This document shows, piece by piece, positions 1 through 64,000 of a DNA stretch of 64,000 nucleotides. The notes beneath the pieces are model-generated. The model saw nothing but the letters and a program-made list of their open reading frames with translations. It ran no database searches and had not been told where the DNA came from. The position numbers were made by a program, and so were the translations under genes. This stretch comes from Chloroflexota bacterium (GTDB lineage Bacteria > Chloroflexota > Anaerolineae > Anaerolineales > Villigracilaceae), in assembly GCA_021824575.1 (NCBI GenBank), contig JAKAKJ010000072.1, forward strand, positions 1-64,000, read 5' to 3'. How positions within the stretch are numbered: position 1 is the first letter of the stretch; each line of letters begins with the position of its first letter.

Positions 1-1
1 C

Positions 2-403
2 ATCAACAACGCAAACTACGGCATGACCGGCGGACAAATGGCTCCGACCACACTGCCTGGTATGAAGACAACTTCCTCGCCAAACGGACGCGATGTGGAA
101 ACGCAAGGTTATCCGATTCGAATGTCGGAGATGCTTTCAACGCTCGATGGCGCAGGCTACGTGGTTCGACGCTCATTGCATGATCCAAAGAATATCCGCA
201 TGGCAAAGAAGGCCATCCGTCTCGCGTTTGAAACACAAATGCGCGGACTTGGCTTCTCGCTGGTTGAGCTGCTTTCCACATGCCCAACCAACTGGGGCAT
301 GACGCCGGTCGAATCGCTCAAGTTCGTGGAAGACAAAATGGTTTCGTACTTCCCGCTGGGCGATTACAAAGTCAGTTCGGGCGTGGCACAGATAAAAGCT
401 TAG
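2..403 (+). CDS. 2-oxoacid:acceptor (ferredoxin) oxidoreductase, beta (TPP) subunit, C-terminal part; 5' truncated by window edge
   Basis: Frame open from base 2 ([23 protein letters not shown]...), typical TPP-binding beta subunit C-terminus; followed by gamma subunit. Confidence 0.85.
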
Positions 404-502
404 TGTAGAGAGAAGATGAATAGAGAATAGTATAAGTAATCAGTATTCAGCCACTAGTTTCCAATCTCTATTCTCCACTCTCCATTCATGGAGTGAGCAA
501 AC

Positions 503-1051
503 ATGCAAAAAGAAATCATCATCGCTGGTTTTGGCGGACAGGGCGTGCTCTTCAGCGGGCAGGTTGTGGCATACGCAGCCATGGACGCGGGTAAAGAAGT
601 GACGTGGATTCCGTCTTACGGTCCGGAAATGCGAGGCGGGACGGCCAACTGTACCGTTGTCATCGCGGATGACGAGATCGGCTCGCCGCTGGTCAAGAAT
701 CCGCCGCTGGGGATCGCTCTCAACCTGCCGTCGTTCGATAAGTACGAGGATATGCTTCAAAAAGGCGGGACGCTGGTCGTGAATAAATCCATGGTGGACC
801 GCGGGCCAAAGCGCGACGACATTCGTGTGATCCTGGTCCCATGCAATGAGATTGCCGAGGAAATCGGCGACCGTAAACTGACCAACATGGTAGCAGTTGG
901 CGCGTTGTTGAGTGCCTTGCCTGAGATCACTTTGAAAGATGTTGAGAAAGCGCTTGCCGCGCATTTGCCCGAACGTCACAGAAACCTGCTTCCGAAGAAC
1001 TACGAGGCGCTCAAACGCGGATTCGAAGCCGCGCAAAAAGTGCCAGCGTAG
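503..1051 (+). CDS. 2-oxoacid:acceptor oxidoreductase gamma subunit
   Basis: [56 protein letters not shown], characteristic of KorC/VorC gamma subunits. Confidence 0.9.
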
Positions 1052-1068
1052 TTCAATATTCGATAAGC

Positions 1069-1102
1069 AAAAGCCCGCCTCCAATCGAGGCGGGCTTTTA
1101 TG
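1069..1102 (+). terminator. Rho-independent terminator after the oxidoreductase operon
   Basis: aaaagcccgcctccaatcgaggcgggctttta: GC stem AGCCCGCCT/AGGCGGGCT with T run. Confidence 0.85.
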
Positions 1103-1170
1103 TTGCCTTGTCCGAAAACTTGATGTATAGTTGGCAAATCTTAACTGGCGAAATTCAATCGGAGGTGTTT

Positions 1171-1647
1171 ATGGCTGACGATAGATCAACGAAAACGGAC
1201 AAAGGCGCGGCGCATCATCCAGTGGATCGTGCCGCGCTCGCGGGGTCGGTCAAAGCCAGCCTGAACACCGCCAAACAAAAAACGGATGCGCTTCGCCGTC
1301 GAGATTCACAACTCTTTATGGCGAACGTTGTCTCACCCGCCGCGGCGACATTGCTGGCGGCGCTTGCCACTGTGGTCGGTGGGAATCAAATGTTCCCGCA
1401 AGCCGCGGCGCAAATGGAAGATGGCGGTTGGAAACTCGCCTGTGCCCTCGTTGCAATATTTGGATTCATCGCGACCATCAGCGGAATGTTCAAAAAGCAA
1501 TTCGATGACCGGCTCGCACAGGGTAATCAGTGTGTGGGAGAACTGCTCAAACTTGATCTGGCGATCACAACCGGAAGTAGCGATTGGGACGCTGCAGCCA
1601 AAGAATACGGCGAGATCGTTAAAACGTATCCAGAGTTTATAAGTTGA
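1171..1647 (+). CDS. Small two-TM protein, SLATT-like
   Basis: ATG at 1171 preceded by GGAGGTG; two hydrophobic segments (VVSPAAATLLAALATVVGG, LACALVAIFGFIATISGM) flanked by charged helices, SLATT-like layout; family call is by eye. Confidence 0.5.
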   Translation: MADDRSTKTDKGAAHHPVDRAALAGSVKASLNTAKQKTDALRRRDSQLFMANVVSPAAATLLAALATVVGGNQMFPQAAAQMEDGGWKLACALVAIFGFIATISGMFKKQFDDRLAQGNQCVGELLKLDLAITTGSSDWDAAAKEYGEIVKTYPEFIS

Positions 1648-1667
1648 CCCAGTCAGAATAACGTCGC

Positions 1668-1699
1668 TTGACTTTGCCCTTCCAAACATGGTATAGAAT
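1668..1699 (+). promoter_or_regulatory. Sigma70-like promoter (TTGACT ... TATAGA/TAGAAT)
   Basis: TTGACT at 1668-1673 and TATAGA at 1692-1697, upstream of the ORF at 1742. Confidence 0.5.
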
Positions 1700-1724
1700 C
1701 TTTCCCGTGCGCACGGGAAAGATT
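1697..1724. promoter_or_regulatory. 28-bp perfect palindrome AATCTTTCCCGTGCGCACGGGAAAGATT (operator or leader hairpin)
   Basis: Exact inverted repeat with 14-nt arms overlapping the predicted transcription start. Confidence 0.6.
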
Positions 1725-1741
1725 TCCTTTTAGGAGTTCTG

Positions 1742-2773
1742 ATGCAACTCAAATTCCCCGAGAAAAACAAGAAACCAAATATTTGTTACGCGGTGACCGA
1801 TGATGGCGTCGAATTGCCGGTCATTGATGTCACGCATCCGGCCTTTCAAATCTCGCTCGATGAAAGCGGGCTGGATGCCCTGCTTCAGCAATTCCTTCAA
1901 GATGTCAAAGCCCCGGAGAAAATCCCGGCATTTCTGCGAAACCTGATGTTCAGTTTCATGCGCAGACGTTCCATCATCATGCGTGGACTCATGGGCGCAT
2001 CCGGCACATTCATGAGCGGCATGAATACGTACATGATGAAACTCGGTGCGGATAATCTGAATAAAGATTTTTTCAGTGACATTGACCGCAGGCTCGCTGG
2101 CTCGTCCGCTGGAACATACATGCGCTTGCGACTTCAAGATATTGCCCATCTTCTCGCGGACGCGCTCATTACGCCTTTGGACGCGCGAAGAAAAGCGACG
2201 CTTCATCTTTTGAACATCGGAGGCGGCTCGGCGATGGACAGCTTGAACGCGCTGATTCTGATTCGCAAAGCGCAGCCCAATCTTTTGGCTGGACGACAAA
2301 TCTTTATTCATAGCCTTGATCTCGATACCGCTGGTGCGGATTTTGGCGCCCGTGCGCTTGCTTCGTTGCTTGCTGAAAATTCCCCGCTGCACGGATTGCA
2401 AATCAACTTTCAGCATGTTCCTTACAATTGGTCAGATCAGACTCAATTACGCGATCTGGTGAAATCATTCGACGACACATGTGTGATCGCTGCTTCATCC
2501 GAGGGTGCATTGTTTGAATATGGTTCCGATGAAGATATTACCGGCAATCTTCAAACATTGAATGAGACCGCGCCCGCTGATGCAATTATCGCCGGTTCAG
2601 TGACTCGCGCAGACGATCTGGGTCGTATGGCGAATGGTGGCAACATGAGCCGCGCTGCGATTCAATTCCGCGGCTTGGAAGCATTTACCGCGCTTGCTTC
2701 TCACGCAGGCTGGAATGTTGCAAAGAAAATAGACCGGCCTTTGAGCAATGACGTTCTTTTGAAGAAAGTCTAG
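1742..2773 (+). CDS. Putative class I SAM-methyltransferase-like protein
   Basis: 343-aa ORF; central LLNIGGGSAMDSLNALILI resembles a Rossmann GxGxG loop; family uncertain. Confidence 0.5.
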   Translation: MQLKFPEKNKKPNICYAVTDDGVELPVIDVTHPAFQISLDESGLDALLQQFLQDVKAPEKIPAFLRNLMFSFMRRRSIIMRGLMGASGTFMSGMNTYMMKLGADNLNKDFFSDIDRRLAGSSAGTYMRLRLQDIAHLLADALITPLDARRKATLHLLNIGGGSAMDSLNALILIRKAQPNLLAGRQIFIHSLDLDTAGADFGARALASLLAENSPLHGLQINFQHVPYNWSDQTQLRDLVKSFDDTCVIAASSEGALFEYGSDEDITGNLQTLNETAPADAIIAGSVTRADDLGRMANGGNMSRAAIQFRGLEAFTALASHAGWNVAKKIDRPLSNDVLLKKV

Positions 2774-2782
2774 GCAACAAAG

Positions 2783-2816
2783 AAGCCCGCCTCTTATCGA
2801 GACGGGCTTTTGATTT
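2783..2816 (+). terminator. Rho-independent terminator
   Basis: aagcccgcctcttatcgagacgggcttttgatttt stem-loop plus T tract after stop at 2773. Confidence 0.8.
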
Positions 2817-2856
2817 TACTGGGTGTATAATTTTTTCCATCAGGATCGAGGAAATT

Positions 2857-3828
2857 ATGCCAGCTACAAAATATACATTTCTGGATTTTGCGGAAGAAAT
2901 TCTCGGCGAAGCAAAGAAGCCATTGACTTATCAGGAAATCTGGACGGCTGGGCAGGATAAAGGCTTAGCTGAAAAGCTGGCATCGCTCGGAAAAACGCCA
3001 TGGCAAACTCTCGGTGCTCGATTATTTGTTGATATACGAGATAATCCGAGTACGCGCTTGATAAAAGTAGGCAAGAATCCATCACGGTTTTTCCTTGCTG
3101 CAAGAAAGTCAGAGTTGACCGAAGAGGATTTACGGGATACCGCGACTTCAAAAGTTGTCCCAGCGAAAAGGGAAATTGGGTTTGATTTTCACGAAAGGCA
3201 GCTTCATCCCCTTTTGGCCTATTTCGCATTTACAAATACGGCGTTTAATCGCGGCAAGCAAATCTATACCAAAACAATTTTCCATGAGAAATCCAAACAC
3301 AATTCATTAAGCGAGTGGGTTCACCCCGACATGGTTGGTTTTTATTCACCAATTGATGATTGGAACGGAAAATTGCTTGAATTTAATAAAGCAACGGACA
3401 AGACCGCAATTCGTCTTTTTTCTTTTGAACTTAAGAAACAAATTGATCGAAGCAACTATCGCGAATATTTCTTTCAAGCCGTATCTAATTCGTCATGGGC
3501 ACATGAGGGTTATCTTGTAGCAAGTTATGTTCAACAGCAAGATGATTTGCTTTCCGAATTAGAAAGACTTTCTACTTCGTTTGGGATTGGAATCATCTTC
3601 TTGGATTTGGATGACATTGATTCCTCAACCGTCCTTTTCCCAGCAAAATCAAAAGATTATCTTGACTGGGAAACCATGAACAAATTATGCGAACAAAATC
3701 CCGATTTCGAAACGTTCATTGATGATGTTCAAAGAGATTACGCGGGCAAGAAGATTCATCCTAGCGAGTACGAGCCAATCACAAATGATCCTGAAGAATA
3801 TATCAAAAAGATCAGAGCTGGAAAATAA
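2857..3828 (+). CDS. HARE-HTH domain protein, HrgA/COG2958-like (possible restriction-type endonuclease)
   Basis: N-terminal MPATKYTFLDFAEEILGEAKKPLTYQEIWTAGQDKGL...GKTPWQTLGARLFVDIRDNPSTRLIKVGKNPSRFFL (HARE-HTH pattern); C-terminal region resembles HrgA-type proteins. Confidence 0.65.
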   Translation: MPATKYTFLDFAEEILGEAKKPLTYQEIWTAGQDKGLAEKLASLGKTPWQTLGARLFVDIRDNPSTRLIKVGKNPSRFFLAARKSELTEEDLRDTATSKVVPAKREIGFDFHERQLHPLLAYFAFTNTAFNRGKQIYTKTIFHEKSKHNSLSEWVHPDMVGFYSPIDDWNGKLLEFNKATDKTAIRLFSFELKKQIDRSNYREYFFQAVSNSSWAHEGYLVASYVQQQDDLLSELERLSTSFGIGIIFLDLDDIDSSTVLFPAKSKDYLDWETMNKLCEQNPDFETFIDDVQRDYAGKKIHPSEYEPITNDPEEYIKKIRAGK

Positions 3829-3878
3829 GAGAGCTTGACTCAATTAGATATATCTTCCATTGGAAGATTTGCGACAAC

Positions 3879-4721
3879 ATGAAATTTGAAACCATCAATA
3901 ATTTTCAAGCCCCCAAAATCGGATTTGGCACCGCACAACTTGGCGGGCGTTTTTTCGCGAATCGCTCACGGGATGCGTTCTATCTTTCGGCCTTGCGTTC
4001 CGCGCTCGAATTGGGTTACACCCATTTCGATACGGCTGATTTTTATTCCTTCGGCCATGCCGAGGAATTGATCGGACGCGCAGTTTGCGAGACAAACACA
4101 AAACGCGAGAACCTTTTCATTACAACCAAAGTCTGGCCGACGCGCCTCACGTATAACAAAGTTCTGCGCGCCTGCGAAAACAGTCTGCGGCGACTTCAAA
4201 CGGATTATATTGATCTCTATCTCGTCCATTGGCCGAATCCGTTCGTGCCGCTCAAAGAGACATTCCGTGCGCTCAACGAACTGGTCAAAGATGGAAAGGT
4301 CAAACATCTGGGCGTCAGCAACTTCAATGTGAAATTGCTCAAAGAAGCACAGTCGCTTTCCGAAACGCCGATCATCGCCGATCAAGTTCCGTACAGTCTC
4401 AGCGAACGCAGGTATGCAAAAAACGGTCTGCTGGAATATTGTCAGCAAAATAATATTCTCGTCACGGCGTATACGCCTGTCAGTCACGGATGGATCGCCG
4501 CAAATCAAACTTTGCAATCCATTGCGGACGCGCATTATGGTTCTGTAGTGCCGAACCACCACGCGACGCTTCATCAGATCGCGCTGGCGTGGCTGGTCAA
4601 CCAGCCGCGCGTGATTGCCATTCCGATGTCGTTCAATCCGCAGCATCAAAAGGAAAATCTCGAAGCGGCGGACATTCAATTGACTCCTTCTGAGATGGAA
4701 CAACTCAGCGCACTGCGATAA
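3879..4721 (+). CDS. Aldo/keto reductase
   Basis: GFGTAQLGG, YTHFDTADFYSFGHAEELIGRAV, YIDLYLVHWPNP, KVKHLGVSNF motifs. Confidence 0.9.
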   Translation: MKFETINNFQAPKIGFGTAQLGGRFFANRSRDAFYLSALRSALELGYTHFDTADFYSFGHAEELIGRAVCETNTKRENLFITTKVWPTRLTYNKVLRACENSLRRLQTDYIDLYLVHWPNPFVPLKETFRALNELVKDGKVKHLGVSNFNVKLLKEAQSLSETPIIADQVPYSLSERRYAKNGLLEYCQQNNILVTAYTPVSHGWIAANQTLQSIADAHYGSVVPNHHATLHQIALAWLVNQPRVIAIPMSFNPQHQKENLEAADIQLTPSEMEQLSALR

Positions 4722-4763
4722 AATTCCCCATCCCTTATCCCCTCTTCCCTTTCACTTATTGAT

Positions 4764-5573
4764 ATGAGATACGAAACTGTTCACGACGTCACTCTTCCCA
4801 AAATTGGATTCGGCACGTGGAGCATCGGCGGCGGGACGTATGCAGATCGTTCGCGCGACGCCAAGTCGCTCGCCGCGCTGCGTTCCGCCCTCGACCTCGG
4901 CTACACTCACTTCGACACGGCCGAGATGTACGCTGACGGCCACGCCGAAGAATTGATCGGCCGCGCCGTTCGCGAGTCCGGAGTGAAGCGAGAAGCGCTG
5001 TTCGTCACATCCAAAGTCAAGCCGTCCAATCTGCATTACAGCGATGTGTTGAAATCCTGCGAAACCAGTCTGCGCAGACTCAGCATGGAATACATTGATC
5101 TTTATCTCATCCATTGGCCGATGGTCGGCATGAATTTATCGGACACGTTTCGCGCCCTCAATAAACTCGTCCACGATGGAAAGGTGAAGCATCTCGGCGT
5201 AAGTAACTTCAAACTCAAGCTTCTCAAGGAAGCGCAGGAATTGTCAGAGACGCCGATCATCACGAATCAGGTTCCATACAGTTTGTCCGATCGTTCGTAT
5301 GTGAAGAATGGTGTGCTCGAATATTGCCAGAAAAATAATATTCTTCTGACAGCTTATTCTCCCGTTGACGTGGGGCGCTTGAATGTTGGCAAAGCTTTGC
5401 AATCCATCGCAGAGGCACACAACGCGTCGCCGTTCCAGATCGCGTTGGCATGGCTCATCAATCAACCGTATGTGATCACGATCCCAATGTCGTTCGATCC
5501 GAAACATCAAAAAGAAAATCTCGACGCGGCGGATACTGTCTTGACCGATGAAGAGATGAAACAGCTAAATTAA
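4764..5573 (+). CDS. Aldo/keto reductase (tandem paralogue)
   Basis: GFGTWSIGG, FDTAEMYADGHAEELIG, YIDLYLIHWPM; strongly similar to the preceding ORF. Confidence 0.9.
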   Translation: MRYETVHDVTLPKIGFGTWSIGGGTYADRSRDAKSLAALRSALDLGYTHFDTAEMYADGHAEELIGRAVRESGVKREALFVTSKVKPSNLHYSDVLKSCETSLRRLSMEYIDLYLIHWPMVGMNLSDTFRALNKLVHDGKVKHLGVSNFKLKLLKEAQELSETPIITNQVPYSLSDRSYVKNGVLEYCQKNNILLTAYSPVDVGRLNVGKALQSIAEAHNASPFQIALAWLINQPYVITIPMSFDPKHQKENLDAADTVLTDEEMKQLN

Positions 5574-5574
5574 G

Positions 5575-5642
5575 TCACCACGAAGACACCAAGGCTCAAA
5601 GACACAAAGAAATTTTGGTGACTTCGTGACTTTGCGGTTAAC
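5575..5642. repeat. Imperfect palindromic intergenic repeat (CACCACGAAGACACCAAGG... type)
   Basis: gtcaccacgaagacaccaaggctcaaagacacaaagaaattttggtgacttcgtgactttgcggttaac; arms roughly inverted; an ACCGCAAAG...CCAAG...GCAAAG sequence recurs near 13329. Confidence 0.5.
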
Positions 5643-5710
5643 CTACAGATTTAGTTACTCCACACATTCTCTCGACAAATGAGAAGCGGAGTGAGAGTTA
5701 TAATCTCCTC

Positions 5711-6022
5711 ATGCCATCCAAGACTCTGCCCATTCCAAAGATCCATCCCGATGAGCAGGAACAAACCGAAGAGGGTCCGCTTTACCGCGTCATCATCCAC
5801 AACGACGAAGTAACGCCGATGGATTTCGTCATCCATATTTTGATCGCGGTCTTTTTGCTTCCCACCGCCAACGCAGCCAACGTGATGCTCACCGCGCATA
5901 TCAACGGCAATGCGTACGTTCAAACATTACCCAAGCCCGAAGCGCAAAGACGAATCAACAAAGCGCACTTCGCGGCGCGGCTCGCAAGCTATCCATTAGA
6001 GTTCTCGATGGAACCTGAATAG
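5711..6022 (+). CDS. clpS: ATP-dependent Clp protease adaptor ClpS
   Basis: PLYRVIIHNDEVTPMDFVIHIL...; NDxxTPMxFV signature. Confidence 0.85.
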   Translation: MPSKTLPIPKIHPDEQEQTEEGPLYRVIIHNDEVTPMDFVIHILIAVFLLPTANAANVMLTAHINGNAYVQTLPKPEAQRRINKAHFAARLASYPLEFSMEPE

Positions 6023-6907
6023 ATGCCCGCCGCCATTGACGCGCTGACGCAAATCAATCTCGACGATCTCGTCAATGCATTCGGCGTTCAAAACCAGCCG
6101 ACGTTAGACCGCGCGGTTCGATTCGTTTTCCGCGGCGCGGCGCGCAAATTTGCGCAACAGATGATTGACTTCGACGCAGCCATTGCAAAATGCGGGCTAG
6201 CCGAAGCATCGCGTCAAACGGAGCGACTCTACGTCCGCGATGTGCGCGTCTTCGGCGCGGACCATATTCCGGATTCCGCTTTTTTAGCCTTATCCAATCA
6301 TCCGGGCATGACCGACACGCTGGCGCTGTTCTGCGCGCTCAACCGGAATAATTTAAAGATCATCGCGTTGAACCGTCCATTTTTATTATCGCTCCCAAAT
6401 CTCAGCCGACAACTTTTTTACGTGACGGACGACCCCAACGAACGCGTGGCGATGGTTCGACATGTCAGCACACATCTGCGAAACGGCGGCTCAATTTTGA
6501 CCTTTCCCGCGGGGCACACCGAACCCGATCCCGATATTTATGATGGCGCGCTTGAGTCCCTGAAAACATGGACGGACAGTGCCAGCGTCTTTGCCCGCCT
6601 TGCGCCGGAGACAGTCATCCTTCCAATCGTTGTGCGTAATGTCATTTGGGACAAGGCTGCACATCATCCGCTCATTCGAATCAAGCATACGCGCGACGAA
6701 CGCGAACTATTGGCGGTTGCTTTGGAATTGTTGAGCATGATCATGTTCGATATAAAACCGGTGACTGTTAAAATTCAAATCGGTAAGCCAATCAGTGTCA
6801 AAGAATTTGGTACGAATGAAACACACACCATTCATCAAGCTGTGCTGGCAGAGATGGGACGATTGATCGAAAACCCACCAGTGGGAGAGGGAATCTCTGC
6901 ACTATGA
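6023..6907 (+). CDS. 1-acyl-sn-glycerol-3-phosphate acyltransferase family (PlsC-like)
   Basis: ALSNHPGMTDTLALF (NHxxxxD motif), ILTFPAGHTEPDP (FPxG motif). Confidence 0.75.
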   Translation: MPAAIDALTQINLDDLVNAFGVQNQPTLDRAVRFVFRGAARKFAQQMIDFDAAIAKCGLAEASRQTERLYVRDVRVFGADHIPDSAFLALSNHPGMTDTLALFCALNRNNLKIIALNRPFLLSLPNLSRQLFYVTDDPNERVAMVRHVSTHLRNGGSILTFPAGHTEPDPDIYDGALESLKTWTDSASVFARLAPETVILPIVVRNVIWDKAAHHPLIRIKHTRDERELLAVALELLSMIMFDIKPVTVKIQIGKPISVKEFGTNETHTIHQAVLAEMGRLIENPPVGEGISAL

Positions 6908-7937
6908 GCGAACCTCGCGGACAAAAATCCCTGACCCCCTCTTCCCCTCTTTCTCCATCAAAAGGGTTAAAGGTTAAGGCTTTACGCCTTATTGGAATCT
7001 TTTTACTTATTGCTCTCCTTTATCTCGCCTTGCGCGACGCGCCGCTTATTGAAATTTGGGCGGTCATCCAGCGAGTCCAACTTTGGCAAATCATCCTCAT
7101 CCTCAGCATGGACTTCCTGATTTATATGTGCACCAGCGCGCGCTGGTGGTTCATCGTCAACGCGGATAACAAACATGTAAAATATTTTCCATTGATTCCC
7201 GTGCGCATCTCTGTATTCGGAGTCAGCTACTTCACCCTCGGTCCACAAGTTGGCGGCGAGCCATTGCAAGTCCTTTACCTGCAGCACGCTCATGGATTAA
7301 CGTACACGCGCGCCGCGTCAACTGTCGTCATGGACAAACTGATCGAGTTCCTCGCCAACTTCGTCCTGCTGGCATTCGGTTTAACGGCAATCGTCCATGC
7401 TGGGATTCTGTCGAATACCGGCAGTCCGCCTCTCGCGAGTATGCTCGGGCTGGCAGTGCTGGTAGCTGGCCCTTGATTCACATCATCCTGCTTTATCACA
7501 AAATCTATCCAGTGTCCGTATTTTTGCGCGTACTGCCAGCCACTTCGCAAGATTCAAAAATCATCCGTTTCATCCGCGCCTCCGAACATTTAGCAGGACG
7601 ATTTTGTCAGCGGCATCCGCGTTCGTTGCTGGCCGCGATTTTTGTCTCATTGCTTGCTGCAGTTGGAATGGTGGGCGAATACGCGGTAATCACAGCCTCG
7701 ATGCAAGTCGGCCTGCATTTTTGGCAGACCGCCGCGGCATGGACAGCGGGCTGGCTTTCGTTCCTTGTGCCATTGCCCGGCGGACTCGGCGCACTGGAAG
7801 CCAGCCAGGTTTTCGCGCTCGGAGTTTTTGGTTATGCCGCGCCGATTGCAATCAGCATTGTGCTTCTGATGCGCGGGCGCGATCTGCTCATCGGCGGCCT
7901 GGGATTGATTCTGGCAGGTCACAGGATTGGCAGGTAA
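6904..7937 (+). pseudogene. Lysylphosphatidylglycerol synthase/UPF0104-type integral membrane protein, interrupted by an apparent -1 nt frameshift
   Basis: ORFs 6904-7476 and 7473-7937 join as ...LAVLVAGP/LIHIILLYHKIYPVSVFLRVLP... if one C is added in the ccc at about 7470. Confidence 0.65.
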
Positions 7938-7989
7938 AATAAGCAATCCGTTTCTCGTTCTTTAGCCGTATTGTTGACAAGGAGACTTT

Positions 7990-8379
7990 ATGAAAAATCT
8001 TACCGGGAAACAAATTGTGATCATCATCGGCGTACTCGCGACCGCGCTATTGCACTTGGGAGCAGCGTTTGACAAAGTGTTATTTCCGTTGGCTTCTGAG
8101 CGCCCCGATATAACATTTACTCTGAACGCCATTGGCTATTTGGGTTTATTGGGCGCATATTTCCTGCCCATCCCCTTTTTTCAACAAAGGCATAAATTAG
8201 TTTGGTGGGCGCTCTTCGTTTACATCATCATCACGATCATCGCGTGGCTCTTCATCTGGGTTGGTCTCAACGTAATCGCGCAGGGCGTGCCGTTCTTCAG
8301 TCAAGACTCGCTTTACGGCGTCCCAGCCAAAATCATCGAAGTCATCCTGCTCATTTTGTTGTGGCAGGAAAAGCCATAA
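7990..8379 (+). CDS. Small integral membrane protein, unknown function
   Basis: 129-aa ORF with about 4 hydrophobic segments; RBS-like AAGGAGAC upstream. Confidence 0.6.
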   Translation: MKNLTGKQIVIIIGVLATALLHLGAAFDKVLFPLASERPDITFTLNAIGYLGLLGAYFLPIPFFQQRHKLVWWALFVYIIITIIAWLFIWVGLNVIAQGVPFFSQDSLYGVPAKIIEVILLILLWQEKP

Positions 8380-8411
8380 AATCAAGCGAAGATCGGGGAT
8401 AAAATAAAATT

Positions 8412-9428
8412 GTGAATCGAAGGACAATTTACTTTACCGCCCCGGGCCAGGTGGAACTCCGCGAGGAGTCTCTGCCGTCTCTCGGCGCGGACGAAGTCCT
8501 GATCGAGACGATTTGCTCCGCGATCAGCGCGGGGACCGAGATGCTGATCTATCAGGGCCGCTTCCCGCGCGACGTTGAAACGGATTCCGCTATCTCAACC
8601 TTGCGCGGCGGCTTCAAGTATCCGCTGGCATATGGTTATGCCGCTGTCGGCAAAGTGGTGGATGTCGGAAAAACCATTGATAATAGTTGGAAAGATAAAC
8701 TGATTTTTTCTTTTCAACCACATACATCACATTTCATCACAACTCCCGATTGCCTTTTTCCAATTCCAGATTCTCTTTCATGTGAATCGGCATGTTTTCT
8801 TCCCAACATGGAAACGGCTGTCAATTTGCTTCAAGATGCCGCGCCGATGCTTGGCGAACGCGTCATGGTTTTCGGTCAGGGCATGATCGGGCTTTTGACA
8901 ACTGCCCTGCTTCGCGAGTTCCCGCTCGAAGTGCTCGTCACCGCGGATTGTTATGAACTTCGTCGCAAAGCTTCACTGGCGCTTGGTGTGTCCAATTCAA
9001 TTGATCCCGCGTCAAGAGACTTTCGCAATCAAGCCAGCGCGTATTTGAAAACCGGCGCAGACCTGATCTTTGAGCTTTCCGGCTCTCCGTCCGCGTTGGA
9101 CGATGCTATTGCCATCACAACGTTCAGCGGACGAATCGTCATCGGCTCATGGTACGGCGAAAAACGCACAGTACTTAATTTGGGCGGCGCATTCCATCGT
9201 TCGCGAATCAGATTGATCTCATCGCAAGTCAGCACCATCGCGCCGGAATTGTCTGGCCGTTGGGACAAAGCTCGCAGATTCGATGTTGCCTGGAACGCAC
9301 TCAAACGAATCAAACCGGAGAAATGGATTACGCATCGCTTTACGCCCGAAATGGCCAGCGAGGCATACAACCTGTTAAATACAAATCCGCAAGAGACAAT
9401 GCAGGTTTTGCTAAATTTTAACCCATGA
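8412..9428 (+). CDS. Zinc-binding/MDR-family alcohol dehydrogenase-like protein
   Basis: GTG start; MDR architecture (SAISAGTEMLIYQGRFP, GYAAVGKVVDVG, ERVMVFGQGMIGLLTTALL Rossmann). Confidence 0.8.
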   Translation: MNRRTIYFTAPGQVELREESLPSLGADEVLIETICSAISAGTEMLIYQGRFPRDVETDSAISTLRGGFKYPLAYGYAAVGKVVDVGKTIDNSWKDKLIFSFQPHTSHFITTPDCLFPIPDSLSCESACFLPNMETAVNLLQDAAPMLGERVMVFGQGMIGLLTTALLREFPLEVLVTADCYELRRKASLALGVSNSIDPASRDFRNQASAYLKTGADLIFELSGSPSALDDAIAITTFSGRIVIGSWYGEKRTVLNLGGAFHRSRIRLISSQVSTIAPELSGRWDKARRFDVAWNALKRIKPEKWITHRFTPEMASEAYNLLNTNPQETMQVLLNFNP

Positions 9429-10111
9429 ATTTCTGCTATTGCGATCTTGAAACTTGCCACGAAGCAACTGGGATGGTTGTGGCAATTGACGTCATCCGCG
9501 CATTTACAAATGCCGCATTCATTTTTTCACGCGGCGCAAAACAAATATATCCCGTAAGCACGGTGGACGAAGCATTGAAACTCAAAGCGCAAATTCCAAA
9601 CTCACTGGCTTGCGGTGAAGTGGGCGGTTTGCCACCAGATGGCTTTGATTTTGGAAATTCTCCCGCTCAAACAAAAGTCCTAGATTTGAGCGACAGAATA
9701 ATTATCCAACGCACCGGCGCGGGGACGCAAGGTATTGTTCGCAGCGTAAATGCAGAAGTCATGATTGCGGCAAGTTTTGTTGTTGCAAATGCCACCGTGA
9801 AATGTATTCAGAACTACGCACCGAAGTCCGTCACTTTTGTAATAACAGGCAAAACAGAAGATGGAAGAGGCGATGAAGACTTTGCATGTGCTAATTATCT
9901 CGAGTCCTTGCTTAAAGGTCAGAGGCCCAACCCTGCTTCCTACATCGAGCGTGTGTTTAAATCCTTGGATGCCTCGATGCACCTCGACCCAAACCAGCCT
10001 GCCTTTCCACGATCCGATCTTGATCTTTGCACGCAGATTGATGCTTTTGACTTTGTCATGGCCGTCACCAAAGAAAACGGATATCAAGTCATGCGCGCTA
10101 TGAAATTGTGA
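9425..10111 (+). CDS. 2-phosphosulfolactate phosphatase-like (ComB family)
   Basis: VVAIDVIRAFTNAAFIFSRGAKQIYPV, LACGEVGGLPPDGFDFGNSPAQ, IIQRTGAGTQGIV motifs. Confidence 0.85.
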   Translation: MNFCYCDLETCHEATGMVVAIDVIRAFTNAAFIFSRGAKQIYPVSTVDEALKLKAQIPNSLACGEVGGLPPDGFDFGNSPAQTKVLDLSDRIIIQRTGAGTQGIVRSVNAEVMIAASFVVANATVKCIQNYAPKSVTFVITGKTEDGRGDEDFACANYLESLLKGQRPNPASYIERVFKSLDASMHLDPNQPAFPRSDLDLCTQIDAFDFVMAVTKENGYQVMRAMKL

Positions 10112-10125
10112 GGAGGAAGAAGGAA

Positions 10126-10512
10126 ATGTACACTCTTGCTGTCCGCCGCGATTTTATCGCCCGCCATTTTTTGATCGGCGGAAATTGGGGACCTGAAAAT
10201 CTTCCCAACTCGCATCATTATGTGCTCGAGCTTCAACTCGAAGGGAAAGAACTTGACCAGCATGGTTATCTCGTTGACATTGTGGATGTCGAAAAACATT
10301 TGGACGAAGTCATTCATCATTACAAAGAAAACATGTTGAATGAATTAGAGGAGTTCAAAGGTTTGAATCCGTCTCTCGAACATTTCGCACGCATATTAGC
10401 AATATCGTTGAGCGAGCGCATCAAAGCCAAAAACATTTCAATCTTGCGTGTGATCGTGTGGGAAAACGATTCCGCGTGGGCGGCTTATTCGGTTCAAAGG
10501 TTGGAAGGTTAG
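10126..10512 (+). CDS. 6-pyruvoyl-tetrahydropterin synthase/QueD superfamily protein lacking the catalytic Cys
   Basis: ATG at 10126 with AGGAGGAAGAAGG upstream; PTPS-like ARHF, NSHHYVLEL, PSLEHFA, WENDSAWAAYS; no cysteine in the whole protein. Confidence 0.7.
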   Translation: MYTLAVRRDFIARHFLIGGNWGPENLPNSHHYVLELQLEGKELDQHGYLVDIVDVEKHLDEVIHHYKENMLNELEEFKGLNPSLEHFARILAISLSERIKAKNISILRVIVWENDSAWAAYSVQRLEG

Positions 10513-10564
10513 CAGGTTGTCGAGTTAACGTGCAAACTTTCCAACCTTCAAACTTTTCAACTCG

Positions 10565-11620
10565 ATGAAAATCGGCTTGATTATTTACGGCTCATTGGAA
10601 ACGATGAGCGGCGGTTATCTCTATGATCGCAAATTAGTCGAAAATCTTCGCAGTCAGGGCGATACAGTTGAAATTATTTCTTTGCCCTGGCGAAATTACT
10701 TTTCCCATCTCACCGACAATTTTCATTTCCGGCTTCCTCGAGGCTTCGATATTTTGATCGAAGATGAACTTAACCATCCGTCATTGCTGGCTGCCCATTC
10801 GCAGCCGTATCCCTGTCCAGTTATTAGCATAGTTCATAATCTGCGATCCTCTGAAAAAAGACCGGAATGGCAAAACATTTTTTATCGAACCATTGAGAGG
10901 CGTTATCTCAGAACCATAGACGGCTTTATTTTTAATTCACCGACTACGCGCAGCGCGGTTTCGACATTGATCGGCGATAGCGTACCTTACGTCATTGCCG
11001 CGCCCGGCGGCGACCGCCTCGGCACGTTGACCCCGGAGCGGATTCGCACACGAGCAGCCGAATCTGGACCTTTGCGTTTGCTGTTCCTCGCCAACGTCAC
11101 GCCGCTCAAAGGATTGGATGTGTTGTTGAAAGCGATTTGCGATTGCCATTTAACGGTCAGTGTTGATGTGGTTGGTTCGCTCACGGTCAATTCAAAATAT
11201 GCAAAAGAAATGCAACGATTTGTTATGGTCAATGGTCTACAATCCACCGTCCACTTTCACGGTATTTTAGATGGCACCGCGCTCGTCGAAAAACTTCAAC
11301 AAACGCAGGTCTTGGTTATTCCATCTTTCTATGAAGGATTTGGAATTGCCTATCTCGAAGGGATGGCTTTCGGTTTACCTGCTGTTGGCACAACCGCGGG
11401 CGCGATTCCCCGGCTTATAACAGACGGCGAAAATGGATTTCTAATCGCTCCCGGCGATTCGGAAATCCTGGCGAAACGTTTGCATCAACTTGCATCAGAC
11501 CGCGGATTGTTGACACAGCTCTCGCTCAACGCGCGCGAACGATTCGATGAATTCGCAACGTGGGAAAAATCAGCAGAGTCGATTCGTAATTTTTTACTGC
11601 AAATGATCAAAGAAAAGTAA
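10565..11620 (+). CDS. Glycosyltransferase family 4 (GT-B)
   Basis: LLFLANVTPLKGLDVLLKAI, VIPSFYEGFGIAYLEGMAFGLPAVGTTAGAIPRLI, EX7E motif. Confidence 0.88.
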   Translation: MKIGLIIYGSLETMSGGYLYDRKLVENLRSQGDTVEIISLPWRNYFSHLTDNFHFRLPRGFDILIEDELNHPSLLAAHSQPYPCPVISIVHNLRSSEKRPEWQNIFYRTIERRYLRTIDGFIFNSPTTRSAVSTLIGDSVPYVIAAPGGDRLGTLTPERIRTRAAESGPLRLLFLANVTPLKGLDVLLKAICDCHLTVSVDVVGSLTVNSKYAKEMQRFVMVNGLQSTVHFHGILDGTALVEKLQQTQVLVIPSFYEGFGIAYLEGMAFGLPAVGTTAGAIPRLITDGENGFLIAPGDSEILAKRLHQLASDRGLLTQLSLNARERFDEFATWEKSAESIRNFLLQMIKEK

Positions 11621-12413
11621 ACGACAACAACAACGCAGCCAGCGCGCCAAACGCCCCGCACGCAAAATTGACCCAGTCATTATCAAGCCATTTCCAGCCG
11701 CGGATACGGACTGTTTCTGTCCCGCATGTGTGAAGCGGATGTTTTTCCGTCTCCTTTTTATCAGTCGGGCAATAATACATGGCTTGAACGGTCGCGCCTA
11801 CCAATGAGTCAAATAATGAACCAAATAGGCCTGTCATTGTGACAAGAATAAATACCGGAAAGAAGAAAGAAGGAAGGGGAGAAAGCCACGCGGCCAGCAC
11901 GGCGATAACGGCAGAACCCAACAGCGCCGCGCCCGTTCCAAATAATGAGACTCCGCCCGAAGTCCCTTTTTCGACGCGCTTACGCAAATCCGTAATCGCG
12001 CGCGGCAGAGTCGGATTCAGCACGCCGAGTTCGGTCGCCCATGTGTCAGCGTTGACCGAGGCCAGAGCAGCCGCGAAGCCGATCCAGGTCCAGGAAGATG
12101 CGGGAAAGATCGCGTGCAGCAAGACAAAAGCAGTTGCGACTCCGCCGTTTCCAAAAACTTGAGCCGCGTCCCGTTCGCTGCCCTTGGAAAATTTTTCGTT
12201 CAAACCGCGTTTGCGATTTTTGAAAGAGCGGGTCAAAATCGAAGATGAAATAAAGAAAGCAAGCAGCAAAACAGCCCATTGCCACCCACCCAGTCCAAAA
12301 ACAACTGTCCCCACAAACGCTGCGGCCATCGCGCCATTTCCGCTTAAGCTATGAACACGATATGCGGCATACGCAACAATGACTGCAAGAACGAGACCGA
12401 TTAATAATTGCAT
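11607..12413 (-). CDS. DUF92 family integral membrane protein
   Basis: GGWQWAVLLLAFFISSSILT, GNGGVATAFVLL, SVNADTWATELGVL, GTSGGVSLFGTGAALLG typical of DUF92. Confidence 0.8.
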   Translation of the reverse strand: MQLLIGLVLAVIVAYAAYRVHSLSGNGAMAAAFVGTVVFGLGGWQWAVLLLAFFISSSILTRSFKNRKRGLNEKFSKGSERDAAQVFGNGGVATAFVLLHAIFPASSWTWIGFAAALASVNADTWATELGVLNPTLPRAITDLRKRVEKGTSGGVSLFGTGAALLGSAVIAVLAAWLSPLPSFFFPVFILVTMTGLFGSLFDSLVGATVQAMYYCPTDKKETEKHPLHTCGTETVRIRGWKWLDNDWVNFACGAFGALAALLLSFTFL

Positions 12414-12416
12414 GAA

Positions 12417-13322
12417 TTAAACCGGCGTAGTGATAATAAATAAAACAGCAATCAAAAAGAGAAGACTTGCCAGCGCACCTGAAATCCACAAAAGAATTGA
12501 CAGCACGCGTTGTTTCGGCCAACGGTAAAAATACAGCCCAGCCGCCCACCCAGCCAGCGCGAGGAAGGTGCTGATAAGCGGAAGGATGATCAGTTGAACG
12601 GATGGAACCGCATCCGGTGTTCTATCGGGGCGAAGGCCGAGGGCCACGCGCGGAAACGTGGGGATCAGCAAACTAACCCACGCGAACAAACCAATGTTCA
12701 AAAACAAAGCCATCAGCCAGAGATAACGCGTCAGGCCGGATGTCCACGCCTGGGTGACAACCGATGATGGATAGACTGATTTCGGTTCCGCGGGCGTCAG
12801 GCTTCCCAGTTCGATGGCGCGCGCAAATGTCTGTGAAAAATCTGCGGGACGCGCGGGAGAGATCGCATACACGCGTTTGGCCGTCGCAACGAGCAAAAGA
12901 TTCCTCCGGTCGCTGGCCATGAATTCAACAATGCCCAAATCGGGATGCCGGTTCAGTCCCAGGATCGCTCCGGTCATTGGCATTGGCGGCAATCGAAGCG
13001 GATGGGTTAGATCGCCCACAGGCCGCACCCATTCGATATCGGTGAGCGGAATGTCTTCGTCGCGCAAGCCCCAGCGCAATTCGAGGCTGTCGCGGTCGAG
13101 AATGTATTCGGCGCGCGCAAGCGCATACGCGCGATATCCAAAAAACGGGGCCGGGGCAAATGCAATCAGGCCAATCAATAAATAAATAACAAAATTCGGA
13201 CCGACATCGGCACGAATAAGTTGATAAAATCCCCAGCCAGAAATGGCAAGGAAAATAACAACCAAGGCTCCGTGAAGCAGGAGTCCGTTTCGTTTTGAAG
13301 GAGGAAAAAGACCAGTTTTCAT
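12417..13322 (-). CDS. Membrane protein with PH-like domain, unknown function
   Basis: N- and C-terminal TM pairs around a beta-rich segment (YILDRDSLELRWGLRDEDIPLTDIEWVRP); start placed at MKTGLFPPS. Confidence 0.55.
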   Translation of the reverse strand: MKTGLFPPSKRNGLLLHGALVVIFLAISGWGFYQLIRADVGPNFVIYLLIGLIAFAPAPFFGYRAYALARAEYILDRDSLELRWGLRDEDIPLTDIEWVRPVGDLTHPLRLPPMPMTGAILGLNRHPDLGIVEFMASDRRNLLLVATAKRVYAISPARPADFSQTFARAIELGSLTPAEPKSVYPSSVVTQAWTSGLTRYLWLMALFLNIGLFAWVSLLIPTFPRVALGLRPDRTPDAVPSVQLIILPLISTFLALAGWAAGLYFYRWPKQRVLSILLWISGALASLLFLIAVLFIITTPV

Positions 13323-13393
13323 TCTTGAATCAACCGCAAAGAATGCCAAGAGCGCAAAGATAGACTTTTTAAATCCTTTGCGGGCCTAGCAGT

Positions 13394-14572
13394 TCAATTA
13401 TTTCTACTTAACTCCTCGCGTATCGTTTTGCAAACTTCATCAACCTGCTCTTCAGCCATCACACCTGAGAATGGAAGCGCAAGTCCGCGTTTGCCTAAAT
13501 CTTCGGTCAGGGGGAAATCGCCTTCGCGATAACCAAAACGTTCCGCCATATATGGCTGCAAATGGATCGGCAGAAAATATGGCCGCACCGGAATGCCGCG
13601 TTTATCCAGACGTTTCGCCAGCGCATCGCGGTCAATCTTTGCGTCGAAACGGACAACATACACAAACCACGACATGCGCGTCGTGAACGGTTCGATCGCG
13701 GGTGGCTCGACGCCGGGGATTTCACTTAATCGTTCCGTGTACCAATTCGCAACCTGATCACGCTTATCCAACAACTCATCCAGCCGCGTCATCTGAATCG
13801 TGCCCAACGCAGCAGACATCTCGTCAAGCCGATAGTTGTATCCAAGATACGTGTGCTGCAGCCACGTGTCGCCAGGCGCGCGTCCCTGGTTGCGAAGTGC
13901 GCGCATCATGTCCGCGGCCTTGTCATCGCTCGTGACGACCACGCCGCCTTCGCCGGTCGTGATTTGTTTATTTGGATAAAACGCAAACACTGCGTAATCG
14001 CCGAACGTGCCCGCGGGTTTACCTTTATATTCAGCACCGAGCGCCTCGCACGAATCTTCGATCATTTTGATTTTGTAATCGTCGGCGACTTTGCGAATCG
14101 GATCGAGATCCGCGGGTTGACCGAAAACATCCACCGGAAGGATCGCTTTCAACGTGCGCTTCGTCCCGGACCTTTTGCGGGGCAGCCACTTCTCGGCTTT
14201 TTTCCCGCCCTCGACCAAATCCCGCGCCGCGTCCGCGACGAGTCCCGGATCAATGTTTCCCGTCTTCGGATTTACATCCACAAAAACCGGGACAGCATTT
14301 TCATACAACATCACGTTCGTTGATGCGACAAATGAAAACGGCGTGGTGATAACCAAATCGCCTTCACCGATTCCCGCCGCGCGGACGCAAAGATGCAGGC
14401 CCGTTGTTCCAGACGAAACGCCAACCGCGCGTTTTGCTCCGGTTAGATCACAAAATGATTTTTCAAAATCCAGGATCCAATGGCCCATGCTCAAGATGGG
14501 CGTGTTGAGGACGTTTTGAACTGCCTGACGTTCTGCATCGGTCAGGTCAGGAGAGGACATTGTGATTTGCAT
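13394..14572 (-). CDS. DegT/DnrJ/EryC1/StrS family aminotransferase
   Basis: GVSSGTTGLHLCVRAAGIGEGDLVITTPFSFVASTNVMLY, IEDSCEALGAEYKGKPAGTFGDYAVFAFYPNKQITTGEGG. Confidence 0.92.
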   Translation of the reverse strand: MQITMSSPDLTDAERQAVQNVLNTPILSMGHWILDFEKSFCDLTGAKRAVGVSSGTTGLHLCVRAAGIGEGDLVITTPFSFVASTNVMLYENAVPVFVDVNPKTGNIDPGLVADAARDLVEGGKKAEKWLPRKRSGTKRTLKAILPVDVFGQPADLDPIRKVADDYKIKMIEDSCEALGAEYKGKPAGTFGDYAVFAFYPNKQITTGEGGVVVTSDDKAADMMRALRNQGRAPGDTWLQHTYLGYNYRLDEMSAALGTIQMTRLDELLDKRDQVANWYTERLSEIPGVEPPAIEPFTTRMSWFVYVVRFDAKIDRDALAKRLDKRGIPVRPYFLPIHLQPYMAERFGYREGDFPLTEDLGKRGLALPFSGVMAEEQVDEVCKTIREELSRNN

Positions 14573-14587
14573 TTTTATTCCCGTGGT

Positions 14588-15817
14588 CTAAATGACTTCA
14601 TTAGTCAACAAATCCCACAAGCCTGCCTCACTTGTTAGACAGGTCAGACTTGCAAGACTAATCAGACGATTTTCTTTTTCTTTGCGCGGCTTCAATTCTA
14701 CCATTTCATCTTTGAGATTCTTCTCCCCCACCGTCATGCGGACGGGACATCCGATCAAATCCGCGTCATTGAATTTGACTCCGGCGCGCTCATCACGGTC
14801 ATCGAACAAAACCGAGATGCCGGCTTCCTGCAAGGATTGATGAAACTCTTCCGCTTTTAGGCGGGTATCCATTTCTTTGCCAGGAACATGCATGAGATAA
14901 ACATCAAACGGCGCGGCAGATTTTGGAAGAGTCAAACCCTTGTCATCGTGATGGGATTCAGCCAAAGCAAGCAAAATGTTTTCAAAATAAAATTCGTTTT
15001 GCTCGCGAATCGGCTCGACAGCCAAAACAGACAAAGGCTTGCCACAATTTGGACACGCGTCTCCTGCCTTTACTTGAACCAAATCGTCAACAATTTCGGC
15101 TGAATAATCCCGACCATAGTTTGTGTTTTTCAAATGATGGCCAAGTTCGTTCGCTCCAGCTACAAGATTGCCAGATTGTGGAATCAAATCATCCACAAGG
15201 ATCAACGCATTCTTTAATCCAATCGGCGAGGCGTAGCCTGCGGCCGCGCCCGATTTTGTAATTTCCTCTGCGGTCGCCGGACGAACGTCACCAGCCAACT
15301 TTTTCAATTTTGCTTCGCTCAATTGCATGTCGCCGCGCACAACGGCGAAGATGAATTGATTGTCAGAAAGCCGCGTAAACATCAGCGCTTTGGCAGTTTT
15401 CTCTTTTGGAACGCCGAGAAAATTTGCGAGTGACTCAATCGTGTTGCAATCTGGCGTTAAAACTTTTTCGAGCGGGAGTTGTTCTTCAGACGAAAAGACT
15501 TTTTTTCGGAAGCGCGCAATTTCTACGCGGTCCGTATAACCACAGGTGGAACAATGAGCGGCTTCCATCGAGCCAAATTTGATTGGAAAGAAGACTTCGT
15601 TGTCATTTCCGATCGCCGCAAGATCAATCGTCTTGAAAAACGAATCGCCTAACTTGCTTTGCAAGTCATGCAAATGTTTGATAGCGTATTCGCCAAGCAA
15701 CGTCAACACATTTTCGCGCGTGAGGTATCCAGCGCGGACAAGAAATGCAAAACCGTCCGTTCGTGCATTGGACGGGGCTTGCCGTTGTGTCTCAATGTGA
15801 AGTTCGCGGAATCTCAT
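14588..15817 (-). CDS. Prolyl-tRNA synthetase-like protein with YbaK-type editing domain and anticodon-binding region but no class II catalytic core
   Basis: N-term MRFRELHIETQRQAPSNARTDGFAFLVRAGY; CSTCGYTDRVE; YbaK-like NTIESLANFLGVPKEKTAKALMF...VRGDMQLSEAKLKKL; C-term LPKSAAPFDVYLM...VLFDDRDERAGVKFNDADLIGCPVRMTVG; no recognisable motif 1/2, no GIGxxR motif 3. Confidence 0.75.
   Translation of the reverse strand: MRFRELHIETQRQAPSNARTDGFAFLVRAGYLTRENVLTLLGEYAIKHLHDLQSKLGDSFFKTIDLAAIGNDNEVFFPIKFGSMEAAHCSTCGYTDRVEIARFRKKVFSSEEQLPLEKVLTPDCNTIESLANFLGVPKEKTAKALMFTRLSDNQFIFAVVRGDMQLSEAKLKKLAGDVRPATAEEITKSGAAAGYASPIGLKNALILVDDLIPQSGNLVAGANELGHHLKNTNYGRDYSAEIVDDLVQVKAGDACPNCGKPLSVLAVEPIREQNEFYFENILLALAESHHDDKGLTLPKSAAPFDVYLMHVPGKEMDTRLKAEEFHQSLQEAGISVLFDDRDERAGVKFNDADLIGCPVRMTVGEKNLKDEMVELKPRKEKENRLISLASLTCLTSEAGLWDLLTNEVI
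14600..14662. repeat. Imperfect palindromic repeat within the 3' end of the ProRS-like ORF
   Basis: attagtc...aagcctgcct...aggtcagactt...agactaat inverted arms; encodes C-terminal SLASLTCLTSEAGLWDLLTNEV. Confidence 0.5.
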
Positions 15818-15820
15818 TTC

Positions 15821-15858
15821 ATAAAAAGACCCCAAAGTCTCGAAGACTTTTGGGGCCT
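15821..15858 (-). terminator. Terminator downstream of bactofilin gene
   Basis: ccccaaagtctcgaagacttttgggg stem; on minus strand followed by TCTTTTTAT. Confidence 0.75.
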
Positions 15859-15869
15859 GCTCCAAAAAG

Positions 15870-16394
15870 TCAATTTGCCGTTTTCTTTTTTCTGGCGATG
15901 GTCGAGGAACCATCCGGTTTCGACGCGGGAGGCGGAACAGGGATCGGTGTCTGCGCGATGATCTCGGCCTGGGTGGCCTCCGAAGGCGTAACATCGGGAG
16001 CCGGCTCGAGTTCCAGATCAACCGTTTCTTCCATCCGGATTTGGCCGCGCAGGAACGCGCCTTCATCCGTCACAAAAGCGGTGGTAACCACGTCGCCCCA
16101 CACACGTCCGCTGGCGCGGATTTCCAGTTTTTGAGTCGTGATGTTACCGCGCACCGCGCCCGCTACGATGACGGCATTGGCGCGCACGTTTTGACAAGTT
16201 ACGCGTCCGGTCTCGCCAACAACCAGCATTCCGCGCAAAGCAATCTCACCCTCGAACGCGCCTTCGATTCGCACACCGCCCGAACCATTAATCGAACCAT
16301 GCCAGATCACGCCCGGCCCGAGCACGGACGTGATGCGCTCGACAGCCTGAACTTGTTGTGAAGTTTCTGTTGGAGAAGTACTACGTTTAAACAT
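15870..16394 (-). CDS. Bactofilin / polymer-forming cytoskeletal protein
   Basis: SVLGPGVIWHGSINGSGGVRIEGAFEGEIALRGMLVVGETGRVTCQNVRANAVIVAGAVRGNITTQKLEIRASGRVWGDV. Confidence 0.88.
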   Translation of the reverse strand: MFKRSTSPTETSQQVQAVERITSVLGPGVIWHGSINGSGGVRIEGAFEGEIALRGMLVVGETGRVTCQNVRANAVIVAGAVRGNITTQKLEIRASGRVWGDVVTTAFVTDEGAFLRGQIRMEETVDLELEPAPDVTPSEATQAEIIAQTPIPVPPPASKPDGSSTIARKKKTAN

Positions 16395-16411
16395 ACAAAG
16401 CTAATTTTACC

Positions 16412-16453
16412 GTAAAAAGAAAAGGACGCTGAACGGAGACCGTTCAGCGTCCA
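16412..16453 (-). terminator. Terminator downstream of fabI
   Basis: ggacgctgaacggagaccgttcagcgtcc stem; minus-strand read-out ends in TTTTCTTTTT. Confidence 0.8.
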
Positions 16454-16471
16454 CTGATCACCGATGACTAA

Positions 16472-17272
16472 TTACTGACTGCTTTCCTTTGCTTCTGGAT
16501 TCATTTGCACACCAACCGCATTGAAACCGGAGTCGACGTACAAAACTTCGCCGGTAATACGCGCCGAAAGATTCGACGCTAAAAATACCGCAGCATTGCC
16601 CACATCTTCAATCGTAACGTTCTCGCGCATGGGCGAGACATCCGCAAAATGCTTGTACATGTCGCGGAAGCCGCCTACGCCCGCCGCGGCCAACGTGCGG
16701 ATTGGTCCAGCCGAAATTGCATTGACGCGAATCTTTTCCGGGCCGAGATCATAAGCCAGATATCGCGTCGACGATTCGAGTGCGGCTTTGGCAACACCCA
16801 TCACGTTGTAATGCGGAGCGACTTTCACCGAACCATAATACGTCATGCAAATCAGCGACGCGCCCGGCCGCATAATCGGATGAAAAGCTTTTGCCAGCGC
16901 CACGAATGAGAACACGCTGATGTCCATCGCGTTTTTGAATCCCTCGCGGCTGGTGTTGTAATATGGGCCGGTCAATTCCTCGCGGCCTGCAAACGCAATC
17001 GAATGTACCAATACATCAATCTGCCCAAAATCTTTTTTGGCTTTCTCCGCGACGGCAGCGATCTGATCATCTTTGGTCACATCACATTCTTCGACCCATT
17101 TGCAATTAATCTGTTCAGCCAGCGGCTTGACACGTCGTTCGAGCGCTTCGCCCGCATAGCTGATTCCGATCTTTGCGCCTTCGCGATGCATGGCCTGTGT
17201 GATGCCCCATGCAATCGAACGTTCATTGGCCAAGCCAAATATCAATGCAGTCTTGCCTTCAAGTAAACCCAT
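16472..17272 (-). CDS. fabI: Enoyl-[acyl-carrier-protein] reductase (NADH)
   Basis: MGLLEGKTALIFGLANERSIAWGITQAMHREGAKIGISY..., YNVMGVAKAALESSTRYLAYDLGPEKIRVNAISAGPIRTLAAAGVGGF. Confidence 0.95.
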   Translation of the reverse strand: MGLLEGKTALIFGLANERSIAWGITQAMHREGAKIGISYAGEALERRVKPLAEQINCKWVEECDVTKDDQIAAVAEKAKKDFGQIDVLVHSIAFAGREELTGPYYNTSREGFKNAMDISVFSFVALAKAFHPIMRPGASLICMTYYGSVKVAPHYNVMGVAKAALESSTRYLAYDLGPEKIRVNAISAGPIRTLAAAGVGGFRDMYKHFADVSPMRENVTIEDVGNAAVFLASNLSARITGEVLYVDSGFNAVGVQMNPEAKESSQ

Positions 17273-17284
17273 CGTTCCTCCAAG

Positions 17285-17932
17285 TTAGTCCGTTATGTTG
17301 ATCTTCCAGCCTTTGACCAGAAACCGCCACGGCTTTGACTTCCACGGCTCCGGCGTACTATTTAAACCCACGCGCGGCCCTTTCGTCACGAGTGAATTAG
17401 GGACGGAAATCCCCGCTTCGATCCGCAGACTTGAAGCGGACTCCGTTAAATCCAAGCCATTCTCGCTCTTGGTGATTCCCATCGCCTGCGTTAGTTTGCC
17501 TGGGCCAAATGTATCGCGCCCGCTTCGCCGCCGCAACATAATCTCTTCGCCTTCGATTGGTTGAACGGCGCGAATCAAAACTGCCGCTGGGAATCCTTCG
17601 CGCTCTGTGACAACGTTCAACATCCAATGATTACCATACGTGAAATAAATATACGCGTGTCCGGGCGGACCATACATGACGGCCGTGCGCGGCGTCCGTC
17701 CAGCCTTCGCATGACAAGCCAAATCCTTCTCGCTGATGTACGCCTCGGTCTCAGTGATCAAGCCGACTAATTTTTTACCGTTGAGAATCCGAACCAGCCG
17801 TGCGCCAATCAATTCACGCGCAACAGTCAGCGTCGGGCGATTGTAGAAATTACAGGGAAGGATAGATTGCATTCGGCGCAACTCTTGATCTTCGATGTGA
17901 GTATTAGCCAACCGTCCTGTCTGCGTGGGCAA
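17285..17932 (-). CDS. DNA-3-methyladenine glycosylase (AAG/MPG type)
   Basis: FYNRPTLTVARELIGARLVR, GLITETEAYISEKDLACHAKAGRTPRTAVMYGPPGHAYIYFTYGNHWMLNVVTE, GPGKLTQAMGI; true start may be internal. Confidence 0.9.
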   Translation of the reverse strand: MPTQTGRLANTHIEDQELRRMQSILPCNFYNRPTLTVARELIGARLVRILNGKKLVGLITETEAYISEKDLACHAKAGRTPRTAVMYGPPGHAYIYFTYGNHWMLNVVTEREGFPAAVLIRAVQPIEGEEIMLRRRSGRDTFGPGKLTQAMGITKSENGLDLTESASSLRIEAGISVPNSLVTKGPRVGLNSTPEPWKSKPWRFLVKGWKINITD

Positions 17933-18220
17933 ATCGAACAGCTGACTTTAGCGCGAGGAAAGTCAGTGAAAAGAGCGTGATGAGTTATGCCCAAACAAAA
18001 AACATACAGCCGCGCCGCAAGCATTATACCGTTGTTGAATGACGCAAAACCGGAAATTTGCAGTGATGGCCATCGCGCTTTGACCGCACCCAGACAGACC
18101 TATACAATTTTATGCCCAGTTAAATTTCCGGCCAACGTAAACGCATAAATCATTTGTCGCGAAACGGGACAAGAGGAACACAACAGGGAATATCCGCTTC
18201 CGCGCAAGAACCCAAAACTG

Positions 18221-18249
18221 TTGACTCGCAATAAAAAAGTATGTATAAT
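18221..18249 (+). promoter_or_regulatory. Sigma70-type promoter TTGACT-17-TATAAT
   Basis: ttgact (18221-18226) cgcaataaaaaagtatg tataat (18244-18249). Confidence 0.75.
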
Positions 18250-18260
18250 AATTCGTAGAT

Positions 18261-18274
18261 TGGGAGCGCTCCCA
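18261..18274. promoter_or_regulatory. LacI-family operator O1 TGGGAGCGCTCCCA
   Basis: Perfect 14-bp palindrome centred on CG, just downstream of the predicted -10 and upstream of a lacI-family gene. Confidence 0.75.
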
Positions 18275-18343
18275 GTATTAATGTAATTTCAGTCTTATTT
18301 CTGTAATATATTTGAAAAGCTTCGTTTTTTTATAGTTTTAAAT

Positions 18344-18357
18344 TGAGAGCGCTACCA
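18344..18357. promoter_or_regulatory. Second, imperfect LacI-family operator O2 TGAGAGCGCTACCA
   Basis: Same GAGCGCT core as O1, centre 83 bp downstream. Confidence 0.6.
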
Positions 18358-18375
18358 AAAATCGAGGTAACCGAG

Positions 18376-19401
18376 ATGGCAGATCTTACGTTGGAAGATA
18401 TTGCGAAACAAGCCGGGGTCTCTCGCTCCACAGTGTCACGTGTCGTGAACAACCATCCCAACGTGCGCGGCAAAGTCCGTCAGCGTGTGCTTCAGGTAAT
18501 CGAAGATACAGGCTTTCATCCCAACGCCGCGGCCCGAACGCTCGCATCCCAACGTTCGTGGACCATCGGCCTGCTCCTTCCCCACAGCGTAAGCTTCTTC
18601 TTCACCGATCCGTATTATCCCCACTTAACCAAAGGCATTGCCCAGGCTTGCAATCAATATAACTACACACTTGCGCTTTTTCTCGTCGGCACGAAAGAGG
18701 ATGAGGAAAAAATTTTTCCGCGCGTCTCGCGTAAAGGTCTGCTGGACGGCGTCATTGTCCAGGCTGGTCATCACGGCGACCAGGAGATCATCGGCCATCT
18801 CGTTGATGCAGCCATGCCGCTCGTGGTCGCAGGCCGCCCCTTCCGCTCAGACAACGTCAGCTATGTTGATATAGATAATGTCAACGCCGCGGCAAGCGCA
18901 GTCAGCCACCTCGTCCGGCTTGGATATCAGCGCATCGGGACAATCACCGGGCCAGCCAACAGCACCGTTGGATTGGATCGCAAGGAAGGATACGTCAAAA
19001 CCCTGAAGGAACGCGGAAGGAGCGTTGACGATTCCCTGATCGCCGAAGGTGACTTCACCGAAGCAGGTGGATATTACGCAATGCAAAAACTTTTGCCCGC
19101 CAGACCCGATGCAGTCTTCGCCGCGTCGGACATTATGGCAATTGGCGCGATGCGCGCGGCAAGAGAAGCAGGTTTGAACATCCCGGACGATGTGGCTTTT
19201 GTCGGCTTCGATGATCTTCCAATCGCAACTCTTTCAAATATTCAATTAACTACCATCCGCCAGCCGGTCATTCAATTCGGCGTCAAAGCCGTTGAATTGT
19301 TAATCGATCAGATCGAGACCGGAAACACGACACCACGCCGCGTCATCCTGGATACTGAGCTTGTCATCCGGGAATCATGCGGAGCATCCCGCAGAAAATA
19401 G
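18376..19401 (+). CDS. LacI family transcriptional regulator
   Basis: LTLEDIAKQAGVSRSTVSRVVNNHPNVRGKVRQRVLQVIEDTGFHPNAAARTLAS HTH plus periplasmic-binding-like domain; ATG with GAGG upstream. Confidence 0.92.
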   Translation: MADLTLEDIAKQAGVSRSTVSRVVNNHPNVRGKVRQRVLQVIEDTGFHPNAAARTLASQRSWTIGLLLPHSVSFFFTDPYYPHLTKGIAQACNQYNYTLALFLVGTKEDEEKIFPRVSRKGLLDGVIVQAGHHGDQEIIGHLVDAAMPLVVAGRPFRSDNVSYVDIDNVNAAASAVSHLVRLGYQRIGTITGPANSTVGLDRKEGYVKTLKERGRSVDDSLIAEGDFTEAGGYYAMQKLLPARPDAVFAASDIMAIGAMRAAREAGLNIPDDVAFVGFDDLPIATLSNIQLTTIRQPVIQFGVKAVELLIDQIETGNTTPRRVILDTELVIRESCGASRRK

Positions 19402-19625
19402 ACAGGAAGTAATCGTTTCAAAAACCTGCGGATCATTCCTTCGGTATCAATTCTGTAATTTGGCGCTTGCCAGGAGGTGACTCAAAGAATAAACGGAAGT
19501 TGATTGTCCATGCAATGGCGTCCGGAATCCAATCGGATGCCGAACGCCACCGACGGGAAGTCCGCATTCCATGACACGGTTACGGACTTCTCACCAGAGA
19601 AATATACCATATCGAAATAAGGAGA

Positions 19626-21413
19626 ATGAAGATGAAACGCTTAACTGTCGTTTTATCACTTTTGATCGGGTTGAGCATGCTGCTCGGTGCATGCGCTCCC
19701 GCCACCACACCGGCTCCAGTTGCAACCGAAGCGCAAACTTCTGCGCCGGCAACTGCTCCAACCACCGCACCGACCGCAGCTGCTGCTGTGACTGAATTCC
19801 CCCGCAACGAAACTCTGTATACTGGCGGCAAGCAATGGGGCCCGCCCTCCAACTGGAATCCGTTCCAAACCGGCAGCTATGCAACAGGCACACTTGGATT
19901 GGTCTACGAAACGCTCTTCATTTATGACCCACTGACTGACAAGTTCATGCCGTGGCTCGCTGAAAGCGGCTCGTGGACGGATGCGAATACGTACGTCTTA
20001 AAGCTTCGCCAGGGGCTCACCTGGTCAGATGGCCAGCCCCTCACAGTGGACGATGTCAAATTCACGTTTGAACTTGGCAAGACTGACACTTTGAACTTCA
20101 GTTCATTGTGGGATTGGCTGGACTCCATCACGAAGGTGGATGCCAATACACTGCAGTTCAACTTCAAGGAAGCGCTCTATCAGGAATGGGCAAACAACCT
20201 GTACAACGTGCCGATTGTCCCTCAGCACATCTGGTCAACCATGAGTGAAAAGGATGTGGAGACTGGCGCCAATGAAAAGCCCATCGGTTCAGGCGCGTTC
20301 ATGTACCAATCCTATGACCAGACCAAGATGGTGTGGGTAAGGAACGACAACTGGTGGGCGATCAAGGCGCTTGGATATTCCATCGCCCCCAAATACATCG
20401 TTGACCTCGTCAACACCAGCAATGAAAACTCACTGGGCCTGGTGCTTCAAGGCAATGAAGACCTAAACAACAACTACCTGCCGGGCGTCTCCACCCTGCT
20501 CCAAGGCGGATATGCCATGCACACCTACTACCCGAATCCGCCATATCACCTGAGCGTCAACACAGCCTGGTTGGACATCAATCTGCAGGAGAAACCGCTG
20601 AGCGATGTCAAATTCCGGCAGGCATTGGCCTATGCCATCAACGTGAGCGACATTGTCACGCGCGACTACGGCAACATGGTCCAGGCCGCGAACCCGACCG
20701 GTTTGCTCCCTGTGTGGGACAAGTACGTGGATCAAAATGTCGTCAAGCAAATGGGCATTTCGTACGATCCGGCAAAGGCGAAGCAACTCCTGGCCGCGGC
20801 TGGCTATAAAGCTGGCAGCGACGGATTCGTCACAAATCCCGATGGCTCGCCAATTGCTTTGAAGATCATCGTCCCCAATGGCTGGTCGGATTGGATGGCC
20901 GCCATCCAGATCATTTCGAAGAATGCCCAGGATGTGGGCATCAACCTGCAGCCCGATTACCCAGACTACAACGGCTATCTGGATGCGCGCTTGAACGGCA
21001 AGTTCGACCTGGCGATTGACAATCAGGTTCAGGTCAGCAATACGCCCTGGTCCTACTACCACTTCATTTTTTACGACAAGCTGGCCGACATCGCCACAAC
21101 TCAGGGCGGTAACTATGGCCGCTATGACAATAAGGCCGCCTTTGATCTGGTAACACAGTTGGACAAGACTCCAACCGATGACCTGGCTGCCATGCAAAAG
21201 ATCACATCACAGTTACAGACCATCCAATTGACCGATCTGCCCGTCATCCCGCTCTGGTACAACGGCGCATGGGCACAATTTAGCACCACCAATTGGACCA
21301 ATTGGCCGGGCGCAGCTGATAATCAAAATCATTACTTCCCCGTCACGTGGAATGGATACTGGAACATGACCAGCATCCTCATGCTGACTCAACTAAAGCC
21401 GGCCGGCGAATAA
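19626..21413 (+). CDS. ABC transporter substrate-binding lipoprotein (SBP family 5)
   Basis: Lipobox LSMLLGAC; LYETLFIYDPLTDKFMPWLAESGSWTDANTYVLKLRQGLTWSDGQPLTVDDVKFTFEL. Confidence 0.92.
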   Translation: MKMKRLTVVLSLLIGLSMLLGACAPATTPAPVATEAQTSAPATAPTTAPTAAAAVTEFPRNETLYTGGKQWGPPSNWNPFQTGSYATGTLGLVYETLFIYDPLTDKFMPWLAESGSWTDANTYVLKLRQGLTWSDGQPLTVDDVKFTFELGKTDTLNFSSLWDWLDSITKVDANTLQFNFKEALYQEWANNLYNVPIVPQHIWSTMSEKDVETGANEKPIGSGAFMYQSYDQTKMVWVRNDNWWAIKALGYSIAPKYIVDLVNTSNENSLGLVLQGNEDLNNNYLPGVSTLLQGGYAMHTYYPNPPYHLSVNTAWLDINLQEKPLSDVKFRQALAYAINVSDIVTRDYGNMVQAANPTGLLPVWDKYVDQNVVKQMGISYDPAKAKQLLAAAGYKAGSDGFVTNPDGSPIALKIIVPNGWSDWMAAIQIISKNAQDVGINLQPDYPDYNGYLDARLNGKFDLAIDNQVQVSNTPWSYYHFIFYDKLADIATTQGGNYGRYDNKAAFDLVTQLDKTPTDDLAAMQKITSQLQTIQLTDLPVIPLWYNGAWAQFSTTNWTNWPGAADNQNHYFPVTWNGYWNMTSILMLTQLKPAGE

Positions 21414-21427
21414 GGAATTCGCTCTTT

Positions 21428-21464
21428 CACCGTCCCTCCCCGGATAAATGCGGGAGGGACGGTG
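21428..21464 (+). terminator. Strong intercistronic hairpin between SBP and permease genes
   Basis: CACCGTCCCTCCCCGgataaatgCGGGAGGGACGGTG; no long T tract, so attenuator or mRNA-stabilising stem is possible. Confidence 0.55.
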
Positions 21465-21499
21465 TCTCTCTGGTACCTCTTCATGCAAAAGGAGAGACG

Positions 21500-22489
21500 G
21501 TGAAACGATATTTCAGTAGAAAACTGCTCATCTACATCCTTACACTCATTCTCGCAGTGACCGTGGATTGGCTCATTCCGCGCTTCATGCCGGGCAACCC
21601 GGTTCAAATCATGATCGCCCGCGCGGGATTGAAAGCCGAATCTGCCAAGCTGGTTTACTCCGAGTATATGAAAGCCTTTGGGTTGGATGTGCCCATCTGG
21701 CAGCAATATATAAATTTCTGGATCGCCTTGTTTCACGGTGACTTCGGCGTGAGTCTGTGGCTCTTTCCGAGGCCAGTGCTTCGAATCATCATGGATGCTG
21801 TTCCGTATGATCTCCTGCTCCTCGTGCCAGCCATCCTGATCAGTTGGTTTGCGGGAAACAATTTTGGCGCGTTTGCCGCGCGCTCAAAATGGCTTGATAA
21901 CACCATATCCCCTCTCGGATATGTTCTCACCGCAACTCCTTATATGTGGCTTGGAATTTTACTGGCGTGGGCGCTTGGAATCGTTGTTCATATTTTTCCC
22001 TTTTCCGGCGCATACAGTTATGGACTCATGCCGAGTCTCTCCTGGAAGTTTATCGGAAGCCTGTTACAACATTGGGTTTTGCCCTTTATGTCTTTGTTCC
22101 TGGTCATGTTCGGGGGCTGGGCCATTGGGATGCGGAATATGATCATCTACGAACTGGAAGCGGATTATTCGCATTATCTCGAAGCGCTGGGTGCGCCCAA
22201 AAATTTGGTCCGCAGGTATGCGTTCAGGAATGCAGTGTTGCCGCAGATCACAGGTCTCGCGCTCCAGTTGGGCGTCATTGTCGCGGGACAGCTTGTTACG
22301 GAAATTGTTTTTTCCTATCCAGGGCTTGGATACCTGATCCTTCAGGCAATTCAAAATCACGATTTCTTCCTGCTCCAGGGCTGTTTTCTCTTCATCATCA
22401 TTGGCGTTTTGATAGCCAATTTCGCCATCGATGTTACGTATGTGCTGGTGGATCCGCGCACACGCGCCGGAATGACGGGGGAGGCATAA
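21500..22489 (+). CDS. ABC transporter permease (DppB/OppB-like)
   Basis: GTG start after GGAGAGACG; EALGAPKNLVRRYAFRNAVLPQITGLALQLGVIVAGQLVTEIVFSYPGLGYL. Confidence 0.9.
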   Translation: MKRYFSRKLLIYILTLILAVTVDWLIPRFMPGNPVQIMIARAGLKAESAKLVYSEYMKAFGLDVPIWQQYINFWIALFHGDFGVSLWLFPRPVLRIIMDAVPYDLLLLVPAILISWFAGNNFGAFAARSKWLDNTISPLGYVLTATPYMWLGILLAWALGIVVHIFPFSGAYSYGLMPSLSWKFIGSLLQHWVLPFMSLFLVMFGGWAIGMRNMIIYELEADYSHYLEALGAPKNLVRRYAFRNAVLPQITGLALQLGVIVAGQLVTEIVFSYPGLGYLILQAIQNHDFFLLQGCFLFIIIGVLIANFAIDVTYVLVDPRTRAGMTGEA

Positions 22490-22495
22490 AACGTC

Positions 22496-23353
22496 ATGCA
22501 ACAACTCAAGAAGAAAAACGAAATGCTTTACTTCGCCATGCGGAATACCAAACTCCGCATCGGCGTCATCATTGTCTTGATCTTCGTAATCCTGGCAATC
22601 ATTGGGCCTTACATCACACATTACAAACCGCGGGACTACGTGGCGCCCGGCCCTCAACCGCCCTCTTCAGAATTCTGGTTCGGGACAACCAGCTTCGGAG
22701 AAGATGTTTTCTCTCAATTCGTAAGTGGTTTGCGAGCGACATTTATCGTGGGCATCCTCGGCGGCGGGATGGGAACTCTGATCGGAGTGCTGGTTGGCTT
22801 TACCGCCGGCTATCGCGGCGGCTGGCTTGACGAAACTCTGAACATGCTCACCAATATCGTTCTGGTGGTTCCGTCGTTGGTTGTGCTCATCATCATCGCC
22901 GCATATCTCGAAGTACGAGGCTTTCTGTTCGAAAGTGTCTTCATCGGATGTTTTGCGTGGCCGTGGGTGGCGCGCGCCATCCGCGCGCAGACGTTTTCCC
23001 TGCGAACCCGCGATTTCGTGGATTTGGCGCGTTTGAGCGGCATGAAACCGCTCAAAATCATCATCACAGAAATTGCGCCAAACATGATGTCTTACTTGCT
23101 GCTGGTTTTTATCCTCCAGTTCGGCGGAGCGATTCTCACCGCAGCCACCCTGGATTTTATCGGCCTGGGCCCGACCAACACCGTCTCGCTGGGATTGATG
23201 ATGAACAACGCGGTCATCTATGGCGCGCTACTTCTGGGCATGTGGTGGTGGTTCATCCCGCCCGGGCTTGCCATCACAATCGTTGTCGGTGCACTCTACA
23301 TTACAAATGTCGGTCTGGATGAAGTTTTCAATCCCAGACTCAGAGAGATGTGA
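22496..23353 (+). CDS. ABC transporter permease (DppC/OppC-like)
   Basis: FWFGTTSFGEDVFSQFVSGLRATFIVGI...; DppC-type permease loop. Confidence 0.9.
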   Translation: MQQLKKKNEMLYFAMRNTKLRIGVIIVLIFVILAIIGPYITHYKPRDYVAPGPQPPSSEFWFGTTSFGEDVFSQFVSGLRATFIVGILGGGMGTLIGVLVGFTAGYRGGWLDETLNMLTNIVLVVPSLVVLIIIAAYLEVRGFLFESVFIGCFAWPWVARAIRAQTFSLRTRDFVDLARLSGMKPLKIIITEIAPNMMSYLLLVFILQFGGAILTAATLDFIGLGPTNTVSLGLMMNNAVIYGALLLGMWWWFIPPGLAITIVVGALYITNVGLDEVFNPRLREM

Positions 23354-23354
23354 C

Positions 23355-24323
23355 ATGGGCTTACAAGTTGAAAATCTCACGGTCTATTATCAAACCCTCA
23401 AGGGCAACGTCCAGGCATTGGAAAACGCATCCTTCAACGTTGCAGATGGCGAGATCATGGGACTGGCAGGCGAATCAGGTTGCGGAAAGACCACGCTCGG
23501 TCACAGTTTGGTCTATTTAAATCAACCCATGAAATTTATTGGGGGGCGCGTCCTGCTCAATGATCAGGATATGCCTATTGCTGATATGGAAGCGATGAAC
23601 GACTTCCGCCTCAAACAGATTTCGATCATCCCGCAATATGCCATGAATGCCCTGAACCCAACGCGCAAGATCGGGAAGATGACCGCGGAACTTCTCGAAT
23701 CAAAAAAGGTCAGCTTCAAAATCATCAAAGCCGAACTGGAGCGGCGCCTGGATCTGGTCAAACTGCCGCGCGAAGTTTTGAACATGTACCCCATTGAGCT
23801 TTCAGGCGGGATGAAACAACGAATGGTCATGGTTCTGTCAACGTTGCTCAATCCGGCCCTGCTCATTGCCGATGAAATCACCTCGGCGCTCGATGTGGCG
23901 AGTCAAAAGGCAGTTGCGGAAATGCTTGTTGAGTTTCGCGATCAACAATGCTGCAACAGCGCCATCGTGATCACGCACGACATTTCTATTTTGTATCAGA
24001 TCGCAGATAGCATCCTGATCATGTATGCCGGCCAATTGGCCGAGAGGGCATCCACCGACGCGATCATCCATTCGCCGCGTCATCCGTACACAAAAATGTT
24101 GATCTCTTCCCTGCCAAAAGTCGGCGTCCGCTACGAAGAAAAGAAATTATCCGGCATACCGGGAAAGCCGCCGTTGTTGCTCAACCCGCCGCGCGGGTGT
24201 CGCTTCAAAGAGCGCTGTCCGCTGGCATTCGAAAAATGCGATCAGGTGCCGCCCTTCGAGGAAATTGCTCCCGGACATTTCGTTGCGTGCTGGAAGGAGT
24301 CTGCGAAGAATGCTCAAGCTTAG
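23355..24323 (+). CDS. ABC transporter ATP-binding protein (DppD/OppD-like)
   Basis: Walker A GESGCGKTT, LSGGMKQRMVM, C-terminal CRFKERCPLAFEKCDQVPP. Confidence 0.92.
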   Translation: MGLQVENLTVYYQTLKGNVQALENASFNVADGEIMGLAGESGCGKTTLGHSLVYLNQPMKFIGGRVLLNDQDMPIADMEAMNDFRLKQISIIPQYAMNALNPTRKIGKMTAELLESKKVSFKIIKAELERRLDLVKLPREVLNMYPIELSGGMKQRMVMVLSTLLNPALLIADEITSALDVASQKAVAEMLVEFRDQQCCNSAIVITHDISILYQIADSILIMYAGQLAERASTDAIIHSPRHPYTKMLISSLPKVGVRYEEKKLSGIPGKPPLLLNPPRGCRFKERCPLAFEKCDQVPPFEEIAPGHFVACWKESAKNAQA

Positions 24324-25269
24324 CAACGTATCGAAAGTCTATAAAGTCGGGGCGTTCGGCGAAAAGGAACTTCACGCGGTCAACGATGTCACCTTCGACA
24401 TAAAAGACGGCGAGGTAACCTCGTTGATTGGCGAAAGCGGCAGTGGAAAAAGCACGATCGGAAAGATGATCCTTCATCTCATTCCACGGACCAAAGGCGG
24501 GATCTTCCTGGATGAGACAGATGTCTCCGAGTTGAAGGGAGCAGCCCTAAAAGAGTATTACCGCAGAGTTCAAGGCGTTTTCCAGGACCCCTTTAGTTCT
24601 TACAACCCAATCTTCAAAGCCGACCGAATATTCAACATGATCCACGATGAGTTTTATCCCGAGGTTAGCAGCCAGGAGTGGGACGATAGGATTTACGATG
24701 CGCTAAAAGCAGTCGGTCTTAACCCCGAACACGTGTTAAATAAGTTTCCGCACCAGCTTAGCGGCGGACAGCTCCAGCGATTTCTCATCGCCCGCGCTCT
24801 TTTGTTGGACATTAAGCTCCTCGTCGCGGATGAAATCATCAGCATGTTGGACGCATCCACACGCATTGACGTTCTCAACCTGCTAGCCGATTTGAAATCA
24901 CGCCATAGCCTTTCGATTCTCTTCATCACGCACGATCTCTCGCTGGCAAACTACATCAGCGAAAGAGCGGTCATCTTGTATCGCGGCTGCATAGCAGAAA
25001 TGGGAGTTACCGAAAAGATATTTACGAATCCAATGCACCCATATACCAAGATGCTGATGGCATCTGTTCCACGTCTCGACCAGAGGTGGGAAAAAGCCGA
25101 TACGGTTGTGGAACAGACCTTGAATCCAATGGGAACCACCGCCGGATGCATTTATTACGAACGATGCCCACTGGCAGATAAAATCTGCGCGCAGGCCAAG
25201 CCAAAGTTCGTGGAACCCGAGCCGGATCATTTTGTCGCTTGTCATCGCGTGGCGGAAAAAATCTCATGA
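24310..25269 (+). CDS. ABC transporter ATP-binding protein (DppF/OppF-like)
   Basis: [50 protein letters not shown]. Confidence 0.92.
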
Positions 25270-26249
25270 CGAAGATAAAACTGATCGGCGCGGAGCTGGC
25301 TAATATTCCCTGGGAGGAGCGTCCAAACGGAAGCAATGAAGTGATCTGGCGCTCGCAGAAAAATCCGATCATCACGCGCGATGCAGTTCCAAATACAAAC
25401 AGCATTTTCAACAGCGCGGTCGCGCCTTTCAAGGATGGTTTCGCCGGTGTCTTTCGCTGCGACAACACCGCGCGCGATATGCAGATTCATGCGGGCAAAA
25501 GCAAGGATGGCATTCATTGGAATATTGAGCCAGCGCGCATTCAATTTAAATGTGACGACGAAGAGATCAGACAATTCGATTACGCCTATGATCCACGCGT
25601 CTGTTGGATCGAAGATCGTTATTATGTGACGTGGTGCAATGGTTATCACGGGCCGACCATCGGCATGGGCTACACCTACGACTTCGAAACATTTCATCAA
25701 ATGGAGAACGCCTTTCTTCCATATAACAGGAACGGTGTTCTGTTTCCGCGCAAGATCAATGGAAAGTATGCGATGTTCAGCCGCCCCAGCGACACGGGCC
25801 ACACAGCTTTCGGCGATATCTTCTACAGCGAAAGCCCGGACCTGATTCATTGGGGACATCACCGCCATGTCATGTCGCCGGTCGGGGGATGGCAAGCGAC
25901 GAAGGTCGGCGCGGGGCCGACGCCCATCGAAACATCCGAAGGCTGGCTGTTGTTCTACCACGGCGTGTTGACTTCGTGCAACGGCTTTGTCTACAGCTTT
26001 GGCGCGGCGCTTCTCGACCTTGAACAGCCGTGGAAAGTCATCCATCGCACGCGGCCCTATTTGCTCAACCCAAGAGAAATCTATGAGCTTGCAGGCGATG
26101 TTCCCAATGTGGTTTTCCCATGCGCCGCACTCACAGATGCACCAACCGGGCGCATCGTGATCTATTACGGCGGCGCTGACACAGTGACCTGCCTGGCTTT
26201 TACAAAATTTGATGAGCTCATCGAGTTTATCAAATCAAATTCTCTGTAA
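25266..26249 (+). CDS. Glycoside hydrolase family 130 (beta-mannooligosaccharide phosphorylase-like)
   Basis: [35 protein letters not shown]...[15 protein letters not shown]...[20 protein letters not shown]. Confidence 0.88.
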
Positions 26250-26335
26250 AAGAGATTTGTATTGAACGGAATGGAACCAACGGACATGATTCTCTCCTTT
26301 TCTCCTCATGTTTGATTTGGGGGCGTGCGGCCTTC

Positions 26336-26370
26336 CCCAATCCCACGCTGGAATTCCTCGTGGGATTGGG
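26336..26370. repeat. Perfect 12-bp inverted repeat between GH130 and GH94 genes
   Basis: CCCAATCCCACG-ctggaattcct-CGTGGGATTGGG. Confidence 0.7.
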
Positions 26371-26442
26371 CGGCCCAAGAGTCATCACATCGCGGATTCC
26401 ATGCAGCAATCATTCCGTTACATTTATCTTCTTTGAGGCATC

Positions 26443-28950
26443 ATGCGTTACGGCCATTTTGATGACGAACGTCGCGAATACATTATCGAACGTCCCGATA
26501 CTCCCCTGCCCTGGATTAACTATCTCGGCTGCGAGAATTATTTCGGGCTGATTTCCAATACAGGCGGCGGATATTCATTCTACAAAGACGCGCGCCTGCG
26601 AAGGTTGATCCGCTATCGCTACAATGACGCGCCATTGGATATGGGCGGCCGTTTTCTTTATCTGCGCGACGATCGTATGGGCGGGGCAACACCGCATCTA
26701 TCTGGACCTTCATTCTGGTCGCCGACATGGATGCCGACTCGGCGCCGGATGAATTTCTACGAATGCCGTCACGGATTAGGCTACACGGTCATTCGCTCGG
26801 AATATTCAGAAATCGAATCTCAAATCCGTTATTTTGTTCCTTTGGGCGAAAGTCTCGAAGTCTGGGGACTGACTCTCACCAATCATCGTGCCCAAACTGC
26901 AAATCTTTCCGTTTTCTCCGCAGTTGAATTCTGCCTGTGGGATGCCAATGATGACGCAACAAACTTCCAGAGAAATTATTCAATCGGTGAAGTGGAAATA
27001 AACGGCAATGTCATTTATCACAAGACCGAATACCGCGAACGCCGCGATCACTTCGCCTATTTCGCCTGCTCTGAGCCGTTGGCGGGATTCGAAACCGATC
27101 GCGAATCTTTTCTCGGTCCCTATCGCGGCTGGGATTCGCCTCGGGCCGTGGAAGCCGGTGAGTTATCCAATTCAGTTGCACACGGATGGCAGCCCATCGG
27201 CGCCCAGCACATCAAAGTCCAGCTAAAGCCGGGCGAACAAAAAAAGATCATCTTTATTCTTGGATATCACGAGAATCCGAAAGATGAAAAGTTCGATCCG
27301 CCTGATTCACAAATCATCAACAAACGTACCGCTTTACCAATCATCGAACGTTACTTGAAAACGGACGAGATGGAAAAGGCCTTTGTCGAACTGCAAAATT
27401 ATTGGAATTGCCTGCTCGAAAAATTCGCAGTAACCACCCCCGATATTCACACGAACCGCATGGTGAATATTTGGAACGCCTACCAGGTAATGACGACATT
27501 CAACATGTCGCGCTCGGCCTCGTATTTTGAATCAGGCATCGGACGCGGCATGGGCTTTCGCGATTCGAATCAAGACCTGCTTGGATTTGTGCAATTTATT
27601 CCGGAGAGCGCGCGCGAACGCATCCTTGATCTGGCGGCGACTCAACTCCCCAGCGGCGGCGCGTACCATCAATATCAACCCTTGACCAAACGCGGCAACA
27701 ACGATATTGGCTCAGGCTTCAACGATGATCCGCTTTGGCTGGTGCTGGCAGTGACCGCTTATGTGAAAGAGGCCGGGGATTGGGCAATCCTCGATGAACG
27801 CGTTCCATACGATAACCAGCCCGGTTCTGAGATGCCATTGTTCGAACATCTTCAACGTTCGATTCAATACTCGCTCGACCGGATCGGCCCGCATGGTTTG
27901 CCATTGATTGGCCGCGCAGATTGGAACGATTGTCTAAATTTGAATTGCTTTTCTGATTCACCCGGCCAATCCTTTCAAACCACAACAAACAAAGACGGAA
28001 AAGCCGCGGAGAGCATTTTTATTGCCGGCTTGTTCGTGTTGGCCGCAAAAGAGATGGCGGACTTGAGTGAGAAGTTAGAGGTGAAAAGCGAGAAGGAAAA
28101 TCGGGACTTCCCCCTTCTCCCCTCTCACTTTTATCTTGAGAAAGCTGCTGAAATGGAATCTGTCATCTGGCAGCACGGCTGGGATGGCGATTGGTTCCGA
28201 CGCGCGTACGATGACTTCGGTCGCGCACTCGGCTCGAAGCAAAACAACGAGGGGCAAATCTTCATCGAGCCGCAGGGAATTTGCGTGATGGCGGGTCTCG
28301 GTGTAAACGATGACCGCGCTCGATGCGCGCTGGATTCCGTTACAGAACATTTGGCAACACCGCATGGGATTGTTTTGCACCAACCGGCTTTCACAAAATA
28401 TTATTTGCATCTCGGCGAGATTTCATCGTACCCGCCGGGATACAAGGAAAACGCAGGCGTCTTCTGCCACACCAATCCATGGATCATGATCGCTGAAGCA
28501 AAGATCGGACGCGGCGATAAAGCACACGATTATTATTTGCGTATCAACCCATCAGCCCGCGAAGATTTAAGCGAAGTTCATCGCTGCGAACCATACGTTT
28601 ATGCTCAAATGATCGCGGGCAAGGACGCGTCCGCACACGGTGAGGCCAAAAATTCCTGGCTCACAGGAACTGCTTCGTGGAATTACGTTGCCATCACACA
28701 ATGGATTCTTGGAATCCGCCCAACGTATGACGGCTTGCGGATTGACCCATGCATCCCGTCAGCGTGGGATGGCTTTTCGGCAACGCGCCGCTTTCGGGGC
28801 CGCGTGATGCGGATCATTGTCCACAATCCACAGCATGTTTGCAAAGGCGTTGTCAAAATGAGCGTGGACAAAAATATCACCGAGGGAAATCTAATCCCAT
28901 CGAATCTGGATGACAATGAACACATCGTTGAAGTATGGCTGGGAAAATAA
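26443..28950 (+). CDS. Glycoside hydrolase family 94 (cellobiose/cello-oligosaccharide phosphorylase-like)
   Basis: MRYGHFDDERREYIIERPDTPLPWINYLGCENYFGLISNTGGGYSFYKDARLRRLIRYRYN...GIGRGMGFRDSNQDLLGFVQ...GRADWNDCLNL. Confidence 0.92.
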   Translation: MRYGHFDDERREYIIERPDTPLPWINYLGCENYFGLISNTGGGYSFYKDARLRRLIRYRYNDAPLDMGGRFLYLRDDRMGGATPHLSGPSFWSPTWMPTRRRMNFYECRHGLGYTVIRSEYSEIESQIRYFVPLGESLEVWGLTLTNHRAQTANLSVFSAVEFCLWDANDDATNFQRNYSIGEVEINGNVIYHKTEYRERRDHFAYFACSEPLAGFETDRESFLGPYRGWDSPRAVEAGELSNSVAHGWQPIGAQHIKVQLKPGEQKKIIFILGYHENPKDEKFDPPDSQIINKRTALPIIERYLKTDEMEKAFVELQNYWNCLLEKFAVTTPDIHTNRMVNIWNAYQVMTTFNMSRSASYFESGIGRGMGFRDSNQDLLGFVQFIPESARERILDLAATQLPSGGAYHQYQPLTKRGNNDIGSGFNDDPLWLVLAVTAYVKEAGDWAILDERVPYDNQPGSEMPLFEHLQRSIQYSLDRIGPHGLPLIGRADWNDCLNLNCFSDSPGQSFQTTTNKDGKAAESIFIAGLFVLAAKEMADLSEKLEVKSEKENRDFPLLPSHFYLEKAAEMESVIWQHGWDGDWFRRAYDDFGRALGSKQNNEGQIFIEPQGICVMAGLGVNDDRARCALDSVTEHLATPHGIVLHQPAFTKYYLHLGEISSYPPGYKENAGVFCHTNPWIMIAEAKIGRGDKAHDYYLRINPSAREDLSEVHRCEPYVYAQMIAGKDASAHGEAKNSWLTGTASWNYVAITQWILGIRPTYDGLRIDPCIPSAWDGFSATRRFRGRVMRIIVHNPQHVCKGVVKMSVDKNITEGNLIPSNLDDNEHIVEVWLGK
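28066..28135. repeat. Repeat-like imperfect palindrome carried in frame inside the GH94 ORF
   Basis: gtgagaagttagaggtgaaaagcgagaagg...ccttctcccctctcacttt; encodes SEKLEVKSEKENRDFPLLPSHFYLE. Confidence 0.55.
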
Positions 28951-28951
28951 C

Positions 28952-29380
28952 ATGGATGAGAATTGGCTGCAAATCCGGGAATATAACGGGCAGGGCTTCC
29001 AATCGCTGGTGACATTCGGCCGCTGGCGGGTGGCAATTCTAAACTACCTGGACGATATCCACCCTGAACACAACGATACGATGGAACGTCACTCGCAAAC
29101 AGACGAGGTCTTCGTGCTGTTGAAGGGAAAAGGGGTTTTGTTGATCGGCGGCGCAGGTTCCGCAATCAACGCCATATTCCCGCAAGTCCTGGAACCTGGG
29201 AAAATTTATAATGTCCGGAGTAATACATGGCATACCATTTTATTGAGTCGGGACGCGTCCGTATTGCTGGTGGAAAATCAGGATACAGGCGAACAGAACT
29301 CGGAGTACGTGCAACTTTCCATGAAACAACAAAGTTTGATCGCCGGGATCGCAGAATCCGAGAGAATCATGGCTCGATAG
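28952..29380 (+). CDS. Cupin-like small protein
   Basis: MERHSQTDEVFVLLKGKGVLLIGG...LEPGKIYNVRSNTWHTILLSRDASVLLVEN (cupin-like motifs). Confidence 0.6.
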   Translation: MDENWLQIREYNGQGFQSLVTFGRWRVAILNYLDDIHPEHNDTMERHSQTDEVFVLLKGKGVLLIGGAGSAINAIFPQVLEPGKIYNVRSNTWHTILLSRDASVLLVENQDTGEQNSEYVQLSMKQQSLIAGIAESERIMAR

Positions 29381-29516
29381 AATTACAGGACTTTTGCAAG
29401 ACATGCAAAACGGATATTCAATTTCAATGACTCTTTCCGTGAAAATCCGCAAAGCCGCGCACAGCACCACAACAACTCCCACTGAACTGCCCATTTGATG
29501 TAAACTTGAAAGCCAG

Positions 29517-32252
29517 ATGAAACGCTGGCTCTATTTGTACAGGGACCTTGGCGTGCAGCTGCTGGCGCTGTACCTGCTGCTGATCGTGCCTTTTCTCATC
29601 ACGCTTTTGGTCTTCAACCAGCTGGTTGGCGTACGCATCCGCGAGAACGTGGAAGCCAATGACCTTTCGCTGGCGCACGCCATCGCCCAGGAGACCAACA
29701 ACTCGATCAACAATTCGCTGCAGGCGGTGCAGGAATTGGCCGCGTACCCGGAAGTGGTCCAAGCCGATTCGGCGGGCATGGATCGACTCTTCAGCGTCGC
29801 GATGAATACGCATCCCAACATGAACCTGATCTATCGGTTGAGTCCCAGCGGGATCATGCTCTATCATTATCCGACCGGCCCCGGCTCGACCGTTGGCGTG
29901 GACTTTTCCTTTCGACAATATTACCAGCAGGCTCTTAAGACCGATCAGCCATTCGTCTCTGAGGGGAGGATTTCGCCCACGACCAATCAGCCGGTGGCTA
30001 CCGCTGTGATGCCAATCTGGTCTGGAGATGGACAGTTCCTGGGTTTGGTTGGCGCCAACATCAAACTCGAAAGCCTGAGCAACACGCTCGCATCCATCGC
30101 ATCCGAACATCAGTCGCAGGAGGGATTGCAGGTCGCGATCCTGGACAGCAGTTACCAGATCATTGCCTATCCTGATCCCGCCTTCCTCTTGCATTCTGCC
30201 AGTGACTTGTTCCCCGACATTTATCAACACGCCGCCGCAGATAACGGAAGCTCCCAGATTGCCGCCGACTCAGGAAACAACGAGAGGCTCTATACTCACG
30301 CTCCAATATCGGACATCCATTGGGAAGTGATTGTAAGCCGCCCAACGTCGGCAGCCTTTGCCGCGCAAATCACACTACAACACGTCACCGAGATCGCAGC
30401 CTCGGCATTCGTACTGATCGGTCTTTTCTTTTGGGCCATATTATCTTTCCGTGTGATCGGCCCTGTTGAGCAGCTGGCGCCCATCAGCGAGGCGATTGGA
30501 GCAAACCGGCCAATCAGCCAGGAGGAACGGGATCAACTCAAACGTCTGGCGCGACGCGAGGATCAGATCGGACATTTGATCCGCAGCATCCTGAGAATGG
30601 AGGAGTCCATCGGTGACCGCATGAAGGAAAATGCCACACTTCTGGAAACAAGCGCCGCCGTTGTCTCCAGCCTGGATTTGCAGACCGTTCTCGACCGCAT
30701 CCTCGAACAAATGTCCCGCCTGCTGAAAGTGGAGAGGTGCGCCATCATCGCGCTGGACGAGCAGCATGGGGTGTTCCGTGTGCAAGCCAGCCGCGGGCTT
30801 TCAAAAAGCTACGTGGAACGGCTCGCCATCCAGCCCAGCGAACCCGATTCCGTGACGATGCGCGCACTGCATGCCAAAGAGGCCATCTACGTCAGCGATA
30901 CGGAGACGGATCCAAGTTATGTCAATCGCCGCGGGCTTTCACGCTCCGAGGGCTATCGCGCCATCATGGCTGTGCCGCTGAACACGCAGCATGCTCCGCC
31001 TACCGTGCTGCTCGTTTTTCATGCCGTCCCGCATCAATTTACTTATAATGAAATTCAGTTACTCACCACCTTTGCAAACCAAGCTGCGATGGCAATCGAG
31101 AATGCAGTTTTGTTCGAGCGCAGTGATACCCGGCTGGAGGAGCAGACCCGCCGCCTGGAAGCATTGATCCAATCCATGGAAGATGGCTTGATCCTGAGCG
31201 ACTTGAAAGACCAGGTGGTATATGCCAACCGCCGCGTGGGAGAGCTGGCTTCGCTGACTCCCGAAGATTTGGCAGGCGCGTCCGTCAAGAGTGTATTGGC
31301 GCGCATTCTTGCCAACGCACAGGACACACAAAAAGCGCAGCAGGAAATCAAGAACATATTCGAAAAAGCCGGGGCGCGAAAAGTTGAAATTGATTTGAGC
31401 CTATCCGGGCAAGCTGCGTCCATGCGGCTGGAGACATTTGATGTGACGGATATGCGTGATATCATCATCGGACACGGATTGATCCTGCAAGATGTCACCG
31501 CAGACCGCGAACTGGACCGCATGAAATCGAGTCTGATCTCCACGGTCTCTCACGAGCTTCGCACGCCGCTGGCGGGCATCAAAGGTTATGTCTCGACGCT
31601 TTTAGCCGATGATGTGGAATGGGATCGTTCCTCACAGCGCGAATTCCTTTCTGTCATCTCGAATGAAACAGATCGCCTGTCGAGTCTGGTCAACAATCTT
31701 CTTGACTTATCCAGGATCGAAGCGGGATCATTGCGGCTCTCGCACCAGGTATGCGAACTCGAGGAGACAATCCAGCGAGCGGCGAAACAAGCCCGACTTG
31801 AAGCAGGCAACCGCCTCGAGGTCCAGATCGAACCGAATCTGCCTCCGCTATTTGGCGACCCGCCCCGGCTGGAAACCATCCTGCGGAACCTGATCGAGAA
31901 CGCGGCGAAATACGGCGGCTCCGACGCGGCCATCCGCGTGGAAGTTGTGCGGCAGAAGGATCATCTTGTCTTCCGCGTTTCGGACAATGGACCGGGCATA
32001 CCGCCCGAGGAAAGCCAACGAATTTTCGAGAGCTTTTATCGGGTAGACAACAGCCTCACGCGCACGGCCAGCGGCGCGGGGCTGGGATTGGCGATCTGCC
32101 AGGGATTCGTGCGCGCCCACGGGGGCAGGATTTGGGTGGAGCCGCAGGAGAGCGGCGCTTGCATTGCGTTTCTCATTCCGCTGAACGGCGCGGCAGACTT
32201 GCAGAAATCCCTTGACGTCGAACACAACGGGGCAAACGATGAACGCGATTAA
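29517..32252 (+). CDS. Hybrid-input sensor histidine kinase (extracellular Cache-like, HAMP, GAF, PAS, HisKA, HATPase)
   Basis: TM plus Cache-like region, GAF (DLQTVLDRILEQMSRLLKVERCAII), PAS, H-box STVSHELRTPLAGIKGY, N/G boxes. Confidence 0.93.
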   Translation: MKRWLYLYRDLGVQLLALYLLLIVPFLITLLVFNQLVGVRIRENVEANDLSLAHAIAQETNNSINNSLQAVQELAAYPEVVQADSAGMDRLFSVAMNTHPNMNLIYRLSPSGIMLYHYPTGPGSTVGVDFSFRQYYQQALKTDQPFVSEGRISPTTNQPVATAVMPIWSGDGQFLGLVGANIKLESLSNTLASIASEHQSQEGLQVAILDSSYQIIAYPDPAFLLHSASDLFPDIYQHAAADNGSSQIAADSGNNERLYTHAPISDIHWEVIVSRPTSAAFAAQITLQHVTEIAASAFVLIGLFFWAILSFRVIGPVEQLAPISEAIGANRPISQEERDQLKRLARREDQIGHLIRSILRMEESIGDRMKENATLLETSAAVVSSLDLQTVLDRILEQMSRLLKVERCAIIALDEQHGVFRVQASRGLSKSYVERLAIQPSEPDSVTMRALHAKEAIYVSDTETDPSYVNRRGLSRSEGYRAIMAVPLNTQHAPPTVLLVFHAVPHQFTYNEIQLLTTFANQAAMAIENAVLFERSDTRLEEQTRRLEALIQSMEDGLILSDLKDQVVYANRRVGELASLTPEDLAGASVKSVLARILANAQDTQKAQQEIKNIFEKAGARKVEIDLSLSGQAASMRLETFDVTDMRDIIIGHGLILQDVTADRELDRMKSSLISTVSHELRTPLAGIKGYVSTLLADDVEWDRSSQREFLSVISNETDRLSSLVNNLLDLSRIEAGSLRLSHQVCELEETIQRAAKQARLEAGNRLEVQIEPNLPPLFGDPPRLETILRNLIENAAKYGGSDAAIRVEVVRQKDHLVFRVSDNGPGIPPEESQRIFESFYRVDNSLTRTASGAGLGLAICQGFVRAHGGRIWVEPQESGACIAFLIPLNGAADLQKSLDVEHNGANDERD

Positions 32253-32928
32253 AGTGCTGGTCGTTGACGATGAAAAGCCGCTGCGGGATTTTGTGCGCCG
32301 CAACCTGGAAGTGCGCGGCTACGAGGTGTTGACAGCCTCCAACGGTTTGGAAGCAATGGCATTGTTCAACACATCTCCGGTTGACCTGGTTATTTTGGAT
32401 ATTATGATGCCGCATCAGGACGGGCTGGAAACCACGCGGCGTATTCGTCAAAGTTCGAACGTGCCCATCATTATTTTGACCGCACTGGGAGAGGAAGCTG
32501 ACAAGGTGCGCGCTTTTGATTTGGGAGTGGATGATTATCTCACCAAGCCTTTTGGCGTTGGCGAACTGTTGGGCCGGATCAAAGCAGTTTTGCGGCGCTC
32601 GCACTGGTCAACGCCAAACACGGACGACGAACGCATCGTGCGCGGGGATATTTCGGTCGAACTTGCCAATCATCGTGTGACCATCCGCGGTCAAACGATT
32701 GAACTCACGCCCACAGAATATAACCTGCTCATCTACCTGATGCGGTATGCTGGAAAAGTCCTGGAGCACCGCGCAATCCTGCAGCATGTGTGGGGGGCGG
32801 AATACGGCGATGAGGCGGAATATTTGCGGGTTTACATTGGACGCCTCCGGCAAAAGATCGAGAGCGACCCGCTGCATCCGCGCTATTTGCACACTGAACA
32901 CGGCATCGGCTACCGCTTCGAGGGGTGA
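32239..32928 (+). CDS. OmpR/PhoB-family response regulator
   Basis: IKVLVVDDEKPLRDFVRRNLEVRGYEV...DLVILDIMMPHQDGLE plus winged-helix C-terminus; overlaps end of kinase gene. Confidence 0.93.
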   Translation: MNAIKVLVVDDEKPLRDFVRRNLEVRGYEVLTASNGLEAMALFNTSPVDLVILDIMMPHQDGLETTRRIRQSSNVPIIILTALGEEADKVRAFDLGVDDYLTKPFGVGELLGRIKAVLRRSHWSTPNTDDERIVRGDISVELANHRVTIRGQTIELTPTEYNLLIYLMRYAGKVLEHRAILQHVWGAEYGDEAEYLRVYIGRLRQKIESDPLHPRYLHTEHGIGYRFEG

Positions 32929-33123
32929 ACTGTTATTTACGAATTTTTTATATAATCCCTGTTCTTTTTTAGGAAATATTTCCACAAAAAAAATAGAATG
33001 ACAGGAGGGTGCAGCCAATCAATTCGACTATCCTGCATCCAGGAGGTTTGGTTCCGCGAACTTAATCCCAGTACAACCCCGTGTTCGATTTGCATTTCCA
33101 AACATTCCATTGGAGGAGTTCAG

Positions 33124-34461
33124 ATGAAACGTTCACTGTTCGTACTGCTCAGCCTGCTCATTTTGGGGAGCATGGCAATCGCCGCCTGCGGCCCCGCGAC
33201 AACCCCCACTGCCGCACCGCAGACACAGGCCCCCGCGCCGGCAACCCAGGCGCCGCCCGCATCCACCGCGCCCGCACAGCCCGCCACAAAGACCGTCACG
33301 ATTGGATTCACATCCTCACAGACCGGCTCGCTCAACGTCGAATCGACGCGGCAGTATCACGGTCTTCAGCTTTGGATGGATCAGGTCAACAAAGCCGGGG
33401 GCGTCAAGTTGGCTGACGGCACAGTCGTCACGTTCAAAGCTCAAACATACGATGACGAGTCCAACACCGATCGCGTGCAGCAGCTATATACCAAACTGGC
33501 AACCGAAGACAACGCCGACTTTCTGATCAGTCCCTATTCGAGTGGTCTGGCCGCGGCTGCGGCTGTGATCGCACAGCAATATAACAAGATCATGATCACC
33601 ACCGGCGCAGCCGATGACAGCACCTATCAAAAGGGATATACGCTTGTTTATCAAGCCTATACTCCCGCCAGCCATTACCTGACGGGCGCTTTGGATCTCC
33701 TGGCAAAAACCGATCCGAGTGCAAAGAAGATTGCTGTGGCTTACTCCACCGACAGTTTCTCGACCAGCGTCGTCAACGCGTTGAAAACATACGCGACGAG
33801 CAAGGGCTACAACATCGTTCTCTTCGAAGGTTATGACCCGGCCACAACGGATTTCTCCGCGCTGATCAATAAGATTCAGGCAGCTGCGCCGGATGCCGTC
33901 ATGGGCGGCGGACACTTCCAGGACGGCAGCACGTTCGCCAAACAACTTTTCGAAAAGAAAATTGGAGCAAAGTTCGTGGCTTTGCTGGTCGCCCCGCCGG
34001 AAGATCAGTTCTCGCAGTTGGGCGATGCCGCATTGGGCGTGGTCGGCCCCAGCCAGTGGGAACCGCAAGTCAGCTTTACCCAGGATTCCGCACAAAAAGC
34101 CGGCCTGACCTGGTACGGTCCCACGGGCGCCGACTTCACCAGTACCTACAAGGCCGCCTTCAATGAAGATCCAACGTATCATTCGGCTGGCGGTTATGCT
34201 GCGGGGTTGATCCTGCAAAAGGCCATCGAGGACGCCGGTTCGCTGGATACAACCGCCGTCGCCGCGGCGCTCGATAAGATGGATATTCTGACCTTCTACG
34301 GCCACATCAAGTTCGATACCAGCGCCGCCAATCACGGCTTGCAAATCGGCCATGAAATGGTCTATGTGCAATGGCAGAAGGACTCGAGCGGCAACCTAGT
34401 AAAGCAGATTGTCTGGCCTGCCGAAGGCGCTACCGCACCGCTGCTCTACCCCATCCCATAA
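33124..34461 (+). CDS. Branched-chain amino acid-type ABC transporter substrate-binding lipoprotein
   Basis: Lipobox region AIAACGP; VTIGFTSSQTGSLNVESTRQYHGLQLWMDQVNKAGG. Confidence 0.9.
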   Translation: MKRSLFVLLSLLILGSMAIAACGPATTPTAAPQTQAPAPATQAPPASTAPAQPATKTVTIGFTSSQTGSLNVESTRQYHGLQLWMDQVNKAGGVKLADGTVVTFKAQTYDDESNTDRVQQLYTKLATEDNADFLISPYSSGLAAAAAVIAQQYNKIMITTGAADDSTYQKGYTLVYQAYTPASHYLTGALDLLAKTDPSAKKIAVAYSTDSFSTSVVNALKTYATSKGYNIVLFEGYDPATTDFSALINKIQAAAPDAVMGGGHFQDGSTFAKQLFEKKIGAKFVALLVAPPEDQFSQLGDAALGVVGPSQWEPQVSFTQDSAQKAGLTWYGPTGADFTSTYKAAFNEDPTYHSAGGYAAGLILQKAIEDAGSLDTTAVAAALDKMDILTFYGHIKFDTSAANHGLQIGHEMVYVQWQKDSSGNLVKQIVWPAEGATAPLLYPIP

Positions 34462-34475
34462 CCTTTTCAGATTGG

Positions 34476-34517
34476 AAAGTCCCTGTAAGCGCGCCAAACG
34501 TTTGCAGGGACTTTTCC
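34476..34517 (+). terminator. Hairpin with T tract between livK-like and livH-like genes (partial terminator/attenuator)
   Basis: AAAGTCCCTG...CAGGGACTTTTCCTT. Confidence 0.7.
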
Positions 34518-34565
34518 TTATAACTAATAGGCGAGATAACAATATCGGCTCGCGGGAGAAACCGC

Positions 34566-35426
34566 ATGGGAAATCTTTTTATTGCTTCGTTAATTGACGG
34601 TTTGCTGATCGGCTTTGTGTATGGCATTGCGGCCATGGGCTTGAGTTTGATCTGGGGCGTAATGAACGTGATCAATCTGGCACATGCGCCGATCATGGCT
34701 CTGGCCATGTTCGGCGTCTACCTGCTGTTCGTTTCGCTCAATTTGAATCCCTACATCGCCCTGATCCTGATCGCGCTGATCGGACTCATCGGCGGCGTCA
34801 TCATCTATTACATTGCCATCCACCGCGTGTTATCCGCCCCGCCTCTTTCCACGCTCCTTGCGACTTATGCTGTGAATATGATCATGATCGGTCTGGGAAC
34901 CGCCGCGTTCAGCACCACGCCGCGCAATGTCAACTTCACACTGGGAAGCATCGGGAGCGGCGACCTGACGGTTCAAGGCACGCGCCTTGTGGCCGCCATC
35001 GTTGCGACCGTCGTCACCGGCGCCTTATATTTCTTTTTGTATCGAACTCGTCCCGGAAAAAACATCCGGGCTGTTGCCAACAATCGCGCCGCTGCGGAAC
35101 TCATGGGCATTCCATCGTCCCGCGTGTTGGCACTCAGTTTTGGACTCGGCACATTGCTTGCCGCCGTAGCCGGCGGGCTGATCGCAACCTTCTTCCCGTT
35201 CACCATCCTGGCCGGTAACGCATACCAATTAAAGAGTTTTGTGATCGTGGTGTTGGGCGGTTTGGGGAATCCGATAGGGTCATTATTGGGCGGCTTGATC
35301 CTGGGCGTGATGGAGGGCGTGATCCCGATCTTTATGCCAAACAGTTGGGTTCCCGTTCTGGAATTTATCCTGTTTGTTATCATCCTGCTCGTGCGGCCCA
35401 CCGGGCTTTTTGGAGCAAAGAAATGA
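34566..35426 (+). CDS. Branched-chain amino acid ABC transporter permease (LivH-like)
   Basis: GLLIGFVYGIAAMGLSLIWGVMNVINLAHAP. Confidence 0.92.
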   Translation: MGNLFIASLIDGLLIGFVYGIAAMGLSLIWGVMNVINLAHAPIMALAMFGVYLLFVSLNLNPYIALILIALIGLIGGVIIYYIAIHRVLSAPPLSTLLATYAVNMIMIGLGTAAFSTTPRNVNFTLGSIGSGDLTVQGTRLVAAIVATVVTGALYFFLYRTRPGKNIRAVANNRAAAELMGIPSSRVLALSFGLGTLLAAVAGGLIATFFPFTILAGNAYQLKSFVIVVLGGLGNPIGSLLGGLILGVMEGVIPIFMPNSWVPVLEFILFVIILLVRPTGLFGAKK

Positions 35427-36391
35427 AGCAACTCAAAAGCATTGGTCTATGGGTTAGTCTTCTGGCAGTAGTCGCCCTGGGCATCGGCCCGATCGCGAAT
35501 CGCAGCGCGTCCCTGCGTGAAACGACCTACATCATCATGCAGGTCATCGTACTGGCCGCCAGTTTGAACATCCTGCTGGGTTTCACCGGCTATGTTAGTT
35601 TCGGGCACATTGTCTTCTTTGGGTTGGGCGGTTACGTGGGCCTGTATCTGATCAATGCCCAGAACTGGCCGCTGTGGAGCGCGGCTCTGGCGGGCGGGCT
35701 GACCTCCGGGCTGCTGGCATTTTTATTGGGCAAAGCCATCCTCCGATTACGCGGCGCATATTTTGCGCTTGCCACCATCGGCATCAATGAAGCAGTACGC
35801 GCCTTCACCAATAATTTCGATCCGTTCGGCGGGCCGATTGGAATGACGCTCAACTTCAGGGTCTACAACAGCTATGGCGGAGCAGCCAATGCTTTGTGGC
35901 TGGTTTACTACGCCGTCTTTGCCATCGCGCTTTTGGCAGTGGTACTCAACTTCATGGTGAAGAACAGCAAATTCGGTCTGGGCTTGATGGCAATCCGCGA
36001 AGACGAGGGCGCCGCCGAAGTAATGGGCGTGATCACTCCGAATGCAAAAACCTGGGCCTTCGTTCTTTCAGCCATCCTGCCGGGCATTGTTGGAACCCTG
36101 TTCTTTTTCAAGAACGGACACATCGAGCCGGGCGATGCCTTCCGTTTGGATTATTCGATCGAGATGCTGGTGATCGTCATGCTCGGCGGACAAGGCAGCG
36201 TGCTGGGCCCGATCTTGGGCGCGGCAGGCTACGAGGGGCTGCGAAATTTCCTGTTGACCAGCCCCCTCTTTAAGAATATTCAACTCTCGGTGGCAGGCGC
36301 ATTGCTGCTTGTAATCGTGCTCTTTATCCCCGCCGGCGCGGTCGGGTGGCTGCGGCGGCGCGTCCCGATCCTCAGGAAGGTGCTGGCATGA
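35423..36391 (+). CDS. Branched-chain amino acid ABC transporter permease (LivM-like)
   Basis: LAASLNILLGFTGYVSFGHIVFFGLGGYVGLY...AIREDEGAAEVMGV. Confidence 0.92.
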   Translation: MKQLKSIGLWVSLLAVVALGIGPIANRSASLRETTYIIMQVIVLAASLNILLGFTGYVSFGHIVFFGLGGYVGLYLINAQNWPLWSAALAGGLTSGLLAFLLGKAILRLRGAYFALATIGINEAVRAFTNNFDPFGGPIGMTLNFRVYNSYGGAANALWLVYYAVFAIALLAVVLNFMVKNSKFGLGLMAIREDEGAAEVMGVITPNAKTWAFVLSAILPGIVGTLFFFKNGHIEPGDAFRLDYSIEMLVIVMLGGQGSVLGPILGAAGYEGLRNFLLTSPLFKNIQLSVAGALLLVIVLFIPAGAVGWLRRRVPILRKVLA

Positions 36392-37140
36392 CGGTGCTTC
36401 TTTCAGTTCAAGGTCTCACCAAACAATTCGGCGGACTTCAGGCGCTGACACAGGTCACGTTCGACCTGCCTCAGGGGCAAATCCTCGGTTTGATCGGCCC
36501 GAACGGCGCAGGGAAGACAACGCTATTCAACGTCATCAACGGCGTGTATCATCCGGAAGTTGGCCGCATCATTTTCCGGGACAAGGATGTGACCGGCACG
36601 AAATCCTACGACCTGGCTCACATGGGAATGGCGCGCACGCATCAGATCGTCCGCCCATTGAATGAATTAACGGTCCGCGAAAACGTTATGGTGGGTGCGT
36701 GCTTCGGACGTGAGAACCACAATCTCAGCAAAGCCGCGGGCATCGCGGACGAGGTGCTGGAATTCGTCGGGTTGGACAGCCGCGCCGATCAACTGGCAGG
36801 CAGCCTCAACGTCGCGCAAAAGAAGCGCCTGGAAATGGCGCGGGCGCTGGCGGCACATCCGTATTTGCTCCTGCTCGATGAAGTGCTGGCAGGGCTGAAT
36901 CCATCCGAAATTGACGGCATGATTCAAATCGTCCGCAAGATACGCGAACAGGGCATCACCATCATCATGATCGAGCATCTTATGAAAGCCGTGATGAATA
37001 TTTCTGATCGCATCATCGTTTTGGATTATGGCGAACAGATCGCGGATGGGACCCCGCGCGAAATTGCCAACAACCCGCGCGTGATCGAAGCATACCTTGG
37101 CAATTCAAGTCTTGCCGATCAGTTGCTGGAGGAGGAATAA
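36388..37140 (+). CDS. ABC transporter ATP-binding protein (LivG-like)
   Basis: GLTKQFGGLQALTQVTFDLPQGQILGLIGPNGAGKTTLFNVINGVY. Confidence 0.93.
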   Translation: MTVLLSVQGLTKQFGGLQALTQVTFDLPQGQILGLIGPNGAGKTTLFNVINGVYHPEVGRIIFRDKDVTGTKSYDLAHMGMARTHQIVRPLNELTVRENVMVGACFGRENHNLSKAAGIADEVLEFVGLDSRADQLAGSLNVAQKKRLEMARALAAHPYLLLLDEVLAGLNPSEIDGMIQIVRKIREQGITIIMIEHLMKAVMNISDRIIVLDYGEQIADGTPREIANNPRVIEAYLGNSSLADQLLEEE

Positions 37141-37142
37141 CC

Positions 37143-37853
37143 ATGAGCATCCTCGAAGCTCGAGACATCACTTCCGGATATGGGGAGGTCCAGGTCTTAT
37201 GGGGTTCCTCGTTGAATCTAGAGGAAGGCAAACTGACCTGTCTCGTTGGCGGCAACGGGGTCGGAAAAACAACCTTGTTGAGGACCGTAATGGGACAGAT
37301 CCACCCATGGAGTGGTTCGATCTGGTTCGAGGGCAGGGATGTCAGCCGCCTGCCTGCATATACCAAAGCCGACATGGGCCTCATCATGGTTCCGGAAGGC
37401 CGCCAGCTTTTTACAGATATGACCGTTTACGACAACCTGGAAATGGGCGCAACCAATCCGCGGGCGCGACCCAAGATGAAAGATAATCTCGAAAGGGTCT
37501 ATGAGATGTTTCCGCGCCTGAAAGAACGGAGGGATCAAAACGCGGGAACGTTGAGCGGAGGCGAACAGCAAATGCTGGCTGTGGGCCGCGGAATTATGGC
37601 CGATCCAAAAGTGCTGTTGATTGATGAACTGTCGCTTGGTTTGGCGCCTGTACTGGTGCTCCAATTATTTGAAAATCTCAAGCAATTGCGCGATCTCAAG
37701 ATCACCATTCTGTTGGTCGAGCAGAATGTTCAAATGGCGCTCGCGATCAGCGATTATGGTTTTGTCCTCGCCGAGGGAAAGGTAAGCCTGGAAGGTCCTT
37801 CCCGCCAGTTGGCAAAGAACGAACATGTGCGCGCTGCCTATCTTGGCTTGTAG
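37143..37853 (+). CDS. ABC transporter ATP-binding protein (LivF-like)
   Basis: ITSGYGEVQVLWGSSLNLEEGKLTCLVGGNGVGKTTLLRTVMG, VPEGRQLFTDMTVYDNLEMGA. Confidence 0.93.
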   Translation: MSILEARDITSGYGEVQVLWGSSLNLEEGKLTCLVGGNGVGKTTLLRTVMGQIHPWSGSIWFEGRDVSRLPAYTKADMGLIMVPEGRQLFTDMTVYDNLEMGATNPRARPKMKDNLERVYEMFPRLKERRDQNAGTLSGGEQQMLAVGRGIMADPKVLLIDELSLGLAPVLVLQLFENLKQLRDLKITILLVEQNVQMALAISDYGFVLAEGKVSLEGPSRQLAKNEHVRAAYLGL

Positions 37854-37920
37854 TCATTCGCCAACGCAGGCAAACATTTTGATCCGAAAGTGATAACACA
37901 AAAAAGCCGCAGCGCACCCT

Positions 37921-39207
37921 CTACTGCCACATCCTGAACGTTTTCTCGACGGCCGCGATCGTTTCAGCAATTATGTTTTCATCGTGCATGATTGAAAGGA
38001 ATCCTGCCTCGAACTGCGACGGTGCGAGATAGACCCCATTCTCCAGCATCTTTTGGAAGAATTTTCCGAAGCCGACTTTATCTGCGTTCTTGACCGTACT
38101 CCAATCTCGCGGCTTGGTCTCGCTAAAAAAGATGGTCCGCATCGTCCCGACCCGCGTCTGGATCACGGGAACCCCGGCCTTTTTCGCCGCTGATTCGATT
38201 CCCGCGTCCAACTGACAGCCGCACGCTTCCATCTCATCCCAAACTTTTTGATCGCAAATTAAATCCAGTGCGGCAATTCCCGCGGCCATCGCCAGCGGAT
38301 TTCCTGAAAGCGTCCCCGCCTGATACATCGGTCCCGCGGGCGCGACCATCTGCATAATTTCTCTTTTCCCGCCGTACGCGCCGACAGGCAATCCCCCACC
38401 GATGACTTTTCCCAAGGTTGTTAAATCAGGCTTGATGTTGTAGAGCGTTTGCGCGCCGCCCTTGTGAACGCGGAAACCGGTCATCACTTCATCGAAGATC
38501 AATACTGTTCCTTCGCGTTCAGTGATGTTTCGCAGGCCCTCAAGAAAACCTTCGATTGGCGGAACCACGCCCATATTTCCTGCTACGGGTTCGACAATGA
38601 CCGCTGCAATTTGTCCCGGATATTTTCTGAATAACATCTCAACAGAATCAATATTGTTATAAATTGCGACCAATGTATCTTTGACTGTATTTTCTGGCAC
38701 GCCGGGAGAATCGGGTAAGCCAAGAGTCGCAACGCCGGAACCGGCTTGCACCAAAAGCATATCAGCATGACCGTGATAACAGCCTTCGAACTTGATGATC
38801 TTGTCGCGTTTGGTGTAAGCGCGCGCCAGCCTCAGCGCGGACATTGTTGCTTCTGTGCCCGAGTTGACGAATCGAATCATCTCGACGTTCGGCATGAAGT
38901 CAATGATTCTTTTTGCCAGTTCGATTTCAAGTGGGCTTGGCGCGCCATAAGATGTTCCCTTGACTGCCGCTTGTTGAATCGCTTGAATCACTTTCGGATG
39001 CGCATGTCCTGTGATTAACGGTCCCCACGAAAGAACGTAATCAATATAACGATTGCCGTCCACATCAAACAGATATGGCCCCTTACCGCGTTCGATGAAA
39101 AGCGGTTGACCGCCAACCGCCTTGAAGGCGCGCACGGGCGAGTCCACGCCGCCGGGCAATAATGTCTGTGCTTGCTGAAATAATGTGATTGATTTATCAA
39201 TTTTCAT
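37921..39207 (-). CDS. hemL: Glutamate-1-semialdehyde 2,1-aminomutase
   Basis: LLPGGVDSPVRAFKAVGGQPLFIERGKGPYLFDVDGNRYIDYVLSWGPLI...VRFVNSGTEATMSALRLARA. Confidence 0.96.
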   Translation of the reverse strand: MKIDKSITLFQQAQTLLPGGVDSPVRAFKAVGGQPLFIERGKGPYLFDVDGNRYIDYVLSWGPLITGHAHPKVIQAIQQAAVKGTSYGAPSPLEIELAKRIIDFMPNVEMIRFVNSGTEATMSALRLARAYTKRDKIIKFEGCYHGHADMLLVQAGSGVATLGLPDSPGVPENTVKDTLVAIYNNIDSVEMLFRKYPGQIAAVIVEPVAGNMGVVPPIEGFLEGLRNITEREGTVLIFDEVMTGFRVHKGGAQTLYNIKPDLTTLGKVIGGGLPVGAYGGKREIMQMVAPAGPMYQAGTLSGNPLAMAAGIAALDLICDQKVWDEMEACGCQLDAGIESAAKKAGVPVIQTRVGTMRTIFFSETKPRDWSTVKNADKVGFGKFFQKMLENGVYLAPSQFEAGFLSIMHDENIIAETIAAVEKTFRMWQ

Positions 39208-39228
39208 GACCGACTCTCAAAAATGTTT

Positions 39229-39297
39229 TCAGGTTAACGGGTTTACAGGTTTGCACATTCGAATGTTCTAACTTTTGAACTTGAAAACTTGAGAACG
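39229..39297. repeat. Intergenic repeat-like element (CAGGTTTG...TTCTAACTTTTGAACTTGAAAACTTGAG type)
   Basis: Compositionally and locally similar to 10500-10564 and 45421-45482. Confidence 0.4.
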
Positions 39298-40706
39298 CGT
39301 TCTACCGCCAACTCACCCGAACGAATGCAATCAGGGATTCCGATTCCACGATAGCCATTGCCTGCCAGTGCAAGACCGGGATGTTTCTCCAGCGCGGCGT
39401 CAATACGCTTGAGAATTTCAGGGTGGCCGAGATTGTATTGCGGCATGGCTTTGTCCCACATGAAAACGCGTGAGAGAATAGGTTCGGCAGTGATACCAAG
39501 CGTCAGGTTCAATTCTTCTTTTGCCAACGCCAGCAGATCACCCTCGCCCCTGTCCCCTCTCCCATTAGGCGAGGGGAGTTCTTCCCCTGCCCTGCCGACA
39601 AAAACGCGGATGAGAACGCAGCCTTCGGGCGCACGGTGCGGAAATTTGGTGGATGTCCAAGTGGCGGCTAAAGCACGGCGTCCTTCGCGGCGCGGGATGA
39701 TGTATCCGTAACCGTCAAGTTCACGGGGCAGATCAGATTGCTTATACGCGAGGGAGATGGTGGCGGTCGAGGCGTAGGGAATGCTTTGTAAAGCGGAAGC
39801 AAGCGTAGGGTCAAATGAAGCGAGAAGGCTTCCGCTGATAAACGCGGGAGTGGCTAATATAACGGTATCAGCGTCGAGGTTTGAACCATCTTCCAATTCC
39901 ACAAGATAACGAGAGTTGATATTCGATATTCGAGAAACGGATGTGTTGAGCCGCAGATTCACTTTTGATTTTAGATTCTCGATCAACGCTTCAACAATTT
40001 CTGCAAGTCCCATTGTGGGTGTGAGAAACGCGGAACGCGAACCTTGTAGAGGCAAATGGCCATTCGCTTGGACATTTTGTTTTCGCATTTGAAGCGCACC
40101 GCGCGCGAGACTTCCATATTTGAGTTCGAGATCGCGCAGATATGGAAATGTGGACGCGAGACTGAGCGCGTCGCCGTCGCCCGCATAGACGCCGGACATC
40201 AGCGGCTCGATGAGATTCTCATACGCTTCGCGTCCAAGCCGACGGCTGACAAACGCGCCGAGGGACTCATCGCCATTCGGCGAATGCGGCGGGAGAAGAA
40301 AATCCAGCCCCATGCGCGCTTTACCAAACCACGAAACGAGCTGCGTTTTGAGAATGGCTTCGACGTTGGTTGGAATCATCATTGCCAAGCCATCGGGCAA
40401 AGGCAGGAGGCGATTGCGATGCAGAACGTAAGTGTTCTTTTTATTTGGGTTGGTGCCATGCAATCGTTCACCGAGGCCAAGTTCTTTGCAAAGTGCGGTG
40501 GCATATGGTTTGGTGGCGAGAAAGGTATCGGGGCCGCCCTCGATGATGAACTGGCCGCCCCCGAAAGGAACGCGGTCGGTGGTGATCTTGCCTCCCCAAC
40601 GATTGGACGATTCAAGAAGCGTTATTTGTACGTCAGGCAGTTTCTTTGTTGCGTAATACGCGGCGGAGAGTCCCGCGATGCCGCCGCCAATGATAAAGAG
40701 TTTCAT
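39243..40706 (-). CDS. hemY: Protoporphyrinogen/coproporphyrinogen oxidase (FAD-dependent, HemY/CgoX type)
   Basis: MKLFIIGGGIAGLSAAYYATKKLPDVQITLLESSNRWGGKITT...IEGGPDTFLATKPYA...LALAGNGYRGIGIPDCI. Confidence 0.93.
   Translation of the reverse strand: MKLFIIGGGIAGLSAAYYATKKLPDVQITLLESSNRWGGKITTDRVPFGGGQFIIEGGPDTFLATKPYATALCKELGLGERLHGTNPNKKNTYVLHRNRLLPLPDGLAMMIPTNVEAILKTQLVSWFGKARMGLDFLLPPHSPNGDESLGAFVSRRLGREAYENLIEPLMSGVYAGDGDALSLASTFPYLRDLELKYGSLARGALQMRKQNVQANGHLPLQGSRSAFLTPTMGLAEIVEALIENLKSKVNLRLNTSVSRISNINSRYLVELEDGSNLDADTVILATPAFISGSLLASFDPTLASALQSIPYASTATISLAYKQSDLPRELDGYGYIIPRREGRRALAATWTSTKFPHRAPEGCVLIRVFVGRAGEELPSPNGRGDRGEGDLLALAKEELNLTLGITAEPILSRVFMWDKAMPQYNLGHPEILKRIDAALEKHPGLALAGNGYRGIGIPDCIRSGELAVERVLKFSSSKVRTFECANL
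39538..39586. repeat. Repeat-like sequence in frame inside hemY
   Basis: ccctcgcccctgtcccctctcccattaggcgaggggagttcttcccc; encodes EELPSPNGRGDRGEG. Confidence 0.6.
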
Positions 40707-41635
40707 AGCCAGTCTGCTTCTTTTGCTTTTGTGCGAACCAATTGCGCCAATCCGTTAATCATGGCAGGCGCGGTGTTGAGCATTTCGATTCGTTCGAGAT
40801 GAATGTTCAATGATTTCGCCAGCCTTTGATAAACGATGTCAACATCGTAAAGGATTTCAACGTGTTCCGTCACAAAGCCAATGGGACAAAGCAAAATATT
40901 CTTATTGCCTTGGGATGCCAAGCGCTTGATAATCTCTCCGGCATCGGGACCAAGCCAGGGTTCAGTGGAAATGGCCGCGGATTGAAAGGCAAATTCGTGC
41001 GGATGATTTCCGAGTCGCTGCATCACGGCTGAAACCGTTTCGCGCAGTTGAAGGGGGTACGGATCATTCCATTCGAGAATCTTTTGCGGCAGGCTGTGCG
41101 CGGTGAAAATGATCGGAACCTCGGCGCGAACATCCGCAGGAAAACATTGAAGCGCGGCGCGGACGCGGTCGGCGAGCGCATCAAGGTAGCCAGATTCCAA
41201 ATGCCAGTCTTCGACGCGCAAAAACTCGATAGGCGCATTGGTTTCCTCGATTTTTTTGTAATATACCCCGATGCTCATGCGCGAATAATGCGGCGCCATC
41301 ACCAAACCAACGGCTTTTTCGATGCCCTGTATCTGCATTTCGGCGAGCGTATCTTTGATGTACGGGTGCCAGTGACGCATCCCGACGAAGGCTTTGAAAT
41401 CTTTGCTTGAAGAATTTAATGCCGATTCAAGGGCGGCGGCTTGCGCCTGAGTCTGTTCCAGAATCGGCGAACGCCCACCAATTTCACGGTAACGTTCGCG
41501 CACTTCATGGATGATCTCCGGTGCAGTGGGACGATGCCCGCGCACATCCAAAAGATACGGTTCGACTTCGTCAATGTTATCCGGTCCGCCGTAAGCCATG
41601 ACCAATAAACCGATCATAGGTGAGGTGCTCTCCAT
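40703..41635 (-). CDS. hemH: Ferrochelatase
   Basis: MIGLLVMAYGGPDNIDEVEPYLLDVRG...VGMRHWHPYIKDTL...IFTAHSLPQKI...GFVTEHVEILYDVDI. Confidence 0.95.
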   Translation of the reverse strand: MESTSPMIGLLVMAYGGPDNIDEVEPYLLDVRGHRPTAPEIIHEVRERYREIGGRSPILEQTQAQAAALESALNSSSKDFKAFVGMRHWHPYIKDTLAEMQIQGIEKAVGLVMAPHYSRMSIGVYYKKIEETNAPIEFLRVEDWHLESGYLDALADRVRAALQCFPADVRAEVPIIFTAHSLPQKILEWNDPYPLQLRETVSAVMQRLGNHPHEFAFQSAAISTEPWLGPDAGEIIKRLASQGNKNILLCPIGFVTEHVEILYDVDIVYQRLAKSLNIHLERIEMLNTAPAMINGLAQLVRTKAKEADWL

Positions 41636-41946
41636 TTTTTGATGATATTTTCAAGAGGTGGTTTTATTTTGTTTGCGTTGAACGGATACCAGCCAAGTTC
41701 CGCGCGGACAGCCTGTTCTTTCAATTCGGTCGAACCCCAAACGAAGGTAGCGCCGAGCACGCCAACGAGGACGGAAAGCCAATCGTTTTGGATGAATAGA
41801 GAAGCGATGATGAACATGATTCCGATCAACATCATATAAGGCCACCATAAATAACCAAAGCGGCGTTCGCCTTGAATGACAAGCGGGAAGCCGAGTCCGA
41901 TGATGAGGAGGGTGGCGACGCCAATGATGAGACCAAAGTAATTCAT
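41614..41946 (-). CDS. Small integral membrane protein, DUF4491-like
   Basis: MNYFGLIIGVATLLIIGLGFPLVIQGERRFGYLWWPYMMLIGIMFII. Confidence 0.65.
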   Translation of the reverse strand: MNYFGLIIGVATLLIIGLGFPLVIQGERRFGYLWWPYMMLIGIMFIIASLFIQNDWLSVLVGVLGATFVWGSTELKEQAVRAELGWYPFNANKIKPPLENIIKKWRAPHL

Positions 41947-41962
41947 GGTGAGCAACAAATGG

Positions 41963-42346
41963 TTAATGGATCATGGTTGATGGATAGCCAACTGGCTCGC
42001 GTTCGAGCAAATCAATCGTTGTTGCCGACGGATATTCCGTAAGAATTTTGGCATGACGCGGATTATCAGGGTTCGCCGGCGCGTGTCCCTTTTTGATGCG
42101 GTTTTGCTGGCGCGTGAATTCAAGCGCGTCGAAGAGCAGGGTGATGCCGAGGATGCCAAGAGCAGTATTCAGTAACCAGTGATCAGTGATCAGCACGAAG
42201 TATTCAGTGAGAATCCCAAGCGCGGTGAAGATAATCGTTGGGATCCAGATCGTCGGTGAGATGGATTCAATTTTGCGGACAGCGACGTGTCCGAACCAGA
42301 CGCTGAAGAATGCAGTCAATGCTGCGACCATCCCGATGAAGTTCAT
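41963..42346 (-). CDS. Small integral membrane protein related to the adjacent DUF4491-like protein
   Basis: MNFIGMVAALTAFFSVWFGHVAVRKIESISPTIWIPTIIFTALGILTEY; same layout as its neighbour. Confidence 0.6.
   Translation of the reverse strand: MNFIGMVAALTAFFSVWFGHVAVRKIESISPTIWIPTIIFTALGILTEYFVLITDHWLLNTALGILGITLLFDALEFTRQQNRIKKGHAPANPDNPRHAKILTEYPSATTIDLLEREPVGYPSTMIH
42170..42218. repeat. Repeat-like sequence in frame inside the small membrane protein gene
   Basis: gcagtattcagtaaccagtgatcagtgatcagcacgaagtattcagtgag; encodes TEYFVLITDHWLLNTA. Confidence 0.55.
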
Positions 42347-42348
42347 GC

Positions 42349-43425
42349 TTATGCCACGTCCCTGGTCTCGATACATTCCGCTGCTCGGCCATCGTTGGAG
42401 AAGGAGAATTCATGCACCATATCCACCACTGCTTTTACATTTTCCACTGGCGTATTCTGTAAAATACCATGACCAAGATTAAAGATGTGACCAGAACGCC
42501 CATCGGCGCGTTGCAAAATATCTCCTACACGTTTTTTGATTTCAGAACGCGGAGCGAACAATACGGCGGGATCAAGATTGCCTTGCACAGCCACGTTATC
42601 ACCGAGAATTTTCCAGCCATCGTCGAGCGGAATGCGCCAGTCGAGGCCAATCACGTCACCGCCTGCGCGTTTCATCAAGGGAAGAAGAGTTGATGTATTC
42701 GTGCCAAAGTGAATCACAGGGACATTTTCTTTTTGGGCGGCTTGCAGGACCATTTGCGAATAAGGCAAAACAAAATTTTCATAATCCTGCGGACTCAATG
42801 CACCAACCCATGAATCGAAAATTTGAACAGCCTGCGCTCCCGCGCGGATCTGCGCCACGAGATAATCGCGCAATACACCCGAAAGTTTGTCCATCAACGC
42901 GCGCCAAACTTCGGGAGCGGAGTACATCATCGTTTTGGTTTTGAGAAATTCGCGCGACGATCCGCCCTCGATGAGATAGGATGCGACCGTGAATGGAGCT
43001 CCGCAAAAGCCAATTAAGGGCACTCCGCTTAAAGTTCCGCGCAGGAGGCGAATGGCTTCCATCACATAGCCCAAATCCGATTCAGGATTCACGGGTCGAA
43101 GATTCTTTACATCATCCAAATTGCGAATCGGATTTAACAAAACAGGGCCTTCGCCTTTTGCAAATTCAAGACCAACACCGAGCGGAATCGCGGGAAGCAA
43201 AATATCTGCGAAGAGAATAGCCGCATCCACACCGAGGGCGCGGATGGGTTGAAGGGTTACCTCCGCCGCAAGTTCGGGATGCCGGCAAATTTCAAGCAGC
43301 GAATATTTTTCGCGGATGGCGCGATATTCCGGCATGTAACGTCCCGCCTGACGCATGAACCAGACTGGCGTGGTGCCCACGGGTTCACGGCGGCAGGCGC
43401 GCAGGAAGCGGTCGCTCATTTCCAT
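42349..43425 (-). CDS. hemE: Uroporphyrinogen decarboxylase
   Basis: FLRACRREPVGTTPVWFMRQAGRYMPEYRAIREKYSLLEICRHPELAAEVTLQPI...GFCGAPFTVASYLIEGG. Confidence 0.96.
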   Translation of the reverse strand: MEMSDRFLRACRREPVGTTPVWFMRQAGRYMPEYRAIREKYSLLEICRHPELAAEVTLQPIRALGVDAAILFADILLPAIPLGVGLEFAKGEGPVLLNPIRNLDDVKNLRPVNPESDLGYVMEAIRLLRGTLSGVPLIGFCGAPFTVASYLIEGGSSREFLKTKTMMYSAPEVWRALMDKLSGVLRDYLVAQIRAGAQAVQIFDSWVGALSPQDYENFVLPYSQMVLQAAQKENVPVIHFGTNTSTLLPLMKRAGGDVIGLDWRIPLDDGWKILGDNVAVQGNLDPAVLFAPRSEIKKRVGDILQRADGRSGHIFNLGHGILQNTPVENVKAVVDMVHEFSFSNDGRAAECIETRDVA

Positions 43426-44099
43426 AACGCGAGCGTCTCTTCGGCCGGATGATAGATGGCGGTGTAAACCGGTGTGTCTTGCAGAGTGTAGCGGCGCGCT
43501 TCAGTGTCGCGCAACTCGTTGACGAGGTCCGAGAAGCGCGGCAGGTCATCGGTCTCGTACACAACCACGAATTCCTGATCCTGCAAGCCGAACGAATATA
43601 AAAGCAATTGCTTGATGTCTTCGTATTGTTTGCCGATGCGGATGTGCTCGTTCATCATGCCTTGACGCGCTTCGCGGCTCATCAAATACCATTCCGCTGT
43701 TTTCGTAAACGGGTACATGACAAGATAACGGGCGCGCATTTCAGCAAACGGATCAATCTCTTGTGCGGAACGCGTCTTTGTGTACTGGGATGGACGCGTG
43801 AAGCCCCAAAGCGAATCCACAAGGCGAATCAGATGACGATACGGCGTGGTGGCTTGTGCCAGTTTCTCAAAGAAGGTCGAAGCGTTACACGGATCATCCG
43901 CTTCAAGCGCACACCAGACCAGGAAATCGGCCTTGGCATCGGCGTTCTGAAAAATATCCACGTTATGCGCGGCGGAACGTAAACCCGCCAGCCAACTCTT
44001 GTGGAAGGAATTTTTCGCTTCGTTGTTCAATGACCAATAAGAATCAGTGAATGCATACAATGCGAAGTGATTCAGCGTTCGAGGTGTTTGTTCAGGCAT
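43416..44099 (-). CDS. hemQ: Chlorite dismutase family protein, coproheme decarboxylase (HemQ/ChdC)-like
   Basis: YPFTKTAEWYLMSREARQGMMNEHIRIGKQYEDIKQLLLYSFGLQDQEFVVVYETDDLPRFSDLVNELRDTEARRYT; located in the heme operon. Confidence 0.85.
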   Translation of the reverse strand: MPEQTPRTLNHFALYAFTDSYWSLNNEAKNSFHKSWLAGLRSAAHNVDIFQNADAKADFLVWCALEADDPCNASTFFEKLAQATTPYRHLIRLVDSLWGFTRPSQYTKTRSAQEIDPFAEMRARYLVMYPFTKTAEWYLMSREARQGMMNEHIRIGKQYEDIKQLLLYSFGLQDQEFVVVYETDDLPRFSDLVNELRDTEARRYTLQDTPVYTAIYHPAEETLALWK

Positions 44100-44117
44100 G
44101 TTCTTCTCTTTATAATC

Positions 44118-44249
44118 GGTGGTCGAGTAGCCCGGAATGATTTTAGAGGGGCATATCGAGACCACTATTTCAAAACATATTTTTTTAATTGTCTCTTAAC
44201 GGTTGGTCTCGATATAGATCTCGCCATCGCTCAATCCTACTCGACCAAC
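44118..44249. repeat. Inverted pair of 48-bp palindromic elements (GGTGGTCGAGTAG...TATCGAGACCAC), MITE/REP-like
   Basis: Arm 1 44118-44165 and arm 2 44202-44249 are reverse-complement related, especially at both ends (TGGTCGAGTAG and ATATCGAGACCA). Confidence 0.7.
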
Positions 44250-44259
44250 GAATTGCTTT

Positions 44260-45405
44260 TTAATTTGCACTTGGAACATAAATGCACGCGGGATCGGATT
44301 CAAGATAGTCGCCAGTGACGCCGTATGCGCGTCCGCGTTGACCGCCGCATACATCGCGGAATTCACAGATTCCACAGCGGCCTTTGACTTTTTCGGGGCT
44401 GCGTAAATCGGTAAACAATTTCGAGTTGCGATAAACATTCACAATATCATCCGCGCGGACATTGCCTGCCGTAATCGGCAAAAATCCCGACGGCTGGATT
44501 TCGCCGATATGCGAGATGAACAAAAATCCATTTCCATCGTTGACGCCTTTGGTCGGGCGATTGAGTCCATCTGCATATTGAAAACCCGCGCCTTGGAATG
44601 TGACCGGCTTGCCTGCCGACTCGGCGCGCTTGCGTTGAATGGCAACGCGGCGATACATCGGCGCGGCCGTGGACTTGATATCGAATGGCGCGTTCTGTGA
44701 AAGGTCATATAACCAGTTGAAAACTTTTTCATGCTGCTCGGCGCTGATCATATTTTCCATTTGAGCGCGTCCCGTGGGGACGAGGAAGAACACTGACCAT
44801 TGCACCGCGTTGACTTCCTGAATGAACGGAATCATTTCATCCAGAATATCCACGTTGTGTTTTGAAACCGTTGTATTGACTTGCACACTCAAACCAACAT
44901 CCTGGGCGCGGTGCAAAATGTCCATCGTGCGCTGCCACGAACCGGGCACTTGACGAAACGCATCGTGGACTTCGGGGCGCGGCGCGTCGAGCGAAAGCGC
45001 AATTCGGCGGATGCCTGCATCGCGCGCCTTTTCGAGCCGCTCCTTGGTCGGCAACGCGGTGGCCGTCGGAGTCAATGAACAACGCAAACCCTTTTCGGTG
45101 GCATACGCGATGAGTTCGAACAAATCGGGACGCATCATCGGATCGCCGCCCGTAAAAACCAAAATGGGATTATTGCCAAACGCGGCGAGACGATCAACCA
45201 ACGCTTTGGCCTCTTCGGTGGAAAGTTCGCGAGGGTCACGCTGATGCTGCGCGTCGGCGCGGCAATGGACGCAGGCGTACGCGCAAGCGCGGGTAACTTC
45301 CCATGCAATCGTAAATGGCGCAAGATTGAAATCGGCATGGACCATGTGTTCGTTATGCAGTGAACGTTCAGAGGCGGCGCGTCCACTCAAGTTTTGTAAA
45401 GTCAT
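44260..45405 (-). CDS. Radical SAM/SPASM protein (AhbD/NirJ-like), heme-associated
   Basis: FTIAWEVTRACAYACVHCRADAQ (CxxxCxxC), C-terminal SPASM CGICEFRDVCGGQRGRAYGVTGDYLESDPAC; start ATG at 45405. Confidence 0.88.
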   Translation of the reverse strand: MTLQNLSGRAASERSLHNEHMVHADFNLAPFTIAWEVTRACAYACVHCRADAQHQRDPRELSTEEAKALVDRLAAFGNNPILVFTGGDPMMRPDLFELIAYATEKGLRCSLTPTATALPTKERLEKARDAGIRRIALSLDAPRPEVHDAFRQVPGSWQRTMDILHRAQDVGLSVQVNTTVSKHNVDILDEMIPFIQEVNAVQWSVFFLVPTGRAQMENMISAEQHEKVFNWLYDLSQNAPFDIKSTAAPMYRRVAIQRKRAESAGKPVTFQGAGFQYADGLNRPTKGVNDGNGFLFISHIGEIQPSGFLPITAGNVRADDIVNVYRNSKLFTDLRSPEKVKGRCGICEFRDVCGGQRGRAYGVTGDYLESDPACIYVPSAN

Positions 45406-45420
45406 CAGTGTCTCCGTGAA

Positions 45421-45482
45421 TCCTGTTTGAAAATTGGATGGTTTGCAGGTTTCAACATTCCAACTTGTCAACCTTCTAACCC
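45421..45482. repeat. Intergenic repeat-like element
   Basis: tcctgtttgaaaattggatggtttgcaggtttcaacattccaacttgtcaaccttctaacccgcc; resembles 39229-39297. Confidence 0.4.
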
Positions 45483-46531
45483 GCCAACCATTTTGCTGCA
45501 TCGAGCGCGTGATACGTAATAATCACATCCGCGCCGGCGCGCTTGATAGATGTCAATGTTTCGAGCGTCACCTTGGCCTCGTCAATCCAGCCGTTTTGTG
45601 CGGCGGCTTTGATCATCGAATACTCACCGCTGACGTTATAAGCCGCCATCGGCAATTCAGGGAACGCGTCCTTCACCACGCGGATCACATCGAGATACGC
45701 CAGCGCGGGTTTCACCATCAACATATCTGCGCCTTCATCCACGTCGAGCGCGGCTTCACGTAACGCCTCGCGCACATTCGCGGGGTCCATCTGATGCGAC
45801 TTGCGGTCGCCGAACTTCGGCGCACCCTCGGCGGCTTCGCGGAACGGCCCATAAAACGACGAAGCATATTTCACGGCATAAGACAAGATTGGCGTGTTCT
45901 CAAAACCGTTTTCATCCAACGCATCGCGAATGGCCGCGACCATTCCATCCATCATGCCGCTCGGTGCAACGATGTCCGCGCCGCATTCCGCATGAGAGAC
46001 CGCAACCTTCGCAAGCACATCGAGCGTTTCATCGTTCAGCACATAACCCTCAGGCAAATGGATATGTTCACCGGTATTCAAAATTCCACAATGGCCGTGA
46101 TCGGTGTATTCGCACAGACAGACATCGGTCACGACCACCATCTCCGGGATTTCTTTTTTGATCGCGCGGATCGCCTGCTGGACGATTCCATTGTGATCAA
46201 AATTTTCCAAGCCGACCGGATCTTTCTCCGCGGGAATGCCGAACAAGATCACAGCGTTCACCCCGGACTTCATGGCGGCTTCCGCTTCACGAACAGATTC
46301 CTCCACTGACAGTTGATACACACCCGGCATCGAGCGAATCTCGCTGCGGCCCTCGCCATGCTCGCCGTGCCGCACGAACAACGGATAAATAAAATCGCGC
46401 GCGTTGAGTTCTGTTTCGCGGATCATCGCGCGCAGCGCGGGCGTGGCGCGCAAGCGGCGGGGACGATTTACGATTGAAGATTTTTGATTGATGATTTTCG
46501 GTTTATGATTTTGGATTTCGAATAATGCCAT
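45476..46531 (-). CDS. hemB: Delta-aminolevulinic acid dehydratase (porphobilinogen synthase)
   Basis: [35 protein letters not shown]...[18 protein letters not shown]...[13 protein letters not shown]. Confidence 0.96.
46462..46523. repeat. Repeat-like sequence in frame at the hemB 5' end
   Basis: atttacgattgaagatttttgattgatgattttcggtttatgattttggatttc; encodes [18 protein letters not shown]. Confidence 0.6.
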
Positions 46532-46544
46532 GTTTCCTCCAGGG

Positions 46545-47315
46545 CTACGCATTCAACAATGCGTTAACCAATCCTTCCGTTGTATATTCTTCGGCCACCA
46601 AATCCACTTTGAAACCTTCTTCTTTCGCGGCTTTCTCCGTGATCGGTCCAATGCACGCGACCTTTGGATTATTCTTTAATTCAAATGGATTCATTTTCTG
46701 CCGGCGAACAATCTCAACAAAATTCTGCGCCGTGGATGGACTGGTAAACGTGATCCAATCCACGCCGGATTTCAACGCAGCCAAACCATCAGGATCAACT
46801 TGCGCTGGTAATGTTTTATAAACGGCAATCTCATGCGCGATGCCGCCCGCGTTGACAATCGCTTCGGGCAATGCCTTGCGCGCAATTTCCGCACGGGGAA
46901 GCAAGACCCATTTCCCGTTCAAATTCCCCAAGCCGGGCAGAATTGATTCAGCCACATATTCTTCGGGGACAAAATCAGGAATTACGCCGCGCGCGTTCAG
47001 CGCTTCGGCAGTTTTGGGACCGATGGATGCCACTTTTATCCCCTCTCCCTTATCCCTTCTCCCCAAATTGGGAGCTTGCTTTGTCGCTTCGCTCCTCGCA
47101 ATGACATCGAACACCACCTCCACCGCATTGACCGATGTGAAAACAATCCATTCGTATTTATCCAGATTCTTCAAAGCCTGATCGAGCTGCGTATGGTCCT
47201 CCATCGGGCGGATTTGAATCACAGGAAAACAAATCGGCTCGAAGCCGGCGGCTTTGAGGGCATCAATAAATCCATCTGCCTGCTCGCGCGGACGCGTGAC
47301 GAGAATTCGTTTCAT
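46545..47315 (-). CDS. hemD: Uroporphyrinogen-III synthase
   Basis: [35 protein letters not shown]...[15 protein letters not shown]...[16 protein letters not shown]. Confidence 0.92.
47036..47108. repeat. Two repeat-like modules in frame inside hemD
   Basis: cccctctcccttatcccttctccccaaattgggagcttgctttgtcgcttcgctcctcgcaatgacatc; encodes [24 protein letters not shown], the 'tcattgcgaggagcgaagcgacaaagcaa' type sequence. Confidence 0.75.
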
Positions 47316-48232
47316 TTGACTGAACTCACTCCAAGAATTTTGCTCGCACCTTGTTCAATGGCCTTTTGCGAAAGTTTAGTTCCAAGTTGAATTGCATCCG
47401 TGCCTTGACCATTTACTTTGACGACTTTCTTTCCATCTTCCGAAATCACCAACCCCTTCAAATTGATTACTGCCGACTGCTTACTGCTTACTGCGTAAGC
47501 CGCCACCGGCACCGCACATCCACCGCCGAGTCCGCTCAGGAAGGCGCGTTCGGCAGTGACCGCTTTCCGCGTGGATTCATCGTCCAGTGCGGCGAGCAGA
47601 TTGAGGGTCGTTTGATCGTCCGCGCGGCATTGCACGGCGAGCGCACCCTGTCCCGGCGCGGGAAGCATCACATCCAATGAAAGCCATTCGGTCACATGCT
47701 GGTCCAAATTCAAACGCGTCAATCCCGCGCCCGCGAGAAGGATGGCGTCATATTGATTATCCAACGCTTTGCGTACGCGCGTGTCCACATTGCCACGCAG
47801 CGATTCAGTGTGAAGGTCAGGGCGGAGGGAAAGTAACTGGGCAGAGCGGCGCAGGCTCGAGGTCCCGACGGATGCGCCTTTGGGTAACGTCGAAAGCGTG
47901 TGACCTTTCGATGAAATCAACGCGTCACGCACTTCGCCGCGCGTTGGAATACATCCAATCGTGAGGCCATCAGAATTTTCAACAGGCAAATCCTTCAGCG
48001 AATGAACCGCACAATGAACCGCGCCGCTCAACAATTCCGATTCAAGTTCCTGTGTGAAAAGTCCCTTGCCGCCGATTTCAGGCAAAGGCTTGTCGAGAAT
48101 TTTGTCGCCTTGTGTGACGATGATTTTTTCTTCGCACACCAAACCGGGATGGATTTTTTGCAGCGCGTGGATGACCCATTGAGTTTGCCAACGGGCTAAT
48201 GAGGATGGACGGGTTGCAAAAATTAGTTTCAT
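47312..48232 (-). CDS. hemC: Hydroxymethylbilane synthase (porphobilinogen deaminase)
   Basis: MKLIFATRPSSLARWQTQWVIHALQKIHP...GTSSLRRSAQLLSLRPDL...SLRGNVDTRVRKAL. Confidence 0.96.
   Translation of the reverse strand: MKLIFATRPSSLARWQTQWVIHALQKIHPGLVCEEKIIVTQGDKILDKPLPEIGGKGLFTQELESELLSGAVHCAVHSLKDLPVENSDGLTIGCIPTRGEVRDALISSKGHTLSTLPKGASVGTSSLRRSAQLLSLRPDLHTESLRGNVDTRVRKALDNQYDAILLAGAGLTRLNLDQHVTEWLSLDVMLPAPGQGALAVQCRADDQTTLNLLAALDDESTRKAVTAERAFLSGLGGGCAVPVAAYAVSSKQSAVINLKGLVISEDGKKVVKVNGQGTDAIQLGTKLSQKAIEQGASKILGVSSVK
47463..47501. repeat. Repeat-like sequence in frame inside hemC
   Basis: ttgattactgccgactgcttactgcttactgcgtaagc; encodes AYAVSSKQSAVIN. Confidence 0.65.
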
Positions 48233-48244
48233 GGCAATCAGCGA

Positions 48245-49546
48245 TCAGTCGGCGGCGAAGGAAGCGGGATAAGATTGACCGTCAGTGAGATTGAAGAGGG
48301 CGCGAGCGACTTCAGCATATTCTGGCGCACGCGGTGAACCCGCTTCGGCGCGCAGACGTTGGGTGGGCGCGTCCAAAATTTTCTTGACCAGCGCCTGAGT
48401 CAGTGCCTCGATGCGGGCGCGCTCGGCTTCGGTCAGGTCCGGCAGGCGGCGAAATGTTTTTTCCAATTCGTTTTGTCGAATCGTTTCGGCTCGCTGGCGC
48501 AAATCCGTAATCAACGGAAGCATGTTGAGCGAATTGAAAAAGCCCACGAACTTTTCCTGCTCCTCGACGAGAATCGATTCGACGCGCGGCACTTCGACAG
48601 CGCGTTCGGCAAGCGATTGCTCCAGGTGTTCGTTCAAGTTATCAATATCATAAAGCCGAACATGAGGAATATCAACCACCTCAGGATCAATGTCACGCGG
48701 AACGGCAATGTCAATCAAAACCAGCGAGCGCTGCAGACGCCGTTCCATCGCGGCGTGGACCATCTCTGGATGAATCAACGTATGCGGCGCGCCGGTGGAT
48801 GCAATCAAAATGTCGGCGCGGGTCAAAGCATCTTGAAGAGATTCGAATGTGGCTGTTTCCGCGTTCCAGCGCTTGGCGAGTCCGCGTGCGCGTTCGAGCG
48901 TTCGATTCACAACCAGAATTTTCTCGACGCCGCGTTTGCGTAACGCTTCGACGGCAAGTTCCGCCATTTCACCCGCGCCTAACACCACAACTTCGGCAGT
49001 CTTCAAATCAGGATGAGCATGCTGGCACAAACTTGCGGCCAGCGAAGAAACCGAAGCCGGGTTGCGGCTGATTTCCGTTTCTGTGCGGGCGCGCTTCCCC
49101 GCGTGGATCGCAGCCCGGAAAAGCCGGTTGAGCAGTGGGCCAGCCGCGCCTTGTCCGCGCGCAAGTTCGAGGGCGTGAGTGACTTGTCCCAGAATTTGCG
49201 GCTCGCCCACCACAAGCGAATCCAATCCGGCAGCAACCTTCATCAAATGCTGGATGGCTTCTTCATCCATGAATTGATATAGATGCGGATGTAATTCGCT
49301 GACTGGAAAGTCGCGCGCTTCGGACAAAAATGTCTCCAGCGAATCAAAAGCCGATTCATTCGAGGCCGCATAAAGTTCAACGCGATTACACGTCGAAAGA
49401 ATCACTAATTCCGCGATGTGATCGAGTCCACTTCCGCAGCCCAAGCGCGCCAATGCAGCCTGTAAGGCTTCGTCGCCGAAGTCCAGTTTTTCACGGAGAG
49501 TGATTGGAGCCGTTGTGTGGTTAAGACCAAGACAATGAATATGCAT
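48245..49546 (-). CDS. hemA: Glutamyl-tRNA reductase
   Basis: HIHCLGLNHTTAPITLREKLDF...ILSTCNRVELYA...VGEPQILGQV; ATG at 49546. Confidence 0.96.
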   Translation of the reverse strand: MHIHCLGLNHTTAPITLREKLDFGDEALQAALARLGCGSGLDHIAELVILSTCNRVELYAASNESAFDSLETFLSEARDFPVSELHPHLYQFMDEEAIQHLMKVAAGLDSLVVGEPQILGQVTHALELARGQGAAGPLLNRLFRAAIHAGKRARTETEISRNPASVSSLAASLCQHAHPDLKTAEVVVLGAGEMAELAVEALRKRGVEKILVVNRTLERARGLAKRWNAETATFESLQDALTRADILIASTGAPHTLIHPEMVHAAMERRLQRSLVLIDIAVPRDIDPEVVDIPHVRLYDIDNLNEHLEQSLAERAVEVPRVESILVEEQEKFVGFFNSLNMLPLITDLRQRAETIRQNELEKTFRRLPDLTEAERARIEALTQALVKKILDAPTQRLRAEAGSPRAPEYAEVARALFNLTDGQSYPASFAAD

Positions 49547-49548
49547 CA

Positions 49549-49582
49549 ATGATTTCCCTGAATAATTGCTGGGAAAATCATA
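49549..49582 (-). promoter_or_regulatory. hemA leader hairpin with the Shine-Dalgarno in the 3' arm
   Basis: Minus strand ATGATTTtCCCagcaattattcaGGGAAATCAT immediately upstream of ATG 49546. Confidence 0.5.
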
Positions 49583-49689
49583 TTGGCTAAACCGAAAAGT
49601 TACCAGATAGGATTACGAAAGTTAAAGTTAGTATTGGATGAGAAAACCATTTGGAATAAGACGAATGTTAGTCTGCGTGAATGACTTTC

Positions 49690-49912
49690 ATCCCGTGTTC
49701 ATCATCACGCCGTTCTGATCACTTCGGAGAAGCCAATCTTTCATAACAAGCAAAGCAATGTCATCGAACTGTTCGGCCTCCGCGATATGCTCATCAAATT
49801 TCGTCCTTATATCGGCAAAAGAATTTCGGCAGAAATCTCGTTATGCAGCGGTGAGGTCAAGCGCTCCCTGCCAAAAGAATCACCAGCCAGATCCATGATA
49901 ATAGCGCAGTAA
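49690..49912 (-). pseudogene. Degraded remnant of a SpoIIE/RsbU-type PP2C phosphatase C-terminus
   Basis: Minus-strand reading with one frameshift: IIMDLAGDSFGRERLTSPLHNEISAEILLP / RTKFDEHIAEAEQFDDIALLVMKDW, resembling the FGxxRL...xQxDDxTLLVL ending of RsbU/SpoIIE domains. Confidence 0.5.
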
Positions 49913-49969
49913 ATCGGTATGACGACGCTGCTTCCCTACAACTTGATAAATGATTTTTTGGAAGATTCC

Positions 49970-50659
49970 TTATTTCGTTTCCCCGCTGCCGAAGCGATAG
50001 CCAAAGCCGCGGTCATTATGAATATAGCGCGGGTTTTCAGGATCCGGCTCGATCTTCTGGCGCAGATGCCAAACGTAACGCCGGACGTGTCCGATCTCAC
50101 TGGCATATTGCGCGCCCCATACTTCCTTGACCAAATCCCTTGGCGAGATCACATCACCCGCATGGCGCATGAGAGTCACCAACAGCTTGAATTCGGTTGG
50201 GGTCAGGGTAAGAGGCTGGCCATCCCGCCAGACGCGCTTGAGTCGAATATCCACTTCCAATCCATCGGAAGAAAGTTTGTTATCTGCGGCGCTTCCCTGT
50301 GCGGAGCGTCCCAGTACGGCGTGCATACGCGCCGCCAATTGAGCGAAAGAAAACGGCTTGTTGACGTAATCATCCGCGCCGAGCGAGAAGCCATGCAGGA
50401 TGTCCGCTTCATCACCGCGCGCCGTCAACATGATGACCGGCACGTTGCTCACCTCGCGGATGCGCTTGAGAGTTTCCCATCCGTCCTTCTCAGGCATGGT
50501 CACATCCAGCAGGATGATTTCGGGCTGGCGTTCATACATGGCGCGCAAGCCGAGCTTGCCATTTTCCACCGCACGGACGTTGTATCCCTGACCGGAAAAA
50601 TAGTCACTTAATAACTGCGTCAAGCCTTTATCGTCATCAATGATCAAGAGATCGGTCAT
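49970..50659 (-). CDS. OmpR-family response regulator
   Basis: MTDLLIIDDDKGLTQLLSDYFSGQGYNV...EIILLDVTMPEKDGWE plus winged-helix domain. Confidence 0.94.
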   Translation of the reverse strand: MTDLLIIDDDKGLTQLLSDYFSGQGYNVRAVENGKLGLRAMYERQPEIILLDVTMPEKDGWETLKRIREVSNVPVIMLTARGDEADILHGFSLGADDYVNKPFSFAQLAARMHAVLGRSAQGSAADNKLSSDGLEVDIRLKRVWRDGQPLTLTPTEFKLLVTLMRHAGDVISPRDLVKEVWGAQYASEIGHVRRYVWHLRQKIEPDPENPRYIHNDRGFGYRFGSGETK

Positions 50660-51753
50660 TCCAGATCATCCTCGGGAGTTTGGGCGACAGGCATCAGAAT
50701 GTAAAACTCGCTTCCCGATTTAATGCCGTTGTGTTCCCAAACCGGAGAAACGAATCCTATTCCGCCATTTTGCGCTTCGATCAACTTACGTCCCAGATAC
50801 AACCCAAGTCCCCAGCCGGGCGGGGAACTTTCCGCGCTTTGAAGACGGCTGAAGCGGCTGAAAATCCGCTCGCTCATTTCACTCGAAATCCCAGGTCCAT
50901 AATCTTTGACGCTGATGCGAATCCGGTCGCCGTCCATGCAGGCACATAGCTGAATCGGTTTATCTGCCGGGGAGTATTTATCCGCGTTGGAAATAAAGTT
51001 GCGGACGGTCTGCTCGAGATACGTTTCATCGCCCCAGATCGGCGGCAGATTCGGTGTGATATCCCACTCGACTTTGCGCTGACTCGACGCCAGGACAATC
51101 GCCGCGGCCTGCTCGACTAACGGGCGCACGGCCACGGGTCCCAGCGTGATCGCAAACTTTCCGGCTTCGAGGCGGGAAACATCCAGAATCGTCTGCACGA
51201 AATCCGTCAGCCGTTTGCTTTCTTCTTCCATGATTTCCAGGATCGCGCGCGAACGCGGCGGCAGATTTTCGCTCGACTGCAAAGCCAATTCCAGCCCGCC
51301 GTTCAACGCGGTCAGCGGCGCGCGCAATTCATGACTGACCAGCGCCACGAAATCGGATTTCATTTCATCGAGATCACGGAGTTCCCTGTTCAGCCGATCA
51401 AGCTCTGCATTCCGCTGTTCCAGCGCGGCTGTACGTTCAATGACCTTGCTTTCCAAATCCCGGTTCAGCGCCTGGACTTCAGCAGCAGCGCGTTTTTGGG
51501 CTGCCAACAGTTGCTGCATCCAGACGATGAGGCCGCGAATGATCAACGGGCCCATCAAACCAAAGATGATGATCTCGCCCATAAAGTATGGGTCATCCAG
51601 CTCGTTTTGCGGCACATGCTCGATCAGTTCAAAAGTGATAGCCGTGACAGCAAGAAAGAGCGGGAGCGCCCATTGGAGCACATCAAGGTCCAACAACCAG
51701 CTCCACCAGCGCCGCACAAGACCCTTGACCCGTGCCAGGATATTCGTTTTCAT
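50656..51753 (-). CDS. Membrane sensor histidine kinase
   Basis: Two N-terminal TMs, coiled coil, FVALVSHELRAPLTALNGGLELAL H-box, HATPase motifs; overlaps response regulator gene. Confidence 0.94.
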   Translation of the reverse strand: MKTNILARVKGLVRRWWSWLLDLDVLQWALPLFLAVTAITFELIEHVPQNELDDPYFMGEIIIFGLMGPLIIRGLIVWMQQLLAAQKRAAAEVQALNRDLESKVIERTAALEQRNAELDRLNRELRDLDEMKSDFVALVSHELRAPLTALNGGLELALQSSENLPPRSRAILEIMEEESKRLTDFVQTILDVSRLEAGKFAITLGPVAVRPLVEQAAAIVLASSQRKVEWDITPNLPPIWGDETYLEQTVRNFISNADKYSPADKPIQLCACMDGDRIRISVKDYGPGISSEMSERIFSRFSRLQSAESSPPGWGLGLYLGRKLIEAQNGGIGFVSPVWEHNGIKSGSEFYILMPVAQTPEDDLE

Positions 51754-51979
51754 CCTGAATAGATTATATCCAGTTCAGCGCAGACGGGGAAAACGAGGAC
51801 ATAATTGCGACATTTTGCGACATCCGTTGTACGCGCTCCAATGATATTAACAGGGCAGGAAAATCACATAACCCGCTCCGCAGAAAAATGATTCCACGAG
51901 GAGAATAATGCCGAAAAATTGTTCTTTATTTTTGAGGGGCTACATAAAAAAGACGCCTGTATGTGGAGGCCGATAAACC

Positions 51980-54280
51980 ATGGATGAACTAAATCTCAAT
52001 CAACGCGATGTATTTGCCGAATGGCGAGCGCGCCTGGAAGAACGCGTGCTTGCTCCGCTGCGCGGCACAGGCTGGCGATACTATGCGTGGCTTGCATTCT
52101 TGCTGGCAGTGATCGGTTGGGCATTGTATGCTTACATCCAGCAGCTTGAAAATGGGCTGATCGTTACCAACCTGCGCGACCGCATCTCGTGGGGACTTTA
52201 CATCGCCAGTTTTGTTTTCTTTATCGGCATCAGCCACGCAGGGACGCTGCTTTCCGCCATCTTGCGCGTGACGCGCGCGCGCTGGCAAATGTCCATCACG
52301 CGCATGGCGGAATTTATTACAGGCGTGGCGTTGATGGTCGCTGCATTGTTCCCAGCCATTGACATGGGACGGCCTGATCGCATTTTGAACATGGCACTCT
52401 TTGGGCGTTGGCAATCTCCATTGATGTGGGACATCCTTGCCATCATCACCTATCTTACAGGCAGCCTCATTTATCTCTATCTGCCACTCATTCCGGATTT
52501 CGCCCTGTGCCGGGATCGTTTAGGGCCCCAGGCGCCAGCATGGCAGCGCTGGCTCTTCACAACCGCCTCGATTGGTTGGAAGGGGACACCGGCTCAACGT
52601 CAGGCGCTCGAGCGCGCCATGTCCATCATGATGATCGTGATCATTCCGGTCGCGGTCTCGGTGCATACGGTTGTCTCGTGGGTGTTTGCGATGACCTTGC
52701 GCGATCCGCTCAATAGCTCAATCTTTGGCGTATTCTTCGTTGCTGGGGCAATCTATTCCGGCATTGCAGCGATTATTATCTTGATGGCGGTCTTACGCTG
52801 GGTATTGCACCTGGAAGAATTCATTACCAAGACCCAGTTCGTATACCTGGGTTATTTGCTTGTCGCGCTGGCTGCCATCATGGGATACCTGAACATTTCT
52901 GAGTACATCACGACCGGATACAAGATGGAAGAGGGAATCATCTTCTACATTCAGGAGTTATTTGTCGGGCAATACGCGGGATTGTTCTGGTTTTACATCC
53001 TGGGCGGCATCCTCCTGCCCATATTACTGGTAAGTTCTCGACGCACACGGACAATCAAAGGAATCATTTTCGCAGCAGTGTTGGTTTTAGTCGCAATGTG
53101 GATTGAGCGCTATCTGATTATTGTCGCTGGATTCCGCGTACCGCTGATGGCCTATATGCCCAGAAATTATTCTCCAAGCTGGGTTGAGTGGTCCATCCTC
53201 GTTGGCGGGTTTGCCTTGTTTGCGCTGATCATTTCTGTTTTCGCAAAACTCTTTCCCGTTGTTTCGATTTGGGAAGTTGTGGAACATCGCGGTCCGGAGC
53301 CGGTCGAAGAGTCAGACGCAGTTAGCAACTTACACGGAGGGCAAGGTTCGGAAAAGACAATCAAACCCGAAAGCAAAGTTCCTCAGACGCCCATGCCGGG
53401 TGTATCCATGACGCGCCGCGAGACACTGAAGATTATGGGCGGAGTAGCGCTTGGCGCAGTCGTCGCACCGGCACTCTTTTTAGATCTCGGAAGGAAATTT
53501 GCCAGCTCTACGAGTCCAGCAACTACGAAAACCAATCAACGCCTGCGTCGTTGGGCAATGGTCATTGACCTGCGCTACTGCGATGGCTGCCAGTCGGTTG
53601 GCAAGCCGCCGCAATGCACCGAGGCGTGCATTCAAGGACACTTTGCTCCTCAGCCAATGGAATGGATTCAAGTTTACGAACCGGCATTACCGGGCGGCGG
53701 TACGCAGTTTGTCCCCACACCCTGCCAGCAATGCCAGAATGCGCCTTGCGTGAATGTCTGTCCGGTTGGCGCAACATTTGCAACACCGGAAGGCGTTGTG
53801 CTGATAGATCAGCAGCGCTGTATTGGCTGCCGTCTTTGCATGGAAGCCTGTCCGTATGACCGACGCTTCTTCAACTGGGGACAGCCGCCCGTCCCGCCTG
53901 AAGCGACGTTCATGGAATACGATCCCATGCACCAATCACCGGCCATCAAAGGAACCGTGATGAAATGCGATTTCTGTCCCGATATGGCACGCGCCGGCAA
54001 ATTACCGTACTGCGCCCAGGGATGTCCCAACAAAGCAATCTATTATGGAGATTTGGAAGAGGACATCGCGACAAATGGCGCACAGGTTGTCAAACTTTCG
54101 GACATGTTGTCGGAAGATTCAGCCTACCGTCTGAAGGAAAATTTGGGAACCATGCCGCGGGTGTATTACATTCCCGGTCACGGGGAAATGGTTGGGCGCG
54201 ACGCATATAAGACGGGACGATTGCCGACTGAGTGGCCCTGGCAGGAAAAGCTGAAAGGAAGCGTGACATGGACAAGATGA
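51980..54280 (+). CDS. NrfD/PsrC-like polytopic membrane subunit fused to a four-cluster 4Fe-4S ferredoxin domain with an internal twin-arginine motif
   Basis: NrfD-like TM region (SWGLYIASFVFFIGISHAGTLLSAILRV), MTRRETLKIMGGVALGAVVAPALFLDL, then Cys motifs CQQCQNAPCVNVCP, CIGCRLCMEACP, CDFC...CAQGCP. Confidence 0.9.
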   Translation: MDELNLNQRDVFAEWRARLEERVLAPLRGTGWRYYAWLAFLLAVIGWALYAYIQQLENGLIVTNLRDRISWGLYIASFVFFIGISHAGTLLSAILRVTRARWQMSITRMAEFITGVALMVAALFPAIDMGRPDRILNMALFGRWQSPLMWDILAIITYLTGSLIYLYLPLIPDFALCRDRLGPQAPAWQRWLFTTASIGWKGTPAQRQALERAMSIMMIVIIPVAVSVHTVVSWVFAMTLRDPLNSSIFGVFFVAGAIYSGIAAIIILMAVLRWVLHLEEFITKTQFVYLGYLLVALAAIMGYLNISEYITTGYKMEEGIIFYIQELFVGQYAGLFWFYILGGILLPILLVSSRRTRTIKGIIFAAVLVLVAMWIERYLIIVAGFRVPLMAYMPRNYSPSWVEWSILVGGFALFALIISVFAKLFPVVSIWEVVEHRGPEPVEESDAVSNLHGGQGSEKTIKPESKVPQTPMPGVSMTRRETLKIMGGVALGAVVAPALFLDLGRKFASSTSPATTKTNQRLRRWAMVIDLRYCDGCQSVGKPPQCTEACIQGHFAPQPMEWIQVYEPALPGGGTQFVPTPCQQCQNAPCVNVCPVGATFATPEGVVLIDQQRCIGCRLCMEACPYDRRFFNWGQPPVPPEATFMEYDPMHQSPAIKGTVMKCDFCPDMARAGKLPYCAQGCPNKAIYYGDLEEDIATNGAQVVKLSDMLSEDSAYRLKENLGTMPRVYYIPGHGEMVGRDAYKTGRLPTEWPWQEKLKGSVTWTR

Positions 54281-54951
54281 AGTTTCAGCTGATAACGCTT
54301 CGAACGCTGACCATTTCAATGGTTTTTGCCTTACTGATCGCCGCGCCGCTCGCTGTGAGCGCGCAAAGTCCGCAGGAACCAACTCAGATCAGCATCGGAG
54401 CGCCCACGCAGACGAATTCAGGCGAGCCCATCACAGTGCAAGCGGTTCTGGCAGACAGCCGCGGGAATCCAATTTCCAAGGAAGTTATCTACTTTACCAC
54501 TGACACGACTTTCTTGAACGACAGGGGTGATGTGGTACTGGCCCAGGCTGTGACCAATAAAGACGGCCAGGCGGTCGCACAATTCGCGGATGATTTCTCC
54601 GGGACAATTACCCTGCGCGCCGAATTTCGCGGAGACGATCACTACGCGTCGTCGAACGCAACGGCTCAAATAGCCACCATTGGCGAGAATCAAGTGTACA
54701 TTGAACATGTCGGCGTGGACATTCCGGGTTTCAATGTGCCGCCAGTAAGCGCACCCGTAGCATCCGTGCAATCGCCGTTGCAGGGCATTTTGTTGTTCAT
54801 TCAAAATCTATGGCCCACGATGAATGGTTGGCCCGTCGCTGCTGTTTTGCTTATCGTGTGGTCGTTATATTTCTTTGCTGTGACCTTCGTCTTTCGCGTC
54901 GCAAAGATGGGAAGCGAGAAGGATGGAGATGACTCGAGGAGTTCGCTATGA
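54268..54951 (+). CDS. Membrane-anchored Ig-like (invasin/BIG-type) domain protein
   Basis: Signal peptide, TNSGEPITVQAVLADSRGNPISKEVIYFTTDTTF...ATAQIATIGE, C-terminal TM. Confidence 0.65.
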   Translation: MDKMKFQLITLRTLTISMVFALLIAAPLAVSAQSPQEPTQISIGAPTQTNSGEPITVQAVLADSRGNPISKEVIYFTTDTTFLNDRGDVVLAQAVTNKDGQAVAQFADDFSGTITLRAEFRGDDHYASSNATAQIATIGENQVYIEHVGVDIPGFNVPPVSAPVASVQSPLQGILLFIQNLWPTMNGWPVAAVLLIVWSLYFFAVTFVFRVAKMGSEKDGDDSRSSL

Positions 54952-55397
54952 CGCAATATCCCACCAGGAACATGCTTTTGCCTGTCTTCATCGGCTCTGC
55001 TGTGTTGGTAATCGCGCTCACGCTCCTGACCATCGTCGCACACGGTCCCTATACTCATTCAAATTTGAATGTAGGCTTCGACCCTCGCTATACGCGCACA
55101 GTACAAACTTTCGTGGGTGCTCCGATCCCATTTACGGGCGGCGGACTTGCGGTGCCGCCAGCCAGCGACCAAGTCGAATATGGAAAGCAGCTATTCATCA
55201 CCAAGGACTGCGCCACGTGTCACGGGCTGGATGGACGCGGCGGTGTGGTCGGTCCGCCAATCGTTGGAACGAAAGCGGATAAATTGCGCGCCAAGACAAC
55301 CGTAGGACCAAAAGGCATGCCCGCCTACGCGTCCGGTGCGCTGACCGACGAGCAACTGGCGGCAATTGCCGCCTATCTCAATTCAATAAGCAAATAA
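54948..55397 (+). CDS. Membrane-anchored mono-heme cytochrome c
   Basis: N-terminal TM; EYGKQLFITKDCATCHGLDGRGGVVGPPIVGTKADKL (CxxCH), distal Met in GMPAYA. Confidence 0.88.
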   Translation: MTQYPTRNMLLPVFIGSAVLVIALTLLTIVAHGPYTHSNLNVGFDPRYTRTVQTFVGAPIPFTGGGLAVPPASDQVEYGKQLFITKDCATCHGLDGRGGVVGPPIVGTKADKLRAKTTVGPKGMPAYASGALTDEQLAAIAAYLNSISK

Positions 55398-55473
55398 TCA
55401 AGAACAGAGCTGGTAATCCAGTATTCTGAGTCTGAAAAGTGTTTTTCTACATCTATCTTCTGAGGAGAAAATA

Positions 55474-56340
55474 ATGCGAGCCATCAAACTAACTGTACTA
55501 CTCTTGAGCACTGCGCTATTGTTGGCGCTGGCTGCTGCTTGTGCGCCGGCTTCGACTCCCGCTCCGACAGCAGTTCCTTCCACACCAACGCCGCTGCCCC
55601 TTCCGCCGACTGCTGCTCCGACCTCCGCACCGACAAGTGCGCCTGCCGCCACTACTGCGTCAACGACAACCGCAAGCACAACCACAAATACAGAGCTAAC
55701 CGACGGCTCGTTATATCAAATTTCCTGCGCCGCATGTCATGGACAGGATCGCGCGGGGAATACATTCAGTAAAGATGGACAAACAATTTCGGTTCCGTCG
55801 CTTGCATGGGACGATCTGAGCAAGACGTACCAAACCGAACCCAGCCGCGGCACTGTGGAACAGCAGCTTACGCTGACGATTACCAAAGGTCAGGACGAGA
55901 CGGGCAGCGACTTGAACACGATGATGCCGCGCTGGTCTTCCCTCTCCCAGGCACAGGTGGACAGCCTCATCCAATACCTTCAGACGACGGATACAACAAC
56001 CGGCACAACTCCAACATTGACACCCGCCGGAGCAGATTTGATGGGCGAGCAGCTATACCAGGCAGCCTGCGCCGCATGTCATGGGAAGGATCGCGCGGGA
56101 AATACGTTTGACAAGGACGGGCAAAAAATTTCGGTTCCTGCGCTTGCGTGGAGCGATCTGAGCACAACATATCAGACTCAACCAAGCCGAGGCACTGTGG
56201 AACAGCAACTTACACTGGCGATCACCAAAGGACAGGATGAGACAGGCGGCGATTTGAACGCCATGATGCCGCGCTGGTCATTCCTCTCCCAGGCGCAGGT
56301 GGATAGCCTCATCCAATACCTTCAGACGGCAGGCAATTGA
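55474..56340 (+). CDS. Di-heme lipoprotein with two tandem cytochrome c domains
   Basis: Lipobox region LALAAAC; two CAACHG[QK]DRAGN modules, nearly identical at protein level. Confidence 0.88.
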   Translation: MRAIKLTVLLLSTALLLALAAACAPASTPAPTAVPSTPTPLPLPPTAAPTSAPTSAPAATTASTTTASTTTNTELTDGSLYQISCAACHGQDRAGNTFSKDGQTISVPSLAWDDLSKTYQTEPSRGTVEQQLTLTITKGQDETGSDLNTMMPRWSSLSQAQVDSLIQYLQTTDTTTGTTPTLTPAGADLMGEQLYQAACAACHGKDRAGNTFDKDGQKISVPALAWSDLSTTYQTQPSRGTVEQQLTLAITKGQDETGGDLNAMMPRWSFLSQAQVDSLIQYLQTAGN

Positions 56341-56491
56341 GCAAACGAATCACTGTTGGACAACATCTTGATCCTGGCAATGCGCATAAAAAGTATCAAG
56401 CGCGAAAGGTATTTGTTCCAACACCAGATTTTCTACACCAAGCAGAAAAAAAATAATCCTTCTGCATTCTCCTTTTAGGGGATGACTTGCG

Positions 56492-56525
56492 AAAAAGGAC
56501 CCGGCGGCCGCCGGGTCCTTTTTCG
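56492..56525. terminator. Bidirectional Rho-independent terminator
   Basis: AAAAAGGACCCGGCGGCCGCCGGGTCCTTTTT: near-perfect palindrome with A/T tails on both sides. Confidence 0.85.
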
Positions 56526-56687
56526 TTTATAAGTGGCAAATCCTTTGCCACAGCATCACCGAGAACACAGGATTTTTTCTCTGCGGATACCATGATCACT
56601 GCGGTGAAATTTTATTCTCCTGTTGACAGGATATTCCGGTCAGGCGCGGTAAAATCATAGTCACATAATCACGCGAAGGAATCAAAA

Positions 56688-57686
56688 ATGTCCGTTATCG
56701 AAGTGCGGGAGCTGACCAAGGTTTTCAAAATTCCCAAAAAGGAAATTGGATTAACGGGCGCGATCAAAGCGCTGTTCATGCCAAAGTATGAACAAAAGAC
56801 CGCCGTGGATCGCGTCAATTTTCAGATTGACGAAGGCGAAGTCGTCGGATACATCGGTGTCAACGGTGCGGGCAAATCCACGACGATCAAGATGCTGACA
56901 GGCATCCTCGTCCCGACGAGCGGACACGCGCGCGTGCTTGGACGCGATCCGCACAAGGAACGCGTCGCCAATGCCCGTGAAATTGGCGTGGTCTTCGGCC
57001 AGCGCACCCAACTCTGGTGGGACCTGGCTTTCATCGAATCGTTGAATCTCGTGGCGAGGATTTATCAAGTCCCGGAAACGCGTTACAAGAAATTGCTCGA
57101 CCAATTTGCAGAAATGCTGGAACTCAAGGAATTATTTCATGTTCCGATTCGCAACATGTCGCTCGGACAAAAGATGCGCGCCGAACTGGCCGCCACGTTG
57201 ATCCATGAGCCGCGAGTTGTTTATCTCGATGAGCCGACCATCGGTCTGGATTTGATCGTCAAAGAACGCATCCGTGAATTCATCAAAGAACAAAATCAAA
57301 CCAAGAGCACAACGGTCGTGCTGACCACGCATGATTTGGGCGACATCGAAGAATTATGCAAACGCGTCATTATCATAGACGCGGGGCGACTCATTTACGA
57401 TGGTCCAATCGAAACCATCAAGCAACAATTCGGAAAATATCGCGAAATAACATTCGAAACAATTCATTCGTCGGAGCGCGTGACTTTGCCATCAGGGGCG
57501 GAGACGACTCACGTCGAGCCGCGCCGCCTCACGGTCCGGTTTGACCGAACGCTGACCACAGCCAGTCAGGTCGCGGCGGCATTGATGAATCAAATCGAGG
57601 TCAAAGACTTTTCGTTGTCCGAGCCTGACCTTGCATCCATCATCAAACAAATCTACAACGGCGCGTTGAACAGGGAGGCTGCGTGA
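56688..57686 (+). CDS. ABC transporter ATP-binding protein (ABC-2 type exporter)
   Basis: GYIGVNGAGKSTTIKMLTGILVPTSGHARVLGRDP, NMSLGQKMRAELAATLIHEPRVVYLDEPTIGLD. Confidence 0.92.
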   Translation: MSVIEVRELTKVFKIPKKEIGLTGAIKALFMPKYEQKTAVDRVNFQIDEGEVVGYIGVNGAGKSTTIKMLTGILVPTSGHARVLGRDPHKERVANAREIGVVFGQRTQLWWDLAFIESLNLVARIYQVPETRYKKLLDQFAEMLELKELFHVPIRNMSLGQKMRAELAATLIHEPRVVYLDEPTIGLDLIVKERIREFIKEQNQTKSTTVVLTTHDLGDIEELCKRVIIIDAGRLIYDGPIETIKQQFGKYREITFETIHSSERVTLPSGAETTHVEPRRLTVRFDRTLTTASQVAAALMNQIEVKDFSLSEPDLASIIKQIYNGALNREAA

Positions 57687-58495
57687 TCCAATCGCTGAGG
57701 CGCAACGTTTCGATTTATTCGGCCATCGCTTCGACCGCGGCCAAAGCGCGGCTGGCTTACAACATGTGGGTCTGGGCGGATTTTTTTGCAACCATCATTT
57801 CGATGTTCATCTTTGTTTATTTCTGGCGCGCGGTGTATGCGGGCGAAACAACACTCAGCGGACTAACACTGGCACAAACCATCAACTACATTTTGCTTGC
57901 GCGTTTGCTCGCGCCATTAGTGGAGACACGCACCATTTATTTCTTTGGCTATATGATCCGGCAGGGACAGATTGCTGTTGAGCTGACGCGCCCGTTGGAC
58001 ATGCAATTGCGCGTCGTTGTCGAAACATTTGCAGAGCTGGCAACTTTTCTTGTCCAAAGATTACCGTTGTTCCTGCTCGCATGGTTGATCTTTGGTTTGC
58101 AATTGCCATCGAACCCGGCAGTCTGGATCGCGTTTTTTATTTCATTGATCCTAGGACAAGCCGTGCTTTTCCTTTTCGATTGGATGTTTGCATGTCTTGC
58201 ATTTTACGTGACCGAGACGTGGGGCCTGAGCGTGGTACGCATCGGCGTTGGATCGTTCTTCAGCGGCGCACTCGTTCCGCTCGTGATGATGCCGGGCTGG
58301 TTGCAAAATATCGCGGCGGCCATGCCGTTCGCCCAAGCGATGTCAGTGCCGGTTTCATTTTTGAGCGGCATTACTTCATTGGCCGACGCACCGCGCTTAT
58401 GGACGATTCAAATTATCTGGCTCGCGGCTTTATTGATTCTTTCGCGCGTGATATTCAGCATCACCGTTCGCAAAGTCACAGTGCAGGGCGGATGA
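57683..58495 (+). CDS. ABC-2 family transporter permease
   Basis: Six hydrophobic segments; translationally coupled to the ATPase gene. Confidence 0.82.
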   Translation: MIQSLRRNVSIYSAIASTAAKARLAYNMWVWADFFATIISMFIFVYFWRAVYAGETTLSGLTLAQTINYILLARLLAPLVETRTIYFFGYMIRQGQIAVELTRPLDMQLRVVVETFAELATFLVQRLPLFLLAWLIFGLQLPSNPAVWIAFFISLILGQAVLFLFDWMFACLAFYVTETWGLSVVRIGVGSFFSGALVPLVMMPGWLQNIAAAMPFAQAMSVPVSFLSGITSLADAPRLWTIQIIWLAALLILSRVIFSITVRKVTVQGG

Positions 58496-58496
58496 A

Positions 58497-59285
58497 ATGA
58501 CCCGCTACCTGTCGCTCTATGGATATTTCCTTATTCAGCGATTTAAAATCCTGATGGAATACCGCTTGAACTTTTTCATCGGCTCTGCTTCGACAGCCAT
58601 TTTACAAGCCGCATCATTGGCAACCATCTGGGTCGTGATGCGGCAAATCCCATCGTTGAATGGATGGAATTTTTACGAGGTCATTTTGATCTATGGATTA
58701 CTCACGATGGGCGAATCGATCACGCACATGTTCGCAGACAACCTTTGGACGATTGGATGGAATTACATTCGCAGCGGGGACTTTGACCGGTTTCTGGTCC
58801 GACCGATTGACCCGCTCTTCCATCTGCTTGCGGATCGCTTCTGCCACGACGGCATCGGCAACTTCGTGACTGGCGCATTGTTGATCGGCGTCTCGATGTA
58901 CAGCCTGCACGTCGCGCTGACGCCATTGCGCGCAATCTATATTCTGGTTGCCGTCATCAGCGGTGGAATTATTTTCATCGCGCTCAATCTCATTACCGCC
59001 ACGTCCGCGTTCTGGCTGACCGAATCCATCCCGGTGACACAAGTTGTCTTCAATATGAACGAATTTGCCAAATATCCGCTCAACATTTATCACAATGCGA
59101 TCCGCATTTTGTTGACGTGGTTGATTCCTTATGGATTCGTTTCGTTTTATCCGGCCAGTTATTTGCTCGGACGCGATGCGGGGCCAGTGGTTTGGCTCAG
59201 CCCGGTCGTCGCGACGGTTTTCATTTTGATTGCTTATCGCGTTTGGTTGTTTGGTCTGCGGCATTATTCGGGAACTGGATCGTAG
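58497..59285 (+). CDS. ABC-2 family transporter permease
   Basis: YLSLYGYFLIQRFKILMEYRLNFFIGSASTAILQAASLATIWVVM...; second permease of the exporter. Confidence 0.82.
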   Translation: MTRYLSLYGYFLIQRFKILMEYRLNFFIGSASTAILQAASLATIWVVMRQIPSLNGWNFYEVILIYGLLTMGESITHMFADNLWTIGWNYIRSGDFDRFLVRPIDPLFHLLADRFCHDGIGNFVTGALLIGVSMYSLHVALTPLRAIYILVAVISGGIIFIALNLITATSAFWLTESIPVTQVVFNMNEFAKYPLNIYHNAIRILLTWLIPYGFVSFYPASYLLGRDAGPVVWLSPVVATVFILIAYRVWLFGLRHYSGTGS

Positions 59286-59304
59286 AGTCATCATAGCCAG
59301 CCAA

Positions 59305-60807
59305 CTAATATCCAGCCGGTAATTTGCCCACCCAATCGTTACCGAGCATGACAGTAATATCCGCGGTCGAAGATGGATCGTTTTTGAAAATGATCTGACT
59401 GCTGCTCGTGACTCCAAAAATTTTGATCAAATACCGCAAAGCATAAAGCTTGGGGGAATAGATGATGATCGTTGTTCGGCTATACAATTGCGGAGCCTGG
59501 CCAAGTCCAACCACGCGCATACCCTGCGAGATAAGGAAATTCGCTGAACGCGCGTCCAATTGAGGGACGTTGGTTCCGTTCAATACGCGGACTTGCGCGT
59601 TATCCGCCTGCATCAACTGTCTTGGATCTCCCTGCGCGATCGGGCCGTCCAACCCGCCTTGAAGAAAAATCTGGTCGGTCAGCGCGTGGATCTTATCCGA
59701 TATGGGAATAAACACATCCGCAGGCTGCCCAGCTAAGGTAACAGTCGCCGTGTTTATCATTGTGTAATCTATGACGGCGCTCGTGATTTTGTCGCGGGGA
59801 ATCTGGTTGACCAAATAAGCCAGCTTGACCGCATCATCGAATGTCAGATTCGTATGGATGCCGGCAGAGAATTCCTTGTACAAGGTCGGCGCTTGGGCAA
59901 TGAAGGTTGGAAAGTATTCGGGGCTGAATATCTTTTTTTGTATGGCAAGGATGATCTGCTGCTGGCGTTGTGCGCGGCCAATATCATCGTACGTGGCTCC
60001 CTGGCTCGCATCACGAGCACGCGCATAAGCGAGCGCGACCTGGCCGTTTAGATGGCGCATCCCGCAGCATGTGACGACCACATGATCGAGGCCGGTCCCC
60101 ATCGGATCGAGAATCAGCTTTTGATTCACGTAAACGTCCACCCCGCCCAGTGTGTTGATAAGCGATATAAAGGTTTTGAAATCCACGTTCACATAATATT
60201 GGACCGGCACGCCGATAAATTGCGACACGGTTTTCATGGCAAGGCCGGGACCGCCGCCCGGCAGTTTCGCCGCTTCCCCGCTTGTCCACGCGGTATTGAT
60301 CCGGCTGTAACCAAAACCAGGAATGTTCACGTACATATCGCGGGGAATCGAAATCATCGCCGCCGATTTTGAAACCGGGTCAACGGTAAACAGGATAATC
60401 GTATCCGTGCAGGCCGGGCAATTAGGCCCGCTGATATCCGCACCGCTGGATCGCAATCCGAAGAACACAATATTGATGCGGCTTGCGCCGTCCCATTGAG
60501 GCGGCTCAACCACAGGCGCGGACTCCGGTGTTGGAGGCAGGCTCGCCGCCGGAGTGCCTTGAATCACCAGCGGGGTTCCCAAAGCAGTTTCCGCCGCGCC
60601 GCCACAAGTCGAAGGCGGGATGCCTGGCAGCGAGGTTAAATTCCAGCAGGCGGTAAAACTTCGCGCATAAATAAAAATCCCGATAGCCGCCGCAATGACA
60701 ACGCACCAGAAGAATACCAGACCCAATGACAGATCTTGCATCTTTAGGCGTTTGATCTTTTTCATAAATCCAGAGAGATGATTCACAAGCGACCGGACCT
60801 TACCCAT
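59305..60807 (-). CDS. LytR-CpsA-Psr (LCP) family protein with C-terminal LytR_C-like domain
   Basis: INIVFFGLRSSG..TDTIILFTVDPVSKSAAMISIPRDMYVNIPGFGYSRINTAW...VALAYARARDAS; C-term VRVLNGTNVPQLDARSANFLISQGM. Confidence 0.88.
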   Translation of the reverse strand: MGKVRSLVNHLSGFMKKIKRLKMQDLSLGLVFFWCVVIAAAIGIFIYARSFTACWNLTSLPGIPPSTCGGAAETALGTPLVIQGTPAASLPPTPESAPVVEPPQWDGASRINIVFFGLRSSGADISGPNCPACTDTIILFTVDPVSKSAAMISIPRDMYVNIPGFGYSRINTAWTSGEAAKLPGGGPGLAMKTVSQFIGVPVQYYVNVDFKTFISLINTLGGVDVYVNQKLILDPMGTGLDHVVVTCCGMRHLNGQVALAYARARDASQGATYDDIGRAQRQQQIILAIQKKIFSPEYFPTFIAQAPTLYKEFSAGIHTNLTFDDAVKLAYLVNQIPRDKITSAVIDYTMINTATVTLAGQPADVFIPISDKIHALTDQIFLQGGLDGPIAQGDPRQLMQADNAQVRVLNGTNVPQLDARSANFLISQGMRVVGLGQAPQLYSRTTIIIYSPKLYALRYLIKIFGVTSSSQIIFKNDPSSTADITVMLGNDWVGKLPAGY

Positions 60808-60888
60808 CGGACTCGAAAAAGCTTATGGGAGAGCTTCTTGCCCCGCGCGCGCCATGTCGCATTAACGGTTCGATGGAGCGACCTTTCC

Positions 60889-62127
60889 TCACTCATATAC
60901 CTTCTCGCCATCCACATCCGCGCTTAATGCGTCAGCTTCCACATCACGCGCAGACGGCACGGACGCGAGCAGTTCCTTGTAATACTCGTGCTGGATGACC
61001 AGGTTCATGATTTCGTTTGTGCCCGTCCAGATGGTCATCAGACGCGCGTCGCGCAGGAGCCGTTCGATTGGATAAACATTGGTGTAGCCGATCCCGCCCA
61101 TGATCTGCATGGCATCGTTGACCACAGCCCAGGCCGTATCGGTGGCAAACTTTTTTGACTCGGACACCATTCGCCGGACATATTCCGAGTTCCCGATGCT
61201 GTCAATGATCCGCGCTGTTTCATGGACAAGCGCCCGCGCCGCGTCGAGGCGCGTCAGGCTTTCGGCGACTTTGAAGTTGACTCCCTCGAACTCGCGGATC
61301 TTCTGCCCGAAGGCCTTGCGCCGGTCGGCGTAGCGCGCCGCAATCTCCAAAGCCGCACGCGCCAGGCCAAGCGCACCCGCCGCGCTGGTCATCCGTTCGG
61401 GGATCATCATCTGATTGAAGATTGTGTACGCGTCATGCTCGCGGCCGATCAGATTCTCTGCTGGCACATGCACATTCCGAAAATAGACGCGTCCGGTTCC
61501 TCCGCCGCGCGTTCCCATCAACCCGTATACGTGCTGGACTTCCACGCCCTCGCCTCGCTCGACCAGCAGCGCACTAATCGCCTTGTGACTGGACGCGTCC
61601 GGGTTCGTGCATGCGTAGACGAGGAACAGATCCGCGCCCTCCGCGCCAACAATGAATCGCTTTTGTCCGTTCAGGATATAGAAATCGCCTTCGCGTTTTG
61701 CGGTCGCGGTTGCGCCGAAAAAGTCCGAGCCGCCGCGCGGTTCCGTCAATGCTTCAGCTACGGTCATCCTGCCTTCGAGCACCGGCGCGAGAAATTTTTC
61801 CTTTTGTTCGTGCGAACCAAAAACATGGATCGCCTCGCCGACAATGGACGGCAATGAATACAAACAGGCCAAGGTGGCGCCCAATACGCCAATTTCCTCC
61901 AGCACCAAAACTTCATGCGACCAGCCCATGCCGCGCCCGCCCCATTCCTCTGGGAATCGCAGTCCCAGCAGGCGGTGTGCGGCGAGTTTTTGGATGTACT
62001 CACGCGGGTAACGAATCTTGTCCGCATCCATGTCGAGCAATAGCTGGCGCGGCACTTCCTTACTCACGAACGCGCGCGCTTCATCTCTCAAGTCGCGTTG
62101 TTCGGTTGTCAAAATGAAGTCCGACAT
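60889..62127 (-). CDS. Acyl-CoA dehydrogenase
   Basis: [20 protein letters not shown]...[34 protein letters not shown]...[12 protein letters not shown]...[34 protein letters not shown]. Confidence 0.94.
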
Positions 62128-62268
62128 TTTTCTCCTTTTTTGCCATGAGCCTGCGAATTGGATCATCCATCTTGTGGCTTCATTATAGGCCTGGCACGGG
62201 AAAATTCAAGACGAGCGCGCACCGATTGGCTTCTTCATGCTGCCAGCAATTTCGATTATAGTTGGCGC

Positions 62269-64000
62269 ATGTCCCTGCGTACGCGGCTGATCGTTTTTGT
62301 GCTTCTCTTTGGTTCGGCAGTCCTGGCCAACATCTTCGCGTTGGTCTATTTGGCACGCTCGATTTCCAAATCACTCAGCACAATTGAAAATATCCGCCAG
62401 CGCCAGTTGATCGCCGTACAGATGACCGCCCATTTGCGTGACGCCGAGGCCGCATTGTATCGTTATCAAATAGATGGCGAGGCAGGTTTCAAATCGCAGT
62501 TCATGGACCAGTTGAACAATTTCTCCAACGACCTGGGACAATTCCGCCAGATCGCAAACGACACAAATGAAAAGCAGTGGACATCAACCCTGGGACTGGC
62601 ATACCAGCAAACGTTCAGCACAGGCAGCAACCTGATCACATTACGCGACCGACAGGCGGGAGACCTCCAAAAATTTTCAAACACACAGGCGCAGTTAACG
62701 GCTCTACTCTTCAACGACATAAAACCAAATCGTCTCGATGACGCTGCATATCAGACAATCGTTACGAACATGCAGGATTCTTCGAGCGCCACACTCTCGG
62801 CGGTGACGGGCTACATCGCATCGCCAGACGAAAACAAACGCGTGCAATTCACAGATGCGGTTGTCTCTTTCCAAAAAGCGCTGAACGATTTCTACGCAAT
62901 CGCACAATCAAAAAGCGAAAAGCAGTGGGCGGATGAAGCAGCCAGCATCTTCGGCCAAATGCAATCGCTTGGTTCGCAATTGATTGGCGAACGCGATTTG
63001 CAGCAGTCCCTTTATGCCAATTTCATTTCCGTGATCTTCAATGCGGGCCAGCAAACCATCGTCGGCCAGATCGAGCCGCACGAGACTGAAAAGTTTGCGC
63101 GGGAACAGCAGGCCTTGCTCAACGCCGTCAACACCGCGACCATCGCCAGCATTTCCGTTGCCGCCGTCATCTCGATCATTGCCATCCTGTTCATGATCTA
63201 TCTTTCGCGGCAGATCAACGCACGCGCCACCGCCCTGCTCAAAGGAGCGGAACGCGTGACAAACGGCGACCTCGAACAGCCCGTTGCAATTAAAGGAAGC
63301 GACGAATTCGGGCAGTTGGCAACATCATTCAACACGATGATGCAGGAATTAGCCAACCGTGAAGATCGTCTGCGCGCGCTGATCGGCAGGATGGCGCAGA
63401 TTCAAGACGAAGAACGGCGCCTAATCGGTTTGGATTTGCACGATGGTTTGACCCAATTGATCATCTCGGCCAACATGCACCTGAACACGCTCAACGCGCA
63501 GATTGGATCCCAATTGAGCGCACAATCGCTTCAAGCCCTGGACGTGAGCCGGACTCTCGTTAAACAATCCATTGACGAAGCTCGCAGAGTGATTACCGAA
63601 CTGCGCCCAACCACGGTTGATGATCTGGGCTTGGAACAGGGACTGCGTCAATACGTGACCGAACTTTGCGAAGAACAAAAATGGGAAGCGGAGATCATCA
63701 CCAACACACATGGATTGAAAATTACACATTCAGTGGAGGCTGCCATCTTCCGCATCGCGCAGGAGGCTTTGACAAACGTTCGCAAGCACGCGCGGACGGA
63801 GAAGGTGCGCATCGAATTGTCAGTGGAGGATCAAAGTTTGGTTTTGCGCGTGCAGGATTGGGGTCAGGGTTTCGATGCGAGCTTGCTTCAGCAGGATGAA
63901 TCCCAGCATCTGGGATTGGTCAGTATGCAGGAACGCGCGCAGATGATTGATGGAGTCTGCAAGATCGAAAGTCAATTGGGCAAAGGGACAAGCGTGGAGG
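62269..64000 (+). CDS. NarX/DegS-type (HisKA_3) sensor histidine kinase with HAMP domain; truncated by window edge
   Basis: ATG at 62269 opens MSLRTRLIVFVLLFGSAVLANIFALVYLARSISK...; later RLIGLDLHDGLTQLIISANMHL, FRIAQEALTNVRKHARTEKVRIEL, HLGLVSMQERAQMIDG. Frame stays open to 64000; not in the supplied ORF track. Confidence 0.9.
   Translation, partial: MSLRTRLIVFVLLFGSAVLANIFALVYLARSISKSLSTIENIRQRQLIAVQMTAHLRDAEAALYRYQIDGEAGFKSQFMDQLNNFSNDLGQFRQIANDTNEKQWTSTLGLAYQQTFSTGSNLITLRDRQAGDLQKFSNTQAQLTALLFNDIKPNRLDDAAYQTIVTNMQDSSSATLSAVTGYIASPDENKRVQFTDAVVSFQKALNDFYAIAQSKSEKQWADEAASIFGQMQSLGSQLIGERDLQQSLYANFISVIFNAGQQTIVGQIEPHETEKFAREQQALLNAVNTATIASISVAAVISIIAILFMIYLSRQINARATALLKGAERVTNGDLEQPVAIKGSDEFGQLATSFNTMMQELANREDRLRALIGRMAQIQDEERRLIGLDLHDGLTQLIISANMHLNTLNAQIGSQLSAQSLQALDVSRTLVKQSIDEARRVITELRPTTVDDLGLEQGLRQYVTELCEEQKWEAEIITNTHGLKITHSVEAAIFRIAQEALTNVRKHARTEKVRIELSVEDQSLVLRVQDWGQGFDASLLQQDESQHLGLVSMQERAQMIDGVCKIESQLGKGTSVE

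Follow-up and report, generated by a model that had tools for sequence, protein, structure and literature searches.

Several groups of small repeats come close to those described here. The palindromic elements of Rickettsia (RPE) comprise several families of small palindromic repeats that reside in frame in unrelated metabolic genes, and the resulting proteins are predicted to be compatible with them (PMC10969869, a review from 2024). MITEs and ERIC/RU elements within genes are inverted-repeat palindromes able to give in-frame fusions (PMC10969869, PMC2759123). Among heptameric repeats, those of the TAACTGA type from Beggiatoaceae, Cyanobacteria and Bacteroidetes are mostly intergenic and situated just upstream of start codons (PMC4679880), and the GGGANTN heptamers of Xanthomonas, GGGGAYT of Nostoc and the cyanobacterial STRR are degenerate, dispersed heptads (PMC4692102). 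An origin of heptads by polymerase slippage is a published proposal, cited in passages of PMC4692102 and PMC4679880.

The window analysed here, 64,000 nucleotides from a member of the Anaerolineales (Chloroflexota), is part of a genome of 3.64 Mb in 98 contigs, referred to as the host genome in the following. Several genes of its heme biosynthesis cluster harbor repeat DNA within their reading frames. To our knowledge, in-frame palindromes in essential genes have mainly been described for Rickettsia. A literature search for the DNA or peptides of the modules returned nothing relevant, nor did we find a paper on such repeats in Chloroflexota; the combination of repeats, their frequency in conserved genes and the re-use of one loop by unrelated families are undescribed in the limited literature searched.

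Repeat modules in the heme gene cluster

The cluster is arranged in the order hemA, hemC, hemD, hemB, a radical SAM gene, a HemQ/ChdC-like gene, hemE, orf137, orf114, hemH, hemY and hemL, all on the minus strand. The identities of hemC (hydroxymethylbilane synthase, 47312..48232, -), hemD (uroporphyrinogen-III synthase, 46545..47315, -), hemB (porphobilinogen synthase, 45476..46552, -) and hemY/hemG (protoporphyrinogen oxidase, 39243..40706, -) are backed by PDB matches, and the names hemA, radical SAM, HemQ/ChdC-like, hemE, orf137, orf114, hemH and hemL are those we presume from family knowledge. The small membrane protein gene orf137 (41963..42376, -) is kept across the host's family. The initial annotation had pointed out module peptides in hemY, hemD, hemC, hemB and this small membrane gene. 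All five are encoded where it had placed them, in open frames, and its view that several repeat families share one operon is borne out.

The modules are of two physical kinds, MITE-like palindromes and degenerate heptamer arrays. To the palindromic kind belong the TGTCATTGCGAGG element, the left half of which lies in the hemD loop (47075..47107, -), and the CCCTCTCCC..GGGAGAGGG element of hemY (39541..39578, -), which encodes ELPSPNGRGDRGEG, located after FVGRAG and before the following helix. Heptamer arrays are present in hemC, where GCAGTAA repeats of the CAGTNAN type encode the turn of the domain-3 hairpin (AVSSKQSAVIN; 47464..47503, -), at the start of hemB, where a GATTNNN array encodes the N-terminal arm (46463..46517, -), inside orf137 as a CAGTNAN-type array (LITDHWLLNT; 42162..42194, -) and in part of the hemD insert, where CCCTTAT/CCCTTCT heptads occur together with a CTCCCC-AAATT-GGGAG hairpin (47036..47074, -). 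A heptad/14-mer array (ATGGTTAATGGATC; 41958..41985, no strand assigned) extends across the 3' end of orf137 and the spacer. In a tandem-repeat scan, most modules exhibited period 7.

The resemblance to RPE that had been suggested at the outset holds for palindromes only, and not for the modules of hemC, hemB, orf137 and half of the hemD insert, all of which are degenerate 7-bp tandem arrays. Like RPE, the host repeats are found in frame inside conserved protein-coding genes, belong to several families and occur intergenically as well. They differ in that they reside in another phylum, are mostly shorter, are accompanied by heptamer arrays and include different families that re-use one loop across species. 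The likeness is one of behaviour: the host palindromes work in the manner of RPE.

Copy number and structure of the two kinds of repeat

Copy number was determined over the whole 3.64 Mb genome, the same pattern read backwards serving as control. For the TGTCATTGCGAGG-type element (query GTCATTGCGAGGAGCGAAGC, at most 3 mismatches) 23 places were found versus 0 in the reversed control, and CCCTCTCCCNNNNGGNGAGGG gave 36 strand hits, corresponding to 18 sites, versus 2 strand hits. The heptads are likewise abundant, with 53 versus 0 for CAGTGATCAGTGATCAG (CAGTNAN heptads, the set that includes GCAGTAA of hemC), 16 versus 0 for four GATTNNN units and, as the weakest contrast, 24 versus 5 for three ACTGCNN units, although these heptad hits are not all separate sites because some represent overlapping registers of one array. 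All modules are thus multi-copy, and a single-copy chance likeness is rejected on the basis of reversed controls near zero.

Heptad arrays were counted in a 644 kb sample of the host genome as self-matches of at least 16/21 at each lag; an initial, stricter lag-7 threshold had missed degenerate arrays and was relaxed, with control lags handled identically. Lag 7 yielded 28 arrays, lags 4, 5, 10, 13, 17, 19 and 20 yielded 1, 1, 0, 1, 0, 1 and 1, respectively. Lags 8, 14 and 16 were also raised, which period-8 arrays and multiples would lead one to expect, and multiples of 3 were raised by codon structure. Of this sequence 88% is genic; called genes contain 17 of the 28 lag-7 arrays and gene edges 3, the other 8 being intergenic. 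Without the chosen window, 23 arrays remain in 580 kb, 14 of them in genes. E. coli K-12 had no lag-7 array over 200 kb. The host's Chloroflexota family is where CAGTNAT heptads are concentrated, with copies also in scattered other Chloroflexota.

The heptad modules are nearer to the cyanobacterial STRR and TAACTGA-type heptamers than to RPE and are the same kind of repeat. The host arrays feature the exact 7-bp tandem period and the genome-wide dispersal of this type, but they are not mainly intergenic, commonly lie inside genes and come in many flavours. The reverse complement of TAACTGA, TCAGTTA, is a member of the host CAGTNAN heptads; the predicted reading LITDN is present in orthologues of orf137, and peptides resembling LSVISYQ, as found in HemC, result from translation of the opposite strand. 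Structure predictions by MacGregor for the translated heptad LSVISYQ point to an antiparallel sheet (PMC4679880), which fits a hairpin. With GGGANTN, GGGGAYT and STRR the host heptads share dispersal and a fixed core combined with variable other positions, but the cores differ, and the G-quadruplex role proposed for those repeats is inapplicable to CAGTNAN or GATTNNN.

Four arrays fall within about 6 kb at the heme cluster as compared with the 23 in 580 kb elsewhere, a comparison made post hoc, after the region had been chosen. Together with the regulatory function proposed for the TAACTGA heptamers of Beggiatoaceae (PMC4679880), this would agree with repeats that are selected for a role in DNA or mRNA, i.e. 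protein binding, translation control or attenuation, the protein segment being a by-product. We consider such selection improbable, since the positions match protein loops and not gene starts (the HemC hairpin is near the 3' end, the HemD loop and the GlyS site are internal), repeat families interchange freely at one site and orthologues without insert exist.

As in MITEs, terminal inverted repeats are present in most copies of the TGTCATTGCGAGG element, the matching inverted end being located about 50-150 bp away; in contrast to MITEs and ERIC/RU, host elements often lie inside conserved domains, and a parent transposon was found for none. Among 17 GGGAGAGGG loci examined, two of which are the same site, 10 are inside called genes. 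Seven intact HemD inserts from relatives gave DNA hairpin z-scores between -4.5 and -9, as opposed to -1.3 to +1.7 in five loops without insert. Only half a palindrome is present in the host hemD insert, which folds no better than shuffles (z -0.95), and the hairpin of the host hemY insert reaches a z of only -2.35. Palindromic structure was seen in the relatives' intact HemD inserts and in GGGAGAGGG copies, but not in the host half element or the heptad arrays.

Exchange of repeats at loops and termini

Orthologues were drawn from about 35 Anaerolineales genomes. Most of these are metagenome-assembled, but the same pattern is present in G012, a single contig; an assembly artefact is rejected because the pattern recurs in many genomes, this one among them. 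For some of the modules, alignment revealed inserts absent from relatives. The HemY module, 7 amino acids in length, is confined to the host genome, with 0 of 8 aligned orthologues, same genus included, containing an insert at the site. HemD and HemC are longer than uninserted family members, by 8 to 13 residues in the HemD loop and by about 1 to 2 in the HemC hairpin. The orf137 peptide ITDHWLLNT, in contrast, aligns to family orthologues without a gap and adds no length, and its description as an inserted segment is rejected; the heptads are nevertheless genuine, and heptads, in two flavours, are located at the corresponding position of several relatives.

The variable HemD loop is flanked by conserved FTSVNAV and VAAIG and contains a series of different repeats across the family. 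The TGTCATTGCGAGG element is found in seven genomes, as a full palindrome in G003 (same genus) and G010 and as the left half plus a CCCC/GGGG repeat in the host; the full element of G003 sits at the same junction as the host half element. A CCCTC element occupies the loop in four genomes (G012, G115, G051, G146), a CCCCCC..GGGGGG element in two (G021, G053) and a GTAGGGGCGA-type hairpin in four (G107, G103, G119, G160), other repeats occur in some genomes and about eleven are without any. In HemC, the domain-3 hairpin following the GGC..PVAAYA motif is encoded by at least six heptad flavours (CAGTNAN, TTCAGAA, GAAGGTC, GAGATTN, GACCGTN, GCAGAAT), with a further CCTGCCCTGAGCGAAGTCGAAGG repeat inside the array in three genomes. 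The N-terminal arm of HemB is heptad-coded in nearly all genomes, the flavours differing, and includes a palindrome common to G129 and G055, while the HemB hairpin after the zinc-site CGIL contains palindromes in about a third of the genomes. At all four sites the repeat families differ by species, even between sisters.

A tree of HemC plus HemD with the loop columns removed was used for mapping; it implies at least 18 changes of the HemD loop family and at least 12 of the HemC heptad flavour, both approximate, since the assignment to families was visual and the tree has several weak branches. G021/G051 and G146/G167 group together and yet differ in their repeats. Re-use of loops by unrelated repeat families between species had no counterpart in the initial annotation.

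The placement of modules at termini or loops agrees with what had been proposed from family knowledge. In the AlphaFold model of HemD (mean pLDDT 92.5) the insert, at about 63-74, belongs to a loop that is bounded by helix 62-74 and strand 94-97 and includes a short helix 76-80; in that of HemC, the heptad-coded segment forms the turn joining strands 243-249 and 256-263. dN/dS values of hemC and hemD are 0.13-0.25 between pairs, including sister pairs with different inserts, and purifying selection acts on both genes overall. Models and dN/dS indicate that the HemD and HemC modules are predicted to be a surface loop and a hairpin turn in working enzymes, in line with the earlier supposition that the enzymes are probably functional.

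Several lineages share the TGTCATTGCGAGG junction of HemD. A single early insertion that was overwritten again and again is therefore just as probable as insertion on several occasions; it is possible that HemD acquired TGTCATTGCGAGG only once and that many replacements followed. Under either view, loop replacement is frequent. The shared junction, together with ungapped orf137, would also suit loops fixed a single time in the ancestor of the family, with ordinary drift since and repeat likeness mostly a low-complexity coincidence. This is already disfavoured and in our estimation very improbable: sister species carry intact palindromes of different families at one loop, the HemY insert occurs in the host genome alone, the modules are multi-copy with reversed controls near zero, and the arrays are specific to period 7. 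An enzyme preferring short sequences or hairpins might alternatively hit the same sites again owing to their DNA and not to protein tolerance. The HemD junction GATG-TCATTGCGAGG recurs, and at the other HemD junction native GGCGTGAAG resembles the element end GGGGTGAGG. We nevertheless rate such targeting as unlikely to a similar degree as selection for a DNA or mRNA role, because the same loop is used by unrelated families with different ends and all re-used sites seen are loops, hairpins or termini.

Probable spread of repeats, and conserved genes outside the cluster

We consider it quite probable that dispersed repeats of two kinds spread, persist in frame in tolerant places of proteins and are replaced or extended there. 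Degenerate heptamer arrays and MITE/REP-like hairpin palindromes that end in inverted repeats would spread in Anaerolineales genomes and land in or overwrite DNA within genes as well as between them. A genic copy would survive if the frame is kept, no stop is in frame and the site is terminal or belongs to a hairpin or loop at the surface, and would then become an ordinary protein segment; as such a site tolerates change, later repeats of other families could replace or extend the earlier one. We infer that a transposase moves the palindromes in trans and that polymerase slippage and short-homology conversion give rise to heptads; sites would be picked by selection and not by target choice, and the repeat-derived segments may be without function of their own. 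Several junctions, including GGGGTGAGG versus native GGCGTGAAG, look like replacement at short matches. It is conceivable, though rather unlikely, that an active process overwrites short gene stretches with copies of repeat DNA located at other genomic sites, joined at short matches, so that sequence is replaced and not simply inserted; if so, selected loops of core enzymes would in the course of evolution be sampled anew, each time with other peptide modules.

REP/REPIN with RAYT provide a further parallel, as they are short dispersed hairpins and the host genome contains a solo Y1 transposase flanked by palindromes; these, however, belong to a family other than those in the heme genes. Y1_Tnp has two matches in the host genome, with no CCCTC or TGTCATTGCGAGG copies beside either, and the one flanked by palindromes is the sole stand-alone Y1 transposase. 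None of the repeat families could be linked to a transposase.

An outcome like that in Rickettsia is thus met in a different phylum with two repeat kinds, and dozens of related genomes serve as replicates, so that the question whether selfish repeats supply new protein segments becomes directly testable. The HemD loop, the HemC hairpin, the HemB zinc hairpin and the GlyS hairpin are sites at which replacement can be followed species by species. For annotation and modelling of these genomes, repeat-derived peptides are probably real protein parts.

That the process might be general had been raised before, and other conserved genes indeed carry repeats, i.e. those for GlyS, a UvrD-like helicase, a HemN/HemW-like radical SAM protein, an alpha-glucosidase, an FGE-sulfatase and HycI. 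GGGAGAGGG elements are in frame within Pfam domains of the first five of these and also of a GMC oxidoreductase; in three of the non-heme proteins bearing GGGAGAGGG, the gap in PDB alignments with solved structures falls at the element. The same enzyme loops contain different repeats across species, and mobile-looking repeats thus recurrently supply new protein segments in this family. In GlyS, G002, G010 and G012 possess the native hairpin (I/V)(E/Q)KNG(K/R)L; its place is taken by a CCCTC element (G000, G003, G004), a CCCCCC element (G001), heptads (G007, G026) or another repeat (G005).

Duplication and repeats in the heme genes

Within the porphobilinogen synthase gene hemB, a 9-bp tandem duplication (window 46352-46370) gives rise to an additional HGE in the protein (VRHGEHGEG), which is missing in every orthologue included in the alignment of HemB sequences. 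The N-terminal heptad array of HemB in loci L154 and L165, which stem from two genera, contains the palindrome ACACTTGCACCTGGCGCAAGTGCAGGTGT and the corresponding peptide is TLAPGASAGVV. Between hemL and hemY, the spacer consists of period-8 repeats of the CAGGTTNN / AACTTGAA type, which also make up the HemY C-terminal tail (KFSSSKVRTFEC; window 39225-39296), and comparable tails are present in some relatives. A further period-8 repeat, AACYTNYC, is found at the 5' end of a radical SAM gene (window 45434-45501). The start of this gene as called may reside within the spacer, with the real start located further in.

Palindromic heptads and a solo transposase

In L192, a locus from the scan for period-7 arrays, a gene contains a heptad array and, after it, a copy of the array in inverted orientation, (GGGAGTC)n..(GACTCTC)n, at positions 1488-1566. 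It is conceivable that such heptads arranged as a palindrome link the two kinds of repeat. L174 encodes a solo IS200-like Y1 transposase (1495-1905) with GAGTCGG..CCGACTT palindromes on either side, a layout resembling that of RAYT, the transposase of REP/REPIN elements.

HemC matches and glycyl-tRNA synthetase

The metagenome-assembled genomes G083 and G125 each yielded two HemC matches, with very different identities for the pair in G125; possibly, contaminant contigs are present. Glycyl-tRNA synthetase is encoded in a single long open frame in L061 / L220 and, with Pfam domains of both the alpha and the beta subunit, is predicted to be a fused GlyQS.
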